DNA of 64,000 nucleotides from contig NZ_VTWT01000007.1 of assembly GCF_008727925.1 (NCBI RefSeq), forward strand, positions 124,001-188,000, in the 5' to 3' direction. The translations under genes were made by a program, and so were the position numbers. The DNA comes from Adhaeribacter soli. GTDB taxonomy: Bacteria > Bacteroidota > Bacteroidia > Cytophagales > Hymenobacteraceae. Of this stretch, positions 1 to 64,000 are shown piece by piece (position 1 is the first letter of the stretch; every line of letters starts with the position of its first letter). The notes beneath the pieces are model-generated. The model did not search any database. It saw nothing but the letters and a program-made list of their open reading frames with translations, and was not told the origin of the DNA.

Positions 1-367
1 GCCTGAACAGGTAAATATCCCGGACATCGGAAAAGCCGAACAGGTGCGGAAGGATGGAGGCCGGTAACTGGAAGAAGACACCGTAATGCCGATCCGAATA
101 CGTACTTAATTCCGGCACCTGGGCCAGGTAAGGGATCTTGGATAATGCTTCAGGCGAGATGGTTTCCACCACATACCGGGCATTTACCAGGCCGGTCAGG
201 TAATCAATCCGTTCGTCGGTGGATATTCCGTAATGCGGGAAAATGAAGATGCCTAGCAGCAGGATCAGCAGAAAAAAAAGTGCAGGCCAGAAAGTTTCGA
301 GCGTAAGCCTTATGGCTTTGGAATTCGTTTCTTTACCCTTGTTAGGGGTTGATAATACCTTTAACAT
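1..367 (-). CDS. Membrane glycosyltransferase-like protein, 5' part only
   Basis: The gene reads leftwards off the window edge, so only the first 122 residues are visible. An ATG at 367 opens the frame. After a short basic N-terminus there is one strongly hydrophobic segment (about residues 30-46, rich in F and L), followed by a loop containing DERIDYLTG and later DRHYGVFFQLPAS. That arrangement, a first transmembrane helix followed by a large periplasmic loop with acidic residues, is typical of GT-C type (ArnT/PMT-like) polyprenyl-phosphate sugar transferases, and I recognise the pattern rather than a specific family. The catalytic region and the remaining helices lie outside the window. It is transcribed away from the tRNA genes. 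It could also be a non-enzymatic multi-span protein. Confidence 0.6.
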   Translation of the reverse strand, partial: MLKVLSTPNKGKETNSKAIRLTLETFWPALFFLLILLLGIFIFPHYGISTDERIDYLTGLVNARYVVETISPEALSKIPYLAQVPELSTYSDRHYGVFFQLPASILPHLFGFSDVRDIYLFR

Positions 368-418
368 ATCTAAAGTAAAGGTAAAATATTTATCAGATTT
401 TGAACAGTTTGGAAAACA

Positions 419-448
419 AAAAGCCTCACGTTTTCACGTAAGGCTTTT
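419..448 (-). terminator. Rho-independent terminator behind the tRNA-Val pair
   Basis: An 8-bp stem (AAAAGCCT/AGGCTTTT) continues after one mismatch into four more pairs. Read on the minus strand it is followed by a T-rich run (TTTTTGTTTT). It lies just downstream of the two tRNA genes, so it probably ends their transcript. Confidence 0.7.
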
Positions 449-455
449 AAACGAG

Positions 456-530
456 TGGGGCGTACTGGATTCGAACCAGTGACCCCCTGCTTGTAAGGCA
501 GGTGCTCTGAACCAGCTGAGCTAACACCCC
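456..530 (-). tRNA. tRNA-Val (anticodon TAC)
   Basis: Read on the minus strand, the acceptor arm GGGGTGT pairs with ACGCCCC (one T-G wobble) and the discriminator base is A. The D arm contains AGCTCAGCTGG, the anticodon stem CCTGC/GCAGG encloses the loop CTTACAA, and the T arm contains GGTTCGAATCC. The anticodon TAC reads valine GTN codons. The 3' CCA is not encoded, as is common in Bacteroidota. It is the downstream member of an identical pair about 40 bp apart. Confidence 0.97.
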
Positions 531-570
531 GTTGGGTTTGCAACAAGAAAGTGTTGCGGCTTTAAAATGG

Positions 571-645
571 TGGGGCGTACTGGATTCGAACCAGTGACCC
601 CCTGCTTGTAAGGCAGGTGCTCTGAACCAGCTGAGCTAACACCCC
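571..645 (-). tRNA. tRNA-Val (anticodon TAC), second copy
   Basis: This 75-base sequence is identical to the tRNA at 456-530, with the same GGGGTGT/ACGCCCC acceptor stem and TAC anticodon. It lies about 40 bp upstream of the other copy on the same strand. No promoter or terminator is evident in the 40-bp spacer, so both are probably processed from one transcript. Confidence 0.97.
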
Positions 646-826
646 ATTTTTCAGCAACAGACCAGCTGTCTGTTTTGGTGATGCAAATATGGTGGGTTGG
701 AATGGAAATGCCAAATAATTCTGAGAAAAAAATAAAAATATTTCTGGTCCGTTTTCTGCTTGCCGCCTTAGGGTTTCCGCATTATCTTTAAGGTTCGGGC
801 TTTGGTCCTGAGAAACAGTAGCGTTT

Positions 827-3340
827 GTGAAGAAAAAAGTATTTTACCGCATCTTGATTTATTCCGTGGCGGGTTTGTTGCTGCTTTCTGCTTTGGCAGG
901 AAGCATGGTTTACGTGTATAAAGACAAGATCATTCAGTTGTTCGTGGCCGAAGCCAACCGGCATTTAAAAGCTAAAGTGGAAGTCGGCAAGATCGATCTT
1001 TCGCTCTGGGAGAAATTTCCGCAAGTGGCCATTACGGTGCAGAACGTGAAAATTTCCGGTTCCCTACCCGAAATTACCGAACCGCTGGCCACCGGCAAGC
1101 AGCTATATTTCACCTTTAACCTGAAAGATGTACTCTCAGGCAAATACGAAGTGCGGGAATTTTCGCTCGAAAACGGGCAGATATTGGTCCGGGTACAGCC
1201 GGACGGGGCGGTAAATTACCATGTTTTTGAACCGGATACAGCCTCTTCTTCCGAAGCTTTTAAATTCGACCTGGAGAAAATTACCCTGAAAAACGTACTG
1301 CTGGAATACGACGACCGGCAGCTGGACCAAACCTACCAGACCGACGCCAAAGAACTGGTAGCCGCCCTGAAAATTTCCCCCGAAAAAATAGCCATTCACG
1401 CCGAAGGCCAAACGCACATCCACAACATACTGATAAACAAAAGCGCTTACTTTAAAGGCAAAGACGTGGTGCTGAACACGCATCTAGATATTTTGCGCCT
1501 GGAGGAAAAAGTGGTGATTGCGCCTTCGGAAGTGAAAGTGGGGCAAGCCAGTTACACCGTAAACGGCTCGGTAGCTTATAAAAACGAAACCGAACTCGAC
1601 CTGAAACTCCACGGCCGCAACACCAATATTCAGTCATTACTCTCGTTGCTGCCGCAGAAATTTACCAAACCGCTAAGCAAGTACCAGAGCCAGGGCAACG
1701 TATATTTTAAAGGCGTGGTAAATGGTACCGCTTCGGGCAGAAAAAGTCCACTTATTGCTTTTGAATTCGGCTGCAAAAACGCTTCTTTCTACCACCCCGA
1801 TTACAAGGAAAAACTCGAAAACATCAGCCTGGAAGGAAGTTTCAGTAACGGCAAAAAGCATAATCTGCAAACCTCCGTTCTGGAGCTGAAAAACCTGAAA
1901 GGCACCTTGCGCGGCCGGCCGTTCAGCGCAAACCTGGTGTACAGCAATTTCGCCAACCCCGACCTGAAACTCGATGCCAAAGCCGACCTGGATATTGCGC
2001 ACGTGCTGGCGCTTTTCCCGCAGGAACAAGTTAAAAGCGGCAGCGGCAACGCCCAGGTACAGTTTGCTTTTGCCGGTAATCTGAATGCTTTCCGGGCCAA
2101 ACCGGCCAACCAGACCCTGAAGGCCTCCGGCGACCTGCACCTGAAAAACGCCAACCTGCACTTGAAACAGTATGCCCAACCCTTCAAAAACCTGAACGGT
2201 ACCTTCCTGCTCCGTAAAAACGATGTAGCGGTTTCCGACTTCTCCGGCCAGCTGGGCTCTTCCGATTTTACCCTGAACGGCTACTTTAAAAACATGCTGG
2301 GCTGGCTCCTTCTCGATAATCAAAGCCTGTTCGTACAAGCCGATTTCGATGCCGCTTTCCTGAATTTCGATGAACTGCTGGCTGCCACCGGAAGCACTTC
2401 CGAAGCCGGGAAACCTGCCGCTGGCCAGGAAGCTGAATACAACCTGGTAGTATCGCCGAACCTCGATTTTAACCTAAACGCGAAAGTGAAAAAGCTGCAG
2501 TTCCGGCGGTTCAAAAGCAAGAATGTAACGGGAACGGTGCGCCTGAAAGACCAGGTAGTTTCTTCACCCAACATTGCACTCAGCATCATTGGTGGCCGTT
2601 TTTCGGTGAAAGGCTCCCTCGATGCCCGCTCCCGGAACAACCTCAAAGCAAGTACCAGCACCTGGGTAGAAGACATCCGGGTAGACAGCCTGCTTTACGT
2701 ATTCGAGAACTTCGGGCAGAACTTCTTGCAACAGCGTCACCTGAAAGGCGAACTCACGGCCAACATCCAGTCGGACCTGTATTTCGATAAGCACCTGAAC
2801 CCGCTGGTCGATAAAATGGAAGCCGATATAAATGCCACGCTGGTAAACGGACAATTGGTGTATTTCGAACCCATGCAAAAACTTTCGGCCTTTGCAGACC
2901 GCAACGAACTGGCCAACCTCCGTTTCTCCGAACTCACCAACCACTTCTGGATCCAGAACCGTACCGTTTACATTCCGGAAATGGAAATTCGCAGCAACGT
3001 TTCCCGCGCTTCCGTAATCGGTATTTCCGGTACCCACACCTTCGACCAGCAAATGGACTATAAATTCCGGATTCCGCTGGCCAAAGGCGAAAAAAAACGC
3101 GACAAAGATGAACGTTTCGGGAACGTGGAAGTGGTACAAGCCGGCGGCCCGGCCAATTTATTCCTCACCTTGAAAGGCAGCGAAAACAACTACAAAATTG
3201 CCTACGATCAGGAGCGCGTAAAAACCAAACTGAAAGACGACCTCCGCAAAGAAAAACAAGAATTTGTAGACGCCCTTAAAGGCAAAAAAGAACCCGAAAA
3301 AGCGGTGGAGGTGAAGGAAGGGGAGTATTTTAATTTTTAA
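827..3340 (+). CDS. AsmA-like family protein, 837 aa
   Basis: One N-terminal transmembrane helix (about residues 7-30) anchors a very long, beta-rich periplasmic region. The opening after the helix (IIQLFVAEANRHLKAKVEVG, then a segment with LSLWEKFPQVAI) is the typical start of AsmA family proteins, which belong to the bridge-like lipid-transport superfamily and are tied to outer-membrane lipid homeostasis. AsmA_2-like repeats fill the rest, and the tail is Lys/Glu rich. The start is a GTG at 827; no ATG lies near it in frame. It is monocistronic by spacing: tRNAs upstream on the other strand, an AT-rich orphan gene downstream. The family call is firm. The function, anterograde phospholipid transport or outer-membrane assembly, is inferred. 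Confidence 0.85.
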   Translation: MKKKVFYRILIYSVAGLLLLSALAGSMVYVYKDKIIQLFVAEANRHLKAKVEVGKIDLSLWEKFPQVAITVQNVKISGSLPEITEPLATGKQLYFTFNLKDVLSGKYEVREFSLENGQILVRVQPDGAVNYHVFEPDTASSSEAFKFDLEKITLKNVLLEYDDRQLDQTYQTDAKELVAALKISPEKIAIHAEGQTHIHNILINKSAYFKGKDVVLNTHLDILRLEEKVVIAPSEVKVGQASYTVNGSVAYKNETELDLKLHGRNTNIQSLLSLLPQKFTKPLSKYQSQGNVYFKGVVNGTASGRKSPLIAFEFGCKNASFYHPDYKEKLENISLEGSFSNGKKHNLQTSVLELKNLKGTLRGRPFSANLVYSNFANPDLKLDAKADLDIAHVLALFPQEQVKSGSGNAQVQFAFAGNLNAFRAKPANQTLKASGDLHLKNANLHLKQYAQPFKNLNGTFLLRKNDVAVSDFSGQLGSSDFTLNGYFKNMLGWLLLDNQSLFVQADFDAAFLNFDELLAATGSTSEAGKPAAGQEAEYNLVVSPNLDFNLNAKVKKLQFRRFKSKNVTGTVRLKDQVVSSPNIALSIIGGRFSVKGSLDARSRNNLKASTSTWVEDIRVDSLLYVFENFGQNFLQQRHLKGELTANIQSDLYFDKHLNPLVDKMEADINATLVNGQLVYFEPMQKLSAFADRNELANLRFSELTNHFWIQNRTVYIPEMEIRSNVSRASVIGISGTHTFDQQMDYKFRIPLAKGEKKRDKDERFGNVEVVQAGGPANLFLTLKGSENNYKIAYDQERVKTKLKDDLRKEKQEFVDALKGKKEPEKAVEVKEGEYFNF

Positions 3341-3430
3341 GGTTCCGGTTGTGAATAGTTGCTTTTGCTACTATAAAAGCAAACCTTCAAATCAAAGAAA
3401 TTGTAATTATTAAGTTAAGCAGCTTTATAA

Positions 3431-3979
3431 ATGAAAGACTTAAGGTTTTCCGATTCAGAAGTACAATTGCTTTCAGAACTGTTAAAACTTAACTCTGTAG
3501 AAATAGTCTGGGATATTAATGCCTTTTACTTCAATTCTGAAAAAGTAACCTATAAACTTGAATGCTTTGACGATTATCCTGATGGCTCAAATTTCGAGTA
3601 TGACGAAATATTCTATTGTAGGTTTCTCAAATTGCCGGAACTACAAAAATTTAAAGAAGGTGATCCTGCCTTTTGGTTTAAAATTATTTCGACTGACTCA
3701 ATAATTCAAGCTATTAATATATTAGAAGTATGTCATAAGTATCCTGAAGGTGTTCTTGTTGATGAAAGTGATGAACTTGATTTCAAGGGTTTGAACAACG
3801 TCAGTCTTGGGTTGATAATTACGACAAAAGAAGGAGTGCTGCCAGCCTTTCTTTTACCTGCAAATCATGGATTTACTTGGCTCGAAAAATTTGGGTTTTA
3901 TAAAGACAAGGAAGTCGAAGAAATACTAAAGCACAAAATTAAAAAATATAAGATAAGAGAATTAAACAAACCTATCTGA
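3431..3979 (+). CDS. Hypothetical protein, 182 aa, AT-rich
   Basis: I do not recognise this protein. It has no signal peptide or membrane helix and is acidic and aromatic (runs such as CFDDYPDGSNFEYDEIFYC), with a very basic C-terminus (HKIKKYKIRELNK). That suggests a soluble cytoplasmic protein. Its base composition is clearly more AT-rich than the AsmA and rluF genes on either side, which fits recent acquisition. Size, acidity and isolation resemble small immunity or antitoxin-like orphans, but no motif proves it. The start is an ATG at 3431, 90 bp after the AsmA gene. Codon structure is convincing, with an uninterrupted frame and ordinary amino-acid composition. Confidence 0.6.
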   Translation: MKDLRFSDSEVQLLSELLKLNSVEIVWDINAFYFNSEKVTYKLECFDDYPDGSNFEYDEIFYCRFLKLPELQKFKEGDPAFWFKIISTDSIIQAINILEVCHKYPEGVLVDESDELDFKGLNNVSLGLIITTKEGVLPAFLLPANHGFTWLEKFGFYKDKEVEEILKHKIKKYKIRELNKPI

Positions 3980-4040
3980 ATTTTCCTACGTCATCCTTTA
4001 TTAATTTAATTGTTTCAGCAACAAAGAGATTGATAAGTAA

Positions 4041-4142
4041 CCAATTGATATTGGAGTACAATCCTTCTCACCTTAGTCTGTGCCCTCACAGACTAAAGCA
4101 CAAAAACTTAAAAACAGTAGGTTTTCAGCCTGAAAAACCTGC
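4041..4142. repeat. Cluster of three successive hairpins
   Basis: Three independent stem-loops follow one another in the gap before rluF: CCAAT-TGAT-ATTGG (4041-4054), TTAGTCTGTG-CCCT-CACAGACTAA (4073-4096, 10-bp perfect stem), and a stem of AGGTTTTCAG with CTGAAAAACCT (about 4119-4140, one bulge). None is followed by a clear T-run on the + strand. The style, a different short word in each hairpin, resembles the larger element at 7867-8118. Its role is unknown; it could be an RNA leader, a decayed mobile repeat or a set of weak terminators. Confidence 0.5.
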
Positions 4143-4169
4143 AAATAATAATGACCTCACAATTACCTT

Positions 4170-4895
4170 ATGTCCAATAACGAACTTACCCGCCTGAATA
4201 AATTTATTAGCGACACCGGTTTCTGTTCGCGCCGCGAAGCCGATAAACTGATCGAGCAGGGGCGGGTAACCATAAACGGCAAGCGTCCGGAGCTCGGCAC
4301 CAAAGTTTCCAACCGCGACAGCGTGAAAGTAGACGGCCGCCTGATAAACGTAAAACCCGAACCCCTTTACCTGGCTTTCAATAAACCGGTAGGCATAATT
4401 TGCACCACCGAACGGAACATCAAAGACAACATCATCGATTACATCCGGTTCCCGTCGCGCATTTTCCCGATTGGGCGATTAGACCGCGCTTCCGAAGGCC
4501 TCATCTTTTTAACCAACGACGGCGACATTGTAAACAAAATTCTACGCGCCGGCAACAACCACGAAAAAGAATACATTGTAACCGTAGACAAACCCATAAC
4601 GCCAGAATTTATCAAGCGCATGGGCAACGGCGTTCCCATTCTGGGCACGGTAACCAAAAAATGCCTCGTAGAAAAGATCGATAATTACACCTTCCGCATT
4701 ATTTTAACCCAAGGCTTGAACCGGCAGATCCGGAGAATGTGCGCGTATCTGGATTTCGAAGTAAGAAAATTAAAGCGCATCCGGATCATGAACATTACCC
4801 TGAAAGGCTTGGGCATTGGCCAGTGGCGCGAATTTACCAAAGCTGAAATTGCGGCCATAAACCAGTTGGTAGCCAATTCGAATAAGGCGGTCTAA
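4170..4895 (+). CDS. rluF: 23S rRNA pseudouridine synthase, RluF type
   Basis: A 241-residue protein with an N-terminal S4 RNA-binding domain (about residues 6-53, [17 protein letters not shown]) followed by an RsuA/RluB/E/F-type catalytic domain. The catalytic motif [10 protein letters not shown] spans residues 102-111, with Asp105 as the predicted nucleophile. The C-terminal segment with [11 protein letters not shown] is typical of this branch. RluF converts a uridine in the 23S rRNA peptidyl-transferase region (U2604 in E. coli) to pseudouridine. The name rests on the RluF-like spacing and tail; RluB/E is the alternative. It starts at ATG 4170, stands alone, and follows a cluster of hairpins. 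Confidence 0.9.
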
Positions 4896-5267
4896 TGGTT
4901 ATTTATTTAATTCGGGAAGAGAAAAGGTTAAGTAAGGGGCAAATTTAGTTTACCCAATTTTATCCATTCCTTTTCTGTCATTCTGGAAGAATCTTGTGAA
5001 TGCCATGCTCTGAACCCATAAATTTTATGCAGAATGACAATTGTAGTAGTTTAAATTTAAGTTTGCCCAATTATTTATGTCCTTAACCCACAATTGAAGT
5101 ACACTGGCCGAAGTACCACCAACCACAGCTGGCGGTCTTCCCTAACTCATCAAACGCTATCCTCTTCCTCCAAAACCCACCCGAACAACGAATAACGAGC
5201 AACGAACAACGAAACCCGCAAAATTCCGTTAAGGCAATTCGCATCTGCCAATTGTCAAGCTAAAACT
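4896..5267. other. Gene-free stretch with repeat sequences
   Basis: No open reading frame of coding quality is seen here. It holds a GTCAT-bounded palindromic repeat (4976-5039, listed separately) and a degenerate tract of AACAACGA-like units (about 5182-5214). A promoter for the TerB-domain gene at 5268 would be expected in the last 60 bases, but no clear TAnnTTTG box is visible. Confidence 0.6.
4976..5039. repeat. GTCAT...ATGAC-bounded palindromic repeat
   Basis: The 64-bp unit is bounded by a perfect 9-bp inverted repeat, TGTCATTCT at the left and AGAATGACA at the right. It resembles the units at 6290-6417 and 8156-8240, which share the GTCAT...ATGAC ends. It codes for nothing. Confidence 0.6.
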
Positions 5268-6143
5268 ATGGAAAACCAGGAAGTACAACTGCTGAAAGAT
5301 TATTCAGACACCGAAAAAGGCGCTTACCTTGGCGCCATTGCCTCCATCGCCTCCGCCGACCGCGATGCCTCCGAACAGGAAATCAAATTCCTGGCAGCTT
5401 TAAGCGAATCGGCCGGCCTTTCCCAGGAATCTACGCGCGCGGTTTTAAGCGCTGCCCACGATCCCGCCAACCTGAGCGTACAAAAATGCCTCGACGTACT
5501 AAAAGGCAGCGACCTCCGCTATTCTTTCATCACCGATATTATGAGTTTTGCCAAAGCCGACGGCCATTTAAGCGGCGAGGAAGAAGAGCTCATTAAAGGC
5601 ATGGCCGATTACCTTGGCGTAAACCAACAGCAATACGGCGTACTGAAAGAATTCGTGAACGTTGCCGACGAATCTGCTAAAAAGGGCGAAATAGTTGAAG
5701 CTCACGCGCTGGGCGCTTCCAGCGAAAGTACCGGTGGCGGCATGGGCGATATGCTCAAAAAAGCCGGCATTCCGGCAGATGGTTTAATGAAAGGCGTTTT
5801 AGCCGTAGCAGCTCCGATTTTAATTGCCAGCATTTTACGAGGCGGCAGCCGTCGTGGCGGAATGATGGGCGGTATGGGCGGAATGGGTGGCGGCTTGCTC
5901 GGCGGCGGACTATTAGGCGGTTTGCTCGGCAGCGTAATGTCCGGTGGTATGAACAGAGGCGGAATGATGGGCGGCGGCATGGGCAGCGGTGGCTTAGGCT
6001 CTGTACTCGGCGGTTTAGGCGGCTTGTTCGGCGGCGGACGCGGCGGAATGATGGGAGGTGGCGGAATGGGCGGCAGCATCTTAGGCGGCGGCATGGGCTC
6101 CATTCTCAGTAACGTTCTTGGCGGACGCCGGGCGCGTTGGTAA
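5268..6143 (+). CDS. TerB-domain protein with Gly/Met-rich C-terminal tail
   Basis: Residues about 15-130 form an all-helical TerB-like (tellurite-resistance/DjlA-type) domain, with acidic metal-binding-type loops around ASADRDASEQE and AKADGHLSGEEEE. A hydrophobic segment near residues 170-190 (MKGVLAVAAPILIASIL) may insert in or lie on a membrane. The last 90 residues are almost entirely Gly, Met, Leu, Arg and Ser in repeats such as GGMMGGMGGMGGG. The TerB domain is known from stress and envelope proteins, but its biochemical role is unclear, and the tail is unusual. The gene is solitary, starts at ATG 5268 and ends at a strong 18-bp stem terminator. It may be a membrane-associated scaffold; this is inference. 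Confidence 0.75.
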   Translation: MENQEVQLLKDYSDTEKGAYLGAIASIASADRDASEQEIKFLAALSESAGLSQESTRAVLSAAHDPANLSVQKCLDVLKGSDLRYSFITDIMSFAKADGHLSGEEEELIKGMADYLGVNQQQYGVLKEFVNVADESAKKGEIVEAHALGASSESTGGGMGDMLKKAGIPADGLMKGVLAVAAPILIASILRGGSRRGGMMGGMGGMGGGLLGGGLLGGLLGSVMSGGMNRGGMMGGGMGSGGLGSVLGGLGGLFGGGRGGMMGGGGMGGSILGGGMGSILSNVLGGRRARW

Positions 6144-6160
6144 TCCATCAGATTGAAAAT

Positions 6161-6202
6161 AAAACAGCAAAGCCTCACCAACCAGTGAGGCTTTGCTGTT
6201 TT
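6161..6202. terminator. Strong bidirectional terminator hairpin
   Basis: A perfect 18-bp stem runs from AAAACAGCAAAGCCTCAC to its complement around the six-base loop CAACCA. A/T-rich ends lie on both sides. It ends the TerB-domain gene (+) and may also stop transcription arriving from the mscS-type gene (-). Confidence 0.85.
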
Positions 6203-6289
6203 AAATATTAGTGCTACATAAGCCATCAGGTACTACCGCCTGCCGTTTATTTGTGTGCACCATAGCTGTCAGGTTAAAAAGAAAAGTCG

Positions 6290-6417
6290 GTCATTCTGAG
6301 CTTGTCGAAGAAACTTATAGAAATTACAATGACAAAGCGAGCGTAGCAAAGTTTGTCTTACCGATTAATTTAATATAAGTGGCTCCATAAGTTCCCTCGG
6401 CTAACGCTCGGGATGAC
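6290..6417. repeat. Dispersed palindromic repeat (GTCATTCTGAGC type)
   Basis: The stretch begins GGTCATTCTGAGC and ends CGCTCGGGATGAC. Inside it carries GAAACTTATA and later CATAAGTTCCCTCGG, the same internal words found in the unit at 8156-8240. The surrounding gap 6203-6568 has no gene-like ORF; its right end holds AATTAACA units. These units look like a REP- or MITE-like family common in Bacteroidota intergenic DNA. Confidence 0.65.
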
Positions 6418-6568
6418 TCAATAATTTTGCTTATGCCTTTTTGCTATAGTTGTTGCTGCGAGCTTCCAAATTCCAGTCGGTTTTTACCTGCAAAAAACTC
6501 TTTTTGAAGCACTTGTCTTGCTGCCGGAAAACCAAAATTAAATTCAATCAGCAATTAACAATTAACAA

Positions 6569-7705
6569 TTACTCAGTATCCTTCATTTCAAGGCCTAAAT
6601 CAGGCTTTTCATCTTTAGCTACGTGCAGCGTGGTAGTCGGGAAGGCAAAGCGGGCGCCGTGCTTTTCTACAATTTCCACGATTTTAAAATTGATCTCTTG
6701 CTTCGTGTCGATGTATTCGTCCCAATCCATGGTATCTACGAAGTACTGCAGCATAATGTCCTTGGAGCTCGGGCCCAGGTTCATGAAGCGTACGCGGCCT
6801 TCGTCGTTGGTGCGCGGGTGGTCCAGAATGTACTGCTGAATCTCGGTAACGATGTTCTTTATCTGTTCGGAAGAAGTGCTGTAAGTCAGGTGAATGTCGA
6901 ATTTGGCACGCCGGAAGGTTCGTAAAGTCAGGTTGTCCAGCGGCTTATCGATCATGTTTTTGTTCGGTACCGTTACATAGCTTTTTTCTAATGTTCTGAT
7001 ACGCGTACTCCGGAATCCGATTTTTTCCACCACGCCCGTAATTTCGCCCACCTGCACCAGATCGCCCACAATAAAAGGCTGATCCAGGAAAATGGTAAAT
7101 GAAGCCAGCAGGTTCTCTAAACTTTCCTTGGCCGCAAAAGCCAGCGCCAGACCGCCAATTCCCAAACCAGCTACAATCTTGCTTACCCGCTGGTCGAAAA
7201 CAAAAGAAATAATGAACAGAAACCCGATAATGACCACAATTACCTTTCCGAAATCTTTAAAGAAGGGAACCAGCTGATCGTCGAGCTTGGAAAGCGTTTT
7301 TTCGGCCCGCTTCATGAAGATCAGGCCAATAAAGTCTACCAGGCGCAGGGCCACCCAGGTAAGCGAAACAATGAGGAATGCGCGGTAAACCCGCAGGAAA
7401 ATGCCTTTCCAGTAATAAACTTCCTTCGGCGGTAATCCCAGTTTCGGAAAGTTCAGCCTATCGAAGGCAATGTAAATGAAGAACAGGAACGTAAGGAATT
7501 CGAGCGGTTGAATTAGCAGGCGCTTGAAATCGAATTTGGTAACGTCCTGGGAGTATTTCTTCAGTAGCCGGAACATAAGTTCCGACAAAAGCTTGGAAAC
7601 AAAGGTTTTAAACAAATAACCAAACAGCATGACGCCGGCGAACCAGAAATAATTCTCGAGAGTGTTGTTCAGGAATTCGGTTCTCAGTAAGGCGCGTAAG
7701 TCCAT
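6569..7705 (-). CDS. MscS-family mechanosensitive ion channel, 378 aa
   Basis: About four hydrophobic helices lie in the first 175 residues (near 19-36, 65-85, 105-127 and 150-172). They are followed by the MscS core: the pore-lining helix GLGIGGLALAFAAKESLENL, then the beta domain FIVGDLVQVGEITGVVEKIG and the signature RTLEKSYVTVPN. This architecture is a small-conductance mechanosensitive channel that opens under membrane tension to release solutes during osmotic downshock. It is longer at the N-terminus than E. coli MscS (286 aa) and so is of the multi-helix subtype. The start is ATG 7705. The gene is monocistronic; the hairpin at 7805-7838 separates it from upstream sequence. Confidence 0.9.
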   Translation of the reverse strand: MDLRALLRTEFLNNTLENYFWFAGVMLFGYLFKTFVSKLLSELMFRLLKKYSQDVTKFDFKRLLIQPLEFLTFLFFIYIAFDRLNFPKLGLPPKEVYYWKGIFLRVYRAFLIVSLTWVALRLVDFIGLIFMKRAEKTLSKLDDQLVPFFKDFGKVIVVIIGFLFIISFVFDQRVSKIVAGLGIGGLALAFAAKESLENLLASFTIFLDQPFIVGDLVQVGEITGVVEKIGFRSTRIRTLEKSYVTVPNKNMIDKPLDNLTLRTFRRAKFDIHLTYSTSSEQIKNIVTEIQQYILDHPRTNDEGRVRFMNLGPSSKDIMLQYFVDTMDWDEYIDTKQEINFKIVEIVEKHGARFAFPTTTLHVAKDEKPDLGLEMKDTE

Positions 7706-7804
7706 GGCCGGAAGTTCAGAAATAAGGCTTGGGTGGTGAAGGTAAGCAGTTTTCGGGCAAAAATGCTACCGTATTAAACAAAAAACTCTAACGTACTTAA
7801 CGCA

Positions 7805-7838
7805 AAAATGTGCCCGAAATTACTTCCGGGCACATTTT
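7805..7838. terminator. Terminator-like hairpin
   Basis: A perfect 12-bp stem (AAAATGTGCCCG with CGGGCACATTTT) closes a 10-base loop, with A- and T-runs at its outer edges. It lies about 100 bp upstream of the mechanosensitive channel gene and could end read-through from the dehydrogenase gene transcribed from the right. Confidence 0.7.
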
Positions 7839-7866
7839 ACGTTTGTACCCCTCCAAAGGCAGGGAT

Positions 7867-8118
7867 GTTTCATTTTAAAAGCGCTGGTCTAAGTTTATAA
7901 CTTTGACCTATATATAACCTGAAGTTTTCAACTTCAGTGAGGCGACAGCCTCAAAAGGAAGTTTGCTCTTTCGGATCTATCGATCCGGAAGCATCCTGTT
8001 GCGGGTTTATTAACCCGCGTGGACCATTTGCAGGCCACAATCCGGGGATCAATAGATCCCCCGCAGGATGTTTTCGGATAAAAATATCCGAAAAAGCTGC
8101 TTTAGTTTAGAATGAAAC
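7867..8118. repeat. Multi-hairpin element with terminal inverted repeats, 252 bp
   Basis: Imperfect inverted ends (GTTTCATT at 7867-7874, AATGAAAC at 8111-8118) bound at least seven successive stem-loops: 7919-7937 (CTGAAGTT-TTC-AACTTCAG), 7938-7953 (TGAGGC-GACA-GCCTCA), 7970-7990 (GGATC core), 8001-8018 (GCGGGTT-TATT-AACCCGC), 8019-8038 (GTGG...CCAC, one bulge), 8044-8061 (GGGGATC-AATA-GATCCCC) and 8071-8094 (10-bp stem, loop AAAA). A further stem CATCCTG (7992-7998) with CAGGATG (8064-8070) would enclose the three central hairpins as a multi-branch junction. CTCCAAAGG occurs directly repeated outside both ends (7851-7859 and 8127-8135). There is no ORF. It may be a non-autonomous mobile element or a structured RNA. 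Confidence 0.7.
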
Positions 8119-8155
8119 GGACCTGTCTCCAAAGGAGGACTTTAAATTTATTTGC

Positions 8156-8240
8156 GTCATTCCGAGCAACGTCGAGGAAACTTATAAAGCCAATATCGAA
8201 ATGCAGCCTCATAAGCTCCCTCGGCTTCGCTCGGGATGAC
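8156..8240. repeat. Dispersed palindromic repeat (GTCATTCCGAGC type)
   Basis: The ends are GTCATTCCGAGC and GCTCGGGATGAC, an inverted repeat matching at 11 of 12 positions. Internal words GAAACTTATA and ATAAGCTCCCTCGG are shared with the repeat at 6290-6417. It lies directly downstream of the dehydrogenase gene's stop codon, so it will be present in the mRNA 3' end. Confidence 0.65.
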
Positions 8241-8247
8241 AACTTCG

Positions 8248-9474
8248 TTACAACAACTGGCTTAACGCAATCTCGAAGGAAGTTTTAGCAATTTCAGTTT
8301 TGTTGCTCTTCTGAGCATAGGTCTTCTTCAGCGCGTTGCCGATAATGGTGGAAATATCGGTGAAAATGGCTTCATCCGTAATTTCCACATTGTCGCCCAT
8401 TAAGTAAGCAAAAACCCGGGCCATGCCGCAGTTCGCAATGAAATCCGGAACTACAGAAACGTTTTGGTCAGCAAATTCGCCGGTTGGGCCAAAGAAGATC
8501 TCCGGATCCTGGAACGGTACGTTCGCGCCGCACGAAATTACTTCCAGACCGTTGTTCATCATGCTTTGTACCTGCTCTTTGGTAACCAATCTTGAAGCCG
8601 CCGCCGGAATAAAGATCTCCGCACCGGTTTTCCAGATCTGCTCGTTTATTTCGGCAAACGATAGCATGTTCGGGGCAAAAAGGGTATTCCCCTGGCGATT
8701 CAGGAACAATTCTTTAACCTCTTCAAAGGAAAAACCTTCCGGGTTCAGCAAGCCGCCGTTGCGGTCTATAATGCCTACAATTTTCGCGCCTTCGGAAGCC
8801 AGATAGTAAGCTGCAGCCGCACCAACGTTGCCCCAGCCTTGGATAATTGCTCGCTTGCCTTTAAATTCGCCACCCCAGATGCTGTAGTAATGACGCACTG
8901 CTTCGGCCACCCCGTAACCCGTGATCATGTCAGCCACGGTGTATTTGCGGGAAATGGAAGGGGTAAATTTGGCGTCTTCAATAACCTTGATAACGCCCTG
9001 GCGCAACTGGCCCACTTTGTTTATTTTCTGAGGTTCGGTGGCATTGAAATGTCCGTTTACCACGCCCTCTTGTGGGTGCCACAGGCCATAATCTTCAGTA
9101 ATCGGAATTACTTCGTGAATTTCATCCACGTTCAGGTCGCCGCCGGTGCCGTAATAGTTTTTCAGCAGCGGGAAAACAGCTTTGTACCAACGCTCAAGCA
9201 CGCCCCGTTTGCGCGGATCGGCCGGATCGAAGTTGATGCCGGATTTGGCGCCGCCAATGGCCGGGCCTGAAACCGTGAATTTCACTTCCATGGTTTTTGC
9301 CAGGCTTTCCACCTCACGTTTATCGAGACCTTTGCGCATGCGGGTTCCGCCGCCGGCTGCCCCACCGCGCAGGGAGTTAATAACTACCCAGCCTTCGGCT
9401 TCGGTTTCGGCATCTTTCCACTCAAAAACGATCTCCGGACGTTTGTTCTCAAATCGGGCAAGTAATTCTTTCAT
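8248..9474 (-). CDS. Glu/Leu/Phe/Val dehydrogenase family protein, 408 aa
   Basis: NAD(P)-dependent oxidative deaminase of the Glu/Leu/Phe/Val dehydrogenase family. The substrate-side motif GGGTRM (residues 41-46), the catalytic lysine in GGAKSGI (Lys77) and the catalytic aspartate in GGDLNVDE (Asp113) are present. The Rossmann domain opens with GWGNVG (213-218). The GGGTRM and GGAKSG forms differ from the classical GDH at 28654 (PYGGAKGG), so this copy may act on another amino acid such as leucine or valine, or be a diverged GDH; the sequence alone does not settle it. The start is ATG 9474. A TATCTTTG box at 9503-9510 on the same strand matches the Bacteroidota -7 consensus. Confidence 0.85.
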   Translation of the reverse strand: MKELLARFENKRPEIVFEWKDAETEAEGWVVINSLRGGAAGGGTRMRKGLDKREVESLAKTMEVKFTVSGPAIGGAKSGINFDPADPRKRGVLERWYKAVFPLLKNYYGTGGDLNVDEIHEVIPITEDYGLWHPQEGVVNGHFNATEPQKINKVGQLRQGVIKVIEDAKFTPSISRKYTVADMITGYGVAEAVRHYYSIWGGEFKGKRAIIQGWGNVGAAAAYYLASEGAKIVGIIDRNGGLLNPEGFSFEEVKELFLNRQGNTLFAPNMLSFAEINEQIWKTGAEIFIPAAASRLVTKEQVQSMMNNGLEVISCGANVPFQDPEIFFGPTGEFADQNVSVVPDFIANCGMARVFAYLMGDNVEITDEAIFTDISTIIGNALKKTYAQKSNKTEIAKTSFEIALSQLL

Positions 9475-9502
9475 TTATTTCACAGGTAATTAGTTCTGCG
9501 GG

Positions 9503-9510
9503 CAAAGATA
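9503..9510 (-). promoter_or_regulatory. Candidate -7 promoter box of the dehydrogenase gene
   Basis: TATCTTTG on the minus strand matches the Bacteroidota sigma-A -7 consensus TAnnTTTG, 28 bp upstream of the ATG at 9474. No good TTG-type -33 element is seen at the usual distance, so the call is tentative. Confidence 0.4.
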
Positions 9511-9559
9511 AGAATTCATTAAGTGGTTGAGGAAGTAAATTGCTGAATTTGGTTTTTTA

Positions 9560-10192
9560 TCAGGTCCCCTCAATTAATTTGATAAATTGGCTTGATGTGC
9601 CTTTGTAAGCCAAATTTTTCGTATGGCTTTCTTGAGAATCTCCTTTATAATACTTTACTTTTAAAGCTATATTTAACGGGATGGTTTCCTGATGAAGTTT
9701 TTCTGAATTTATCTCAGCGAGTTCGTGTATTTGAAAATAAAGAATTAATTTAATTGTAATGCTGCTCGAAGGACTAACTATCCAATAATGTCTGCCACCC
9801 AGTTCTTTGCTAAGAAGATTTTTATTTGCTAAAAGATGCTTTATATAGTACTCATCTAAATTTGCAGCACTATCTGTGAATAAAACTGCAGGAGGCATTT
9901 GGGATACAATTGCATTTAATTCTTCTTTATATGCCTGCGGAATGACAAGAGTAGCGTTTTGGGCTGGGTCTATTTTATCTCTAATAGCAACATATACTTT
10001 TTCAAGCACCTCGATATACAAAGTGTCTGTACTAGAGTTGCGAATTGCTAAATCGACTATTTTAACCGATTCTTCATAGCGCGATTGCTCTATTTTGTTT
10101 AATCCGGAAATAAGAATGTCTGGTGTTGTCGCATTTTTGTTGCAAGAATTCAGCGTGAAAAAGAAGATAAGAACGAAATATAATTGCTTCAT
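9560..10192 (-). CDS. Hypothetical lipoprotein, 210 aa
   Basis: The N-terminus MKQLYFVLIFFFTLNSCNK is a lipoprotein signal peptide with lipobox LNSC, so the mature protein should start at Cys17 and be membrane anchored. The rest is soluble, mixed alpha/beta in appearance, with no motif I recognise. The coding sequence is more AT-rich than neighbouring housekeeping genes. It lies 66 bp downstream of anmK on the same strand and may be read from that transcript. It is one of several small lipoprotein genes between 9.5 and 13.3 kb. Confidence 0.7.
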   Translation of the reverse strand: MKQLYFVLIFFFTLNSCNKNATTPDILISGLNKIEQSRYEESVKIVDLAIRNSSTDTLYIEVLEKVYVAIRDKIDPAQNATLVIPQAYKEELNAIVSQMPPAVLFTDSAANLDEYYIKHLLANKNLLSKELGGRHYWIVSPSSSITIKLILYFQIHELAEINSEKLHQETIPLNIALKVKYYKGDSQESHTKNLAYKGTSSQFIKLIEGT

Positions 10193-10258
10193 AATTGCTG
10201 ATGCCTAACTTTTAATGGTCTTCAGGCTTGTCCGATGAACTGATGAACTTTCCTTGAC

Positions 10259-11335
10259 TCAGGCCAGAAATATTGCGCCTCCCACATTATCCTTCGATGC
10301 ACCGGTAACGCTGCTCAGGCAATTTATTTCGTTTCGCCAGCGCAGAACGCCTAGAAATGCAAAAATAAGCGCCTCTTTAAAACTTACCAGCTCTGGCTCG
10401 GGTACTGCAACCTCCATGCTTTCACCCGCATACTGCCGGATCAGTTCTACCAGGAAGGTATTGAACGCGCCGCCGCCGGTAACCAGCATTTTGAGGTTTT
10501 TATTCGCTTTTCCTACCGTTTTCAGGCTTTCCGAGATCTGGAAAGCAATGTGGTGGCAGGCGGTATGTAGTTTATCCGGAATGGAAAGGGGGGAAGCTTG
10601 CAGCGTTTTCAGGCTATGCGCATCTACCCATTCCTTGCCTAAGGATTTCGGGAAGTTGGCGGAAAAGTATTCGGGGGCGTTTAATTCCTGAAACAGGGTT
10701 TCGTTAAAGTTTCCGCTCCGGGCAATCTCTCCGTTTTGGTCGTAAGAAAGCTGCAGTTCGTTGGCCAGAGCGTTCAGCAGCATGTTGCAGGCTGAAATAT
10801 CGTAGGCAATGCGCCGGCTCTGCTGTTCGAAGGAAATATTGGCAATACCGCCCAGGTTCAGGCAAAAGTCATAATCGTGGAAAAGCAGTTTGTCGCCGAT
10901 GGGTACCAAAGGGGCTCCCTGACCGCCTAAAGCAATGTCTAAGGTCCGGAAATCGCATACTACGGGCAAATTGGCGGCGGCGGCAATATAGGCGCCGTGG
11001 CCCAGTTGCCAGGAAATATGCTGGCCCGGCTGGTGGAAAATGGTATGGCCGTGGGAAGAAACGAAATCCGGCCGGAGGTTATCTTTTTGCACAAAATTCC
11101 GGACCAATTGTCCTAAGTAGCTTCCGTAGGCATGATCGGCGGCCACAAAATTGGGGGCGGAGGCTTGGTTTAAGGCCGATAATTGAATAATCCAATCAGA
11201 ATTATATTCAACGGTAGTTGTATTTAATATTTTATATATCCAATTGCCTTTATCTAACGTAAAACTACAGTATGCTAAGTCGACTCCATCCAGCGAGGTG
11301 CCCGACATAAGCCCGATTACGTGAAATGTGTTCAT
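10259..11335 (-). CDS. anmK: Anhydro-N-acetylmuramic acid kinase
   Basis: The 358-residue protein opens with the ATP-binding signature GLMSGTSLDGVD (residues 8-19) and contains SSHGHTIFHQPG, DFRTLDIALGGQGAPLVPIG and NLGGIANISF, all characteristic of AnmK. The enzyme phosphorylates and hydrolyses 1,6-anhydro-N-acetylmuramic acid released during cell-wall turnover, giving MurNAc-6-phosphate for recycling. Length and all conserved blocks are intact. The start is ATG 11335. It is divergent from the ArsR-type regulator at 11454, with about 120 bp of shared upstream DNA; no other cell-wall recycling gene is adjacent. Confidence 0.95.
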   Translation of the reverse strand: MNTFHVIGLMSGTSLDGVDLAYCSFTLDKGNWIYKILNTTTVEYNSDWIIQLSALNQASAPNFVAADHAYGSYLGQLVRNFVQKDNLRPDFVSSHGHTIFHQPGQHISWQLGHGAYIAAAANLPVVCDFRTLDIALGGQGAPLVPIGDKLLFHDYDFCLNLGGIANISFEQQSRRIAYDISACNMLLNALANELQLSYDQNGEIARSGNFNETLFQELNAPEYFSANFPKSLGKEWVDAHSLKTLQASPLSIPDKLHTACHHIAFQISESLKTVGKANKNLKMLVTGGGAFNTFLVELIRQYAGESMEVAVPEPELVSFKEALIFAFLGVLRWRNEINCLSSVTGASKDNVGGAIFLA

Positions 11336-11453
11336 AACTTAAATATAGCAGTTTATTTATGAATCGCACATCGCCTCGGGAACGGTACCTGATTTTGTGA
11401 CGTTTAACGTGGTAAGTGCAATGAAAAAGAAACTGTTTTAATTTTTTTAAGTT

Positions 11454-11762
11454 ATGAGAACGTTATTATCCAGAGTGGAATCTAAGAAAATTGATAAAGC
11501 CGCCGCCATGCTTAAGGTATTGGCCCACCCCAAGCGGCTGGCAATTGTAGACCTTTTGGGTAAAGAAGATAAAATGACGGTGACCGAAATTTATAAATAT
11601 CTTGATTTGCCCCAGGCGATTGCCTCCCAACACTTAATTACCCTCAAAGACAAAGGGGTGCTTTCCTCCTTTAAGGTAGGCACCAAAATTTATTATTCCT
11701 TATCTATTCCCAAGCTGATCGACGTGATCGATTGCCTTGAAGAGTGCTGTACCGATATTTAG
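11454..11762 (+). CDS. ArsR-family winged-helix transcriptional regulator
   Basis: A 102-residue protein with the ArsR/SmtB-type winged helix-turn-helix: LKVLAHPKRLAIVDLL (residues 20-35), a recognition helix around PQAIASQHLITLKDKG, and the wing VGTKIYYSL. The classical metal-site motif ELCVCDL is absent; the equivalent position reads TVTEIYKYL. However, a cysteine cluster sits at the C-terminus (Cys94, Cys98, Cys99 in CLEECC), which could bind metal or sense redox state; that is inference. It is divergent from anmK and stands alone, with its own strong terminator at 11790-11815. Its targets cannot be told from context. Confidence 0.85.
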   Translation: MRTLLSRVESKKIDKAAAMLKVLAHPKRLAIVDLLGKEDKMTVTEIYKYLDLPQAIASQHLITLKDKGVLSSFKVGTKIYYSLSIPKLIDVIDCLEECCTDI

Positions 11763-11789
11763 TGTTTATACTTTTAGATTCAGAGCAAA

Positions 11790-11815
11790 AAAGGAAGGCC
11801 CGTAAGCCTTCCTTT
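11790..11815 (+). terminator. Rho-independent terminator of the ArsR-type gene
   Basis: A 10-bp perfect stem AAAGGAAGGC/GCCTTCCTTT with a six-base loop is followed by a T-rich run (TTTTCTTGTTTT). It lies 28 bp after the regulator stop codon and may also serve the convergent lipoprotein gene ending at 11841. Confidence 0.85.
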
Positions 11816-11840
11816 TCTTGTTTTCAGCATTTCGGGTATT

Positions 11841-12380
11841 CTATAGTATGCTGAAAATATTGTAGTTCAACCGGTTTATCTTTTTATGAGTGGCGTTTGT
11901 AGGGGTAAATTCAAACTTACTGTTGCCCTGGTATAAGATAACTTTCCAGTTAGGAGCATTAAATAGCTTTTGGAGTTCGTTTGAGGGGATATTGGCTGAG
12001 AATCGGGAAGAGAAACCGGCTTTTGCTCTTTCCGAAAAAAGCAGAACAATATTTTTAGAAGAAGTAAGATGTTGGCCATTAGAAATGGTTAAGCTGTCCA
12101 GGCTTTTAAGCAAAACATCGTTAATAACTGTAAAATTAAGCGTACTCATGCTGGAAACCTCTGTTTTATGGCGAAAAGTAATATCGAGCTTTAATTCATT
12201 CGTATTATTTCCTGCAAAAAGAAGCGGCTTAATAAAATACTGGGTGCCCTCGTTCCCGACATAAAAGGTTTCATATAGGTTTTTGCCTGAGCCCGTGGAG
12301 CCGGGTTTAATTCCTGTACAACTGGTGAATACCAGCAATAAGATAAAAAATAAACCGGGTAGTAAGGTAAATGGTTTCAA
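11841..12380 (-). CDS. Hypothetical lipoprotein, 179 aa
   Basis: The signal peptide ends in VFTSC (lipid-attachment Cys21), followed by a short Gly/Ser linker (GIKPGSTGSG) and a beta-rich soluble domain of about 145 residues. I recognise no family. The only usable start is TTG at 12380, because no in-frame ATG lies upstream and the hydrophobic signal begins immediately after it. It is 14 bp downstream of the lipoprotein gene ending at 12395, on the same strand, so the two are surely co-transcribed and may act together in the envelope. Confidence 0.7.
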   Translation of the reverse strand: MKPFTLLPGLFFILLLVFTSCTGIKPGSTGSGKNLYETFYVGNEGTQYFIKPLLFAGNNTNELKLDITFRHKTEVSSMSTLNFTVINDVLLKSLDSLTISNGQHLTSSKNIVLLFSERAKAGFSSRFSANIPSNELQKLFNAPNWKVILYQGNSKFEFTPTNATHKKINRLNYNIFSIL

Positions 12381-12394
12381 GGATTTCTGTTGTA

Positions 12395-12889
12395 TTATTT
12401 TCCCTTTGTAAATAATCTTCTCTCCATAGCTAAAGCATTAAACAAGCTGTCTGAGAGGCGTTGGGAAGAAGTAAGTGCTGCAATAAAAATAAGTGATTGA
12501 TCGGAGGTGCGGTAAATATACTCGGTAATAGTCAAACTATCCCGCTGGTAGTGTTTTAAGCAATAGTTTGGGGCGCAGGAAAAGTCTTTGGGATCGGCTT
12601 CAGCCCTGCTCTTTTTAAGCCGCTCCAGGGTAGTATTATAAGGAATGCCAATAAATATCTCGTAATCCTGATGTTTAACGTGCTTTAATAAAGGAATCTG
12701 AGTCTGCGAATGGTGGTTAAAGTATGTGCGGTATTTTTTCTCCGAAGCCGCTTCAAGGGGCATTACCTTTTCTTTGCTGTGTAATCTGAAGGCAAGGTTG
12801 TTGAAAATAGATAATTCGGAAATGTTTTCATTGGAACATGAAGAAAGAAAGACTACTAAAAGAACCAGGGAAATGAAAAACTTCTGCAT
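12395..12889 (-). CDS. Hypothetical lipoprotein, 164 aa
   Basis: The N-terminus carries a short signal peptide with lipobox LSSC (Cys18). The mature part contains FSCAPNYCLKHY, whose two cysteines could form a disulphide, and a C-terminal helix after SQRLSDSLFNALAMERR. I recognise no family. It is the first gene of a two-lipoprotein unit with 11841-12380 (14-bp gap). A perfect 40-bp palindrome lies between its start and the TRL-like gene upstream. Confidence 0.7.
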   Translation of the reverse strand: MQKFFISLVLLVVFLSSCSNENISELSIFNNLAFRLHSKEKVMPLEAASEKKYRTYFNHHSQTQIPLLKHVKHQDYEIFIGIPYNTTLERLKKSRAEADPKDFSCAPNYCLKHYQRDSLTITEYIYRTSDQSLIFIAALTSSQRLSDSLFNALAMERRLFTKGK

Positions 12890-12913
12890 TAGTTGTAATC
12901 AATACTGCTAAAA

Positions 12914-12953
12914 ATAATGGGGATAACTATCAGCTGATAGTTATCCCCATTAT
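12914..12953. terminator. Perfect 40-bp palindrome (likely terminator of the TRL-like gene)
   Basis: Twenty bases, ATAATGGGGATAACTATCAG, are followed at once by their exact reverse complement with no spacer. It lies ten bases after the stop of the minus-strand gene at 12963 and about 24 bases before the start of the lipoprotein gene at 12889. Position favours a terminator or insulator. The perfect, loopless symmetry would also suit a dimeric DNA-binding protein. Confidence 0.6.
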
Positions 12954-12962
12954 AGGAATGGC

Positions 12963-13247
12963 TTATTCGCCGGTTACAATTGTTTCGTAAGTAACGATCA
13001 GGCCCAGGATGCTGGTGTGTTTAATATCTACGGTAGAAACGCGGGTAATACCGCCATTTTTAGCAGCTGAACGGATACTGGCATCGGCATCGAAAAATAA
13101 GATCCCTAAAAAGCCGGTAGCTTTTGCATTGCCTACTTTGTTTCCGATTGGGTTGCTGGTTGCGTTAACAGGAAGCGTGATTGCACAGCTGGTCATCATG
13201 GCAGCAGCTACTAAACCTAAGGCTAACGTTTTAACTTTTTTTAACAT
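12963..13247 (-). CDS. TRL-like family lipoprotein, 94 aa
   Basis: A small lipoprotein: the signal peptide ends in MMTSC (Cys21), then ITLPVNATSNPIGNKVG, a glycine-rich hydrophobic stretch (ATGFLGILFFDADASI), and AAKNGGITRVSTVDIKHTS. This pattern matches the TRL (tRNA-associated locus)-like protein family, whose function is unknown but whose members are small secreted or lipid-anchored proteins. The start is ATG 13247. It stands alone between the hemA region and the palindrome at 12914. Confidence 0.75.
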   Translation of the reverse strand: MLKKVKTLALGLVAAAMMTSCAITLPVNATSNPIGNKVGNAKATGFLGILFFDADASIRSAAKNGGITRVSTVDIKHTSILGLIVTYETIVTGE

Positions 13248-13479
13248 AAAAGATGAAAATTTAAGCTCCTACTCATTTGGCTTTTCGGTTTCGCCCCGTT
13301 TATTTAAGTGGGTTCTGGGCTCCACTTACTCATTTGCGCTTTCTTTTCCCTAAAACCGGGAAGCGGGAGTGCATACAAAGGCCAAACATAAATCAAATTT
13401 TCGAATATTTATATATATTAAATTCTTGTTATTCTAATATCGTCTTACAGGTTTATTTAAGCGGACAAAAGCAATAAAA

Positions 13480-13504
13480 AAAGCCACGCTGCAGGCGTGG
13501 CTTT
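13480..13504 (-). terminator. Rho-independent terminator of hemA
   Basis: A 10-bp stem AAAGCCACGC/GCGTGGCTTT, read on the minus strand, is followed by a run of T residues. It lies about 40 bp beyond the hemA stop codon. Confidence 0.85.
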
Positions 13505-13541
13505 ACTCTTTTTAGTTTTTAACGTGTAATGCTACCGTTTC

Positions 13542-14822
13542 CTAATGCTGAATGATTTCTTCCGGTTGTTTTTCCAGGTCGAAAAGATCGTTCAGTACGT
13601 CGATCAGGGTTTCGGCTTCACCGCGTTTGCAGGCAGCTTTCAGTTGCAGTACCGGTAACTTAATGATCTTCTGCATAATGGATTTGGTGAGGTCGTCCAT
13701 GCGCTTCAATTCGTCCGGCCCCATTTTCTTCAGGTAACGCGCCATCTCTTCCTGGCGGATCGTTTCCAGCGCGTTCTTCAGCTTGTGAATGGTAGGCGAT
13801 ACCACCATTTCCTTCGTCCAGTCGTTAAAGCTTTCAATGGATTCGGCAATAATCTCTTTTACTTTCGGAATGGAATCGATGCGCTGCTGCAGGGCGGCAG
13901 TGGCTTTGTTCTGAATGGTGTCGATGTTGTAAACCAGCACGCCCGGTACTTTTTCGGCCTCGGCTTCTACGCTCCGTGGCACCGAAAGGTCGATGAAGAA
14001 CTTAAAGGAAAGTACGTCCAGCCGCTTGATCATTTCGGTCGTGAAGAACGGCGAATCAGTAGCGATGGAAGAGATGATCACATCGGCTTCTTTCATGGCC
14101 GGTACCAGTTCCTCAAAAGGAATCACCTTCAGGTCGCATTCCTCGGCCAGGATCTGGGCTTTGGCCAACGTGCGGTTGGTAATGGTAGTATTTTTGGCGA
14201 AAGAAGAAGCGGCTAAGTTACGGCAAACATCCGCGCCGATTTCACCTAAGCCAACTACTAAAATTTTCGGGTTATCGATATCGGCAGTAAGTTCTTCTAC
14301 CAGCTCTACGGTGGCGTAAGAAGTAGAGGCGGCGCCATCGCGGAAAGAGGTTTCCTGTACCACGCGCTTGTTGGTGAAGAAAATGGCGTGCATCAGGCGG
14401 TGCAGGAACGGTCCGGCAGCGTTGTTGTCGGCCGACCACTGGTAAGCGGTTTTTACCTGGTTCGAGATCTGCATGTCGCCGATCACCTGGGCTTCCAGGC
14501 CCATGGCCACGTCGAATAAGTGCTGAACGGCGTCCTGCTGGTTATTCAGAATGGTGAAAAAATCGAAATACTGGCTGATGTTTCCAAGGCCTTTGGCAAT
14601 GCCGAGGAGCTTAACGATCTCGGTGCTGCAATCCTCGTCGGCACTGTAATATACTTCCGTGCGGTTGCATGTAGAAAGTATCAGTACATCAGTGGTTTGA
14701 ATACAATTTTGCACCAGCTGCATGAACTGCTTGCAGGCGTTTTCGTCTAAAGCAATAAGTTCGCGGATGGCCAGCGGCGCTTTTTTATGGGAAAGACTAA
14801 CTGCTTTAAAATTATGAAGCAT
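13542..14822 (-). CDS. hemA: Glutamyl-tRNA reductase
   Basis: A 426-residue protein with the family opening SHKKAPLAIRE (residues 11-21) and the catalytic STCNRTEVY, whose Cys52 is the thioester nucleophile. The NADPH-binding domain carries KILVVGLGEIGADVCRNLA, and the C-terminus has the dimerisation helices. It reduces glutamyl-tRNA(Glu) to glutamate-1-semialdehyde, the first committed step of C5 haem and tetrapyrrole synthesis, in the cytoplasm. All motifs are intact and the length is usual. The start is ATG 14822, with a TAATTTTG box at 14847-14854. It is divergent from the histidine kinase at 15035; no other haem gene is adjacent. Confidence 0.96.
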   Translation of the reverse strand: MLHNFKAVSLSHKKAPLAIRELIALDENACKQFMQLVQNCIQTTDVLILSTCNRTEVYYSADEDCSTEIVKLLGIAKGLGNISQYFDFFTILNNQQDAVQHLFDVAMGLEAQVIGDMQISNQVKTAYQWSADNNAAGPFLHRLMHAIFFTNKRVVQETSFRDGAASTSYATVELVEELTADIDNPKILVVGLGEIGADVCRNLAASSFAKNTTITNRTLAKAQILAEECDLKVIPFEELVPAMKEADVIISSIATDSPFFTTEMIKRLDVLSFKFFIDLSVPRSVEAEAEKVPGVLVYNIDTIQNKATAALQQRIDSIPKVKEIIAESIESFNDWTKEMVVSPTIHKLKNALETIRQEEMARYLKKMGPDELKRMDDLTKSIMQKIIKLPVLQLKAACKRGEAETLIDVLNDLFDLEKQPEEIIQH

Positions 14823-14846
14823 AGTAAATTACTCGTAACCAGGGCG

Positions 14847-14854
14847 CAAAATTA
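14847..14854 (-). promoter_or_regulatory. Candidate -7 promoter box of hemA
   Basis: TAATTTTG on the minus strand matches the Bacteroidota -7 consensus TAnnTTTG and lies 25 bp upstream of the hemA start. The -33 region is A/T-rich without a clean TTG, so the call is moderate. Confidence 0.45.
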
Positions 14855-15034
14855 CGGCTATATTACCTAATAATAAAGCCGCACCGCTTTTCGGTTCTTA
14901 TTTAGAACGTTTATAAATTATGCGGAAGCGGATGACATCCCCGGAAGTAGAACAAAATTTCCGCCGGAAAATTGCACATTCAGGATTTTTTTCCGTTGAT
15001 TAAGTGCCGCGTTCCGCCGCTTCGGCTTTTAAAT

Positions 15035-16213
15035 ATGATTTCTGCAATTTACACTCAAAAAAACCGCATAAAACTCATTATTGTAATAGTGGCCCTCCTC
15101 ATCGGGGCCGGAACGGTGGTGTACACCAATATCCTGGTGCAAAAACTGGCCGAACGCGAACAGCAGCTCATCGATATTTATGCCAAAGGGCTTCGTTTCA
15201 TGGTAAGTTCCGAATCGGACGACAATACGGTTTTCATTCAGGAGGAAATTATTGAAGCCAATAAATCGGTACCCGTTATTCTGACGGACGGCGACGAGAA
15301 CGTGATGGATTACAAGAACTTCAAACTGCCGGAAGAAATTTCGGAAGAAAAGAAGGCCAGGCTGCTGCGCGAAGAAATTGCCGAAATGAAGGCCCAGCAC
15401 CAGCCCATTGTAGTGGAGTTCGGCGAAGGCTTCAAGAATTACATTTTTTACAAAGATTCTAAGCTGCTTACCCAGTTGCGGTATTACCCTTACGTGCAGC
15501 TTACCGTTATTGCCTGCTTTGCCTTAATGGCTTATTTTGCTTTCAGTTATTCCCGCAAGGCCGAACAGAACCGCGTTTGGGTGGGCTTGGCCAAGGAAAC
15601 TGCCCACCAGTTGGGTACCCCGCTTTCCAGCTTAATGGCCTGGTACGAATACCTGAAATACACGCCAAAATTCGAGAACGAGCCGATTGTGGAAGAATTG
15701 GGCAAAGACGTGCGGCGCCTGGAAATTATTACCGAGCGTTTCTCCAACATTGGTTCGGTGCCGGTCTTAAAAGACGAGAACATTCTGAAGGTAACCGAAA
15801 ATGCCATTTCTTACCTGGAAGGCCGGGTTTCGAAAAAAGTGCGCTTTACCATTCAGGCCGATTTTCCTTCGCATATGCCGGCCAAAGTGAATATTCCGCT
15901 GTACGAATGGGTGGTGGAAAATATCTGCAAAAACGCCATCGATGCCATGGAAGGCAAGGGCAGCATCGATGTGCGGCTGAGTCTGGCAGGAAAGAATTTT
16001 ATTGCCGTAGACATCCGCGATACGGGCAAAGGCATTCCGAAAGGCAAACTGAACGACGTTTTTCTGCCGGGTTATACTACTAAAAAACGCGGCTGGGGCC
16101 TGGGATTGGCGCTGGCCAGGCGCATCATCGAAAATTACCACAAAGGCAAATTGTTCGTGAAATGGAGCGAAGTAGGCAAGGGGACGATGTTCCGGATCAT
16201 GCTGCCGCGCTGA
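15035..16213 (+). CDS. Membrane sensor histidine kinase, 392 aa
   Basis: Two transmembrane helices (about residues 12-33 and 153-172) flank a roughly 120-residue extracytoplasmic sensor region. The cytoplasmic part has the H-box ETAHQLGTPLSSLMAW with phospho-acceptor His191, an N-box ENICKNAIDAM (near 295-305), the G1 box DTGKGIP (329-335) and G2 box GWGLGLAL (353-360). No HAMP domain is evident. The frame is open back to 14972, but only from a TTG; ATG 15035 immediately precedes the first hydrophobic helix and is the sensible start. No response regulator is adjacent, so its partner is encoded elsewhere. It is divergent from hemA. The signal is unknown. Confidence 0.88.
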   Translation: MISAIYTQKNRIKLIIVIVALLIGAGTVVYTNILVQKLAEREQQLIDIYAKGLRFMVSSESDDNTVFIQEEIIEANKSVPVILTDGDENVMDYKNFKLPEEISEEKKARLLREEIAEMKAQHQPIVVEFGEGFKNYIFYKDSKLLTQLRYYPYVQLTVIACFALMAYFAFSYSRKAEQNRVWVGLAKETAHQLGTPLSSLMAWYEYLKYTPKFENEPIVEELGKDVRRLEIITERFSNIGSVPVLKDENILKVTENAISYLEGRVSKKVRFTIQADFPSHMPAKVNIPLYEWVVENICKNAIDAMEGKGSIDVRLSLAGKNFIAVDIRDTGKGIPKGKLNDVFLPGYTTKKRGWGLGLALARRIIENYHKGKLFVKWSEVGKGTMFRIMLPR

Positions 16214-16401
16214 ACCGGAATGCCGGCTTTTACTTTTTTAGGTTGAAAGCATAGGGTTTTAGCGGCCGTAACTATTTTCTTTAAGAGCGGGTTTGAATTT
16301 CGTTTTTACAGATGAGAAAAATAGATTTTAAACATGCTCCAACAACTAATTAGGCGGAGTTTTTCAATATTTCCTTATCTTTTGAGCCTAAATTAGGAGC
16401 A

Positions 16402-18174
16402 ATGACCTTCAGATCACTTTTCCGCAAGAAAAACATTGAACAGCTGATGGGGGAGCCCCACTCGGAAGACCACCTGTATGGCGGCCTGAAACTGGAACGT
16501 AGCCTTACCCTTCGTGATTTAACCGCGCTTGGCATTGCGGCCATTATCGGGGCCGGTATTTTTAGTACCATCGGGAATGCGAGTGCCGCGGGCGGGCCGG
16601 CGGTTTCATTGCTTTTTATTTTTACGGCTATTGCCTGTGCTTTTTCAGCCATGTGCTACGCCCAGTTTGCTTCCACTATTCCGGTGTCCGGCAGCGCCTA
16701 TACCTATGCGTATGCCTCCTTCGGCGAATTGGTTGCCTGGATCATCGGCTGGGATCTGCTCATGGAATATGCCATCGGCAACATTGCCGTAGCTATTTCC
16801 TGGTCCGATTATTTTACGTCGTTGCTGGAAGGGGTTGGGTTGCACGTGCCTGCTTACATGACCATGGATTTTCTGAGCGCCATGCGGGGGCATTCAGAAG
16901 TTTCCGCAATGCTGGCCTCCGGAACGCCCATGCAGGATATTCCGGCCCGGTTGGCGGCCGCTTATGAAGCCTGGGCAACAGCGCCGGTCCTGGGGCCTTT
17001 GCACCTGGTAGCCGATCTTCCGGCGCTCCTGATCACGGTGCTGATTACGTACCTGGTTTACAGAGGGATTAAAGAATCGAAGCAAACGGCTAACCTGCTG
17101 GTGTTGCTGAAATTGATCGTGATTCTGCTGGTAATTGCGGTCGGCGCTTTTTACGTTCGGCCAGAAAACTGGAGCCCTTTCGCGCCAAACGGTGTGGAAG
17201 GCATTCTGAAAGGCGTATCGGCCGTTTTCTTTGCCTATATCGGTTTCGATGCTATTTCTACTACCGCCGAAGAAGCTAAAAACCCGCAACGTGACCTGCC
17301 CCGGTCCATGATCTATGCACTGATCATCTGTACGATGCTGTACGTAACTATAGCCTTGGTTTTAACGGGCATGGTATCGTATAAAGAACTGGCGGTCGGC
17401 GATCCGCTGGCATATGTATTCGACCGCCTGGACCTTGGCTTTATGGCCGGTATTATTTCGGTAAGTGCGGTTATTGCCATGGCGGGTGTGTTGCTGGTTT
17501 TTCAATTGGGCCAGCCCCGTATCTGGATGAGCATGAGCCGCGATGGCCTGCTGCCAAAGGTCTTTTCCCGGATTCACCCGAAATACCATACGCCTTCTTT
17601 TGCTACCATCGTGGCCGGTTTTGTGGTAGCCGTACCGGCTCTTTTCATGAACCTGACCGAAGTAACCGATCTGACGAGTATCGGAACGCTATTCGCTTTT
17701 GTGCTGGTTTGTGCCGGTATCCTGATCCTGGACCGCGATCCGGCCCACCGGGAGCGGGCAGGATTTAAAGTGCCGTATGTAAGCGGCCGCTTTTTATTTC
17801 CGCTAATTCTGGCGTTGGTGATGCTGGCCATTTATTTATACCGGTATTTCGATCTGCCGGAAGCCACCCGAAGTGCTGCTTCTTCCTGGGAACTGATAAC
17901 TGCCAGTTTCTTCGATTTCAGCGGCGGCTGGGAAGTAACGCAACATAAGCTCCCCATGATCGGGTTTATGCTGGTTTGCCTTGCACTGGTGTATTATACC
18001 TTTAAATACAATCTTTCCCTTATTCCGGTGTTGGGCCTGGTAACGAACCTTTACCTGATGACGGAGCTGGGCATTACGAACTGGGCGCGGTTTCTGATCT
18101 GGCTGTTGCTCGGGCTCGTGGTATATTTCCTCTATGGCCGCAAGCACAGCAGGCTGAACCAGTCAAACGCGTAG
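16402..18174 (+). CDS. APC-superfamily cationic amino-acid transporter-like permease
   Basis: A 590-residue protein with about twelve to fourteen hydrophobic helices. It opens with the APC signature region LTALGIAAIIGAGIFSTIGN (helix 1 with the unwound GAGIF substrate motif), and FFAYIGFDAISTTAEEAKNP is the consensus helix-6 region of the CAT/YfnA-type subgroup. These import amino acids by proton or sodium coupling across the inner membrane. The insertion between helices 3 and 4 (with AMRGHSEVSAMLASG) is longer than in the Bacillus relatives. The start is ATG 16402. It is solitary, 188 bp after the histidine kinase. The substrate is not determined by sequence. Confidence 0.88.
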   Translation: MTFRSLFRKKNIEQLMGEPHSEDHLYGGLKLERSLTLRDLTALGIAAIIGAGIFSTIGNASAAGGPAVSLLFIFTAIACAFSAMCYAQFASTIPVSGSAYTYAYASFGELVAWIIGWDLLMEYAIGNIAVAISWSDYFTSLLEGVGLHVPAYMTMDFLSAMRGHSEVSAMLASGTPMQDIPARLAAAYEAWATAPVLGPLHLVADLPALLITVLITYLVYRGIKESKQTANLLVLLKLIVILLVIAVGAFYVRPENWSPFAPNGVEGILKGVSAVFFAYIGFDAISTTAEEAKNPQRDLPRSMIYALIICTMLYVTIALVLTGMVSYKELAVGDPLAYVFDRLDLGFMAGIISVSAVIAMAGVLLVFQLGQPRIWMSMSRDGLLPKVFSRIHPKYHTPSFATIVAGFVVAVPALFMNLTEVTDLTSIGTLFAFVLVCAGILILDRDPAHRERAGFKVPYVSGRFLFPLILALVMLAIYLYRYFDLPEATRSAASSWELITASFFDFSGGWEVTQHKLPMIGFMLVCLALVYYTFKYNLSLIPVLGLVTNLYLMTELGITNWARFLIWLLLGLVVYFLYGRKHSRLNQSNA

Positions 18175-18283
18175 GCTGAAGATATTGAAATCGTCTGGGG
18201 AAATTGAAAGCAAAAGCCGGGTGTTCCTGTTCAACTCCTTGCAGGTTTGTTCCTTTGTAACTGACGTTCGGCAAGAGTTTTTT

Positions 18284-18409
18284 GTCCCCCTTTGGAGGGG
18301 GCTGGGGAGGATAGGAGAATTATCTGAATTTTAAACAAGATCAAATAAAGTGAAAATCCTCCCCCTACCCTCCCGAAACAGGTTCGGGACAGGCTCTCCA
18401 AAGGGGGAC
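18284..18409. repeat. Inverted repeat of the CCCCCTTTGGAGGGGG type
   Basis: A 14-bp perfect inverted repeat, GTCCCCCTTTGGAG (18284-18297) and CTCCAAAGGGGGAC (18396-18409), bounds a 126-bp unit. The inner parts GGGGAGGAT and ATCCTCCCC also pair. A piece of the same sequence, CTCCAAAGG followed by GGACTTT and TTTGCGT, occurs at 8127-8157 beside the multi-hairpin element. The unit overlaps the open frame of the gene to the right only upstream of its likely true start. Confidence 0.7.
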
Positions 18410-18427
18410 TTTTTACATATTTGCGTA

Positions 18428-19534
18428 ATGCCGGTTAGTAAACCTGAAGCAAACATTTTTCGGAGCGGATTTTTTAGATACTTAGTGGCGGCCCTTACTT
18501 TTTTTGCCGCTACGCCTACGGTTTTTGCCCAGGTTGCCAACGATAATATTGAGCAGCGCCTGAAACTGAAGCCGGAACAAAGCTGGCCTTCGAGCACCGT
18601 AAACTGTACCGTGCAAAGAACCTGCGTAGATGAAAAACTCACCGGTAAATGCGTGGAATACCACAACGACCAATGGTTTGAATTTACGCCGCCGGCCCCC
18701 GGGCAGTATTTTGTAAACATAAACGGGCAGCAGTGCCGTGACACCCGGGGCGTACAGTTGGTTGTACTTACCGGCAAGCCCTGCGAAGTGGAAAGCTACC
18801 AAATCATTTCCTGTACTTCCCTGGGCACCCAGGACGATGTATTTGTTACTCTGGAAAATCTGCAGGCCGGAAAGCCGTATTTGCTGAACATAGACGGTTA
18901 CCTGCACGACCAGTGCTGGTTTGTGCTACAGGTAAGCCGGGAGCCCAGAGGCTTGCCGGCTTTTACCACGCTTCCCATTCCTTCCGGGTTGCCTTCTTCT
19001 AAAGTTTGTACCCTGAACTGGCACCTGCTGGATACGGTAAAAGCACAGCGTTTCAGCATTATGCGCCGCGAAGCCAAAGCTTTTAAAACTACCGAAGTGG
19101 CAACCGTGCCGGCGATCCGCGATAGTTATGGCGCTTTGTTCCCCGATTACACGTTTATCGATACCTTGCCAATGCCGGGAAATTACTTTTACCAGGTGGT
19201 AGCCGATGGGGCAGAGGCGCCGGTAATGGTTTTGCAGGAATGGCGAAGCTGGCGCAAACTAACGGCCCAGTCGCCGGTCTGGCTTAACCTTCCCTTAGAT
19301 AAATACCCAAACGGAGCCGATATTGCCGTGCTGGTAACCGATCCTGCTTCCGGACGGGTGTTGCGCAAAGCCCGGTTTATCCGGAAGAAAAAAGAAAGCA
19401 ATCAGAACAAACTGCTTATCAGCGACTGGCAACAGCAAGGAATCCGGCAGATCCTGGTCCGGATAAGCTGGCTGAAAGGCGGGAACCAAACCGAAAGTTC
19501 AGAAAAGCTGGTAACCCTGCCGGAGGCCGAATAG
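18428..19534 (+). CDS. Hypothetical secreted protein, 368 aa
   Basis: The N-terminus has a signal peptide (FFRYLVAALTFFAATPTVFA, then QVAND) with a plausible signal peptidase I cleavage after VFA. The mature protein has several cysteines (VNCTVQRTCVDEKLTGKC, QQCRD, CEVE) and reads as beta-sandwich domains, with DQWFEFTPPAPGQYFVNING resembling a pre-peptidase or carbohydrate-binding-like fold. A later part (ILVRISWLKGG) looks like a second beta domain. I recognise no named family. The frame is open to 18350, but that segment is the dispersed repeat, so ATG 18428 is the better start. Probably periplasmic or exported. Confidence 0.65.
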   Translation: MPVSKPEANIFRSGFFRYLVAALTFFAATPTVFAQVANDNIEQRLKLKPEQSWPSSTVNCTVQRTCVDEKLTGKCVEYHNDQWFEFTPPAPGQYFVNINGQQCRDTRGVQLVVLTGKPCEVESYQIISCTSLGTQDDVFVTLENLQAGKPYLLNIDGYLHDQCWFVLQVSREPRGLPAFTTLPIPSGLPSSKVCTLNWHLLDTVKAQRFSIMRREAKAFKTTEVATVPAIRDSYGALFPDYTFIDTLPMPGNYFYQVVADGAEAPVMVLQEWRSWRKLTAQSPVWLNLPLDKYPNGADIAVLVTDPASGRVLRKARFIRKKKESNQNKLLISDWQQQGIRQILVRISWLKGGNQTESSEKLVTLPEAE

Positions 19535-19584
19535 TATTCCCTGACTTTAATTTTCTGCCGCTGCTTTTATTAGATTCGACATCC

Positions 19585-19921
19585 TGCAAGTTTAGGCGAA
19601 GCCGTAACTTGTAGGTAACCATTTGGTCAGTTTGTAACTGACCTTGCCTGCAAGGCAATAAACGCCTGCTATGAATACTGAAATATTTGATCAGATACTT
19701 CCGCCAGTTACAAACTGGCTAATTGAAAAAGAGTCACAAGTTACGCTTCGCTAAACTTGCGACAAGTCTGGGGACCTTATTGGCTCTCAGTACCAAATCC
19801 CAATTTAACGTTTTACCAGTAGCCGACGAGTTGTTTCGCTATCGCTCAACATGACAACCATTTTTGAGATAGCTTCTAATAGAAAAAAGTTACAAGTTAC
19901 GCTGGCGCTAAACTTGCGACA
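19585..19921. repeat. Repeat- and hairpin-rich intergenic region
   Basis: The word ACAAGTTACGCT...CGCTAAACTTGCGACA occurs directly twice (about 19736-19765 and 19892-19922) and once inverted (about 19586-19612, CAAGTTTAGGCGAAGCC then GTAACTTG). Between them are hairpins GGTCAGTT-TGT-AACTGACC (19625-19643), TTGCCT-GCA-AGGCAA (19644-19658) and GCCAGTT-ACA-AACTGGC (19703-19719). One copy of a 42-bp repeat (19822-19863) also lies here. No coding ORF is seen between 19535 and 19964. Confidence 0.65.
19822..19863. repeat. 42-bp repeat, identical to 32993-33034
   Basis: The sequence begins GCCGACGAGTTGTTTCGC and ends CAACATGACAACCATTT. All 42 bases recur at 32993-33034 in the same orientation. Its inverse contains TGTCATGTTGAGCGATAGCG, related in style to the GTCATTCTGAGC repeats at 6290 and 8156. 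Confidence 0.85.
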
Positions 19922-19964
19922 TGTTTTGTTTGGTTGTGTAACCTCAGTTAGTAAAGATGTCAAC

Positions 19965-20615
19965 CTAAACCTCCGCTTCCCATTCCTGGTAGAACTGGTT
20001 CAGGAACGTTTCCATGAAGGCATGGCGTTCTTCAGCCAGTTTCCTGCCGTGCGCGGTATTCATCAGGTTTTTCAGTTTCAGGAGCTTTTCGTAGAAATGG
20101 TTAATGGCCGTGCCGCCGCTGTTTCGGTATTCCTCCGATGTCATATTTTCTCTGACGGCAAGTTCCGGGTTGTGCATCAGGTGGCCTTTCCAGCCGGCGT
20201 AAGCAAAGGTGCGGCCTATACCGATCGCACCCAGGGCATCGAGCCGGTCGGCATCCTGCACAATCCTGCCTTCCAGAGTCTGCATAGGCTTGTTGTTCCC
20301 GCCATTGAACGACATCGTGCCGATGATCTCCAGAATGTGCTCTACAGCCGTTTCTGCAACCGCATTTTCCTGCAGCCAGGTTTTTACCTTCTGCATTCCG
20401 GCCGTTTTGCTTTCGTTTAGTTTTTCGTCGGCAATGTCGTGGAGCAGGGCGGCCAGTTCACAGACAAAAGCATCGGCGTTTTCTGCTTGGGCTAATTTTA
20501 TGGCGGTGCTGGTTACCCGGTAAATGTGCCACCAGTCGTGACCGCTGCTATCGGTTGCTAATTCCTGTTTCACAAATTCGCGGGCTTTGGAAAGGATCTC
20601 GGTTTGGGTTTGCAT
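19965..20615 (-). CDS. HD-domain phosphohydrolase, 216 aa
   Basis: A soluble all-helical HD-superfamily metal-dependent phosphohydrolase. The metal ligands are visible: the first His in SSGHDWWHIYRV, the HD pair in LAALLHDIADEK, and the later Asp in RIVQDADRLDALGAIGIGR. This is the YedJ/YpgQ-like branch, members of which act on nucleotides. The tail NFYEKLLKLKNLMNT-type helix (here NHFYEKLLKLKNLMNTAHGR) is typical. The frame could begin at a TTG at 20639, but ATG 20615 gives the family's usual N-terminus. It stands alone; the substrate is not known. Confidence 0.85.
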   Translation of the reverse strand: MQTQTEILSKAREFVKQELATDSSGHDWWHIYRVTSTAIKLAQAENADAFVCELAALLHDIADEKLNESKTAGMQKVKTWLQENAVAETAVEHILEIIGTMSFNGGNNKPMQTLEGRIVQDADRLDALGAIGIGRTFAYAGWKGHLMHNPELAVRENMTSEEYRNSGGTAINHFYEKLLKLKNLMNTAHGRKLAEERHAFMETFLNQFYQEWEAEV

Positions 20616-20787
20616 GCAGCGGGAATATCGTTTTTGCAAAGTTACTTTTTCCGGGCTTCAAATCTTAGAACCGGTATTCGAACTGTATTGATTTGTGGAA
20701 GAATTCAAATAAAAAAGCGCCCGCTGCTAATGCTGCCGGCGCCATACAAACCGTTGGCTGAAAATGGTAGATACCAGTAAGGGGTGG

Positions 20788-21297
20788 TTATTTTTGTAAG
20801 TGGATATTGTCCCAAAGCAAAACATTACCAATCTGGGCATATACCCGGTATGCGCCGGCAGGCAGGGCTGAAAGATCAGCCTTGATATTATTGGTATGAG
20901 GAGGGAGGTTTTTGTATTCAATAAGTGGCTGTCCGCTAGTAGCCGGCGTGTAACTTCCGGCAAAATTAAGCTGCGGCTGCGTTGCATCGATCCGGGCAGC
21001 CGTAATCCAAATATGCTTAACCGCATTAGAATCTACAGGTGTGGAGTAGGAGTAGCCAAGGATGATGTTAAGCCGGTCTTGGGTTGGGTTTGGGTAACAG
21101 GTTAGAGAGATGTTTGATTCCTGAATTTTAATATTGGGGAGACCCACATGCAATACAGGAGTGCCTAATTCATCACGATACTCAAAACCAGTTACTAAAG
21201 GCACATCCGGGCCGCTGGTCTGTACGGTTACCTCTTCTTCTTTTTTATCGCAAGCTGTAAGGAAAAGCAGGCCTAAAAATGGTATTAGTTTCTTCAT
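20788..21297 (-). CDS. Lipoprotein with type IX-like C-terminal motif, 169 aa
   Basis: The signal peptide ends in FLTAC, giving lipid-attachment Cys16 followed by DKKEEE, an acidic stretch as in Bacteroidota lipoproteins. Residues about 66-77 read SLTCYPNPTQDRLNI, which resembles the opening of the type IX secretion C-terminal domain (YPNP...L.I). The end GAYRVYAQIGNVLLWDNIHL resembles the domain's final beta strands. Here the motif starts mid-protein and spans about 100 residues. A lipobox together with this motif is unusual. The start is ATG 21297. It is solitary. Function is unknown. Confidence 0.65.
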   Translation of the reverse strand: MKKLIPFLGLLFLTACDKKEEEVTVQTSGPDVPLVTGFEYRDELGTPVLHVGLPNIKIQESNISLTCYPNPTQDRLNIILGYSYSTPVDSNAVKHIWITAARIDATQPQLNFAGSYTPATSGQPLIEYKNLPPHTNNIKADLSALPAGAYRVYAQIGNVLLWDNIHLQK

Positions 21298-21919
21298 AAA
21301 AAGTAAAGTCGTTTCAGAAATATATCTTGTCTGGTCTGATCCAACCGCAAGTTATTAAATTAAATTTGCATCGATGTTATAATCAGGCATTACGTAAACT
21401 TTAATTGTCTGAATTAGGGTTTTCAGGATTAAAGGATAGATAGGATTCTTCGCCGAAAGAGTTGTTGCGGTCTTGGGAAGTAAGGAGAGAAATAGAAATT
21501 GAGAGGGAATAGAAACTGCTGCTTTAGGCTCAGTTAGGTTTCGAAACTTTCACCGGGCTTTCTACAGCATTTTTCCTTTTCTGAGCATGCCCGGTGCTTT
21601 ATAAAGTTTTATTTTTTAGGCTATAAGCAGGTTGAACATGGTTGTTGGTGAAAACACGCAACAACGGCGAACAGAAGAACCGGTAATTTAACCTTTATGG
21701 AGCGTTGCCTTTTCGATTGAATCCGAGTGAATCCTTTATTAAAATAAAAATCCTGTCTGTCTTTTCAATCCTTAAAATCGTGTTCAGACAATCAGGCTTT
21801 CGAAATGCCAACTATAAAACCTGCGCGGATATTCTGATTTGTGCCTTGCCTTATTCCGGATTAAATAAAAAAGGCCTGCCATGGAGTATTGGCAGGCCTG
21901 TGGGTTAATCTGAAGTAGT
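21298..21919. other. Gene-free stretch
   Basis: I see no convincing gene in these 620 bases. A 67-codon frame at 21705-21908 lacks a recognisable product and overlaps the terminator at 21872-21899. One long hairpin is present: CACCGGGC (21551-21558) with GCCCGGTG (21590-21597). Confidence 0.5.
21872..21899 (-). terminator. Rho-independent terminator of the NlpE/META lipoprotein gene
   Basis: A 10-bp stem AGGCCTGCCA/TGGCAGGCCT, read on the minus strand, is followed by TTTTTTATTT. It lies 20 bp after the stop codon at 21920. Confidence 0.88.
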
Positions 21920-23074
21920 TTATTCAGCTTTTTTATACACCAACAATTGCTTTCCCTGGTCTTTCAGGGTAAGCCGGTTCTGTTCAATTTCATAAGTCAG
22001 GGTTTTGCCCGAAAGCAGGCCCAGGTACTCGGTTTCTGTTTGCATGGCGGTTCCGGGGCAGGCCATTCTGGTGCCCGCCAGATTACCGAAAGCTACTTTA
22101 TCGCCTTTAATTTCGACATAGCCGGTAAAACGGTTACAGCCGCTAACTCCGGAAACCTGTTGCGACTCAGGTTGTAATTCCAGGGTTGGCAGTCCTTTGG
22201 TAAAATCGGAGGCCTTTAAATTTTTACCGTTCAGTTGCTGCAGTTGCCAGGTGCCAACCAGGCGGGCATCTTGCAGGAACAGGCCGCAACCGGTATAGCT
22301 CTGGGCATTGGCCGTAACTTCCACTCCGTAAGGAAAGGTTCGTCCGGAAGCTTTGTCGGTGCAGGTTTGCTTCAGCAACCGCACGGTTAAGGTACCGGCT
22401 TCGGTTTTGGCGCGATAAATAAAGCCCTTATTGTCGGCCATTTTCTGTTCGGTCGGGTCGGGGGCATTAAGCTTCAGGCGGTCGCCGGCGCTTTCAAACA
22501 CGATGTTTTTATCCAGGTTAAGTTCCAGGTTCCAGGCACCGCCGTTGCCCTTGGCAACAAAGTCAATGCCCTGCTGGCGTTTTGCTTCCAGTGAGGCCGG
22601 AAGCCCGTTGCCGTTAGCCCGGCGCAAAACGTATTTATCGGCTGATCCGGAGGAGATCTGCTGGCCTTTCTGATCGAGCATGACCAGAGTATTGCCGGCA
22701 ATTTTAAACTGGGTATGCCCGGAAGTTTTGGTTAGCTGTACCACCGAATCGGGGCCAATTTGCCAGTTACCTTTTGCCACAAAAGGAGCAGCGGTTTTAC
22801 CCTGGTATTCCGACCGTTCTTCATAGGTGCCGTCTTTTTGCAGCGAAAGCCGGTAATTAATTCCCGGGCAGTCGGCGCACGGAAGCTGCCCCTGCCACGT
22901 GCCGGCAGCAGTTGCCAGCAAAGCCGCCGTACCTCCGGTTTCCGGCGGAGAAAAGGGCTTAATAGGTTCTTTCACCGGCGGATTAGCCGCCTGATAATCT
23001 TCCGGAGGGGATTTAAACGCGCATCCGGACGTAGAAAACACAACCAGGCAGCTTAAAAGGGCCAGATATTTCAT
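21920..23074 (-). CDS. NlpE-like plus META/HslJ-domain lipoprotein, 384 aa
   Basis: The signal peptide ends in STSGC (Cys18). An NlpE N-terminal-like domain follows (about 57-155), beginning GTWQGQLPCADCPGINYRL with the paired cysteines CADC. A middle domain (about 190-270) contains QTCTDKASGRTFPYGVEV and YTGCGLF, as in COG3650-type lipoproteins. The C-terminal META/HslJ domain (about 285-380) opens LVGTWQLQQLNGK and contains SGCNRFTGY and RMACPG. Each domain is linked to envelope or copper stress in other bacteria; the three-domain fusion suggests an envelope stress-sensing or stress-buffering lipoprotein. The frame extends to 23149, but ATG 23074 places the signal peptide at the N-terminus. 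Confidence 0.85.
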   Translation of the reverse strand: MKYLALLSCLVVFSTSGCAFKSPPEDYQAANPPVKEPIKPFSPPETGGTAALLATAAGTWQGQLPCADCPGINYRLSLQKDGTYEERSEYQGKTAAPFVAKGNWQIGPDSVVQLTKTSGHTQFKIAGNTLVMLDQKGQQISSGSADKYVLRRANGNGLPASLEAKRQQGIDFVAKGNGGAWNLELNLDKNIVFESAGDRLKLNAPDPTEQKMADNKGFIYRAKTEAGTLTVRLLKQTCTDKASGRTFPYGVEVTANAQSYTGCGLFLQDARLVGTWQLQQLNGKNLKASDFTKGLPTLELQPESQQVSGVSGCNRFTGYVEIKGDKVAFGNLAGTRMACPGTAMQTETEYLGLLSGKTLTYEIEQNRLTLKDQGKQLLVYKKAE

Positions 23075-23365
23075 ACCACACATCGTAAGGCAAGCTGAGC
23101 AAGAATGACTAAAAGGCGGCAGCAGCGCTAAGAAGTGAGAGCAGGGCACTTTGCCGCTATATATACCTTAAACTATATTAATAGGAAAATGTTTACGGAG
23201 AACTGACAAATTAAAACAGCAGTTTTCCGGATTCCCGCATGTGTTTATTAATTCCCCGGAAAAACCTGATTCAGAGGCGGCAGCGATGCCGAAGCTGAAT
23301 CCACCTGAAAAACAGTAGCATTCCAGCTGAAAAAGTAAACCGAAATGCAGGAATTTCGGAAAAGT

Positions 23366-23995
23366 TTAAAATTTAATTTCTACTGTTACAGTATCCATTC
23401 CGGCCACATAATAATCTTGGTAACGAAGAGTCTTTATGGCTAGTGTATCTGTGATTTCCCAGGTGACTCTCCTTGCAAAATCAGCAGTTGTAAACCTGTA
23501 GAAAATGGTATCTTTAGGGAATGACAAATTATCTACTGGACCTGCATAGCCAGCTATTGCCAGCCACACCTTGCTTTTAGGCAGTTCATCAATTAGCTTA
23601 ATTCTTACCCAGGCCGGAGCATTCACTTTTACTTTAACGTCTTTGTTTTTCCGGCCGTTGCTTAAGTTTGGCGCTTCCTGCCAGTCGGTATAATGCCCTT
23701 TATTCGAGTGGCCCATTAACAAATAAGAGCTCTCCGTTTCGGCATCGTAAGAAAAAGAAAAATTGCCGTTGCCATCTGTTCTGTAAGGGTCACCTGCTTT
23801 GGAATAACCCGAAGAAAACGTTTTACCCGGCTGATATAGTTGCACGAAAGCATCGGGTACAGGTTTTCCGCTGATGCGCTCTACCACCTGCCCTTCCACT
23901 ACGGTGGGGCCGCTTCTGGATTGTTCGCAGGAAGTAGCGGCTATGAGCAGTATACATAATGCTGAAAAAAGACGGCCCATGCAGAAGTTATTCAT
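23366..23995 (-). CDS. Carboxypeptidase-regulatory-like domain lipoprotein, 209 aa
   Basis: From ATG 23995 the protein has a signal peptide ending in AATSC, followed by a Ser/Gly linker. A CarboxypepD_reg-like beta-sandwich follows: VVEGQVVERISGKPVPDAFV, then a GDPYRTDGNGNFSFSY turn. Such domains are common in Bacteroidota surface lipoproteins. The C-terminal 100 residues continue as a beta-rich region without a recognised motif. The frame runs back to 24055, but that would place 20 non-hydrophobic residues before the signal. ATG 23980 is another possible start. It is monocistronic by spacing. Function unknown. Confidence 0.72.
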   Translation of the reverse strand: MNNFCMGRLFSALCILLIAATSCEQSRSGPTVVEGQVVERISGKPVPDAFVQLYQPGKTFSSGYSKAGDPYRTDGNGNFSFSYDAETESSYLLMGHSNKGHYTDWQEAPNLSNGRKNKDVKVKVNAPAWVRIKLIDELPKSKVWLAIAGYAGPVDNLSFPKDTIFYRFTTADFARRVTWEITDTLAIKTLRYQDYYVAGMDTVTVEIKF

Positions 23996-24273
23996 AGACG
24001 TGAGTTGTAGGGTGTACAAATACTTACAAGGCGCAGATACGCGAATATCATACAAATCGCCTTGTATTATAACCTAAACAACTGAAATAAATTTATGAAT
24101 AACAAGCTTTCTTAAGGCTATTCTAACAAAGAGGCGTTTTTGTTGGGCAGAGTTATGCGGAGCAGGAAGTTAAATGTTCTTTTTGATTGTAAAGGTGAAA
24201 GCTAAAATGAAGGCTCCATGATAGCAGGCTTGCTTTAAGTTTTAAAGTTCAGCCTGAACTGTAAGCCTGTTTG

Positions 24274-25194
24274 CTACTTCGCCCGATTCACAATAAACAC
24301 CCCAATCAGAATAATAACCATTCCCACGTAGTGATACAGGTGAATCACCTCGCCATCGAGCACACCCCAGAGCAAGGCTACAATCGGCATTAAATAGGTA
24401 GAAGAACTGGCAAAAAGCGTAGTGGTCATGTGAATGAGCTTGTTGTAAAGCACCAGACCGATAGCCGTACTGGCCGCTGCCAGCAACGCAATGTAACCCA
24501 AAGCCTCCCAGGAGCCCGGCGTATGGGCCAGTTTCGTAAAGGCTTCAGTCGTGAAAAGGTACCCAAACGCTAGCGGTCCAACCGAAAAAAGTGCCAGACT
24601 CGCCATCGCCAACGCATTCAGGCCGGCCAGTTTGTGCTTGATAATGTTCAGGCTGCCGCCGTACATAACCGTAGCAATTACCACCAGAATCCCATACAAA
24701 GCATTGGAAGATGTTTCCTGACTTCCTCCCGAAAAAATAAGCACCGCGGTGCCCACAATGCCGATAATAATACCCGCAATGCGTAAACCCGTAATCCGCT
24801 GCTGAAAGAAAATGGCCCCGATAATTAAAGTAAACAAAGCAGTTAGCGAATTCAGTACCCCGGCCAGACCGCTGGCCAGCTCCGTTTCGGCATAAGCAAA
24901 AAGAAATGCCGGGATCAGGTTGCCGATAAACCCACTGAAGGCAATCCAGATCAGGTAGCGCTGCTTTATTTTGGTCAGGTTTTTAAGAGCGAACGGCAGC
25001 AGGAACAAACACGCCAGGGTAATGCGCAAGGCGCCCAGTTCATCGGCAGTAAAAACTTCCAGGCCTTTCTTGATCAGAATAAACGAAGTACCCCAGATCA
25101 GGGAAAGGAGAATTAAAATAAACCAGGCTACGGCCGGCGTGCCGGAAGCAGGATTTTCAACAGGTTGGGTTTGTGGAGCGGTTTTGATGAGAAT
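24274..25194 (-). CDS. EamA/DMT-family transporter, no ordinary start codon
   Basis: An inner-membrane drug/metabolite exporter with ten hydrophobic helices and two EamA halves: SLIWGTSFILIKKGLEVF opens the first half, LYGILVVIATVMYGG the second. The frame is open from a TAA at 25201-25203, but no ATG, GTG or TTG occurs in it until a TTG at 25029, which would remove the first helix and the conserved WGTSF motif. Candidate starts are an ATT at 25194 or another rare codon; the coordinates use the ATT. Either initiation is non-canonical, or a point change has destroyed the start. The remaining sequence is intact and the family call is firm. Confidence 0.8.
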   Translation of the reverse strand: MLIKTAPQTQPVENPASGTPAVAWFILILLSLIWGTSFILIKKGLEVFTADELGALRITLACLFLLPFALKNLTKIKQRYLIWIAFSGFIGNLIPAFLFAYAETELASGLAGVLNSLTALFTLIIGAIFFQQRITGLRIAGIIIGIVGTAVLIFSGGSQETSSNALYGILVVIATVMYGGSLNIIKHKLAGLNALAMASLALFSVGPLAFGYLFTTEAFTKLAHTPGSWEALGYIALLAAASTAIGLVLYNKLIHMTTTLFASSSTYLMPIVALLWGVLDGEVIHLYHYVGMVIILIGVFIVNRAK

Positions 25195-25630
25195 TGGGCT
25201 TTAAAATCGGTAGCAAATTTCCGGAAAAACCCGGGATATTGTTGCTTTGGCGGGAAGTAAATTTTAGCTGCTTTTGCCGGAAAAGGAAAAAGCCGGATAA
25301 AACTACCCGGCTCTCTGAATTGATTTTTTTTGCCGTTTGGTGTAGCTAATGGATTGTCTTATTCTGCAAATTTTCAATTTCTGCAAATTCTTTAATTCTG
25401 TAAATCCTGATTCAGAAAGAAGGAAAAATCGGATAATGAATAGATCAGCTAATGTGGGGCAGGGACAAGCCCGGCCCGTACAATTTTAAGAATAATTATG
25501 TTAGTGAAAATCTTCCTCTAAAAAATAATTCCTTCAAGAGAATAGTCCTGAAAATCCTCAAATCCTGAAAATCCTGATTCAGGCAACTAAAAAGCTCCTG
25601 CCTTCCAAAGAAAGCAGGCAAAAAAAAAGC
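25195..25630. other. Gene-free stretch with short repeats
   Basis: No gene is seen. A 14-bp word AAATCCTGATTCAG occurs twice (25402-25415 and 25569-25582), the second time within a run of AATCCTGAA units. A small hairpin AGCCGG...CCGGCT lies at 25291-25312. These resemble degenerate Bacteroidota intergenic repeats. Confidence 0.5.
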
Positions 25631-25652
25631 CCTCCCCTAAATTAGGGGAAGG
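25631..25652 (-). terminator. Terminator hairpin of dusB
   Basis: CCCCTAA and TTAGGGG form a 7-bp stem around a single base, extended by outer CC/GG pairs. Read on the minus strand it runs into eight T residues. It lies 11 bp after the dusB stop codon. Confidence 0.75.
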
Positions 25653-25662
25653 TTGAGTGGGG

Positions 25663-26658
25663 TCAAACCTCTGCCTCCACGCCGGCCATCGCTACAGCCA
25701 CTTCCTCCAATATCGCATAGATTTCCGCCGGATCGTCTACAGTTACCAATCTGGTGCGGTAGGGTTTGAAATTTGGCAGGCCGCGGAAATAATTGGCATA
25801 ATGCCGGCGCATTTCCACAACACCCAGGCGTGGGCCTTTCCATTCCAGGCTTTTCTGAAAGTGCATTCTGCAGGCATCCAGACGTTCGTCTAAGGTGGGT
25901 GGCGCCAGAATTTCGCCGGTTTTTACAAAGTGCTTTACTTCGCGGAAGATCCACGGGTAACCAACGGCGGCGCGACCGATCATGATGCCGTCCACGCCGT
26001 AGCGGTTTTTGTATTCCAGGGCTTTTTGCGGGGTATCGATGTCGCCGTTGCCGAAGATCGGGATCTTGATGCGCGGGTTGTTTTTTACTTCGGCAATTAA
26101 GGCCCAGTCGGCTTCGCCTTTGTACATCTGCACGCGGGTGCGGCCGTGAATGGAAAGCGCCTGAATGCCGATGTCCTGCAGCCGCTCGGCTACTTCGGTT
26201 ACGTTTTTGGTAGAATCGTCCCAGCCGAGGCGGGTTTTAACCGTTACAGGCAGGTGCGTGGCTTTTACAATAGCCGAAGTCATTTCCACCATTTTCGGAA
26301 TGTCGCGGAGCAAAGCAGCGCCCGCACCGCGGCAGGCCACATTCTTCACCGGGCAACCGTAATTAATATCGATCAGGTCCGGCCCGGCCATGGTAGAAAT
26401 TACCGCCGATTCACGCATCGATTCAATATCCGAACCAAAGATCTGAATGCCGATCGGGCGCTCGTAGTCGAACACGTCGAGCTTCATCCGGCTTTTGGCC
26501 GCATCGCGGATCAAACCTTCCGAAGAAATAAATTCGGTATACATCATGTCGGCGCCGTTGGCTTTGCAAACCGCACGGAACGGCGGGTCGCTTACGTCTT
26601 CCATAGGCGCGAGCAGGAGCGGGAAATCGGGCAGGGAAATGTTACCTATCTGAACCAA
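25663..26658 (-). CDS. dusB: tRNA-dihydrouridine synthase, DusB type
   Basis: A 331-residue FMN TIM-barrel enzyme that reduces uridines in the tRNA D-loop. Conserved blocks: LLAPMEDVSDPPFR (residues 15-28), DINYGCPVKNVACRGAGAALL with the catalytic Cys102, VKTRLGWD, ALSIHGRTRVQMYKG, and IPIFGNGDI...GIMIGRAAVGYPW, which binds FMN phosphate. The C-terminal helical tRNA-binding domain is present. The start is TTG 26658: an in-frame stop lies just upstream, no ATG precedes residue 19, and the N-terminus VQIGNISLP then aligns with the family. It is divergent from the CPBP protease, whose ATG is 58 bp away, so the two share a short promoter region. Confidence 0.94.
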   Translation of the reverse strand: MVQIGNISLPDFPLLLAPMEDVSDPPFRAVCKANGADMMYTEFISSEGLIRDAAKSRMKLDVFDYERPIGIQIFGSDIESMRESAVISTMAGPDLIDINYGCPVKNVACRGAGAALLRDIPKMVEMTSAIVKATHLPVTVKTRLGWDDSTKNVTEVAERLQDIGIQALSIHGRTRVQMYKGEADWALIAEVKNNPRIKIPIFGNGDIDTPQKALEYKNRYGVDGIMIGRAAVGYPWIFREVKHFVKTGEILAPPTLDERLDACRMHFQKSLEWKGPRLGVVEMRRHYANYFRGLPNFKPYRTRLVTVDDPAEIYAILEEVAVAMAGVEAEV

Positions 26659-26715
26659 AACTATCTAAATCTAAAAATTCGCGTAAATTTACGTCTTTTA
26701 AACCAAAAGCCTCCC

Positions 26716-27666
26716 ATGAAAGGTTTCATTTCGCCCGGCCTGCATCCTTTTTACAAACTGCTTCTCTTGCTTGTTTTCATGCTGGCCGGTATTTGCGTGG
26801 GCATGTTCGTGGTGCTTTTAGGGCTGAAATTCGGCTACGGCCTTTCCCTGACGGATATTACCATGCTTACCCAAAACCCTCAGGCTTACCCGGATGGGCG
26901 GAGCGCGATGGTGTTCTACCAGGTGATCACGCATTTGTTCATGTTTACCATAGGGCCGCTGGTGTTTTTGTCAGCAAGCGAACCTTCCGTAAAACAGTAT
27001 CTTTTCAGCAAGAAAAACCATGTTCCGCTCCTCGTGATCAGTGCCTTGCTGCTGCTGGTAATTATGCCGGCCAATTCCTGGCTTATAAACTGGAACGCCA
27101 AAATGCACCTGCCGGAAGCCTTTGAAGGAATGGAACTCTGGATGAAGCAAAAGGAAGACCAGCTGGGGGAACTTACCCGGTACCTGACGCAATTCAACTC
27201 GGTAGGCCAGATGCTGATCGGCTTGGTGGCTTTTGCCCTCATTCCGGCCATTGGCGAAGAACTGGTTTTCCGGGGCATTATTCAGAAGAACCTGGTTCGC
27301 TGGCTTAGGAACGAACACGTAGCCATCTGGGTAACGGCCATTTTATTCGGCGCCATTCACGTGCAGTTTTTCGGCTTTTTCCCGCGGGTGGTTTTAGGGG
27401 CCATATTTGGGTATTTATATGCCTGGTCACGGAATTTATGGGTACCCATTGCCGGGCATTTCATGAATAACGGGGTTACGGTTTTCCTGCTTTACCTGCA
27501 GCAAAATAAAATGATAGAAGCCAACGTAGAAAGCACCGATGCCATGCCCTGGTACTTCGGCCTGGCTTCTTTGGCGGCCAGTTTAATGGTGCTTGTTTAT
27601 CTGCAAAAACACTATAAAGCAATACCAGAAAACCCGGACGCCCGTTTAACGGAAAACCGCTTCTGA
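26716..27666 (+). CDS. CPBP-family intramembrane metalloprotease, 316 aa
   Basis: A multi-span membrane protein with the three CPBP (Abi/Rce1-like) motifs: EELVFRG (residues 181-187), HVQFF with His215, and HFMNN with His248. These residues form the catalytic metal site of the Rce1-type glutamate protease fold. Substrates in bacteria are mostly unknown. The frame is open on this strand far upstream through the antisense of dusB; the genuine start is ATG 26716, immediately before the first basic and hydrophobic segment. It is followed 58 bp later by cdsA on the same strand, a common neighbour in Bacteroidota, so co-transcription is likely. Confidence 0.88.
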   Translation: MKGFISPGLHPFYKLLLLLVFMLAGICVGMFVVLLGLKFGYGLSLTDITMLTQNPQAYPDGRSAMVFYQVITHLFMFTIGPLVFLSASEPSVKQYLFSKKNHVPLLVISALLLLVIMPANSWLINWNAKMHLPEAFEGMELWMKQKEDQLGELTRYLTQFNSVGQMLIGLVAFALIPAIGEELVFRGIIQKNLVRWLRNEHVAIWVTAILFGAIHVQFFGFFPRVVLGAIFGYLYAWSRNLWVPIAGHFMNNGVTVFLLYLQQNKMIEANVESTDAMPWYFGLASLAASLMVLVYLQKHYKAIPENPDARLTENRF

Positions 27667-27724
27667 AATTCAGCTTTAAAAATTACGGGAGCTTTCTCAA
27701 AACCGAACTAAAAATTACGCATTC

Positions 27725-28558
27725 ATGACCCAGGTACAAACGCCGCCTAAACTAAGTAACATGCAAACCCGCATCCTGGCCGGCCTGGCCGGTGGGATAA
27801 TCTTTATCGGGGCGATCTGGCTAAGCGAATGGACTTTCTTTCTGCTGTTCGGGGCTTTAACGGTACTTGGTTTACTGGAATTCTACCGCCTGCTTTCGGT
27901 AAACAACATGGCACCGAACAAACCGATCGGCGTTTTGCTGGGCATCGGCTTGTTCCTGCTGGTTTTTCTGGATCAGAAAGGGTTATTGCCTGGAAATGCC
28001 CTGTACGTTTTGCCGCCGGTACTGATGCTGGCTTTTGTAGCGGAGCTTTTTCGCAAAAAGCAATACCCTTTTGTAAACTTGGGCCTTACGGTTCTGGGCG
28101 TTTTCTACGTAGCCATGCCCTTTGCTTTGTTCAGCATCATCGGTTTTCAGAATAGGAATTACACCTGGCAGCCTATTCTGGGTACCATGTTCCTGATTTG
28201 GTCGGCTGATTCGGGAGCTTACTTTGCCGGAAAATCAATGGGGAAGAATAAATTGTTCGAGCGTATTTCGCCGGGCAAAACCTGGGAAGGCTGGGCTGGC
28301 GGAACGCTGCTGGCTATTGGCGTGGCCTGGCTTTTAGCGCAATACATGACCGATCTGAGTTTTTTCCATTGGGTAGGCATTGCCCTTATTGTCTCGGTTT
28401 TCGGGGTGCTGGGCGACCTGGCCGAGTCGCTGATGAAGCGGAGCCTGGGAGTAAAAGACTCCGGTAGCCTGATTCCCGGACACGGCGGTATTTTAGACCG
28501 TTTCGACAGCCTTTTAATGGTTGTGCCGTTCATTGTTGCCTTCCTGAAAATATTCTAA
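27725..28558 (+). CDS. cdsA: Phosphatidate cytidylyltransferase
   Basis: A 277-residue integral membrane enzyme with about eight helices. The CdsA signature SLMKRSLGVKDSGSLIPGHG, continuing into GILDRFDSL near the C-terminus, fits the PROSITE-style consensus, and the upstream KTWEGWAGG is also typical. It makes CDP-diacylglycerol from CTP and phosphatidic acid, the branch-point lipid for phosphatidylethanolamine and acidic phospholipids. The start is ATG 27725. It is read in the same direction as psd (30061), which completes PE synthesis two steps later. The glutamate dehydrogenase between them has its own promoter. Confidence 0.94.
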   Translation: MTQVQTPPKLSNMQTRILAGLAGGIIFIGAIWLSEWTFFLLFGALTVLGLLEFYRLLSVNNMAPNKPIGVLLGIGLFLLVFLDQKGLLPGNALYVLPPVLMLAFVAELFRKKQYPFVNLGLTVLGVFYVAMPFALFSIIGFQNRNYTWQPILGTMFLIWSADSGAYFAGKSMGKNKLFERISPGKTWEGWAGGTLLAIGVAWLLAQYMTDLSFFHWVGIALIVSVFGVLGDLAESLMKRSLGVKDSGSLIPGHGGILDRFDSLLMVVPFIVAFLKIF

Positions 28559-28591
28559 ACAACATTGTCAGATTTTCCCTTGCTTTTCTTT

Positions 28592-28620
28592 TTGGCTTAT
28601 CAGGGATTCTGCTAACTTTG
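28592..28620 (+). promoter_or_regulatory. Sigma-A promoter of the glutamate dehydrogenase gene
   Basis: A -7 box TAACTTTG (28613-28620) matches the Bacteroidota consensus TAnnTTTG exactly. A TTG -33 element (28592-28594) lies 18 bases upstream, within the accepted spacing. Transcription would start near 28627, about 27 bases before the ATG at 28654, which supports that start over the upstream TTG. Confidence 0.65.
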
Positions 28621-28653
28621 ACGCCGAAATTCCTCTTAAATTCCCTTATAACT

Positions 28654-29943
28654 ATGCGAAATACGATGGCTTATAAAGAACCGGCCCCGATCAAAGACAA
28701 GGAAAACCCTTTCGAGTCGATGATGTCACGGTTCAACATCGCGGCCGAATGCCTTGGCTTAGATGACGATACTTATAATGTACTGAAATCGCCGGCCCGC
28801 CAGGTGATCGTAAACATGCCTATCACGATGGATGACGGCAGCGTGCGCGTATTCGAAGGGTTCCGGGTAGTGCATTCCACTATTTTAGGTCCTTCCAAAG
28901 GCGGTATCCGCTACGACAAAGGCGTTTTCCTGGATGAGGTAAAGGCCCTGGCTGCCTGGATGACCTGGAAGTGTGCCGTAGTAGATATTCCTTACGGCGG
29001 CGCCAAAGGTGGTATCATTTGCGACCCGACTACCATGTCTGCCGCTGAACTGGAGCGCTTAACCCGCGCCTATACCCTGGCTCTGATCGATACCTTCGGT
29101 CCGGATCAGGATATTCCGGCCCCGGATATGGGTACCGGTCCGCGCGAAATGGCCTGGTTAATGGACGAATATTCCAAAACCAAAGGCATGACCGTGAACT
29201 CGGTAGTAACCGGCAAACCCCTTGTTTTAGGTGGCTCCCTGGGCCGCGTGGAAGCTACCGGTCGTGGCGTGATGGTTTCGGCAATGGCAGCAATGGAGAA
29301 ACTGGGCATGGACCCGACCAAATCTACAGCTGCTATTCAGGGCTTCGGAAACGTAGGTTCCTGGGCTGCTAAACTGCTTTTCGATAAAGGCGTGAAAATT
29401 CTGGCTGTCAGCGACATTACCGGTGCTTACTGGAATGAGAACGGTATCGACATCGATGCAGCTATTGAGTATAAGAACGCGCACAAAGGTCGTCTGGAAG
29501 GCTTTAAAGGCGCTGAGTTGATGGCCGATCCTGGCGATCTGCTTACTTCTAAAGTAGATGTGCTGGTGCCGGCTGCCGTAGAAGACGTAATTACGATTGC
29601 CAACGCCGATAAAATTCAAGCCAGGCTGATCGTGGAAGGCGCTAACGGCCCGACCTCTGCCAACGCCGATAAGATCATTAACGAGAAAGGCATTATGGTG
29701 GTGCCGGACATTCTGGCAAACTCCGGCGGGGTAACCGTATCTTACTTCGAATGGGTGCAGAACCGCCTGGGTTATAAGTGGACTTTGGAGCTGGTTACCG
29801 AGCGCGCCGAGCGCATTATGACCGATGCTTTCGAAAAAGTTTACGCTACTTCGCAGAAATATAACGTTACAATGCGGATTGCTGCTTATATTGTGGCCAT
29901 CGATAAAGTTGCTCAGACCTACAAGTTCCGCGGCGGCTTCTAA
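28654..29943 (+). CDS. Glutamate dehydrogenase (Glu/Leu/Phe/Val family), 429 aa
   Basis: A hexameric-type GDH. From ATG 28654: the glutamate-binding region FRVVHSTILGPSKGGIRY (70-87), Lys106 in TWKCAVV, the catalytic Lys118 in PYGGAKGG, and the catalytic Asp158 in APDMGTG. The Rossmann motif GFGNVG is at 230-235. It interconverts glutamate with 2-oxoglutarate and ammonia. Whether it uses NAD or NADP is not clear from the motif. The open frame extends back to a TTG at 28618, which lies in the promoter, so it is rejected. A hairpin follows at 29986-30018. This is the second dehydrogenase of the family in the window, with clearly different motifs from the one at 8248. Confidence 0.93.
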   Translation: MRNTMAYKEPAPIKDKENPFESMMSRFNIAAECLGLDDDTYNVLKSPARQVIVNMPITMDDGSVRVFEGFRVVHSTILGPSKGGIRYDKGVFLDEVKALAAWMTWKCAVVDIPYGGAKGGIICDPTTMSAAELERLTRAYTLALIDTFGPDQDIPAPDMGTGPREMAWLMDEYSKTKGMTVNSVVTGKPLVLGGSLGRVEATGRGVMVSAMAAMEKLGMDPTKSTAAIQGFGNVGSWAAKLLFDKGVKILAVSDITGAYWNENGIDIDAAIEYKNAHKGRLEGFKGAELMADPGDLLTSKVDVLVPAAVEDVITIANADKIQARLIVEGANGPTSANADKIINEKGIMVVPDILANSGGVTVSYFEWVQNRLGYKWTLELVTERAERIMTDAFEKVYATSQKYNVTMRIAAYIVAIDKVAQTYKFRGGF

Positions 29944-29985
29944 GAAAACGATACCTTTTAACCGGAAAACTGCCGGTTAAACTTC

Positions 29986-30018
29986 AATAGCCCGGGCTGT
30001 GCTACAACCCGGGCTATT
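29986..30018 (+). terminator. Rho-independent terminator after the GDH gene
   Basis: An 11-bp perfect stem AATAGCCCGGG/CCCGGGCTATT closes an 11-base loop. A smaller hairpin, TAACCGG...CCGGTTA, lies at 29959-29979. The T-run is short, so termination may be partial, leaving some read-through into psd. Confidence 0.7.
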
Positions 30019-30060
30019 ATAACTTAATACAAGACCGGCTTACGCGCCAATTATTTTACA

Positions 30061-30744
30061 ATGAAAATTCATAAGGAAGGACGCAGGATTCTATTTTTTA
30101 CGTTATTAATTCTCCTGGTGGTAAACATTTTTATGTTCCAGCTAAATGCTGCCAACCGCCTGGTAAATCAACTCATCGCCGGCGCTTCCGTAATCGTTTT
30201 TTTATTGCTGCTGCAGTTTTTCCGGAGCCCGTACCGCAACCTGCTTCTCCACGAAGACCTTATTATTGCGCCCGCCGACGGCAAAGTGGTAGTAATTGAA
30301 GACGTAGAAGAACCGGAATATTTCAAGGACAAGCGCAAGCAGATCTCCATTTTTATGTCGCCGATTAACGTGCACATTACGCGTAACCCGGTTTCCGGCA
30401 TTGTGAAGTATTTCCGCTACCACCCGGGTAATTATTTTGTAGCCTGGCATCCGAAATCGAGCACCAAGAACGAACGGACTACGGTAGTGGTAGAAAGCAC
30501 CGCCGGTCCGGAAGTGTTGTTCCGACAGATTGCCGGCGCTATGGCCCGCCGCATTGTGTGGTACGTAAAAGAAGGCGACGAAGTAAGCCAGGGCGAAGAG
30601 TTCGGTTTTATTAAATTCGGCAGCCGGGTAGATATTTTTGTGCCCCTGGATACCGAAATGAAAGTGGAGCTTGGCCAGAAAACCAAAGGCGGCCAGACGG
30701 TTATTGCCCAGTTAAAAACCCCGGGTTCTTCCTTCTTCGGATAA
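30061..30744 (+). CDS. psd: Phosphatidylserine decarboxylase proenzyme
   Basis: A 227-residue short-type decarboxylase with two N-terminal hydrophobic segments (near 10-30 and 37-53). It has PADGKVVVIEDVEE (71-84), MSPINVHITRNPVSG (99-113) and the self-cleavage site IKFGSRVDIF, where cleavage between Gly187 and Ser188 forms the pyruvoyl group. It converts phosphatidylserine to phosphatidylethanolamine at the inner membrane, the main phospholipid of Bacteroidota. The serine transferase pssA is not in the window. The start is ATG 30061, and a strong terminator follows. Length suits the archaeal/Bacteroidota subtype. Confidence 0.93.
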   Translation: MKIHKEGRRILFFTLLILLVVNIFMFQLNAANRLVNQLIAGASVIVFLLLLQFFRSPYRNLLLHEDLIIAPADGKVVVIEDVEEPEYFKDKRKQISIFMSPINVHITRNPVSGIVKYFRYHPGNYFVAWHPKSSTKNERTTVVVESTAGPEVLFRQIAGAMARRIVWYVKEGDEVSQGEEFGFIKFGSRVDIFVPLDTEMKVELGQKTKGGQTVIAQLKTPGSSFFG

Positions 30745-30781
30745 GCGATTAAGCAATAAGATTAAACAAGAAGCATTCAGA

Positions 30782-30818
30782 AAAGAAGCCGGTTGCAGAT
30801 TATGCGACCGGCTTCTTT
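30782..30818 (+). terminator. Rho-independent terminator of psd
   Basis: A 12-bp stem AAAGAAGCCGGT/ACCGGCTTCTTT is followed by a T-rich run (TATTTTT). It lies 38 bp after the psd stop codon. Confidence 0.85.
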
Positions 30819-30991
30819 ATTTTTCGAACCATAGGGCAGCGGCCTTTTCGACCCTGAGGAAAACGTTTTAATTCAAATCTCAGCCTTTCACTAAATAACT
30901 CCGGGCTTCGGCTTTAAAAATATTGCAATTAAATACCGATTTGTTATAATTGCATATGCCGATTTATTCAGCTTAAGCCCAGCGTTTATAC

Positions 30992-32260
30992 ATGAAACTT
31001 TTCCTCCGGAATTTTCTTAATTCTGTTTCAGGTTCCCGTACCCTTTTCCCGCTTGAGCACCGGCTATTTAATCTCTCCAGTTTTTTCATCACAGCCTATG
31101 CTGCACTGGCCTCTATCATAAATCCCATAATCGGGCTGGAAATTGAAAATACCATTTTAAGCGCCATTGGAGTGTTAATTTCCGGGGTGCTTTTTTACAT
31201 TGCCCGCTACCGGGGAGGCTTTTCGGTTTACCTGATCTTTTGCTACGTGCTGGCAACCATAACAGTAATGGGGAGCATGTACTTTTATAATAACGGCATG
31301 GGCGGCACCACCTTCTATGTGTACATTATGCTGCTCAATATTTTTGTGCTGGTAATGCCGCCCCGTTATCATTATGGGGTATTTGGCATTTTGTATTGCA
31401 GCATTGTGGGCCTGATTGCCCTGGAGTATTTTTATCCGGAGTGGGTGGTACCTTACCATTCCCGGGAGGAAAAAATATTAGATCATCTTACAGCGCTTTT
31501 GTTTTCCCTGCTTTTTACGGTAGTGCTTATCGTGAATTCCCGGAAAAGTTATTACCGCGAACGCCACAAAACCCTGCTTCAGAATGCCGAATTGCGTGCC
31601 TTGAATCAGCAGATCAAACAGCAGCAGGCCGAGCTCGAAAATGCCGTTTTACTGGCCAACGAACGCCGCGAAAATATTGAAACGCTGCTGAACGAATTAA
31701 ACCACCGGGTTAAAAACAACCTGCAGGTAGTAAGCAGCTTACTGAAACTGCAGGCTCAGGCCATTTCCGACGAAAAAGCAAAAAGCGCCATATTGGAAAG
31801 CAAAAACCGGCTTTCTTCCATGATCCTGGTGCATAAACGCCTCTACCAGAACGAAAACATTACTAAAATCTTTATGCCGGAATACCTGCAGGAGCTTTCC
31901 GAAAGCGTAATGCTTACCTACCACGGCCAGCTCGACCAGGAAATGGTAAGTTACGAGGTAGACGGCGTCTGGCTTCAGGTAGAAAAAGCGATTCCGGTAG
32001 GCCTTATCAGCAATGAGCTTATAACCAACTGCTTTAAACATACCGTTAACGAAGCCGCCGGCCGGAAAATTTCGGTTAAACTGGCCAAAACCGGCGAGCA
32101 GCACCTGCTTTCCGTGTCAGACAACGGCGCCGGCTTTCCGGAAGTACACCAATCTAAATCGTTTGGCCTGGAACTGGTAAAATCGTTGGTTACGCAACTG
32201 AACGGCACGTATAAGATCTCTTTCGAAAAGGGTACCCGCTGGGAAATCTATTTCAACTAA
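30992..32260 (+). CDS. HisKA_2-type membrane sensor histidine kinase, 422 aa
   Basis: Five or six N-terminal transmembrane helices (within residues 25-183) form a compact membrane sensor with hardly any extracytoplasmic domain. A coiled-coil linker (about 195-232, Gln/Glu/Leu rich) leads to the HisKA_2 block NELNHRVKNNLQVVSSLLK with His238. The ATPase follows with an N-box SNELITNCFKH and a G1 box DNGAGFP. HisKA_2 kinases differ from HisKA types in dimerisation and often pair with PP2C or receiver proteins. No regulator is adjacent. The 3' end overlaps the convergent free-methionine sulfoxide reductase gene by four bases (32257-32260). Confidence 0.88.
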   Translation: MKLFLRNFLNSVSGSRTLFPLEHRLFNLSSFFITAYAALASIINPIIGLEIENTILSAIGVLISGVLFYIARYRGGFSVYLIFCYVLATITVMGSMYFYNNGMGGTTFYVYIMLLNIFVLVMPPRYHYGVFGILYCSIVGLIALEYFYPEWVVPYHSREEKILDHLTALLFSLLFTVVLIVNSRKSYYRERHKTLLQNAELRALNQQIKQQQAELENAVLLANERRENIETLLNELNHRVKNNLQVVSSLLKLQAQAISDEKAKSAILESKNRLSSMILVHKRLYQNENITKIFMPEYLQELSESVMLTYHGQLDQEMVSYEVDGVWLQVEKAIPVGLISNELITNCFKHTVNEAAGRKISVKLAKTGEQHLLSVSDNGAGFPEVHQSKSFGLELVKSLVTQLNGTYKISFEKGTRWEIYFN

Positions 32261-32739
32261 AACCAGCTGCTCATGAGGCCAGCCAGCTTCTCCAGGTAAA
32301 TTTTATCAGTTTCGTCAAAGTCATCCAGCTTATCGCTGTCCACATCCAGTACCATTACTACTGCATCGTTTTTGAAAACCGGTACCACAATTTCCGACTT
32401 GGAAGCGCTGCTGCAGGCAATGTGTCCCGGAAAGGCTTCCACGTCCGGAACCAACACCGTTTCGTGGCGGGTATAGCAGGCACCGCAAACGCCCCGGTTA
32501 AATGCAATGCGCGTGCAAGCCACCGGACCCTGAAACGGACCCAATACCAACTGCTCCTCTTTAACGAGGTAAGCGCCAACCCAGAAGAAATTAAAAACCT
32601 CCTTCAAAGCGGCCATGGTATTCGCCAGGTTTGCGGTCAGGTCTGTTTCCCCGGAAGTTAAAGCCTCAAGTTGCGGCAGTAATTGTTCGTATTTTTCAGC
32701 CTTTGTACTGTTGGGTGAGATTGCAATTGTTTCGGCCAT
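32257..32739 (-). CDS. msrC: Free methionine-(R)-sulfoxide reductase, GAF domain
   Basis: A 160-residue single GAF-domain protein. The catalytic cysteines are conserved with the same spacing as in E. coli fRMsr (YebR): Cys75 in GPVACTRI, Cys85 in NRGVCG and Cys109 in FPGHIACSSAS (intervals 10 and 24). It reduces free L-methionine-(R)-sulfoxide, with thioredoxin or a similar donor restoring the disulphide. Asp/Glu residues in VLDVDSDK belong to the GAF ligand pocket. The start is ATG 32739. It overlaps the convergent kinase by four bases, and no terminator separates the two genes. Confidence 0.92.
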   Translation of the reverse strand: MAETIAISPNSTKAEKYEQLLPQLEALTSGETDLTANLANTMAALKEVFNFFWVGAYLVKEEQLVLGPFQGPVACTRIAFNRGVCGACYTRHETVLVPDVEAFPGHIACSSASKSEIVVPVFKNDAVVMVLDVDSDKLDDFDETDKIYLEKLAGLMSSWF

Positions 32740-33066
32740 AAGTTAATGTACTAAATTTTTAATGTGGTAATGTGCTATTTTGGAATTTGAAAATGATTTG
32801 GCTAAAGACGTCCTGGACTTTAAAGCTGAAAACGCTACTGTTTCAGCTTGAAAAACTGGAAATAGAATTCCAGAAATTAAAATTTCAGAAATTACCAGAA
32901 GCTATCTCCTAAATACACCTGTTAACCTGAGCGCCAGCGAAGGACCTTGTCGGCTAATAGCAAAGAAGCCGGAAATAACTGCTGTACTTTACGCCGACGA
33001 GTTGTTTCGCTATCGCTCAACATGACAACCATTTATTAGAAATTACTAATCACTAATCATTATTCA
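32740..33066. other. Gene-free stretch with repeats
   Basis: No gene is seen. It starts with a degenerate AT-rich tract (units like TTAATGTGGTAATGTG, about 32745-32800) and ends with units of ACTAATC/ATTACTAATCA (about 33040-33078, running into the ribD 3' end). The 42-bp repeat copy at 32993-33034 lies between them. Confidence 0.6.
32993..33034. repeat. 42-bp repeat, identical to 19822-19863
   Basis: The second copy begins GCCGACGAGTTGTTTCGC and ends in CAACATGACAACCATTT. It is identical over 42 bases and in the same orientation as the copy at 19822, and lies 33 bp beyond the ribD stop codon. Copies of such words are frequent in Bacteroidota intergenic DNA. Confidence 0.85.
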
Positions 33067-34104
33067 CTAATCACTATTATGTAAGAACAGCTGGTCTTCG
33101 CCAATTAAAGTTGTTTCGGTTAAGGTATTCAGGGATAGTTGCGGGGCGGCAATGCCGTTTCCAAATTTCTTCGGACTCCTGAAAACCCGCGCTTCATCCC
33201 ATAAATTGTTTTGGATAAAAGCATCGAGCAAAAACGTGCCGCCTTCTACCAGTACCGACTGAATCTGCCGCCGGTAAAGATCGTAGAGTAATTGCGCTAA
33301 AAAGTCGCTGCCTGCTTCTAAACGTACCAGCTTCAGGTTTTCGTGTAATTGCTCCTCTCTTAAAAGATTATATACAATGGTCGGCTGGCTTCGGTCAAAT
33401 AAATGCAGGTTTTCCGGCAGCGTAAGATTGTTGTCGATTACCAACCGCACTGGGTTCTGTCCTGTCCATTCCCGTACGTTCAGTTTTGGATTGTCGTGCA
33501 GGGCGGTCCGGGTACCTACTAAAATTGCCGCTTCTTCAGTTCGCCATTTGTGCACCAGGTATTTGGCCAGTGCCCCGCTTACCGGTGCCGTTTCATATTC
33601 CGGTTTGGCCAGAAAACCATCGCTCGTTTGCGCCCACTTCAGTACGATATAAGGCCTTTGCTTTTGGTGAAAAGTAAAAAAGCGCCGGTTTAAAAGAGTA
33701 CCCTTTTCGGCCAGAAAACCGGTTTCAACTTCAATACCTGCTTCAAGCAGCTTTTTTATGCCCCGGCCGGCAACCAGCGGGTTCGGATCTGTGTTGCAGA
33801 TAATTACTTTTTTTACCCGGTGCTTAATTAACAAGTCAGCGCAGGGAGGCGTTTTTCCGAAATGGGAGCAAGGTTCCAGTGTTACATAAGCGGTGCTTTC
33901 CGGCAGGAGATTTTTTTCAGTTACGGAGCTAATTGCGTTAACCTCCGCATGCGGTTCTCCGTATTGCCGGTGCCAGCCTTCGCCTATAATGCGGCCATTG
34001 TGCGTTATTACGCAACCTACTACCGGGTTTGGCCGGGCAAAGCCTTCGCCCAGGGCTGCCAGCTCCAGGGCACGGAGCATAAAAAGTTCGTCGGAGGTAG
34101 TCAT
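33067..34104 (-). CDS. ribD: Riboflavin biosynthesis bifunctional deaminase/reductase
   Basis: A 345-residue two-domain enzyme. The N-terminal zinc deaminase has GEPHAEVNAI (His52, Glu54) and LEPCSHFGKTPPC (Cys79, Cys88). The C-terminal dihydrofolate-reductase-like domain (about 150-345) includes PYIVLKWAQTSDGFLA and VEGGTFLLDAFI. It catalyses two successive steps of riboflavin synthesis from the GTP cyclohydrolase II product. The start is ATG 34104. It is divergent from prmC, and no other rib gene is adjacent, so the pathway is dispersed. No FMN riboswitch-like sequence is seen upstream. Confidence 0.95.
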   Translation of the reverse strand: MTTSDELFMLRALELAALGEGFARPNPVVGCVITHNGRIIGEGWHRQYGEPHAEVNAISSVTEKNLLPESTAYVTLEPCSHFGKTPPCADLLIKHRVKKVIICNTDPNPLVAGRGIKKLLEAGIEVETGFLAEKGTLLNRRFFTFHQKQRPYIVLKWAQTSDGFLAKPEYETAPVSGALAKYLVHKWRTEEAAILVGTRTALHDNPKLNVREWTGQNPVRLVIDNNLTLPENLHLFDRSQPTIVYNLLREEQLHENLKLVRLEAGSDFLAQLLYDLYRRQIQSVLVEGGTFLLDAFIQNNLWDEARVFRSPKKFGNGIAAPQLSLNTLTETTLIGEDQLFLHNSD

Positions 34105-34180
34105 GGTTCAGGGGAGAAAAGAATGAAGAAAGACAAGATCAGAAGCCTGCATTTAAAGAAATCCTTCTACCTTTATCTTT

Positions 34181-34188
34181 TAGCTTTG
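34181..34188 (+). promoter_or_regulatory. Candidate -7 promoter box of prmC
   Basis: TAGCTTTG matches the TAnnTTTG consensus and would start transcription near 34195. That leaves the GTG at 34243 as the first sensible start and excludes the ATG at 34124. No TTG is seen at the -33 position, so the promoter is moderate. Confidence 0.45.
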
Positions 34189-34242
34189 TTGCGGAACAGG
34201 GTTCCGGGCAATGCAAACTTATTAAAAATAAAACCTTTGCCT

Positions 34243-35127
34243 GTGAAAAAAATACAGGATCTCATAAACCACATCCGAACCGCCATTGCCGAAGTATACG
34301 AAGAGCCCGAAGCCTCTGCCATTGCTTTTTCGCTGTTGGGGCACGTGCTGAAACTCAGCCGCCTGGAGCTTAGCATGCAACGCTTCGATGTGGTAGACCA
34401 CGAAACGGAAGCAAAAGTAGAGAAGATGATCGCGCGGTTGTTGCAGCACGAACCTTTGCAATACGTTTTGGGAACTGCCCACTTTTTTGGCCTGGAGCTT
34501 ACCGTTAATTCGGCAGTGCTTATTCCGCGGCCCGAAACCGAAGAACTGGTAAACCACATTGTAAAAGCGCATCAGCATGAACCTGATCTGCACATTCTGG
34601 ATATTGGCACCGGCAGCGGCTGCATTCCTCTGGCCCTGGCCGAAGTGTTGAATCCCGCCAAGGTTTACGGCATGGATATTTCTGAAAAAGCGCTGGAAGT
34701 GGCCCACGGTAATGCTTTGAAATACGGCCAGCCCATCGAGTGGCTGCAGGCCGACATTTTCGAAGATAACATTCCGGTAAAAAAACGGACACTCGATATA
34801 ATAGTAAGCAACCCGCCGTACGTTCTGGAAAAGGAAAAAGCCCAGATGCGGCGCAACGTGCTCGATCACGAACCCCACCTGGCGCTTTTTGTACCCGATA
34901 CCGACGCGCTGCGCTATTATAACCGCATTGCGGACGTAGGCCGGAAACTGCTGAAACCGGGTGGCAGACTTTATTTTGAGATAAACGAGCAATTCGCCGC
35001 CCTAACAGTAGAAATGCTGGAAGAAAAGCAATACCAACAGGTAACCCCGATTCAGGATCTTTTTGGCAAAGACCGTTTTGTAGAAGCCCGCTGGCCGGGC
35101 GTTGGAAACGAAGGTAAAACGCTTTAA
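34243..35127 (+). CDS. prmC: Peptide chain release factor N5-glutamine methyltransferase
   Basis: A 294-residue protein with an N-terminal helical domain and the motif VLIPRPETEELV (92-103). The SAM-binding LDIGTGSGCIPLALA (119-133) and the catalytic substrate motif NPPY (190-193) follow. It methylates the GGQ glutamine of release factors RF1 and RF2 for efficient termination. The frame is open upstream through DNA antisense to ribD; the start is taken as GTG 34243, where the helical domain begins, supported by the TAGCTTTG box at 34181. It is divergent from ribD. Length is usual for the family. Confidence 0.92.
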   Translation: MKKIQDLINHIRTAIAEVYEEPEASAIAFSLLGHVLKLSRLELSMQRFDVVDHETEAKVEKMIARLLQHEPLQYVLGTAHFFGLELTVNSAVLIPRPETEELVNHIVKAHQHEPDLHILDIGTGSGCIPLALAEVLNPAKVYGMDISEKALEVAHGNALKYGQPIEWLQADIFEDNIPVKKRTLDIIVSNPPYVLEKEKAQMRRNVLDHEPHLALFVPDTDALRYYNRIADVGRKLLKPGGRLYFEINEQFAALTVEMLEEKQYQQVTPIQDLFGKDRFVEARWPGVGNEGKTL

Positions 35128-35147
35128 ATAAAAGGAAAACATATTAT

Positions 35148-35185
35148 AATTAGGACGTTTTTTTTAGAATATTGTCCTAAATTTG
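35148..35185 (+). promoter_or_regulatory. Inverted repeat with -7 box before the nucleotide-sugar cassette
   Basis: AATTAGGAC (35148-35156) and GTCCTAAAT (35174-35182) form an imperfect inverted repeat (eight pairs) separated by 17 bases. The right arm overlaps TAAATTTG (35178-35185), a good -7 box. This could be a promoter with an operator over it. It lies 130 bp before the first gene of the polysaccharide precursor cassette. Confidence 0.45.
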
Positions 35186-35318
35186 CCTGCCCTAAAAATG
35201 TTCCGGCTGAAATGAACTGTGCCCGCGGCAGGTTTATATTTTTCTCCGCCGGAAGTTTTAATTAAAGGACACTAATTGAATTTTAAACAACGACTGCTAT
35301 CATAAAAGGATAAATACT

Positions 35319-36614
35319 GTGTACGACAAACTGGTAAAAAAAGAAGCTAAACTAGCTGTAATCGGACTTGGTTATGTAGGGCTTCCGATCGCCCTGGAAT
35401 TTGCAAAAAAGATCAAAGTAATCGGCTTCGACATCAATGCCAAGCGCGTTGAAATGATGAAGAACAACATCGACCCAAGCGGCGAGCTTGAATCTTCAGC
35501 CTTCGAAGGATGCGATATCGTTTTCACCGACAGTCTGGACGTCTTGCGCGAAGCGCAATTCTTCATTGTGGCCGTGCCTACGCCGATCGATGAGCACGCT
35601 ATGCCGGATCTGAAACCTTTGCTTGCTGCTTCTAAAACGGTAGGTAAAGTGCTTAAAAAAGGCGATTATGTGGTTTATGAATCAACCGTTTATCCGGGCT
35701 GTACCGAAGACGACTGTATTCCGGTACTGGAGGCGGAATCCGGCCTGAAATTCCCGGGCGACTTTAAAGTGGGTTATTCTCCGGAGCGTATCAATCCGGG
35801 CGATAAAGAGCACACGTTAACCCGTATCGTGAAAGTAGTTTCCGGCTGCGATGCTGAATCTTCCGAAGAAATTGCCAAAACCTACGAGCTGGTGGTGGAA
35901 GCCGGCGTACACCGCGCGTCTTCCATTAAAGTAGCCGAAGCTGCCAAGATCATCGAAAACACCCAGCGCGACGTAAATATCGCCCTGATGAATGAGCTTT
36001 CCCTGATCTTCGACCGTTTAGGCATCAATACCTACGAAGTACTGGAAGCCGCCGGAACCAAGTGGAACTTCCTGAAATTCTCTCCGGGTCTGGTTGGCGG
36101 TCACTGCATTGGCGTAGATCCATATTACCTGACTTACAAAGCCAAAGAACTGGGTTACGATGCCAAAGTAATCCTGAGTGGCCGTACCACCAACGACAAC
36201 ATGGGTGCTTACATTGCCAAGAAAGCCGTGAAGTTAATGGTGAAACAGGGCAAAGACATTTCCAACGCGAAAGTGCTGGTAATGGGCGCTACTTTCAAAG
36301 AAAATGTAGAAGACATCCGCAACTCCAAAGTGGCCGACGTGATCAACGAACTGAAAACCTTCAGCGTGAATGTTGACGTGGTAGACCCTTTTGCCGACTC
36401 TGATGAACTGCACCACGAATATGGCTTCAGCCTGGTAGAAAAACCCGGTAACGATTACGATGCCGTAGTAGTAGCGGTAAACCACAAGCAATACCTCGAT
36501 CTGAACGAAGATTACTTTAAGTCTATCACTTCCGAAAACCCGGTGGTAATGGATATCAAAGGGATCTATCGGAACAAATTCAGCAGCGACGGTATTCAGT
36601 ACTGGAGCTTATAA
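35319..36614 (+). CDS. UDP-N-acetyl-hexosamine 6-dehydrogenase (WbpO/TviB type)
   Basis: A 431-residue nucleotide-sugar dehydrogenase. The N-terminal NAD domain has VIGLGYVGLPIA (14-25), AVPTPID and ESTVYPGCTEDDC. The catalytic loop is GGHCIGVDPYYLT with Cys263. The overall pattern, with PSGELE near residue 53, fits enzymes that oxidise UDP-GalNAc or UDP-GlcNAc to the uronic acid (WbpO/TviB, Vi antigen and O-antigen routes) rather than UDP-glucose. It starts at GTG 35319 and is the first gene of the cassette; galE follows 18 bp later. UDP-GlcNAc specificity is inferred. The WbpP-like epimerase at 38862 could supply UDP-GalNAc. Confidence 0.87.
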   Translation: MYDKLVKKEAKLAVIGLGYVGLPIALEFAKKIKVIGFDINAKRVEMMKNNIDPSGELESSAFEGCDIVFTDSLDVLREAQFFIVAVPTPIDEHAMPDLKPLLAASKTVGKVLKKGDYVVYESTVYPGCTEDDCIPVLEAESGLKFPGDFKVGYSPERINPGDKEHTLTRIVKVVSGCDAESSEEIAKTYELVVEAGVHRASSIKVAEAAKIIENTQRDVNIALMNELSLIFDRLGINTYEVLEAAGTKWNFLKFSPGLVGGHCIGVDPYYLTYKAKELGYDAKVILSGRTTNDNMGAYIAKKAVKLMVKQGKDISNAKVLVMGATFKENVEDIRNSKVADVINELKTFSVNVDVVDPFADSDELHHEYGFSLVEKPGNDYDAVVVAVNHKQYLDLNEDYFKSITSENPVVMDIKGIYRNKFSSDGIQYWSL

Positions 36615-36632
36615 TTTAGGAACATTTCTGTT

Positions 36633-37676
36633 TTGGAAGAACGTAAAAAGATACTGGTAACCGGCGGAGCGGGCTATATTGGCTCGCACGCTGTTGTCGA
36701 ACTTTATCAGGCAGGCTTTGAGCCTGTAATTGTAGACAACTTCGTTAACTCCCAGGAATCTGCTTTAGATGGTGTTGCTGCTATCCTTGAAAAGAAAATA
36801 GCATGCTACCGCCTTGATTGTGCCGACTATAATGCTTTCCGGCAGGTATTTGAGCAGGAAAAGAATATAGAAGGTGTAATTCATTTTGCGGCCTATAAAG
36901 CAGTTGGAGAGTCAGTTACAGAGCCTTTGAAGTATTACCATAATAATGTTGGCTCTTTAGTTGTTTTACTGCAATTAATGGAAGAATACAGGATCCCGAA
37001 TCTTGTATTCTCTTCTTCCTGCACCGTTTATGGCATACCCGATCAGTTGCCGGTTACGGAAGCTACGCCCGTTAAAAAGGCAGCTTCCCCTTACGGAAAT
37101 ACGAAGCAGATATGCGAAGATATCCTTTCGGATTTAGCAAAAAGCGGGACTGGTTCCATCTCAACAATTGCGCTTCGCTACTTTAACCCGGTAGGGGCGC
37201 ATATCTCTGCCAGAATTGGCGAATTACCATTAGGGGTGCCCAATAATCTGGTACCGTTCATTACGCAAACGGCTGCCGGCATTCGGGAGAAACTCACTGT
37301 TTTTGGAAACGATTATGATACCCCCGATGGCAGTAATATTCGCGACTACGTGCATGTGGTAGATTTAGCCAAAGCGCATGTTAAAGCCCTCGATCGGCTA
37401 ATGTCAGGCGCGAACCAGCCTCTGGAAATTTATAATATCGGTACAGGACAGGGAAGTAGCGTATTAGAGGTGATTGAAACTTTTGAGAGAGTAACCGGGC
37501 AAAAACTGAATTATATTATTGGCAACCGTCGCGAAGGAGACGTTCCTGAAATTTATGCCAGCGTAACGAAAGCAACAGAGGAACTAGGCTTTAAAACGGA
37601 GCTTAGTTTGGAGGATGCCCTGAAAAGCGCCTGGAACTGGCAATGCCAGCTTCAGAAAAACCAGCTTACCGCATGA
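36633..37676 (+). CDS. galE: UDP-glucose 4-epimerase
   Basis: A 347-residue extended short-chain dehydrogenase. NAD motif [11 protein letters not shown] (9-19); catalytic Ser in SSSCTVYG (127-134) and Tyr154/Lys158 in SPYGNTK. Typical GalE blocks [13 protein letters not shown] and [15 protein letters not shown] are present. It interconverts UDP-glucose and UDP-galactose, and some relatives also use the GlcNAc/GalNAc pair. The only in-frame start at the N-terminal strand is TTG 36633. Its stop overlaps the rfbB start (ATGA), implying translational coupling. Codon use looks somewhat more AT-rich than in the flanking dehydrogenase gene. Confidence 0.93.
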
Positions 37677-38719
37677 AAATCCTCATTACCGGAGGAGCCG
37701 GTTTTATAGGTTCGCACGTGGTCCGGTTGTTTGTAACCAAATACCCGCATTACCAGGTCTTCAACCTGGATAAGCTTACCTATGCCGGGAACCTGGAGAA
37801 TCTGGCCGACATCGAGGATCTGCCAAATTACGTTTTCCTGAAAGGCGACATTGCAGATGAAACCTACATTCAGGAAACTTTTAAGCAGTACCAGTTCGAT
37901 GCTGTTATTCACTTAGCTGCCGAATCGCACGTAGATCGCTCCATTACCGATCCTATGGCTTTTGTGAAAACGAATGTGTTGGGTACGGTAAATTTGCTGA
38001 ACGCTGCTCGCAACCTGTGGAAGGATAATGCAGAGAACAAGCAATTCTACCATATTTCTACCGATGAGGTATATGGTTCGTTAGGGGCGGAGGGGCTTTT
38101 TACAGAGCAAACCTGCTACGATCCGCATTCGCCTTATTCGGCATCCAAAGCCAGCTCCGATCATTTTGTACGGGCATATTATGACACCTACGGCTTGCCA
38201 ATAAAAATTTCGAATTGCTCCAATAATTACGGGCCGTACCATTTTCCGGAGAAACTTATTCCGCTGGCAATCAACAATATTAAAAACCTGAAGCCGGTGC
38301 CCATTTATGGGAAAGGTGAAAATGTGCGGGACTGGCTGTTCGTAAAAGACCATGCAGCCGCCATCGATCTGGTTTTCCACAAAGGCAGGGTTGGCGACAC
38401 TTACAATATTGGTGGAAAAAACGAATGGAAAAACATTGATCTGATCCGGCTGCTCTGCGATATAATGGATGAAAAACTGAACCGGGAAAAGGGAACTTCC
38501 CGGCAGCTGATAACCTTTGTAACCGACCGGGCCGGCCACGATTTGCGCTATGCGATTGATGCTTCCAAAATTACGCATGAATTAGGCTGGCAGCCCTCTG
38601 TATCTTTTGAAGAAGGGTTGCGGCAAACGGTAGCGTGGTACCTGGAAAACCCGGAGTGGCTAAACCATGTAACTTCCGGCAGCTATCAGACTTACTACGA
38701 ACAACAATATAACCGGTAA
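37673..38719 (+). CDS. rfbB: dTDP-glucose 4,6-dehydratase
   Basis: A 348-residue extended short-chain dehydrogenase with [14 protein letters not shown] (5-18), [12 protein letters not shown] (80-91) and [10 protein letters not shown] (129-138), and catalytic YSASK (155-159). The RmlB-specific [18 protein letters not shown] block follows. It converts dTDP-glucose to dTDP-4-keto-6-deoxyglucose, the precursor of L-rhamnose and other deoxy sugars. ATG 37673 overlaps the galE stop; the frame runs back to 37643, but only ATG 37673 gives the conserved N-terminus. rmlC and rmlD, needed for rhamnose, are not in the window, so the end product may be another deoxy sugar or the genes may lie elsewhere. 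Confidence 0.95.
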
Positions 38720-38833
38720 ATTATACTAATAATTAAGAGGCAGCCATTTAGAACTATACAGGAATTCAGGTTCGGCTTTAGAGCCGTTCAGAATACCAGT
38801 AAACTAATAATTAGTTCTGCATTCGGAAATTAT

Positions 38834-38841
38834 TAATTTTG
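38834..38841 (+). promoter_or_regulatory. Candidate -7 promoter box before the epimerase gene
   Basis: TAATTTTG matches TAnnTTTG, 20 bp before the GTG start at 38862 and 115 bp after rfbB. The upstream TAATAATTA palindrome (near 38803) has no recognised role. The second half of the cassette may have its own promoter. Confidence 0.35.
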
Positions 38842-38861
38842 AATTCTTAATTAATATAAAA

Positions 38862-39866
38862 GTGTACGAACATCCTTTCCATAATCAGCCCCTGGAGGGG
38901 CTTTCCTTTCTGGTAACCGGAGGCGCCGGTTTTATCGGTTCCAACTTGGTAGAATACTTACTTAAATACAAGGCTGGTAAAGTCCGGGTACTTGATAATT
39001 ATTCGAACGGTTTTCCGAAAAATGTAAGACAGTTTCTGGATAACCCGAATTTTGAATTAGTAGAGGGTGATATCCGTGACCCGGAAACCTGTAACCGGGC
39101 ATGTGTTGGAATTGATATCGTATTACACCAGGCCGCGCTGGGTTCGGTTCCGCGCAGCATTAAGGATCCGGCAACGTCCAATAACGTAAATATAGGCGGC
39201 TTTGTAAATATGCTCGTAGCGGCTAAAGATCAGCAGGTAAAAAGGTTTGTTTATGCTGCGTCTTCCTCTACATACGGCGACAGCAAGGCCTTGCCCAAAG
39301 TAGAAGATAAGATCGGGAAGCCGCTTTCGCCCTATGCAGTAACCAAATATGCCAACGAGCTTTACGCCGATGTATTTGGTAAAACCTATGGCATGGAAAT
39401 TATTGGCCTTCGTTACTTTAATATATTCGGGCCACGTCAGGATCCGAACGGGGCATATGCGGCGGTTATTCCTCTGTTTATTGATGCGGTAATGAAGAAC
39501 CAACCACCCAAAATGAACGGTGATGGTGGCCAGACCCGCGATTTTACCTTCGTAGAAAACTGTGTGCAGGCCAATATTAAAGCAGCTTTGGTAGACGATC
39601 CGGAGGCGATAAACCAGGTTTATAATATTGCCGTTGGCGACCGTACCTCCCTGAACGATCTTTTTAATATTCTGAAAGAAGAAGCCAAGGCCGATATTGA
39701 ACCGGTTTACGGTCCTGACCGTGCCGGCGACATCCGCGACAGCTTAGCCGATATTTCCAAAGCAAAGAACCTGTTAGGGTATAATCCGCAGGTACGCATC
39801 CGCGAAGGCTTACAGAAAACGTACCAGTGGTTTCTGAATAATCAGGAATTTATCTACAACAACTAA
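38862..39866 (+). CDS. UDP-N-acetylglucosamine 4-epimerase (WbpP-like)
   Basis: A 334-residue extended short-chain dehydrogenase with [19 protein letters not shown] (16-34), a Ser-rich active-site motif SSSTYGD (134-140) and YAVTK (158-162). RYFNIFGPRQDPNGAYAAVIP and GDGGQTRDFTFVENCVQ identify the WbpP/Gne group that interconverts UDP-GlcNAc and UDP-GalNAc. Paired with the WbpO-type dehydrogenase at 35319, it suggests synthesis of UDP-GalNAcA, as in O-antigens. The start is GTG 38862; its sequence reads without an N-terminal extension. The next gene, rfbA, is 91 bp away across an AT-rich tract. Confidence 0.88.
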   Translation: MYEHPFHNQPLEGLSFLVTGGAGFIGSNLVEYLLKYKAGKVRVLDNYSNGFPKNVRQFLDNPNFELVEGDIRDPETCNRACVGIDIVLHQAALGSVPRSIKDPATSNNVNIGGFVNMLVAAKDQQVKRFVYAASSSTYGDSKALPKVEDKIGKPLSPYAVTKYANELYADVFGKTYGMEIIGLRYFNIFGPRQDPNGAYAAVIPLFIDAVMKNQPPKMNGDGGQTRDFTFVENCVQANIKAALVDDPEAINQVYNIAVGDRTSLNDLFNILKEEAKADIEPVYGPDRAGDIRDSLADISKAKNLLGYNPQVRIREGLQKTYQWFLNNQEFIYNN

Positions 39867-39957
39867 TTTACATGGCTTAATAGCTAAATGGTTAAATTGT
39901 TCTGAAAAGGAATTATTTAAAGCCATTTAATTATTAAGCCATTTAACTATTACAATT
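39867..39957. repeat. AT-rich inverted repeat tract before rfbA
   Basis: The spacer contains GGCTTAATAGCTAAATGG on the left and, inverted, repeated units of GCCATTTAA and TTAAGCCATTTAACT on the right. It can fold into a weak, long, AT-rich stem directly upstream of the rfbA start codon. The word TTAAGCCATTTA recurs at the nfeD 3' end (near 50386). Confidence 0.55.
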
Positions 39958-40830
39958 ATGAAAGGCATTATCCTGGCTGGCGGCTCCGGTACCCGTTTGC
40001 ATCCGCTCACTTTGGCGGTAAGCAAACAGCTGATGCCGGTCTACGATAAGCCCATGATCTATTACCCGCTGTCTATTCTGATGATGGCCGGTATCCGGGA
40101 GATCCTCATCATCAGCACGCCGCACGATATGCCGCTTTTTCAGAAGCTGCTTGGCGACGGAAAAAGCTTAGGGTGCCGGTTTGCCTACGCCGTGCAGGAA
40201 GAACCGAATGGGTTGGCGCAAGCTTTTGTGATTGGGGAAGACTTTATTGGCAACGATAAAGTAGCGCTGGTCCTGGGCGATAATATTTTTTACGGCAACG
40301 GTTTAGGCGAACTCCTGATGCGCAACAGCGACCCGGAGGGAGGCGTAATTTTTGCCTACCACGTGCAGGATCCGGAGCGATACGGCGTAGTTACCTTCGA
40401 TGCCGATAATACGGTATTGTCGATCGAGGAAAAACCCCTTGCACCGAAATCGAATTACGCAGTACCGGGCCTTTATTTTTACGACAACTCTGTAATTGAA
40501 ATTGCCAGGAACCTGAAGCCAAGCGCCCGTGGCGAATACGAAATAACTGACATAAACCAGGAATACCTGCGCAGAGGTACTTTAAAAGTAGGTATCCTGG
40601 GCCGCGGAACAGCCTGGCTCGATACGGGTACCTTCAACTCTTTATTGCAGGCTGCTAATTTTGTTCAGATAATTGAGGAGCGGCAGGGGCTCAAAATTGG
40701 TTGCATTGAGGAAGTGGCTTACCGGATGAGTTTTATTACTGCCGAGGAATTGCGGGCGTTAGCCAAACCATTGGTAAAAAGCGGTTACGGCGAATACCTT
40801 TTACACCTGGCCGAAGATAAAGGAAGATAA
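39958..40830 (+). CDS. rfbA: Glucose-1-phosphate thymidylyltransferase
   Basis: A 290-residue RmlA-type nucleotidyltransferase. It has the activation motif [13 protein letters not shown] (6-18), [12 protein letters not shown] (28-39), [14 protein letters not shown] and [13 protein letters not shown], all RmlA-specific, and [15 protein letters not shown]. It forms dTDP-glucose, the substrate of the RfbB dehydratase encoded upstream, and is normally feedback-inhibited by the end product. The start is ATG 39958. It closes the cassette; a terminator-like hairpin lies at about 40862-40893 before the convergent chromate-type transporter. Confidence 0.96.
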
Positions 40831-40861
40831 TTTGGAATTCAACAGGCAATTGCCTGCTTAC

Positions 40862-40893
40862 AAAAAAAACGCACTACAAACGGTGCGCTTTTT
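40862..40893. terminator. Probable bidirectional terminator
   Basis: AAAACGCAC and GTGCGCTTTT form a stem with one bulge, with A and T runs outside it, between the convergent rfbA (+) and the chromate-type transporter (-). The hairpin is modest, so confidence is moderate. Confidence 0.5.
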
Positions 40894-40933
40894 CGTGCTA
40901 AACGCTACCATTTTAAGGCTAAAAAGTAAAGCC

Positions 40934-42103
40934 TTAAAGCACGAACCCTAAAAGCAGGCCGAAGATAATGATAAAGGGCGCCGGGATCCTGGTCCATTGC
41001 AGCAGGCAGAAGGTGGCTATTACAATTCCGAAGTTTAAAAAACTGGACTCCACCGGATGATAAAGCAAAATGGCTGCCGCGCAAACCATGCCTGAACTAA
41101 CTGCGTTTATTCCTTCCAGCGAGGCTTTAACCACCCGGTATTTCTTCAGTTCATCCCAGAAACGAATTACAAAGAAGATCAGGAACGTGCCGGGTAAAAA
41201 GATGCCTGCCGTGCCCGCCAGCGAGCCGATTATCTGGCCGCCAATGCCGTAGTGGCGCATCGCCAGCGCACCGATGTAGGGCGTAAAAGCAAATACCGGA
41301 CCCGGCAGGGCTTGTAAAAGGGCATAGCCGGAAAGGAATTCTTCGGAAGAGAGGTACTTTTTAAATTCAACAAATTCGGTGTACAGCAGCGGGATCAGTA
41401 CCTGGCCGCCGCCAAAAACCAGCGTGCCGTTCCGGTAAAAGTTCTCGAATAAAAGCAGCCCCCGCCATTTGGTAATGCTTCCCAATACCGCTGCTGCTAC
41501 CAGTACCAGGCCGAACAGAATAAAGTTGCTCCAATCTATCCGAAGCTTTTTATTGGCTTCCAGCGGGTGTTTTTTGAATTTAATGGCTGTAACCGCGCCG
41601 CCGCTCAGGAGCAGTGCCGGGAACACCCACGGCGAACGGAAAAAGTAAGACAGGATCGCTGAGATCACCATCAGTACTACTCCTGTTTTGCTTTCAATTA
41701 CTTTCGAGCTGATCTTATAAGCCGCCATGGCTACAAAACCAACCGCCATGGGCTGAATGTAACGGGCAAAATGCAATGAGATGTGGTTTTGCTGCAGGAT
41801 GGAAACAGTTATAGCCGCCAGGGTCATGAAAATGAAGGCCGGGGTGACCCAGACCAGCAGCGTGAGGTAAGCTAAATTCGGGCCGCCCAGCCGGAAACCA
41901 ATGGCTGTGAGGGTTTGGGTGGAACTGGGGCCGGGCAGGATCTGGCACAGCGCATTCAGCTCGATCAGTTCTTTTTCAGTTAAATACCTTCGCTTATCTA
42001 CCAGCAGCTTAAACATCATAGCCACATGCGCCTGTGGCCCCCCGAATGCCGTAAGGGCGAGCACCAGTACATCTTTCAGAAAAATATAATGACGAAGGCT
42101 CAA
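40934..42103 (-). CDS. ChrA-family (chromate transporter-like) membrane protein
   Basis: A 389-residue protein with about ten helices in two homologous halves. The first half has ALTAFGGPQAHVAMMFK and ALCQILPGPSSTQ; the second has GNGTLVFGGGQVLIPLL-type residues (seen as RNGTLVFGGGQVLIP) and ALLQALPGPVFAF. Both halves carry the CHR motifs of ChrA transporters. Members export chromate or transport related oxyanions; many are orphans with unknown substrate, so chromate resistance is not implied. The only start in the frame is TTG 42103, as a TAA lies just upstream. It ends convergently with rfbA. No chrB-type regulator is nearby. Confidence 0.82.
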   Translation of the reverse strand: MSLRHYIFLKDVLVLALTAFGGPQAHVAMMFKLLVDKRRYLTEKELIELNALCQILPGPSSTQTLTAIGFRLGGPNLAYLTLLVWVTPAFIFMTLAAITVSILQQNHISLHFARYIQPMAVGFVAMAAYKISSKVIESKTGVVLMVISAILSYFFRSPWVFPALLLSGGAVTAIKFKKHPLEANKKLRIDWSNFILFGLVLVAAAVLGSITKWRGLLLFENFYRNGTLVFGGGQVLIPLLYTEFVEFKKYLSSEEFLSGYALLQALPGPVFAFTPYIGALAMRHYGIGGQIIGSLAGTAGIFLPGTFLIFFVIRFWDELKKYRVVKASLEGINAVSSGMVCAAAILLYHPVESSFLNFGIVIATFCLLQWTRIPAPFIIIFGLLLGFVL

Positions 42104-42154
42104 AAACGTCCGGGATGTTTAAAGTGAGTAACGGTAGGATTTTGTTACAAAAAA

Positions 42155-42181
42155 GGACCGAAACCTTAATGGCTTCGGTCC
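42155..42181 (-). terminator. Rho-independent terminator of the oxygenase gene
   Basis: GGACCGAA and TTCGGTCC pair with extra outer CC/GG pairs. Read on the minus strand the hairpin runs into TTTTTTG. It sits 14 bp after the stop codon at 42195. Confidence 0.85.
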
Positions 42182-42194
42182 GGATTGTAAGGAG

Positions 42195-43169
42195 CTATTT
42201 CTTCAGTAAACCGAGTTCAATTAAGCGTTCGGTCAGGTATTCGCCGGCAGTTGCATCCGGGTATGATTTCGGGTTCTGTTCATCGATGCAGCTTTCCAGG
42301 CAGGTAAGGTCCATTTCGGAGCGCGGGTGCATAAAGAACGGAATTGAATAACGGGAAGTATGCATCAGCTCGCGCGGCGGGTTTACTACGCGGTGAATAG
42401 TGGACTTCAGTTTGTTGTTGGTTAAGCGCGCCAGCATGTCGCCTACGTTTACCACGATCTGTTCCGGCAGGGCCGTGATCGGGATCCACTTGCCGTCGCG
42501 GCGGAGTACCTGCAGGCCATCGGCAGAGGCGCCCATCAGCAGCGTAATCAGGTTGATGTCGCCGTGTTCAGCTGCCCGAACGGCATCGGCCGGTACGCTA
42601 TCCGGATCTTCGATCGGGAAGTAGTGAATCGGGCGAAGGATGCTGTTGCCATGGTGCACCTTGTCGTCGAAATACGTTTCTTCCAGGCCCAGGTAAATGG
42701 CCAGGGCACGAAGTACTTCTTTGCCGGCTTTTTCCAGGGCTTTGTAAGCGGTCAGCGCGGTTTCCTTGAATTCCGGAACTTCTTCCGGCCAGATATTCTC
42801 TGGGTATTCTTCTTTTATCGGGTCATTGTCGGCCACTTCCTGGCCCACGTGGTAAAACTCTTTCAGGTCGCCGGTGTTGCGGCCTTTGGCGTGTTCTTTT
42901 CCTTTGCCGATGTAACCACGCTGCCCGGCCAGTGCTGGGTTCTCGTATTTTTGTTTTATCTCATCGGGCAACGCAAAGAACTTCTTTACCGTAGCATATA
43001 ACTTTTCGGAAAGCTCATCGGAAAGGCCGTGGTTCCGAAGGGCAATAAAGCCGATGGTATTATATGCTTCGCCAATTTCATCTACAAATTTTTGCTTCCG
43101 GGCAGGATCTCCTGACAGGAAATCGGCCAGGTCCAGGGAAGGGATTCTGTCTACTAGTTTCTCACTCAT
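42195..43169 (-). CDS. 2-oxoglutarate/Fe(II)-dependent oxygenase, 324 aa
   Basis: A jelly-roll oxygenase of the isopenicillin-N-synthase-like group. The iron triad is visible: His202 and Asp204 in EHGDIN and His259 in STIHRVVNP. Arg273 in TSRYSIPFF would bind 2-oxoglutarate. The N-terminal DIOX_N region contains FIALRNHGL and RGYIGKG. Such enzymes hydroxylate or cyclise small molecules; the substrate cannot be predicted, and there is no biosynthetic cluster beside it. The longer frame begins at TTG 43178; ATG 43169 is preferred. The gene is monocistronic, with a clear terminator. Confidence 0.85.
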   Translation of the reverse strand: MSEKLVDRIPSLDLADFLSGDPARKQKFVDEIGEAYNTIGFIALRNHGLSDELSEKLYATVKKFFALPDEIKQKYENPALAGQRGYIGKGKEHAKGRNTGDLKEFYHVGQEVADNDPIKEEYPENIWPEEVPEFKETALTAYKALEKAGKEVLRALAIYLGLEETYFDDKVHHGNSILRPIHYFPIEDPDSVPADAVRAAEHGDINLITLLMGASADGLQVLRRDGKWIPITALPEQIVVNVGDMLARLTNNKLKSTIHRVVNPPRELMHTSRYSIPFFMHPRSEMDLTCLESCIDEQNPKSYPDATAGEYLTERLIELGLLKK

Positions 43170-43275
43170 GTCTATCAAACTTATCTGGATTTAGAAAATC
43201 ACGTACTTTGCAAGTTATACAAAATTTTATTTTAATTTAGCGAAATTCAAATTAATCTCTGAAAAATTTAAAACT

Positions 43276-44115
43276 ATGAAAAAACCGAATTCCTTATTCC
43301 TGGCGGGCGTTTTTATGCTGGCTCTGGGAGGTTGCGATACCACCAAACAAACCACCGGCGAGTCAACTGCCAACGGCACGGCCGAAAAAGTAAACAAAGA
43401 AACCACTGCCGGTAATGTAATGGAAAAGAATGGTTTGCGGGTATACTCCTTCGACGATTCGCCTAAAATGCCGGAAGCCGCCATGCGGGTAAATGAGCCC
43501 CTGGCCGGCGCCAATGTGCCTCCGGGACCGGTAACTTTCAACTACGATATTTCCAACTTCCAGCTTACCAAAATGACCGGCGGGCACCACATGGAAGAAA
43601 TGGCCAACTCCATGCAAGGCCAGCACATCCACAATATCGTTGACAACGAGCCTTACACCGCCCATTACGAAACCAAATTCACGAAAGACATCAAAGAAGG
43701 CAATCACGTAATTCTTTCTTTCCTGTCGCGCTCTTACCACGAAAGCCTGAAGCACAAAGGCGCTTACGACCTTCGCACCATTACCGTAGGCAAGCCGAAA
43801 GAACCGAACACCTTCGACCTGAAAGGCCAGCACATGTTCTACAGCCGTCCGAAAGGGGAGTATGTAGGTAAGGATACCAAAAAGATCATGCTCGATTTTT
43901 ACCTGGTAAACACTACGCTTGCGCCGCAAGGCAATAAAGTACGGGCTACCATTAACGGTACCGAATTTATGCTGGATACCTGGCTGCCGTATTCCATCGA
44001 AGGTTTACCAATGGGCGAAAACAAAATTAAGCTGGAACTGCTCGATAACGCCGGAAACGTAATTCCGGGCCCTTACAACACTGTTGAGCGTACCATTACC
44101 CTGAAAGAAGCTTAA
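43276..44115 (+). CDS. His/Met-rich lipoprotein, 279 aa
   Basis: The signal peptide ends in LALGGC (Cys20), followed by a Thr/Glu/Asn-rich linker to about residue 50. Two beta-rich regions follow. Between them lies KMTGGHHMEEMANSMQGQHI, holding His104, His105, His117 and His119 with several Met residues; such clusters can bind copper or other soft metals. The later LSRSYHESLKHKGAYDLRT resembles DUF4399-like proteins with a HxxH core. I have seen similar Cytophagales proteins annotated as phosphopeptide-binding, a label I do not trust. The start is ATG 43276, 106 bp upstream of which the oxygenase begins divergently. Confidence 0.72.
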   Translation: MKKPNSLFLAGVFMLALGGCDTTKQTTGESTANGTAEKVNKETTAGNVMEKNGLRVYSFDDSPKMPEAAMRVNEPLAGANVPPGPVTFNYDISNFQLTKMTGGHHMEEMANSMQGQHIHNIVDNEPYTAHYETKFTKDIKEGNHVILSFLSRSYHESLKHKGAYDLRTITVGKPKEPNTFDLKGQHMFYSRPKGEYVGKDTKKIMLDFYLVNTTLAPQGNKVRATINGTEFMLDTWLPYSIEGLPMGENKIKLELLDNAGNVIPGPYNTVERTITLKEA

Positions 44116-44200
44116 TTTAATGTGCTAATTTTTTAATGTGCTAATGGGTTAGTGGGCTAATGAGGTAATGTGACAATGTGAAAATGAGAAAATCTTGCCG
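44116..44200. repeat. AT-rich degenerate repeat tract, left arm
   Basis: Units of TTTAATGTGCTAA and GGGCTAATGAGGTAATGTG follow the lipoprotein stop codon. A complementary tract (CATTACCAAATTAGC-type) lies at 44470-44560, so the pair forms an inverted, degenerate repeat around the gap 44200-44470, which has no gene-like ORF. Confidence 0.55.
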
Positions 44201-44469
44201 ATGAAAAGGTTACCGGTATTTCCACTAACAATTTCAACCAAATAGCCTTAAACTCTTCATAAGCCACAATCTAAGCTTATTAAAGCGGCAGCCGGAAACG
44301 GTTTGCCGCTTTTTTATGCCAAAACGCTAACGTTCTAGGCCGAAAACTCAGGATGAAAAGATCAGATAGTGATTATTTTATTTTTCTTTTTTATGGTCGG
44401 GGAGAATTTAGAAAGATACCTTTTCAGAAATTCAAAAAATCAATTCGCACTACTCCCAATTTTTACATT

Positions 44470-44560
44470 TCTTCATTCCCGCATTACCAAATTAGCAAAT
44501 TACCAAATTACCACATTAGCACATTTTCAAATCTCCAAATCTTCAAATTCTCCTGCTCCG
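44470..44560. repeat. AT-rich degenerate repeat tract, right arm
   Basis: Units AAATTAGC, AAATTACC, ACATTAGC and AAATCTCC repeat about ten times with variation. The tract overlaps the 3' end of the barrel gene (stop at 44543). Its inverse resembles the tract at 44116-44200. Confidence 0.55.
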
Positions 44561-46462
44561 ATACCCGGAAAAACGCAAGGCCCAGTGTACCGAAACATCG
44601 AAATAGGGGTACCAGGCTTTGGTTTGCTGCTGCAGTTCTTCCGGCGAATAAGTGGTTCCTAAATAAGGAAGATCGGTTTGGCGGTAAGCTTTGAAGGTAT
44701 GCAGTCGCTGCAGCCAGAAGCTGGTATAAATGCGTAGCCCTTTGTGCGTATGGCATTCGTAGCTAAGTTCCGGACCGTGCTGCCGCGTAATGTTGTGCAG
44801 GTAAATTTGAGTAGGCGTTTGCCCCTGGTCGCTGAAGCCGGCTTTGCCCTGGATGCGCTGCTCAAAGTACCGGTAACCGGCGCGCAAACTGGTCTGCATT
44901 TTTCTGCCGGTAATCCCTTTCCTGACAAAAAACGCGAGCGAATTACTGATGGTCGTATCCAAAGGGCTTTCCGAAAAGTTATCCCAGTTCAGTAAGCCCA
45001 GGCGGTTCTCGCGGCGGTAATATTCCAGCTGCAGGGCCAGGTTGCGGGTAAGGTCGTAGCGGAGCTGGTGGGTCTGGTTGAACGTGCGGTTGGCGCGGTT
45101 CTTCAGCTGTTCGGTGCTTAGGTCGCGCACCTGGTAATTGGCCTGCACCTGCATTTGCGCCTCCCAGCTGAACCGGCCGGGCGCCCAGATAAAACCGGGT
45201 TCGTAATGCAGGCTTCGTTCGGTATAGTTCTCGGCGGTCTGGACGGCTTTTATAAAAACGTATTGCTTGTAGGTGCCCACCAAACCAATATTGGTCCGGA
45301 AGCCTGGTAGCCACCGCGACGTAAAAACGATCCGGCCCTGGTACAAAGCTTCGTCGCGGTCTTCGTTGTTCTGGTTACTGGGCGTATTTACGCGTAATAA
45401 TTCGCCTTGGGCCTGGGAAGAAATGCTATGTTTTTCCGTGAAAAGATACGTTAAATTCAGCCCCCAGGAAGTCGTGTTTTGCAGCAGGTCTTTGGGTTTG
45501 TCGCGGTCGTTGTTGTAGCGGCGGTTGCGTTCTTTGTAGCCCAGCTGAGCGCCGGCCTGTAATTTCGGAAGTTTGAAAATGGCCTCCTGCAGCGTTACCA
45601 GTTCAAATTGTTCGTAACGGGAATCTGTGGGCCGGGAAGCATTTTCGGTTATGCCGCGGTAGGAAAAAGCCCGGGCCGGCAAAGCCAGGTAATTCGAGCT
45701 CCGGAAGGAAAGCTGTTCGGTAGCCACGTACGTGCCGTTCCCGTAAATGGCCAGCGTGTCGCTCTGGATCCGCTGCACGTTGCCCGATAAATAATCTTCG
45801 GTGCGGTTGCGGCGGTATTCGGCCCGGAGGCTGGTAGAACCGTATGCGCCGAATTGTTTTTCGTACCGGGCATCGGCCAGTAGGCGCTGAAACTGCCGCG
45901 GCGCGAGCGAGGCCTGGCTGAAGAAAATGCTGCCGCCGGCGGATTTTAAAAGCTCGGGTTGGTATTGGGAAACAGTTAATGTGCCGCCGTATTCAGGGCC
46001 GGTATCGGCAAAAAGGCTACGGGCATCGCGCTTTACGCCGGCAAAAACGGAATAACTTGTTTGCCAGTCGAATAAGGGGTTGGGGGTGAAATGAAGCTGC
46101 CCGGTTAGACTGCTTACTGAAGCCTGGCTGGCGCGGTTATTCTGGTAGAGGAAACGCTCCTGCAGCATCCATTTCGGCCGGAAGCGCCAGCTGTGCTCCA
46201 GGTTCGCAAAATAATCTTCCCTGGTAAACCGGTTTTCGGGAAGCACCGAATTATAAAGATGGTCCTGGAAAAGATAATACCGGAGAACCTGTTTCGCGTT
46301 CAGGCTGTCGGCGCCGGCCAGGAAACTGTACATGGAAAACGTATTGATCCCAATGCGCTTCGATTTCAGTTCGTAAACGGCTGTGCTGTCCGGGGAAACT
46401 GCCCGGACGGCGAAAGGAAAAAGCAGCAAAGCCAGAATAAGGTAAACTTTTGGCACCGGCAC
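44543..46462 (-). CDS. Predicted outer-membrane beta-barrel protein, 639 aa
   Basis: A signal peptide (VPKVYLILALLLFPFAVRA) is followed by about 600 residues of alternating aromatic and polar strands (for example TSWGLNLTYLFTEKHSI and YRNLALQLEYYRRENRL-type segments), with charged loops, typical of a large outer-membrane barrel. The C-terminus FSGYRSRRI lacks the usual terminal aromatic residue. I recognise no named family and see no plug or TonB box. The frame opens at TTG 46504, but GTG 46462 starts directly at the signal peptide and is preferred. Divergent from the OmpA/PD40 gene. Confidence 0.68.
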   Translation of the reverse strand: MPVPKVYLILALLLFPFAVRAVSPDSTAVYELKSKRIGINTFSMYSFLAGADSLNAKQVLRYYLFQDHLYNSVLPENRFTREDYFANLEHSWRFRPKWMLQERFLYQNNRASQASVSSLTGQLHFTPNPLFDWQTSYSVFAGVKRDARSLFADTGPEYGGTLTVSQYQPELLKSAGGSIFFSQASLAPRQFQRLLADARYEKQFGAYGSTSLRAEYRRNRTEDYLSGNVQRIQSDTLAIYGNGTYVATEQLSFRSSNYLALPARAFSYRGITENASRPTDSRYEQFELVTLQEAIFKLPKLQAGAQLGYKERNRRYNNDRDKPKDLLQNTTSWGLNLTYLFTEKHSISSQAQGELLRVNTPSNQNNEDRDEALYQGRIVFTSRWLPGFRTNIGLVGTYKQYVFIKAVQTAENYTERSLHYEPGFIWAPGRFSWEAQMQVQANYQVRDLSTEQLKNRANRTFNQTHQLRYDLTRNLALQLEYYRRENRLGLLNWDNFSESPLDTTISNSLAFFVRKGITGRKMQTSLRAGYRYFEQRIQGKAGFSDQGQTPTQIYLHNITRQHGPELSYECHTHKGLRIYTSFWLQRLHTFKAYRQTDLPYLGTTYSPEELQQQTKAWYPYFDVSVHWALRFSGYRSRRI

Positions 46463-46837
46463 GAACAATTTATCTAAATTACCTAATCCAAAGCAGGCCT
46501 GCAAGTTAAAGAAAGCTTCGAGGCTTTAATTCTTGAAAAAAAACGATATGGAACGGGTCTGAAAAGCAGAGGTTTAGCTGGAATAGATTAACCTCAGGCA
46601 ACCAGTTGTGCTTTTTTCGTGTTTCTGCCCAAAAATAACCTGGTAGCATAGTGCCTGAAAAAGGCAGGGATTATAAAATGTTATTATAACTCAGATAGCA
46701 GTACTATAAGTAATTGAAATCCTGTAATTTTGAGTTCCGGGAGAATATCTGCAATTTTAATATTGCGCAATGGCAAAGATCAGGAACTGAAAAGCCTGTT
46801 TTTGATGTAATCCGGAATGACTTACAACCGAAATTTC
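46463..46837. other. Intergenic region between divergent envelope genes
   Basis: The frame of the minus-strand gene extends to 46504 but its first codons are doubtful. The only signal I see is a TAATTTTG box at 46725-46732, pointing right towards the OmpA/PD40 gene. No ORF of coding quality is present. Confidence 0.4.
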
Positions 46838-48871
46838 ATGTATAAACATATCCTTTTTTGTTTCGCATTTTTCCTGGCAGCGTTTGCGGCGGAAGCCCAG
46901 AAATACGTCTGGACTACCAAAGTGCTGAAAGTTTCTTCGCAACGCGCCAGCGGCAAAGATCCGTATGCACCCGACCAGGTGATCGGCGAACCGAACGCGC
47001 TTCCGCTGGGCGAACCGAACAGCCAGGCCTGGAGCCCGAAACGCGACGATGAAAAAGAAGAATTCATCGAGATCCGTTTCTCAAAATCTTTGGTGGCGCG
47101 GCAGGTGGCCGTGGTGGAAAACGTGAACCCGGGTTCCATTACTAAAATTGAACTGGTAGATACCCGCGGCCTGAAACACGAAGTTTATAAAAACGAGATG
47201 CCGGGGCCGCTGGCCGTAAAATCGCGGGTGCTAACGGTATCTTTTCCGGCCGCAAAATACCGCACCATTGGCGTGGTGGTTACCATGAATACCGCTGCCG
47301 TAGGCGGCGTGAACCAGATCGATGCCATCGGGATTGCCGATACCGAGGAATCTTTTGTCCGGAAAGAGCTTAAAACGAAGCAGGAGGTTGCTTTCGATAC
47401 GGTAATGGAGAACGTAGGCCCGAATGTGAATACCAAATACGTAGAAACCCGGCCAATTATTTCTTCCGACGGAAAAACCTTATTCTTTGCCCGCCAGGAT
47501 CACCCGAAAAATACCGGCGGCGCCTCCGACGGCCAGGATGTGTGGGCCTCGCCATTACTGGACATGAAAACCCAGTCCTGGGGGCCGGCTAAAAACCTTC
47601 CCGGTCCGGTAAACAACAACGGCAACAACGGCGTGGCCTCGGTTTCGGCCGACGGCAATACGCTGCTGCTCATCAATACCTACCACCCGGATGGTACCAT
47701 GACCCCGGAAGGTGCATCGGTAAGTACGCGTACCAAAAGTGGCTGGAGCCTGCCGGTTAAACTGAACATTCTGAACTACTACAACAACTCCAAAGAGCTG
47801 GTCGATTTCTTTCTGGGAAGCTCCGGGAAAGTGCTGCTCATGGCCGTAGAACGCAACGACGGGGTAGGCGGACAAGACCTGTTCGTGAGTTTTCTGCAGA
47901 AATTCGGGGTTTGGTCGAAGCCGATTAACCTGGGAAAAACCATTAATACCAAAAAATCGGAATTTGCTCCTTTCCTTGCCGCCGACGGCAAAACGCTGTT
48001 CTTTGCCTCGGACGGGCACAAAGGCTACGGTAAAAGCGATATTTTCTATAGCAAACGCCTCGACGATACCTGGCAGAACTGGAGCACGCCGCTTAATTTA
48101 GGCCCGGAAGTGAATTCCAAAGACTGGGATGCTTATTATTCGGTTTCGGCGGCCGGCGAATACGCGTACCTGGTTTCAACGAAGAATGGTACGGAAGATT
48201 CGAAAGATATTTTCAAGATCGGGTTAGTTTCCAAATTCAAGCCGGAGCCGGTGGTGCTGGTTACGGGCCGCGTTTTAGATGCCAAAACGAATAAGCCGCT
48301 TAACGCCAAAATCATTTACGAGTCGCTGGTAACCGGCGAAGAACTGGGCGTGGCGCAAACCAATCCGGAAGACGGTACTTACACCATTGTACTGCCCAGC
48401 GGAACCAGCTACGGTTACCTGGCTGAGGCTGACGGCTACATTGCCATCGACGAAAACCTGGATGCAACTGAAACCAGCAAATACACCGAAATTACCCGCG
48501 ACCTTTTACTCGTGCCGTTTGAAGTTGGTGCTAAAATCAAGCTGAACAACATCTTCTTTGCCCAGAGTAAATATTACCTCCGCGAAAGTTCTTTCTCTGA
48601 ACTGAACCGCCTGGTAAAGATCATGAAAGATTACCCGGCCGTAGAGATCCGCCTGGAGGGGCATACCGATAACCAGGGCGATTCGAAGCTGAACATGAAG
48701 CTCTCGGTAGACCGGGTAAATGAAGTGAAGAAATATCTGGTAGAAAAAGGTATAGAGAAAAAACGCATCAGCACGATCGGTTACGGCGATACCAAACCGG
48801 TAGCCAGCAACGTGAAAGAAGAAACCCGTGCCCTTAACCGCCGGGTAGAGTTCGTGATCATGAAGAAATAG
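46838..48871 (+). CDS. OmpA-family protein with PD40 beta-propeller and F5/8-like domain
   Basis: A 677-residue envelope protein. The signal peptide is MYKHILFCFAFFLAAFAAEA. Next comes a discoidin/F5/8-type region (about 20-160) containing SSQRASGKDPYAPDQVIGEP, then PD40/WD40-like propeller blades (about 190-450; SSDGKTLFFARQ, SADGNTLLLI, AADGKTLFFASDGH). A CarboxypepD_reg-like domain follows (TGRVLDAKTNKPL), then an OmpA peptidoglycan-binding domain in the last 110 residues (EIRLEGHTDNQGDSKLN). It probably links outer membrane to cell wall, as in PorE-type proteins of the gliding/type IX system, though that assignment is inferred. ATG 46817 is an alternative start. Confidence 0.88.
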   Translation: MYKHILFCFAFFLAAFAAEAQKYVWTTKVLKVSSQRASGKDPYAPDQVIGEPNALPLGEPNSQAWSPKRDDEKEEFIEIRFSKSLVARQVAVVENVNPGSITKIELVDTRGLKHEVYKNEMPGPLAVKSRVLTVSFPAAKYRTIGVVVTMNTAAVGGVNQIDAIGIADTEESFVRKELKTKQEVAFDTVMENVGPNVNTKYVETRPIISSDGKTLFFARQDHPKNTGGASDGQDVWASPLLDMKTQSWGPAKNLPGPVNNNGNNGVASVSADGNTLLLINTYHPDGTMTPEGASVSTRTKSGWSLPVKLNILNYYNNSKELVDFFLGSSGKVLLMAVERNDGVGGQDLFVSFLQKFGVWSKPINLGKTINTKKSEFAPFLAADGKTLFFASDGHKGYGKSDIFYSKRLDDTWQNWSTPLNLGPEVNSKDWDAYYSVSAAGEYAYLVSTKNGTEDSKDIFKIGLVSKFKPEPVVLVTGRVLDAKTNKPLNAKIIYESLVTGEELGVAQTNPEDGTYTIVLPSGTSYGYLAEADGYIAIDENLDATETSKYTEITRDLLLVPFEVGAKIKLNNIFFAQSKYYLRESSFSELNRLVKIMKDYPAVEIRLEGHTDNQGDSKLNMKLSVDRVNEVKKYLVEKGIEKKRISTIGYGDTKPVASNVKEETRALNRRVEFVIMKK

Positions 48872-48898
48872 CCTGAACAGTATGGTTTGGTAAAAAAG

Positions 48899-48932
48899 GG
48901 GAAGCCTGCTGATGTATTTCAGCAGGCTTCCC
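48899..48932 (+). terminator. Rho-independent terminator of the OmpA/PD40 gene
   Basis: A perfect 14-bp stem GGGAAGCCTGCTGA/TCAGCAGGCTTCCC is followed by TTTTTG. It begins 28 bp after the stop codon. Confidence 0.9.
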
Positions 48933-48982
48933 TTTTTGAATTTTTATTTTCTAATCTGGTATTCCTGATTCCGAAAAGCTTT

Positions 48983-49210
48983 TTACTTCTTTTTATTCGT
49001 TACATAATGCACGTACAGATCTTCCACATCTTTGCGGGCCCAGGGCGTGGTGCGTAAAAATTTTAGGCTCGATTTTATGCTGGGGTCGTGGGTGAAACAC
49101 CGGATCGTGATCATGTTGCCGAGCTGTTTCCAGCCGTAAAAAGCTACCAGTTCGGTAAGAATAGTTTCTAAAGTTTTGCCGTGCAGCGGGTTGTTTTGTT
49201 GTTCTTCCAT
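48983..49210 (-). CDS. VF530 family (DUF2132) small DNA-binding-like protein, 75 aa
   Basis: A small basic protein with [20 protein letters not shown], then [20 protein letters not shown] and the end motif [15 protein letters not shown]. These are diagnostic for the VF530 family, first known from Vibrio fischeri, with a structure suggesting DNA binding; the role is unknown. It starts at ATG 49210 and lies 43 bp downstream of floA on the same strand, so it is probably the last gene of the nfeD-floA transcript. Confidence 0.85.
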
Positions 49211-49253
49211 TCCTGAAATTTTCGGTTACCTTTTAGTACCCAAAGGTAACGTT

Positions 49254-50258
49254 TTAACTTTGCCGGCCCTCTTCGCGGCCTGGTTTGGTGCTGCCGCTGC
49301 TGCCCGGGTTGGCAATGGAATCGCGCATGTCGGTATCGGCTTGGATGTTACGCATTTTGTAGTAATCCATCACGCCTAAATTCCCTTGCCGGAAAGCATC
49401 GGCCAAGGCTTTTGGAACTTCTGCTTCGGCCTGCACCACCAGGGCTTTGGCTTTCTGGGTTTCGGCGCGCATTTCCTGCTCTACGGCTACGGCCATGGCG
49501 CGGCGTTCTTCGGCTCTTGCTTCGGCTACTTTTAAGTCCGCGTTGGCCTGGTCGATCTGCAGTTTGGCGCCAATGTTTTCCCCAATGTCTACGTCGGCAA
49601 TATCGATGGAAAGGATCTGGTAAGCAGTTCCGGCGTCGAGGCCTTTCTGCAATACCAGCTTCGAGATCTTGTCCGGGTTTTCCAATACTTCTTTATGCGA
49701 TTTAGACGAACCGATGCTCGTTACAATGCCTTCGCCCACACGCGCCAGAATGGTTTCTTCGCCGGCACCGCCCACTAATTGTGCGATGTTGGCCCGAACC
49801 GTTACGCGGGCTATAACGATCAGCTGAATCCCATCCTGCGCCACGGCTGCAACGTTGGGGGTGTTGATCACTTTGGGGTTTACGGAAGTGGTAACGGCTT
49901 CAAAAACGTTGCGGCCGGCCAGATCTATAGCGGTAGCTTGCTTAAAGGTAAGCGGAATGTTGGCTTTATCGGCCGAAATTAAGGCTTTGATGACGGTTGG
50001 CACGTTGCCGCCGGCCAGGTAATGCGTTTCAAGTTCGGAACTGGTGATCAGGATGCCGGCTTTGGTAGACGTGATCATGGAATTTACGATCAGGCTCGGC
50101 GGCACTTTCCGGATGCGCATAAAAACGAGGTCGAAAAGATTAACCCGCACGCCCGAAAATAAAGCGGTGACCCAAAGGTTGATCGGGAAAAAATACAGGA
50201 ATACCAGGAACAGAATTACGATTCCGGCAACCAGAAACGCGGGGGAAAGATCTTGCAT
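49254..50258 (-). CDS. floA: Flotillin-like protein FloA
   Basis: A 334-residue protein with one N-terminal membrane-associated segment (about 9-28), followed by a flotillin/SPFH-like domain ([18 protein letters not shown]-type core) and a coiled-coil region rich in Ala/Glu ([20 protein letters not shown]). It forms membrane microdomain scaffolds in bacteria. The sequence matches the Bacillus YqfA/FloA group rather than eukaryotic flotillin. Upstream of it, 134 bp away, is an NfeD gene, the usual partner. The start is ATG 50258. The last residues are Ser/Pro/Gly rich. Confidence 0.93.
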
Positions 50259-50270
50259 AGTTTTATTTCA

Positions 50271-50392
50271 GACGTTAGATATTAGACATTAGATGTTAGA
50301 CTTTTTCTCGCTAAATGGTAGCGGTTTTCTAAAAAGCCAATCAACAATCAACAATTAGCAATCAACAATTAACAATTTAACAATTAAGCCAT
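50271..50392. repeat. Degenerate repeat tract between nfeD and floA
   Basis: Units of GTTAGAT/ATTAGAC repeat about four times (50271-50301); a run of AATCAACAATTAGC units follows (about 50338-50385). The word AATTAAGCCATTTAG at the right end is shared with the rfbA spacer. Such tracts vary in length between Bacteroidota genomes. Confidence 0.55.
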
Positions 50393-50860
50393 TTAGCTTG
50401 TCTGTTCCACAACAATGCGGTGGTGGTCGATCTTAATAATGCGGATGCTGGTATTGGTGGGAATGAATTCGCCGTTGGTGCAAACTTCAAAGTGTTTCCC
50501 GTGAAAATACCCGGTGCCGATAGGGCGTAAGGAAGAAAGCGTGGTGCCTGTTTCTCCAACCTCGAGTTCCGGTTTAATGTCTTCGTTTACCCGCGCTTTG
50601 TTTACGGTGGTTAAAGCAAATTTCTGCCAGGTTTGTTTTTTCAGGCCGACGTACACAAAAGCTGCCGTAAGCACCACCGAAATACCCAGTATAAGGTAGC
50701 CATAACCGGAGCCCAGGTCGCGGAAACCCATCCAGACGCCAATGCCTATCAGAATTACGCCGGCCAGGCCTACCACCGTAGTGCCGGGCACCAGCACAAT
50801 TTCGGCCGCCAGCAACACAATGCCAAATACCAGCAACGACACAATCGTGATCCATTCCAT
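50393..50860 (-). CDS. NfeD family membrane protein, 155 aa
   Basis: Three N-terminal helices (about 5-25, 28-46 and 52-73) and a C-terminal OB-fold (about 90-150) with ELEVGETGTTLSSLRPIGTGY, characteristic of short NfeD proteins. It partners FloA in membrane microdomains. It is upstream of floA on the same strand with a 134-bp repeat-filled gap. The start is ATG 50860. It lacks the ClpP-like serine protease domain of long NfeD homologues, so it is the short form. Confidence 0.88.
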   Translation of the reverse strand: MEWITIVSLLVFGIVLLAAEIVLVPGTTVVGLAGVILIGIGVWMGFRDLGSGYGYLILGISVVLTAAFVYVGLKKQTWQKFALTTVNKARVNEDIKPELEVGETGTTLSSLRPIGTGYFHGKHFEVCTNGEFIPTNTSIRIIKIDHHRIVVEQTS

Positions 50861-50983
50861 ATGCTTCGGAAGTTGATGTAATGCTTAAAGATACATTTTT
50901 CTGCCGGAAACAAAATTTCAGGAGCCGGGATTGTATTTGATTTTAAAATAACATAGCTTTCTGAAAACTGTTTTAACCTCAGC

Positions 50984-51538
50984 ATGAAGAAGGCCATTTT
51001 ACTTTTTTTACTGGTTTGGATAGGATTTGGGACCAGAAGTTTTTCCCAGATGAGCCCGGGAGATACGATCCGGAAGAATAACCAGTACCTGAATTCGGTA
51101 TATGTGGAGGGCATGGGGAACACCATGACCGGTTCTTTTAACTACGAACGCCTGTTCCGGATAAAAGGCCGCACCGATGTACTGGCTTTCCGCGTAGGCG
51201 GCATGTGCTGGCCTTTGCCGATGAATAAGAATAAGGAGGCGTATGACATCGACATTCCGATGGAGTTCAGCGTGTTCTGGGGAGCGGAAGGAGTGAAGCC
51301 TGAAGTTGGTTTTGGAGTAACTTATAAAATTATTACTGAAAACAACGATGAAACGGGCAAGCTGAAATATGAAACTGCTTTGATGCCGGTTGTGCGGCTT
51401 GGCTGCCGGTATGTTTCCTCAAATAACAAGTTTTTCGTCCGGGCTGGGGTCTTGGCTTTGTTTATTGGTTACGACTATATCCTGCCTCCGGTATGGCCTT
51501 CGGTAGGTCTTGCGCTGGGTTACAGCTTTGGGAAGTAG
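50984..51538 (+). CDS. Outer-membrane beta-barrel-like protein, paralogue 1
   Basis: A 184-residue secreted protein with a signal peptide (LLFLLVWIGFGTRSFS, then Q). The mature part contains NSVYVEGMGNTMTGSFNYERL, FRVGG, then a beta strand ending PSVGLALGYSFGK. The alternating small/aromatic strands and a terminal glycine-aromatic strand fit a small eight-stranded barrel. It is the first of three adjacent paralogues on the + strand (27- and 18-bp gaps), which are probably co-transcribed. I know no specific function; small barrels of this type can be lipid-binding or inert scaffold proteins. Confidence 0.72.
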   Translation: MKKAILLFLLVWIGFGTRSFSQMSPGDTIRKNNQYLNSVYVEGMGNTMTGSFNYERLFRIKGRTDVLAFRVGGMCWPLPMNKNKEAYDIDIPMEFSVFWGAEGVKPEVGFGVTYKIITENNDETGKLKYETALMPVVRLGCRYVSSNNKFFVRAGVLALFIGYDYILPPVWPSVGLALGYSFGK

Positions 51539-51565
51539 CAAAAGCCTGATTTTAATGCTCCGGTA

Positions 51566-52132
51566 ATGAAAAAAACACGGATACTTTTTTGCCTCATTTT
51601 GGTAGCATTTTCCAAAGTAACTTCAGGCCAGGTGTTGCCCTCAGATTCAGCTAAAATAGCAGCGCCTTTTCACAATTCGGTTTATCTGGAAATTATGGGA
51701 AACGGGTTAGCGGCTTCGCTGAATTATGAGCGGGTATTCAGGTTGCCCAAATCTGAAACCTGGATCGCGGCGCGGGTAGGAGGAGCCTGGTTTCCGGCGG
51801 GAAGAGAAGAAGGTTACACCAATTACACTACGCTTGTGCCGGTAGAGATCAGCATTTTTCACGGGGAAAAACCCTGGAAAAATGAAGCTGGTTTTGGTGT
51901 TACTTTTATGGAAGAAGCCGATTTTAATAGTGAAAAGCAAAGGCCTGAAAAGCAACAAAATTTAATTCCGGTTTTCAGATTTGGGCGGCGTTATGCTGAT
52001 CCGGAAAGCCCGTTTATGGTCCGGTGGGGCGTATTGGCGGTGATCCTGCCGGATGAGGTACAGGGAGATTTTCTTCCGCAAGTTATGCCTTGGTTCGGGG
52101 TTAGTTTGGGTTACGGTTTTGGTAGAAGGTAA
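51566..52132 (+). CDS. Outer-membrane beta-barrel-like protein, paralogue 2
   Basis: A 188-residue protein with a signal peptide ending KVTSGQ and the shared block NSVYLEIMGNGLAASLNYERV, then ARVGGAWFP, PVEISIFHGE and the C-terminal strand PWFGVSLGYGFGRR. It aligns with the genes on both sides over the whole length, so it arose by tandem duplication. The variable region after ARVGG (REEGYTNYTT) corresponds to a surface loop. It starts at ATG 51566, 27 bp after the first paralogue. Confidence 0.72.
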   Translation: MKKTRILFCLILVAFSKVTSGQVLPSDSAKIAAPFHNSVYLEIMGNGLAASLNYERVFRLPKSETWIAARVGGAWFPAGREEGYTNYTTLVPVEISIFHGEKPWKNEAGFGVTFMEEADFNSEKQRPEKQQNLIPVFRFGRRYADPESPFMVRWGVLAVILPDEVQGDFLPQVMPWFGVSLGYGFGRR

Positions 52133-52150
52133 TATTTTAATGCTTCAACA

Positions 52151-52729
52151 ATGAAAAAAACACTTATCCTTTTCTGGCTGATTTTAGCAGCGTTTTATCA
52201 TGCTTGTAACGCCCAAGGTCTCCGTACGGATTCTGCCGAAATGACTTCGGCCTTTCAGCATGGTGTTTATCTGGAAGCAGGCGGTGCCGCTTTATTAGGA
52301 TCCCTAAATTATGAAATGCGGTACAATTTTCCAACAAGCAACAGGACCATTGCATTCAGGGTAGGCGGTTTGTATCTGCCGGAAGGGAAAGCGGACGGGA
52401 AGCAAAAGTACTGGCAGGCTATTCCGGTGGAAGTCAGTACTTACGCCGGAAAGCGTGATTTAAAAATGGAGTTTGGTTTAGGGCTTACTTACCTTCAAAG
52501 GGTTTATAAAAAAGATTCAGACAATTACGAAGCCGTGGTTAAAGAAAAGGGCTTTTTGCCGGTACCGCGCATCGGCTTACGCTACGAAAAAGCAGATACG
52601 CCTTTCTTTGCCCGCCTGGCCCTTACCCCATTAGTAATCGGCACGCTTAAAAACGATTCCGATTTTATATTGCCGCCTGTGCTGCCTTGGTTTGGGCTTA
52701 GTTTTGGTTATACCTTTAGTAAGCAGTAA
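52151..52729 (+). CDS. Outer-membrane beta-barrel-like protein, paralogue 3
   Basis: A 192-residue third copy of the family. Signal peptide ends HACNAQ; the shared block reads HGVYLEAGGAALLGSLNYEMR, then FRVGGLYLPEG, IPVEVSTYAG and the terminal strand PWFGLSFGYTFSKQ. It has diverged most, with MRYNFP replacing the ERLFR-type segment. It starts at ATG 52151, 18 bp after paralogue 2. A palindromic hairpin at 52750-52782 ends the unit. Confidence 0.72.
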   Translation: MKKTLILFWLILAAFYHACNAQGLRTDSAEMTSAFQHGVYLEAGGAALLGSLNYEMRYNFPTSNRTIAFRVGGLYLPEGKADGKQKYWQAIPVEVSTYAGKRDLKMEFGLGLTYLQRVYKKDSDNYEAVVKEKGFLPVPRIGLRYEKADTPFFARLALTPLVIGTLKNDSDFILPPVLPWFGLSFGYTFSKQ

Positions 52730-52749
52730 AAATAGGCCTTTAATACAAA

Positions 52750-52782
52750 AAACCTCACAGGTCTCCGAGACCTGTGAGGTTT
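52750..52782. terminator. Bidirectional palindromic terminator, REP-like
   Basis: A 15-bp perfect stem AAACCTCACAGGTCT/AGACCTGTGAGGTTT closes the triloop CCG, between the barrel genes (+) and proS (-). The ACCTCACAGGT...ACCTGTGAGGT word is widespread in Bacteroidota intergenic DNA, so it may be a repeat used as a terminator. Confidence 0.75.
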
Positions 52783-52817
52783 AAGGCAGTAGTTTTTCAG
52801 TTTAAAAGCTACCGTTT

Positions 52818-54296
52818 CTAATACGCTCTGGCAAAATAAACGCGACGCGACGAAGGTTTTCCGGTTACCATATCCACGCCTGCTTCTTCCGGGGTATCCA
52901 AGGCAATGCAGCGGATGGTCGCTTTGGTTTCTTCCTTGATGCGTTCTTCGGTTTCCGGAGTGCCGTCCCAGTGCGCCAGTACAAAGCCTGGTTTTTCGTC
53001 CAGTACGCGTTTGAACTCTTCGTAAGAATCTACTTTTACGGTGTTTTCCTGGCGGAATTGCAGCGCTTTGTTGTAGATATTTTCCTGAATGTCGTGCAGC
53101 AGGTTTTCGAGGGTGTTTTCCAGGCCTTCCAGCTGCAGGCTTTGCTTTTCTTTGGTGTCGCGGCGGGCTACTTCGGCGGTGCCGTTTTCCAGGTCGCGCG
53201 GACCAATGGCTACGCGTACCGGCACGCCTTTCAGTTCCCATTCGGCAAATTTAAACCCCGGGCGTTCGGTATCGCGGTCGTCGTATTTTACCGAAATGCC
53301 TTTGGCTTCGAGTTTTTGCTTCAGTTCCGCTACCTTTTCAGAGATCTGGGCCAGTTCTTCGTCTTTGCGGAAGATCGGCACAAATACTACCTGGATCGGC
53401 GCCAGTTTCGGAGGCAATACCAGACCTTCATCGTCGGAGTGGGCCATAACCAACGCGCCCATTAAACGGGTGCTTACGCCCCAGCTGGTTCCCCAAACGT
53501 GTTCCAGTTTTCCTTCTTTGTTCGTGAATTTTACATCGAAAGCCTGGGCAAAATTCTGACCTAAAAAGTGCGATGTTCCGGCCTGTAAGGCTTTGCCGTC
53601 CTGCATTAAGCCTTCGATGCAATAGGTGTCTAAAGCGCCCGCAAAGCGTTCGTTCGGGGTTTTTACGCCTTTTACCACCGGCAGGGCCAGATAGTTCTCG
53701 GCGAAATCGGCGTATACGTTCAGCATCTGCACGGTTTCGGCTACAGCTTCTTCGGCGGTGGCGTGGGCGGTGTGCCCTTCCTGCCATAAGAACTCGGCGG
53801 TGCGTAAAAATAAACGCGTACGCATTTCCCAGCGCACTACGTTGGCCCACTGGTTAATGAGCAAAGGCAGATCGCGGTAGCTTTGGATCCAGTTTTTGTA
53901 GGTGCTCCAGATAATGGCTTCGGAAGTAGGACGCACTACCAGTTCTTCTTCCAGCCTGGCCTCCGGATCTACGCGTAGTTTTCCTTTATTGTCCGGATCG
54001 TTTTGCAGGCGGTAGTGGGTTACCACCGCGCATTCTTTGGCAAAACCTTCGGCATTTTTCTCTTCGGCCTCGAACATGCTTTTCGGGATGAAGAGGGGGA
54101 AATAAGCGTTGGAGTGGCCGGTCTTTTTGAACATATCGTCCAGCACGCGCTGCATCTTTTCCCAGATGGCGTAACCGTAGGGCTTAATAACCATGCAGCC
54201 GCGCACGCCGGAGTTTTCCGCCAGGCCCGCGCGCTTTACTAATTCGTTGTACCACAGCGAATAATCTTCGCTTCTTTTAGGTAAACCTTTGCTCAT
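52818..54296 (-). CDS. proS: Prolyl-tRNA synthetase (archaeal/eukaryotic-type)
   Basis: A 492-residue class II synthetase of the short type 3 architecture, lacking the bacterial editing insertion. Motif 1 is around LIPKSMF, and motif 2 around [20 protein letters not shown]. It has [20 protein letters not shown] as motif 3. The C-terminal domain contains the zinc-type fold remnants and ends in the conserved FARAY, whose terminal Tyr is a mark of this type. It charges tRNA-Pro. The start is ATG 54296. It is monocistronic and convergent with the barrel operon. Confidence 0.95.
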
Positions 54297-54490
54297 ATTT
54301 TAATATCTTTGTTAAAGGCAAGCCCTTTCCTGAAAAAGTGATTTTTTTGGTACGGGATTTGCGTTGAAAATTTCTATATTAGAATATCATTCCGGGGTAA
54401 AATTACGTTAATTAAGCATATAAACCTTATGCCCGGAGCCTGATTCAAGTTAACATTACTTTCGTTCGCCGGACATTTTTCGAGATAGCC

Positions 54491-55780
54491 ATGAGATTAT
54501 TATCTACATCCATTTTAATACCGCTGCTGGGATTGGCCGCACTGGGCTGTACCAGCAGCACAGCGTTGCAGTCATCCGAAACCGATGACCTGTACTTTGC
54601 CTCTTCGGACCGCACCAGGCGGGTAGAAACGGTGGCGTCGGACAACAGCAGCGGTTACGGAACTGTTTCTTCCGACGAAGCAGTGAATCCGGAATATTCC
54701 GGAAACTCTTCATCAGGACAGCAGGCTGTAACGAACAACTATAATTATTACGATAGCGATTACGGCTATTCCTCAAGAACCCGTTACCGTTCCAGGAGCA
54801 ATTATAATTTCTATGCCGTAGATCCGTTCTATTCCCCTTTCGGTTATTCGGCGGCTTATTGCTATAGTTTATACGATCCGTTCTGGTACCCTTACTGCTA
54901 TCCGTCGCCGGGCTTAAGCATCAGCATCGGTTATGGCTGGGGTTACGGTTATCCGGGCTACGGCTATTACTACGACCGGCCTTACGGCTACTATCCTTAC
55001 CGCGGCTACTATGGCGGTGGTTATGGCGGCTACTACCAGGGCTTCTACGATGGCTATCATGCGGGCAATTACGGTTATGGCTACAACCGCCGCAAAGTAA
55101 ATTATGCCCCGCGTAACGACCGGAGCACCGTGCCTACGAACGTATCGAATTCCGGCGGTTCAGCCGGGCGTCCGGCCATGCCGGGCCGGGTAGCCTCTCC
55201 GGGGCAGCCGGGCAGGGTGGCCGCTCCGAACCAACCGGCAGGGCAGACCGGCGGGCGGCCAATGCGGGTTGCTACACCACAGCAGGAAACTAGCCAGCCG
55301 GGAAGACCGGCTAATCAGCCTGCCAGAGAAGGACAGGCGCCACAGCAGTTAAACCAACAGCCGGATGCCCAACAGGTTCGTCCGGATAATTACCAGTTCC
55401 AGAACCAGCCGCAGCCGGGCAGCCGTCCGGTAAGAGGCCGCGATGCGGAGGTTCCGGCTAACCAGAACGATCAACCTGCTCGTCAGATGGATAAGCCAAG
55501 ACAAACGGATGCGCCTGCTCCGCAAAGTGCCCCGGCGCAACCGGAACGGCCGGCACGTGGCGGCAGAGGTCTGTTCCAGAGCCGTCCGGCTGAACAGCCA
55601 AGCGCTCCGGCCCCGCAGCCTGCCCCGAACTACAACCGGCCTTCGCGCAGTAACAGTGAGTACCGGAGCAACGACGGTGGCGGCAGCAGCGCCCCGGTTT
55701 ACCGCAACAGCTCGCCATCCAACAGCGGTGGCAGCAATCAGGGTCGCCCGAGCGGTAGCTTTGGCCGCCCGCGTAACTAA
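54491..55780 (+). CDS. Tyr/Gly-rich, Pro/Gln-rich lipoprotein, 429 aa
   Basis: The signal peptide ends in LAALGC (Cys20). Residues about 85-200 are extremely rich in Tyr and Gly (for example YGWGYGYPGYGYYYDRPYGY). From about 205 to the end the chain is Pro/Gln/Arg/Ser rich (PGRVASPGQPGRVAAPNQP) and disordered. No folded domain is evident. Such chains occur in surface-exposed adhesive or matrix-like proteins, but no function is proven. It is 18 bp upstream of the FadL-type porin gene and probably co-transcribed. The repetitive sequence may vary between strains. Start is ATG 54491. Confidence 0.72.
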   Translation: MRLLSTSILIPLLGLAALGCTSSTALQSSETDDLYFASSDRTRRVETVASDNSSGYGTVSSDEAVNPEYSGNSSSGQQAVTNNYNYYDSDYGYSSRTRYRSRSNYNFYAVDPFYSPFGYSAAYCYSLYDPFWYPYCYPSPGLSISIGYGWGYGYPGYGYYYDRPYGYYPYRGYYGGGYGGYYQGFYDGYHAGNYGYGYNRRKVNYAPRNDRSTVPTNVSNSGGSAGRPAMPGRVASPGQPGRVAAPNQPAGQTGGRPMRVATPQQETSQPGRPANQPAREGQAPQQLNQQPDAQQVRPDNYQFQNQPQPGSRPVRGRDAEVPANQNDQPARQMDKPRQTDAPAPQSAPAQPERPARGGRGLFQSRPAEQPSAPAPQPAPNYNRPSRSNSEYRSNDGGGSSAPVYRNSSPSNSGGSNQGRPSGSFGRPRN

Positions 55781-55798
55781 TATTCTGCAAACAAACTT

Positions 55799-57328
55799 AT
55801 GAAGAACCTGAAAATAATTGCCGCCGGGCTGGCTTTGCTGGCCTGGTCTGGCAAAGCTATGGCACAAAATGAAACAGATGCCCTGCGCTATTCGCTGCTG
55901 GGCTTTGGCGGAACGGCTCGCGTGCAAGGGCTGGCCGGGGCACAGACCGCTTTGGGCGCCGATGCTTCTACCATGGCCGGCAACCCGGCTGGCTTAGGCT
56001 TGTATCGCAAAAGCGAAGTAACGTTCTCGGCAGGCCTGAATTTTAACGAAACCAAAAGCCGCTTCGGCGGCATTTCAACTCCTGACTCCCGCAATAATTT
56101 CAATATTCCGCAGCTGGGCATTGTGTTTGCCGACCGGAAGCCGGATGAAGTAGAAGGGAAATGGCGTGGGGGTAGTTTCGGGATTGGCTTTACCCGATTG
56201 AACAGCTTTCAGTCCAGAACTTCCTACGAAACCAACTTGGCGGACCAAAACTCCTTTCTGCAATCCTTACAGGATAATATTACCAACTTTGGAATTACCA
56301 AGGCTGAGCTTGATGCTGAGTACGGGAATAACGGCGACAATATTACGACTACTGAAGGATTGGCTTATGCTACTTTTCTTATTGATGCCGATACCTTGAC
56401 TGGTAAATTATTTGTGCCGGGACGTAAGGGAATCGTGAATCAGCAGGAAAGTATTTTCCGGCGCGGGGCGCAGAACCAATGGGATTTCAGCTATGGCGCC
56501 AGTTACCTGGACAAGCTCTTTATCGGTGGTTCACTGGGTTTGGTTACGGTACGGTATGAGCAGGAAAGGACCTTAACCGAAACTTCGGCGCAGGAAGAAC
56601 CCGTTCTGGCTAATTATACTTTAACCGATTATTTCAAGACTTCCGGTGCAGGTATCAATTTCCGGGTTGGTTTGATCTATAAGCCGGTAGATGCCCTCCG
56701 GATCGGCGCCAATATCCAGACGCCAACCTTTATGGGTTTAACGGATTACTACAATTCGGATATAGAAACGAATTACCGGCCGGATGTTGTTTCCCCAAGC
56801 CGCTTTACCGCCAGGACTATTGACGGACAATTCGAATATAACCTGACTACGCCCTTCCGGGCCAATGGTGGTTTAGCTTACTTTATAGGCAAGTACGGGT
56901 TTGTTTCGGCCGATATTGAATACGTAGATTATGGCGATGCCCGGTTCAGTTTTTCCGACGATAACCCCTATGGGTACGATCCCGGTACAAAGTACTTCAG
57001 AGCGCAGAACAGCCGGATAAGCAGTACCTACGGCAGCGCGCTGAATTACCGGGTGGGGGCCGAAGCCCGTTTCGATGTGTTCCGGGTACGGGGCGGTTTT
57101 GCTTACTACGGCGACCCGTACAAGACCAGCAACGTGGAGCGTAACCGTAAATACTTTACCGGCGGCATTGGCCTGAAAGAAAGCAATTATTTCATAGATG
57201 CGGCTTACGTATTCAGCAAATACAACAGCTACTATTCGCCCTACTCGCTGAACGATAATTCGCAGCCGGTAATAAATACCGATAATAATAACTCCAGTTT
57301 TGTAGTTACAGCGGGCTTTAACTTTTAA
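55799..57328 (+). CDS. OMPP1/FadL-family outer-membrane transporter, 509 aa
   Basis: The signal peptide ends AMAQ, followed by the FadL-type hatch region: RYSLLGFGGTARVQGLAGAQ, with an N-terminal NPAGLGLYRKSEV segment (NPA motif). The rest is a long series of amphipathic strands ending GFNF, a good barrel C-terminus. FadL proteins move hydrophobic compounds such as fatty acids or aromatics across the outer membrane. The gene is downstream of the Tyr/Gly-rich lipoprotein and followed by a strong hairpin. Substrate unknown. Confidence 0.87.
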   Translation: MKNLKIIAAGLALLAWSGKAMAQNETDALRYSLLGFGGTARVQGLAGAQTALGADASTMAGNPAGLGLYRKSEVTFSAGLNFNETKSRFGGISTPDSRNNFNIPQLGIVFADRKPDEVEGKWRGGSFGIGFTRLNSFQSRTSYETNLADQNSFLQSLQDNITNFGITKAELDAEYGNNGDNITTTEGLAYATFLIDADTLTGKLFVPGRKGIVNQQESIFRRGAQNQWDFSYGASYLDKLFIGGSLGLVTVRYEQERTLTETSAQEEPVLANYTLTDYFKTSGAGINFRVGLIYKPVDALRIGANIQTPTFMGLTDYYNSDIETNYRPDVVSPSRFTARTIDGQFEYNLTTPFRANGGLAYFIGKYGFVSADIEYVDYGDARFSFSDDNPYGYDPGTKYFRAQNSRISSTYGSALNYRVGAEARFDVFRVRGGFAYYGDPYKTSNVERNRKYFTGGIGLKESNYFIDAAYVFSKYNSYYSPYSLNDNSQPVINTDNNNSSFVVTAGFNF

Positions 57329-57352
57329 GCTTAAATTGTTACCGTTTCAGAT

Positions 57353-57392
57353 AAAAAAGCGGCTTTCCTTTCAGAAGGGAAGCCGCTTTTTT
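57353..57392. terminator. Strong bidirectional terminator
   Basis: AAAAAAGCGGCTTTCC pairs with GGGAAGCCGCTTTTTT (one T-G wobble) around an eight-base loop, with A and T runs at the ends. It serves the FadL-type gene (+) and possibly the convergent lipoprotein gene (stop at 57454). Confidence 0.88.
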
Positions 57393-57453
57393 GTTTCTAC
57401 AAAGTGCCTTGTTCGATTTAATTCATAAAATGGTACCCTTTCCGGCCGGAAAA

Positions 57454-58152
57454 CTACTTTACATTCACCGTGTAAGTTCGGGTAGTAATTTCGTTCCTTT
57501 CGGTAATGGTCGTAAAAGTGTAAACGATCTGGCTGCCTTTTACTTTGTTTGCCGCTACTTTCTCCCGCAGCTTATAGGTATACTTATTGGCCGGAGAGGC
57601 GATTGCTTCGTGAAGCGGTTGGCTGGCTTCAGAGCTGGTCGCGGTAAACGATTTAAGCTTGTCCCGGGAGGATACGGTTATCGTTAATTTATTGATGGAA
57701 TCGCCGGTAGCCAGGGAAATGCTGTTTTCTTTCGGGCTGAAATCGATAACTGCTTTGGGGTACTCAACCTTCACGGTATAGGTGCGGCTGGTGGTTTCAT
57801 TTCTTTCGGTAACTGCCGTGAACGTGTAAACAACCCGGTCACCCTTTACTTTACTGGCAGCAATTTTATCTAGCAGAACCGTATTGTATTTTCTGGCTGG
57901 GAAGGGGATGGTATCATGAAGCAACTTCGCTGAATCGGAACAGCCTATGGTAAATGACTGAAGCCGGTCCATGGAAGAAACGGTAATGGCCAGCTTGTTT
58001 ACCGAGTCGCCGGGGGCTAAGGCAATGGTGTTTTCTTTCGGGTTGAAATCTATTATCGCTCTGGGGTTTGGCGTGCTGTCGTTTACGCAGCTGCTTATGA
58101 AGCCGGTAGCCGCAACCAGACCAGGTAACAGAAAAGATAAAGCGTTTTTCAT
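57454..58152 (-). CDS. Lipoprotein with two tandem beta-domain repeats, 232 aa
   Basis: The signal peptide ends in FISSC (Cys22). The rest consists of two similar units of about 100 residues (roughly 32-130 and 134-232). Each has a IDFxPKENxIxLAxGDS opening, a KLxITVSSxDxLxSF strand, and an end with VVYTFTxxTERNExTxRTYTV. The repeats look like immunoglobulin-type or DUF5018-like beta-sandwich domains found in secreted Bacteroidota proteins. The close match of the two units implies recent internal duplication. The start is ATG 58152. Function unknown. Confidence 0.75.
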   Translation of the reverse strand: MKNALSFLLPGLVAATGFISSCVNDSTPNPRAIIDFNPKENTIALAPGDSVNKLAITVSSMDRLQSFTIGCSDSAKLLHDTIPFPARKYNTVLLDKIAASKVKGDRVVYTFTAVTERNETTSRTYTVKVEYPKAVIDFSPKENSISLATGDSINKLTITVSSRDKLKSFTATSSEASQPLHEAIASPANKYTYKLREKVAANKVKGSQIVYTFTTITERNEITTRTYTVNVK

Positions 58153-58261
58153 GGCGAAATGAATATTCAGAAAAGCAAAGTTAAGGTTTATACGGTCTGA
58201 ATTTTACTCCTGTGATTTGCATTTGGTTTCTAGCTTGTTAATTAGCGAATAAACCATAAAA

Positions 58262-58289
58262 AAAAGCCCCGCAAATTTGCAGGGCTTTT
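58262..58289 (-). terminator. Terminator of the lipoprotein gene at 58311
   Basis: AAAAGCCC and GGGCTTTT pair outside an inner GCAAATTTGC palindrome. On the minus strand a T-run follows directly. It lies 22 bp after the stop codon at 58311. Confidence 0.82.
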
Positions 58290-58310
58290 GTCTGTTTAAG
58301 GGCTTTAGGC

Positions 58311-58940
58311 CTATTTTTCAACTTTTACATCGATAGTAATTACACTCTGAGTAGCAGTGTTTGTAGGTTTTGTTAAAGCCGTAACTTTAGCAATTCCATG
58401 TTTCCCGGCTTCAGTTTTAAAAGAGAAAACGTCGCCAACATTTAAGTGCTTTACAGATGAAGAAGGCGTAAGACCCATGTTCGTGTAAATAGCAGCTACT
58501 TCATCGCCGTTGGTGGCTGCAGTGAACAATGCCTCATTTGCGCCCATATCCTTGAACATAGTCGCGTTTTTCTTTGTCCAGTTGGCATAATCAGCAGAAG
58601 TAATAGCACCGAAAACCTTAGCGCCGTTTGCATCATTTGGAGCAGCAATAGTCGCGCTATCCGGAGCTACATCGCCGGCTACGCTGAAGTAATAGCCGAA
58701 ATCGATAATGGCAGCGTTTGCTTTTGAGTTAGTAGAGTTAATAACGTCACCTGTTGTAGAAGCGAAGAAGCTACCAGGGGTCGCCTGCTGGTTTCCTAAT
58801 ATTTTGGCAGTGAAAGTATTCATTTCTTTTGGTGCCGGAGGTGCAGGTTGCGGATCATCATTGTCATCACCGCAGCTGGTCATTAATCCTAAGCTGGCAA
58901 CAGCTAACATCGAGAGGTAAAAGTTTCTCAGTTTTTTCAT
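58311..58940 (-). CDS. Hypothetical lipoprotein, 209 aa
   Basis: The signal peptide ends in LMTSC (Cys23), followed by an Asp/Pro-rich linker (GDDNDDPQPAPPAPKE) and a soluble domain. The domain has FTAKILGNQQATPGSFF and FGYYFSVAGDVAPDSATI, and ends in a strand VITIDVKVEK. It is neutral and Ala/Thr/Asn rich, as in many Bacteroidota surface lipoproteins. I recognise no named family. It starts at ATG 58940 and is solitary between the duplicated-domain lipoprotein and the DPP IV gene, to which it is divergent. Confidence 0.72.
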   Translation of the reverse strand: MKKLRNFYLSMLAVASLGLMTSCGDDNDDPQPAPPAPKEMNTFTAKILGNQQATPGSFFASTTGDVINSTNSKANAAIIDFGYYFSVAGDVAPDSATIAAPNDANGAKVFGAITSADYANWTKKNATMFKDMGANEALFTAATNGDEVAAIYTNMGLTPSSSVKHLNVGDVFSFKTEAGKHGIAKVTALTKPTNTATQSVITIDVKVEK

Positions 58941-59129
58941 AAGTTTTTAATTGTGTAAGGTTTATTATGGTTTAATTTATTTTCGAATCGGTTACGCAAA
59001 CTTAATACCAATTTTACAATATAAACAGCCAGTAAACTGAATATTGGCCGTTAAGGTTGTGCATCTTTTGGCAAAGGCAAATTAATCCGATAAATTTAGC
59101 ACTTCAAAATTAATTTCCCACTTTAGCTT

Positions 59130-61337
59130 ATGAAATTTCAGGTAAGAAATTTATTTCTTGTTTTCGCCCTTTTGTTTGCTGCCAAAGTTGCTTTGGCCCA
59201 GCAGAAACTTAAGATCACCACGGAAGATATCTGGCAGAAAAATACGTTTGCCGTGAAATCGGTTTATGGCGTAAACTGGATGAAAGACGGGCGCTATTAT
59301 TCTTCGGAAGTGGCCGATAATGCCAACAAGGCCGTAGATATTGTCAGGTTCGATGTTACCACCGGCCAGCCGGTAAACACCCTTATAGAAGGGGAAAGCC
59401 TGCGGCCGGAAGGTAGCCAGGCGCCGCTGGAGTTCGACAGCTACGAATTCAGCGCCGATGAGAAGAAAGTGCTTTTTTCTACCGAAACCGAACCAATTTA
59501 CCGCCGTTCTTCCAAAGCCGAATATTATGTTTACGATCTGGAAACCAAAAAGCTGGCAAAATTAAGCAACGGCGGCAAACAATCTTATGCCTCTTATTCG
59601 CCGGATGGCAAGCAAGTGGCTTTTGCCCGCGACAATAACCTGTTTGTGGTAGACCTGGCCACCATGCAGGAAAAACAGCTTACCACCGACGGGAAATTCA
59701 ACTACATTATTAACGGCTCCACCGACTGGGTTTACGAAGAAGAATTTGAATTTGCGAAAGCCTTCTTCTGGTCGCCGAATTCTGACCGGATCGCTTTTTA
59801 TACCTTCGATGAAAGCCAGGTGCTGGAATATAACATGCAGATCTGGGGCGGTTTATACCCGAAAGACTACCGTTTTAAATACCCGAAAGCCGGCGAGGCC
59901 AACTCCGTGGTAACTATTTCGGTTTACGACCTGAAACAGGGCAAAGCCGTGAAAATGGATATCGGTCCGGAAAAGAACCAGTACATCCCGCGCATTAACT
60001 GGACCACCGACAACAACCTGCTTTCTATCCGCCGGATGAACCGTTTGCAGAATACCCTGGAAATTCTGCACGCCAATGCTGCCACCGGAGCAAGCAAGGT
60101 GATCCTGACTGAAAAAGATAAAGCCTACATAGAAATTACCGACGACCTGACATACCTGAAAAATGGCAAGCAATTCGTGATCTCGAGCGAAAAGGATGGT
60201 TTCCGCCACCTGTACCTCTACGATATGAAGGGCAAAGAGCAGCGCCAGATCACCAAAGGCAACTGGGAAATTGCAAACATCTTTGGCATAGACGAGAAAA
60301 ACGAAGTAGTGTATTTCACTTCTACTGAAGTTTCGCCGATGACGCGCCAGCTGTACCGCATCAGCCTGAAAGGGAAAAATAAAACCCGCCTGACTAAGGA
60401 AGATGGTACGCACAACATTAACATGAGCCCGGATTTCCAGTATTACCTCGATTATTTTTCCACGGCCAATACGCCTTTAACCGTAAGCCTGCACAGCGGC
60501 AAAGACGGTAAACTGATCAAGAAACTGGAAGATAATGCCGGTTTAAAAGACAAACTGGCGCAATACGAAACTTCCAAACTGGAATTCTTTAATTTCAAAA
60601 CCACCGAAAACGTAAGCCTGAACGGCTGGATGATAAAACCCACCAACTTCGACCCGAATAAAAAATATCCGGTGCTCATGTTTGTGTACGGCGGTCCGGG
60701 CAACCAGCAGGTAAACGATGCCTGGAATGCCAAGGATTTTCTGTGGTACCAGATGCTGGCGCAACGCGGTTACATGATCGTGTGCGTAGATAACCGCGGT
60801 ACCGGCGGCCGGGGCGCTGCCTTCAAGAAAAGCACGTATGCCGATTTAGGCAAGCTGGAAGCGCAGGACCAGATCGAAACGGCTAAATACCTGGGTTCGC
60901 TGCCTTACGTAGACAAAGGCCGCATCGGGATCTGGGGCTGGAGCTTCGGCGGCTACATGACCCTGCTGGCTTTAACCAAGGGAGCCGACTACTTTAAGGC
61001 CGGCATTTCGGTAGCTCCGGTTACGAACTGGCGCTTCTACGATACCATTTACACCGAGCGCTTCCTGAAAACCCCGCAGGAAAACCCAACCGGCTACGAC
61101 GATAACTCCCCGGTAAAATACGCTGACCTGCTCAAAGCAAAACTGCTGCTGGTACACGGCACCGGCGATGATAACGTACACGTTCAGAACGCGTTTGCCA
61201 TGACCGATGCGCTGGTAAAGGCTAATAAGCAATTCGAGACTTTTTACTACCCGAACCGGAATCACGGTATTTATGGCGGCAATACCCGTTTGCACCTCTA
61301 CAACATGATGACCAGTTTTATTGAACGGAATTTGTAA
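59130..61337 (+). CDS. Dipeptidyl-peptidase IV-type S9B serine peptidase
   Basis: A 735-residue protein with a signal peptide (residues 1-23, ending VALA). The DPP IV N-terminal beta-propeller (about 85-480) includes DWVYEEEF (199-206), whose double glutamate binds the substrate N-terminus. The C-terminal alpha/beta hydrolase has GWSFGGYM with Ser605, HGTGDDNVH with the catalytic Asp, and NRNHGIYGG with His712. It removes N-terminal X-Pro or X-Ala dipeptides, in the periplasm or at the surface, feeding peptide uptake. All catalytic residues and length are intact. The start is ATG 59130. A GT-C membrane protein follows directly. Confidence 0.95.
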   Translation: MKFQVRNLFLVFALLFAAKVALAQQKLKITTEDIWQKNTFAVKSVYGVNWMKDGRYYSSEVADNANKAVDIVRFDVTTGQPVNTLIEGESLRPEGSQAPLEFDSYEFSADEKKVLFSTETEPIYRRSSKAEYYVYDLETKKLAKLSNGGKQSYASYSPDGKQVAFARDNNLFVVDLATMQEKQLTTDGKFNYIINGSTDWVYEEEFEFAKAFFWSPNSDRIAFYTFDESQVLEYNMQIWGGLYPKDYRFKYPKAGEANSVVTISVYDLKQGKAVKMDIGPEKNQYIPRINWTTDNNLLSIRRMNRLQNTLEILHANAATGASKVILTEKDKAYIEITDDLTYLKNGKQFVISSEKDGFRHLYLYDMKGKEQRQITKGNWEIANIFGIDEKNEVVYFTSTEVSPMTRQLYRISLKGKNKTRLTKEDGTHNINMSPDFQYYLDYFSTANTPLTVSLHSGKDGKLIKKLEDNAGLKDKLAQYETSKLEFFNFKTTENVSLNGWMIKPTNFDPNKKYPVLMFVYGGPGNQQVNDAWNAKDFLWYQMLAQRGYMIVCVDNRGTGGRGAAFKKSTYADLGKLEAQDQIETAKYLGSLPYVDKGRIGIWGWSFGGYMTLLALTKGADYFKAGISVAPVTNWRFYDTIYTERFLKTPQENPTGYDDNSPVKYADLLKAKLLLVHGTGDDNVHVQNAFAMTDALVKANKQFETFYYPNRNHGIYGGNTRLHLYNMMTSFIERNL

Positions 61338-61344
61338 GCCTGGT

Positions 61345-62937
61345 ATGAACGTATTTACAACGGAGAAGGTCGCAGATCCGGAAAGCCTGCAGGAAACAAA
61401 GGCTTTGCGTAAGAAGCGGAACATCATGCTTTTGGCTTTCTGGGCGGTTTTTATAGGTTTAGGCATACTGTTTTATCATAAATCGGTTTTTTTTCTGCCG
61501 CGGGGAATCCATGAATGGGCGCAGGCAGACCGGCTTGCGCTGGCCATGCAGTTTTATGACCGGGGGTTTAATTTTTTCAAACCTGCTACCTACAGCTTAA
61601 CTTCCATAGATGGCATTGTGGGAGTGGAGTTCCCGTTGCAGGCTTACCTGGCAGCGCTTTTAGGTTTGGTTTTTGGCCGCGGGAATATCAGCGTTATGTT
61701 CCGGGTGCTGGATATTCTGGTGGCCTTTACTGGCTTTTATTTTTTATTCCGGCTGGTACTGGAGAAAACCAATAACTTCTGGCTGGCAATCTTGCCGGGC
61801 ATTTTTATGCTTGGTTCGCCGGTGTTTGCTTATTATGCTGGCAATTACCTGCCCGACCCATTCAGTACCGCTATCGTGTTTATTGGTTTTTACTTTTTCT
61901 TCCGGTTTACTGAAAAGCGGCAAACGAAAGACCTTGGTATAAGCTTTGCGCTTTTTACGCTGGCGGGTCTGGTGAAGACAACCAGTTGTATCTTCTTATT
62001 ATCGGCCGCAGGTTTTTTGCTTTTTATTTCTTACCTGCAACCTGCTTACCTGACTTTAAAACAGAAGCTTACCTTGCTGGCCTGTACCCTTATGGGGCTG
62101 GGCGTGGTAGCGGGTTATACATTCTATAACCGGTACCTGAACAGTAAATACCAGGCCTGGATATTCCTGGCCGATATAAAGCCGATAAAAGATGGAGAAA
62201 TGCTAAGCTATATCCGGCATCGTTATTTTGATGTATGGCGCTTTGAGTATTTTACCCGGTTTCAATACCTGCTTATTTATGCCAGCATACTTCTTTTCCT
62301 GGTTTTTATAATTTCTCATTTCAGAAAGCGCCTGCCTTATGCCGCTATGGTTCTGATCTCGTTTGTTGGCGGAACCTTCTTTTTTGTTCTCATGGGAAGC
62401 CAGTTGATAGATCATGATTATTACATTATTTCGGCTTACTACCCGATTGTAATGCTGCTGTTACTGCTGGCTATCTTTCAATTTGCGGCTTCTGTTAGAA
62501 ATAAATATCTTTTAAGCGTAGTACCCGTTGGTTTGTGCATCGGTTTGCTTTTTTCGGGTTTAAAATACCATAATTACCGACTGGATGAGCGTTATAAAAG
62601 CTTCTCAGATTATTATAGTTATCCCTGGATGATGAATGGGGCCGATATTATTAAGGCCGCCGGGGTAGAAAAAGATGCCCGCTTGCTAGTGTTAAGTGGT
62701 AAGTCTCCTAATCTGGCTTTGGTATATTTTGACCGGCAAGGGTTTGTTTGGGGAATTACTGACGAGAACATGCCCGAAAGCCTGGCAATTAAGCAAAAGA
62801 TGGGGGAAATGGACTTGCAATATGCCCTGATCAATAAACCGGATTTTGAGAAGCTGCTTAATGCCCGTCCGGATCTGATGGAATTGTTTGAAGCTGTGGT
62901 TCAAAATAAGCAGTTTGTAGTGTTAAGGCCCTTATAG
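61345..62937 (+). CDS. GT-C/ArnT-like membrane glycosyltransferase, 530 aa
   Basis: About eleven hydrophobic helices with a first periplasmic loop holding GIHEWAQADRLALAM (an acidic residue pair as in GT39/ArnT enzymes) and LTSIDGIVGVEFPLQAYL. A C-terminal soluble part (about 440-530) follows the last helix. This fits polyprenyl-phosphate-sugar-dependent transferases that modify lipids or proteins in the periplasm. The frame opens at a TTG overlapping the DPP IV gene; ATG 61345, seven bases after that gene's stop, is preferred. A GtrB-like enzyme that can make the polyprenyl-phosphate sugar follows 64 bp later, so the two probably act in sequence. Confidence 0.75.
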   Translation: MNVFTTEKVADPESLQETKALRKKRNIMLLAFWAVFIGLGILFYHKSVFFLPRGIHEWAQADRLALAMQFYDRGFNFFKPATYSLTSIDGIVGVEFPLQAYLAALLGLVFGRGNISVMFRVLDILVAFTGFYFLFRLVLEKTNNFWLAILPGIFMLGSPVFAYYAGNYLPDPFSTAIVFIGFYFFFRFTEKRQTKDLGISFALFTLAGLVKTTSCIFLLSAAGFLLFISYLQPAYLTLKQKLTLLACTLMGLGVVAGYTFYNRYLNSKYQAWIFLADIKPIKDGEMLSYIRHRYFDVWRFEYFTRFQYLLIYASILLFLVFIISHFRKRLPYAAMVLISFVGGTFFFVLMGSQLIDHDYYIISAYYPIVMLLLLLAIFQFAASVRNKYLLSVVPVGLCIGLLFSGLKYHNYRLDERYKSFSDYYSYPWMMNGADIIKAAGVEKDARLLVLSGKSPNLALVYFDRQGFVWGITDENMPESLAIKQKMGEMDLQYALINKPDFEKLLNARPDLMELFEAVVQNKQFVVLRPL

Positions 62938-63001
62938 GTTTTCTCCGTTTTTTTACTAGTTTTGTTAGCGTTTCTCTTACTTCTGAACACCAATTTTTAA
63001 T

Positions 63002-63994
63002 ATGGGCCTTATTTTGGATCCGGCAATTTCCGTTATTATCCCGATCTATAACGAAGAAAAAAACATCTTCAACCTTTATGAACGGCTTACGGGGGTAATG
63101 CAAACCTTAGGCGAAAACTATGAGTTCGTTTTTGTGAACGATGGCAGCCGGGATAATTCCTTTGCTCTTATTAAAACGCTGGCCGACCGGGACGAAAAAG
63201 TGAAGTTCATTAATTTCAGCCGCAACTTCGGGCACCAGATCGCGGTAAGCGCCGGCCTGGATCATACTTCCGGAAAAGCGGTAGTTATTATAGATGCCGA
63301 CCTGCAGGACCCGCCGGAACTTATTATAGATCTGTACCGGAAAATGCAGGAAGGCTTTGAAGTGGTATATGCCCGCCGCCGCAAGCGGGAGGGCGAAAGC
63401 TTCCTGAAGTTATTAACCGCTAAGTACTTTTACCGGATCCTGGCAAAAATTACTTCGGTGGAGATTCCGGTAGACACCGGCGACTTCCGGATCATGAGCG
63501 ATAAGATTGTACAGGTATTACGCCACATGCCGGAACGGAACAAATTTTTGCGGGGGCAGATCTCCTGGGCCGGGTTCCGCCAGACCTATGTAGAATACGA
63601 TCGTGCGCAAAGAGTAGAAGGGGAAACCGGTTATACGTACCGGAAAATGATCCGTTTTGCCCTGGATGGCATTACTTCTTTCTCTGATTTTCCGCTGAAG
63701 GTAGCTACTATGATGGGTTTTGCTGTTTCCGGCGTGGCTTTTATGGTAATGCTTTATGCCATGTATGTCCATTTTGTAACGGAAGCAACAGTGCCGGGCT
63801 GGACCTCCCTGATCCTGAGCATTCTGTTCCTGGGTGGGATCCAGTTAATTTCTATCGGTATTATTGGGGAATATATAAGCCGGATCAGTAATAATGTGCG
63901 CAGCCGTCCTTTATACATTGTAAACGAAACAAACTTAGCTGTGCAGCAGAATTCCGGGCCGCAGCATGCCCAAATCTTTTCACCTACAGTATAA
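63002..63994 (+). CDS. Polyprenyl-phosphate glycosyltransferase, GtrB/GT2 type
   Basis: A 330-residue GT2 enzyme with AISVIIPIYNEEKNI (9-22), VNDGSRDNS (45-53) and the catalytic-type motif VVIIDADLQDPPELI (95-108), with FRIMSDKIVQVLRHMPERN as the acceptor-helix region. Two C-terminal helices (about 235-255 and 265-288) anchor it in the inner membrane. It is of the GtrB/DPM1-like group that transfers a sugar from a nucleotide donor to undecaprenyl phosphate. The start is ATG 63002. The product could be used by the adjacent GT-C protein. The gene ends six bases before the window edge. Confidence 0.88.
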   Translation: MGLILDPAISVIIPIYNEEKNIFNLYERLTGVMQTLGENYEFVFVNDGSRDNSFALIKTLADRDEKVKFINFSRNFGHQIAVSAGLDHTSGKAVVIIDADLQDPPELIIDLYRKMQEGFEVVYARRRKREGESFLKLLTAKYFYRILAKITSVEIPVDTGDFRIMSDKIVQVLRHMPERNKFLRGQISWAGFRQTYVEYDRAQRVEGETGYTYRKMIRFALDGITSFSDFPLKVATMMGFAVSGVAFMVMLYAMYVHFVTEATVPGWTSLILSILFLGGIQLISIGIIGEYISRISNNVRSRPLYIVNETNLAVQQNSGPQHAQIFSPTV

Positions 63995-64000
63995 GGTAAA

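Follow-up and report, generated by a model that had tools for sequence, protein, structure and literature searches.

A hairpin array in Adhaeribacter soli is a composite of mobile-type repeats, with a right half that is probably a REPIN-type doublet of a RAYT system

The window considered here is a stretch of 64,000 nucleotides of the Adhaeribacter soli genome. In this window, genes encoding an MscS-type channel (6569-7705) and a Glu/Leu/Phe/Val dehydrogenase (8248-9474), both on the minus strand, flank an intergenic region that harbors a dense array of hairpins at positions 7867-8118. Seven hairpins were identified by fold prediction and confirmed by a check of the letters (Table 1), in agreement with the original prediction of at least seven; a weak eighth hairpin, between the fifth and the sixth, is seen in the predicted fold only. 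The other elements described from the sequence are also present, i.e., an inner enclosing stem (CATCCTG at 7992-7998 and CAGGATG at 8064-8070) and imperfect inverted ends (7857-7879 and 8106-8128, 78% complementary), and no ORF of 80 aa or more overlaps the array. The predicted fold energy of the plus strand as RNA is -114.7 kcal/mol, compared to a mean of -58.6 kcal/mol (sd 4.96) for shuffled sequences (z -11.3), while for the minus strand z is -9.2. On either strand none of 200 shuffles was as stable, i.e., the comparison with shuffled sequence that had been proposed as a check rules out chance folding.

Table 1. Positions of the repeat components in the window
Feature	Positions	Strand	Description and basis
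Left inverted end	7851-7879	+	Cap CTCCAAAGG, then CAGGGATGTTTCATTTTAAA; inverted repeat, related copies bear the same ends
Family A repeat	7883-7953	+	GCT and three hairpins (7886-7908, 7919-7937, 7938-7953); copies in own genome, Rufibacter, Sabulibacter, Adhaeribacter
Family B module, REPIN-like	7965-8097		133 nt, two inverted GCT-tagged two-hairpin units; covariance-model matches, covariation, pairing
Family B left unit	7965-8019	+	GCT 7965-7967, hairpin 7968-7991, linker with CATCCTG, hairpin 8000-8019
Family B right unit	8042-8097	-	GCT (AGC 8095-8097 on the plus strand), hairpin 8071-8094, linker with CAGGATG on the plus strand, hairpin 8042-8063
Right inverted end	8106-8141	-	TTTAGAATGAAAC ... 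CTCCAAAGG ... GGACT; inverted repeat and letter check

When positions 7840-8140 were used to search the own genome (4.97 Mb, 16 contigs), at least 68 matching pieces were obtained, with 40 of 90 candidates scored at first look; many genomic copies, another proposed check, are thus found. The stronger pieces mostly match one half of the query, either the left (to ~7959) or the right (from ~7961), and each half is found elsewhere in the genome with another partner, which identifies the window copy as a mosaic. The array was originally viewed as one element of 252 bp, but it is instead a patchwork of separate dispersed mobile-type repeat families and is not unique. The left family is referred to as A and the right family as B (with variants B'), while C denotes repeats that have the same architecture as B with other stem words (L020, L030, L040). 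The B module of the window is 96% identical to the B copy at L004 and 79% identical to the B' copy at L019. A search of PLSDB for plasmid copies gave no match.

The composite is located between the 3' end of the dehydrogenase gene and a conserved terminator-like hairpin (7805-7838). In a genome of the same genus (G001) the genes on both sides of the orthologous site are ~85% identical to those of the window and the terminator-like hairpin is 97.6% identical over 42 bases, but apart from this hairpin the intergenic sequences are different. The G001 region contains none of the array's seven hairpins and carries instead a remnant resembling a related inverted element and another repeat. The comparison, which had been suggested as a search for an empty site, consequently shows absence of the array but not a clean empty site. 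A second inverted repeat of the window (8156-8240; GTCATTCCGAG...CTCGGGATGAC) is found between the composite and the dehydrogenase gene, with matches to parts of it at several places in G001.

These data also bear on the idea that the array is a structured non-coding RNA or a 3' UTR element that is kept for a cellular function. Such a function would be compatible with the very stable fold, the paired changes between copies (see below) and the position between the dehydrogenase stop codon and the terminator-like hairpin. It is nevertheless highly improbable when considering the absence of the array from the orthologous G001 site, the many dispersed copies with different halves, the link to a RAYT clade discussed below, and the outcome of an Rfam search, where two sub-threshold matches were obtained, neither of them on the array and none near the gathering score.

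The right half of the array is built from a recurring unit composed of GCT, a ~10-bp stem closed by a 3-6-nt loop, a linker that is mostly 7-10 nt long and a ~8-bp stem. A scan for GCT followed by two hairpins identified the same layout in copies of B, B' and C as well as beside RAYT genes; it also returned family A and about ten unrelated matches. Two units that face each other define a module, with a length of 133 nt in B and of 120-122 nt in 12 of the 13 C-type modules caught. The segment at 7965-8097 has the anatomy of a REPIN, with two inverted two-hairpin units that each start with GCT. The 13 C-type modules were caught in 24 loci with an edge pattern in which the GCT and AG[CT] ends were imposed, such that the alignment is silent on the letters of the tag (at L267 the pattern ran 3 nt past the AGC). 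Their flanks are unconserved, with at most 1.1 bits per column, and the same is true of the eight modules that lack a CTTAAG-type flanking repeat (at most 1.0 bits per column).

Each hairpin was originally described as having its own stem word. This description holds within the window copy, but comparison of copies assigns hairpins 4-7 to two aligned positions, at each of which the hairpins have diverged while their changes remain paired from copy to copy. Covariation was evaluated in a gapless MAFFT alignment of 21 units. From the 34 aligned units 13 were left out. Shorter loops displaced the second hairpin from the register in ten (L014, three of L148 and six of L154), and the other three differed slightly in length (L020 minus, L032 plus and L040 plus). 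The fraction of paired cells in the 21 units was 97.4% (81.8% in shuffles), the number of cells changed on both sides was 68 (23.9 in shuffles) and the covariation score was 0.497 (0.204 in shuffles); for each of these measures 0 of 500 shuffles were as high, counts that are not readable as probabilities because the unit sequences are related. The compensatory changes that had been proposed as a check are seen in the 68 doubly changed cells. The shuffles were not exceeded in the number of pairs with a change on both sides (9 compared to 7.8, where 65 of 500 shuffles reach 9) or in the number of further pair types (17 compared to 20.5). When the partner was slid by one to three columns, pairing decreased to 55% or less.

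A covariance model of the unit (R1) was applied to several genomes with 150 candidates scored in each (150 of 3067 in the own genome). Among these candidates, at least 139 matches were obtained in the own genome, at least 45 in G011, at least 17 in G012, at least 16 in G002 and at least 7 in the same-genus G001, while G003 gave one and G006 none. The sole full-length matches in the window are those at 7965-8019 on the plus strand (76.4 bits) and 8043-8097 on the minus strand (77 bits). Among the 120 own-genome matches listed, 98 stand as pairs of a plus unit followed by a minus unit, which corresponds to 49 modules, and in 46 of these the units are separated by 10 nt (26 modules), 11 nt (2) or 23 nt (18), with three odd gaps. 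Accordingly, the two inverted palindromic units at a set spacing and the many dispersed copies by which a REPIN is defined are both found here, the former in the 98 paired matches and the latter in the at least 139 unit matches of the own genome. The GTAG or CGTC foot tag of the described REP superfamilies (PMC3733652) is absent, and the units start with GCT.

The own genome harbors seven genes for Y1 transposases; two of them match IS200 transposases in size and five match RAYTs, and all of the five exceed the NCBIfam cut-off for REP-associated tyrosine transposase (NF047646). Three of the five (L154, L156 and L157) are flanked by units at a distance of at most 70 bp on both sides. At the remaining two (L152 and L158) no unit was found and other repeats flank both genes. 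A Y1 match was obtained in 66 of 80 genomes of the bacterial family, and R1 was run on 52 Y1 loci of relatives, chosen by hand and not at random, in addition to the first 12 loci. A tree was constructed from 58 proteins of 62 Y1 loci (L153 and L198 are without a protein, and at L175 and L219 it is shorter than 140 aa). In this tree, the bootstrap of which was not fully settled and some rows of which have long branches, a single clade (support 100/98) comprises the 14 RAYTs with a unit match at most 119 bp away, while none of the other 44 has a unit match nearby. Among the 14, L156 and L157 supplied rows of R1 and the other 12 none.

Units are found on both sides of 6 of the 14 RAYTs of the clade, and full-length matches at 13 of the 14, with L205 being weak (26-35 bits). 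L218, which was counted as positive, displays a 29-nt partial match that reads as one long, different, single palindrome, and L210 was counted as positive despite a short protein. A marginal match (E 0.05) located more than 1.1 kb from the gene was counted as negative at L181, and L198, with a weak unit match (E 3e-4), was placed in neither group. In other words, the co-varying, repeated inverted doublet tracks one RAYT clade, and cognate units flanking a RAYT gene, the third characteristic of REPINs, are found for the unit as a class (14 RAYTs, with a partial match at L218). The search for a RAYT gene flanked by the same ends as the array, which had been suggested together with the original prediction, thus yielded RAYT genes with units of this kind beside them.

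Furthermore, the words of the units follow the branches of the clade: GGACAT is found for L156, L194, L179 and L199, GGATTTGCAATCC-like words for L148, L154 and L205, GGATTTATCAATCC-like words for L216, L189 and the far module of L201 (the near unit of L201 has another word) and GGATTNCCTAATCC-like words for L210 and L213. A RAYT with B words was not found; the B module of the window is 57-64% identical to the 11 RAYT-side modules compared, and none of the RAYT-side modules of the own genome is of type B. The RAYT of the B subfamily may have been lost from the own genome. RAYTs of other clades (L149, L152, L155, L151 and L158) are flanked by other palindromes, e.g., of the GCTGGCGCGAGCC type beside L149 and L152.

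Binding of a host nucleoid protein or another protein is a role often proposed for dispersed intergenic palindromes, and supercoiling and other roles are listed for REPs in PMC3733652. Such a binding array is, however, an even less probable interpretation than a structured RNA, because the uneven distribution, with at least 7 unit matches in G001 compared to at least 139 in the own genome, and the link to a RAYT clade both favor a mobile element. A non-autonomous element moved by a REP-type (Y1) transposase was among the originally proposed identities, and for the right half this proposal is well supported as a class; it is not supported for the left half, for which no link to a RAYT is seen.

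This left half, family A, has a different distribution. In an exact-pattern scan of one genome per species, covering 84,980 species (a set that may omit the window's own genome), the second hairpin of A and the start of the third were found in 67 stretches, which belong to Rufibacter, Sabulibacter or Adhaeribacter terrigena. A search of these 67 stretches of 8 kb for a RAYT (ORFs of at least 60 codons, six query proteins) gave none, and A sequence adjoins one RAYT only, at L154. The GCT start is common among the A copies of the own genome and is not kept in those of Rufibacter. On these grounds family A was set aside as a RAYT repeat and is not classed as a REP. The same-genus A copy L064 resembles, by eye, the Adhaeribacter terrigena copy L104. 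In Rufibacter (L080-L146) some A repeats are found inside inverted ends, GGGCCGTTAAGTTCTA, that by eye are much like the GGGCCGTTTCATTCT ends of the own genome.

The repeats of the array are enclosed by outer inverted ends, which resemble those of cut-and-paste transposons and belong to a MITE-like element. Among 18 B/B' modules, GTTTCATTCT-type ends (at most 2 mismatches) are found on both sides of 13, on one side of 4 and on neither side of 1, where the chance of such an end per copy is ~6% in the left range and ~2% in the right range. The copies of CTCCAAAGG that flank the array had been considered a potential target duplication. This is not supported: the same cap, or its flipped form CCTTTGGAGG, adjoins many related copies, which identifies it as the cap that closes the inverted end. 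The outer element extends in some fuller copies to ACTGACGTTACGCAAG-like termini, and such a terminus (at most 1 mismatch) is found in 11 of 80 genomes of the bacterial family, compared to one match (in G022) for a reversed control pattern. In G041 two of these termini enclose a 360-aa transposase that is assigned by NCBIfam to the IS701 family (331.7 bits, cut-off 250). Ends of the ACTGATGTTACGC[AG]-like type are seen at both sides in 9 of 12 loci that carry this transposase or a relative of it, including the G041 element; L251, L254 and L255 have one such end each, two of the three at contig edges. The window copy has no outer IS701-type terminus that is recognizable by eye, and a search for an IS701-like transposase in the own genome gave no match.

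Some C modules are found inside a second, different inverted element (GTAGCGTAGGGTTTAAACCC...), which together with the B modules in the first implies that REPIN-like modules reside in at least two kinds of inverted-end elements. At L271, L274, L276, L278 and L282 the C-type modules are framed by GTAGCGTAGGGTTTAAACCC...CCGTCAACTTAAG, and GTAGCGTAGGGTTTAAACCCTACGCTAC also stands alone as a hairpin. Other palindromic elements, of ~150-220 bp with TCCCCCTTTGGAGG...-type arms, are seen at L043, L044, L052, L053, L055, L057 and L058; several have ACTGACGTTACGCAAG-like termini, and their interiors are unlike A, B or C. In addition, palindromes of the CCGTCAGCTAAAGCAGACGG type are repeated intergenically (L047, L048 and L049), some of them just inside a GAGGTTACGCAAG-type terminus.

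In view of these ends, the entire structure might be a MITE whose movement depends solely on a DDE transposase that acts at its outer inverted ends, with the hairpins as passive cargo and the RAYTs uninvolved. The 13 of 18 B/B' modules that reside between the same inverted ends, the termini shared by some fuller copies with IS701-family elements and the lack of a RAYT with B words would all fit such a scheme. It would, however, not account for the modules of type C, which share the architecture but lie in other sequence surroundings, for the B/B' module at L011, which is without ends on both sides, or for the tracking of a RAYT clade by the unit across genera, and we consider it unlikely. The feature is instead likely to be a composite in which mobile-type repeats are nested, with a right half that represents a non-autonomous doublet of the REPIN type belonging to a RAYT (TnpA-REP, HUH/Y1) system.

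By analogy with TnpA-REP and IS200/IS605, a RAYT of the clade would recognize the hairpins with their GCT tag in single-stranded DNA and would move the doublet, by excision or by copying, to other intergenic locations; the work on TnpA-REP and REPINs behind this proposed mobilization is found in PMC8266576 and PMC3116915. Most B copies of the lineage reside in the MITE-like element with long inverted ends and, because some fuller copies carry termini shared with IS701, could also spread passively by the action of a DDE transposase on the outer ends. The left half adds a third dispersed repeat, family A. A broader and more tentative view, which we find conceivable but would not favor, is that a RAYT clade, probably of the Hymenobacteraceae, uses as its REP grammar a GCT guide and, after it, two short hairpins, and that its REPINs came to be carried as cargo in DDE-type (IS701) MITEs, such that the nested elements could be moved by transposases of two unrelated chemistries.

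The doublet resembles the REPINs, or REP doublets, with RAYTs described in PMC3116915 in being a dispersed inverted doublet of short palindromic units next to RAYT genes, with different units for different RAYTs and compensatory changes. It differs in that the units have two hairpins and start with GCT rather than GTAG, and in that many copies are nested in inverted-end elements. Composites from P. putida and P. fluorescens (PMC3733652) also combine degenerate GTAG-1 REP units with unrelated stem-loops in hundreds of copies, but their sequences, phylum and tag are different from those of the array. As for IS701-family elements and MITEs, ACTGACGTTACGCA-like termini bound some of the fuller outer elements as well as the IS701-family elements of relatives, whereas the window copy is without a recognizable terminus or transposase and carries REPIN-type cargo.

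According to passages of PMC6006769, TnpA-REP subclass 2.6 (RAYT group 5) of Bacteroidetes is characterized by the motifs NH[LIV]H, WQ and YIH[QN]NP and a length of 179, and its genes are flanked by atypical structures that have copies in the genome and lack GT[AG]G. The RAYTs at L154, L156 and L157 (NHLH, WQ and YIHQNP; 181 aa) fit the motifs of this subclass, to which they were assigned by motif alone. In the same passages the flanking structures are called weaker and left undescribed, whereas the present unit has a strong, defined structure. Six genus or group names were looked for in that paper without a match, and in the open-licence literature no paper describing this repeat was found by title or passage. 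RAYT-associated repeats, REPINs and atypical structures flanking subclass 2.6 genes are already known (for the last, PMC6006769); no description was found in the open-licence literature of the two-hairpin unit with a GCT tag, of its confinement to one clade or of its nesting in inverted-end elements.

A defined unit, with a tag, two co-varying hairpins and an inverted doublet, makes recognition by subclass 2.6 RAYTs directly testable, and the natural pairs of RAYTs and repeats with different words are usable for specificity swaps. The REPIN-like modules nested in inverted-end elements offer a clear case of small mobile repeats that assemble into composites, and such assembly explains intergenic regions that resemble unexplained hairpin arrays.
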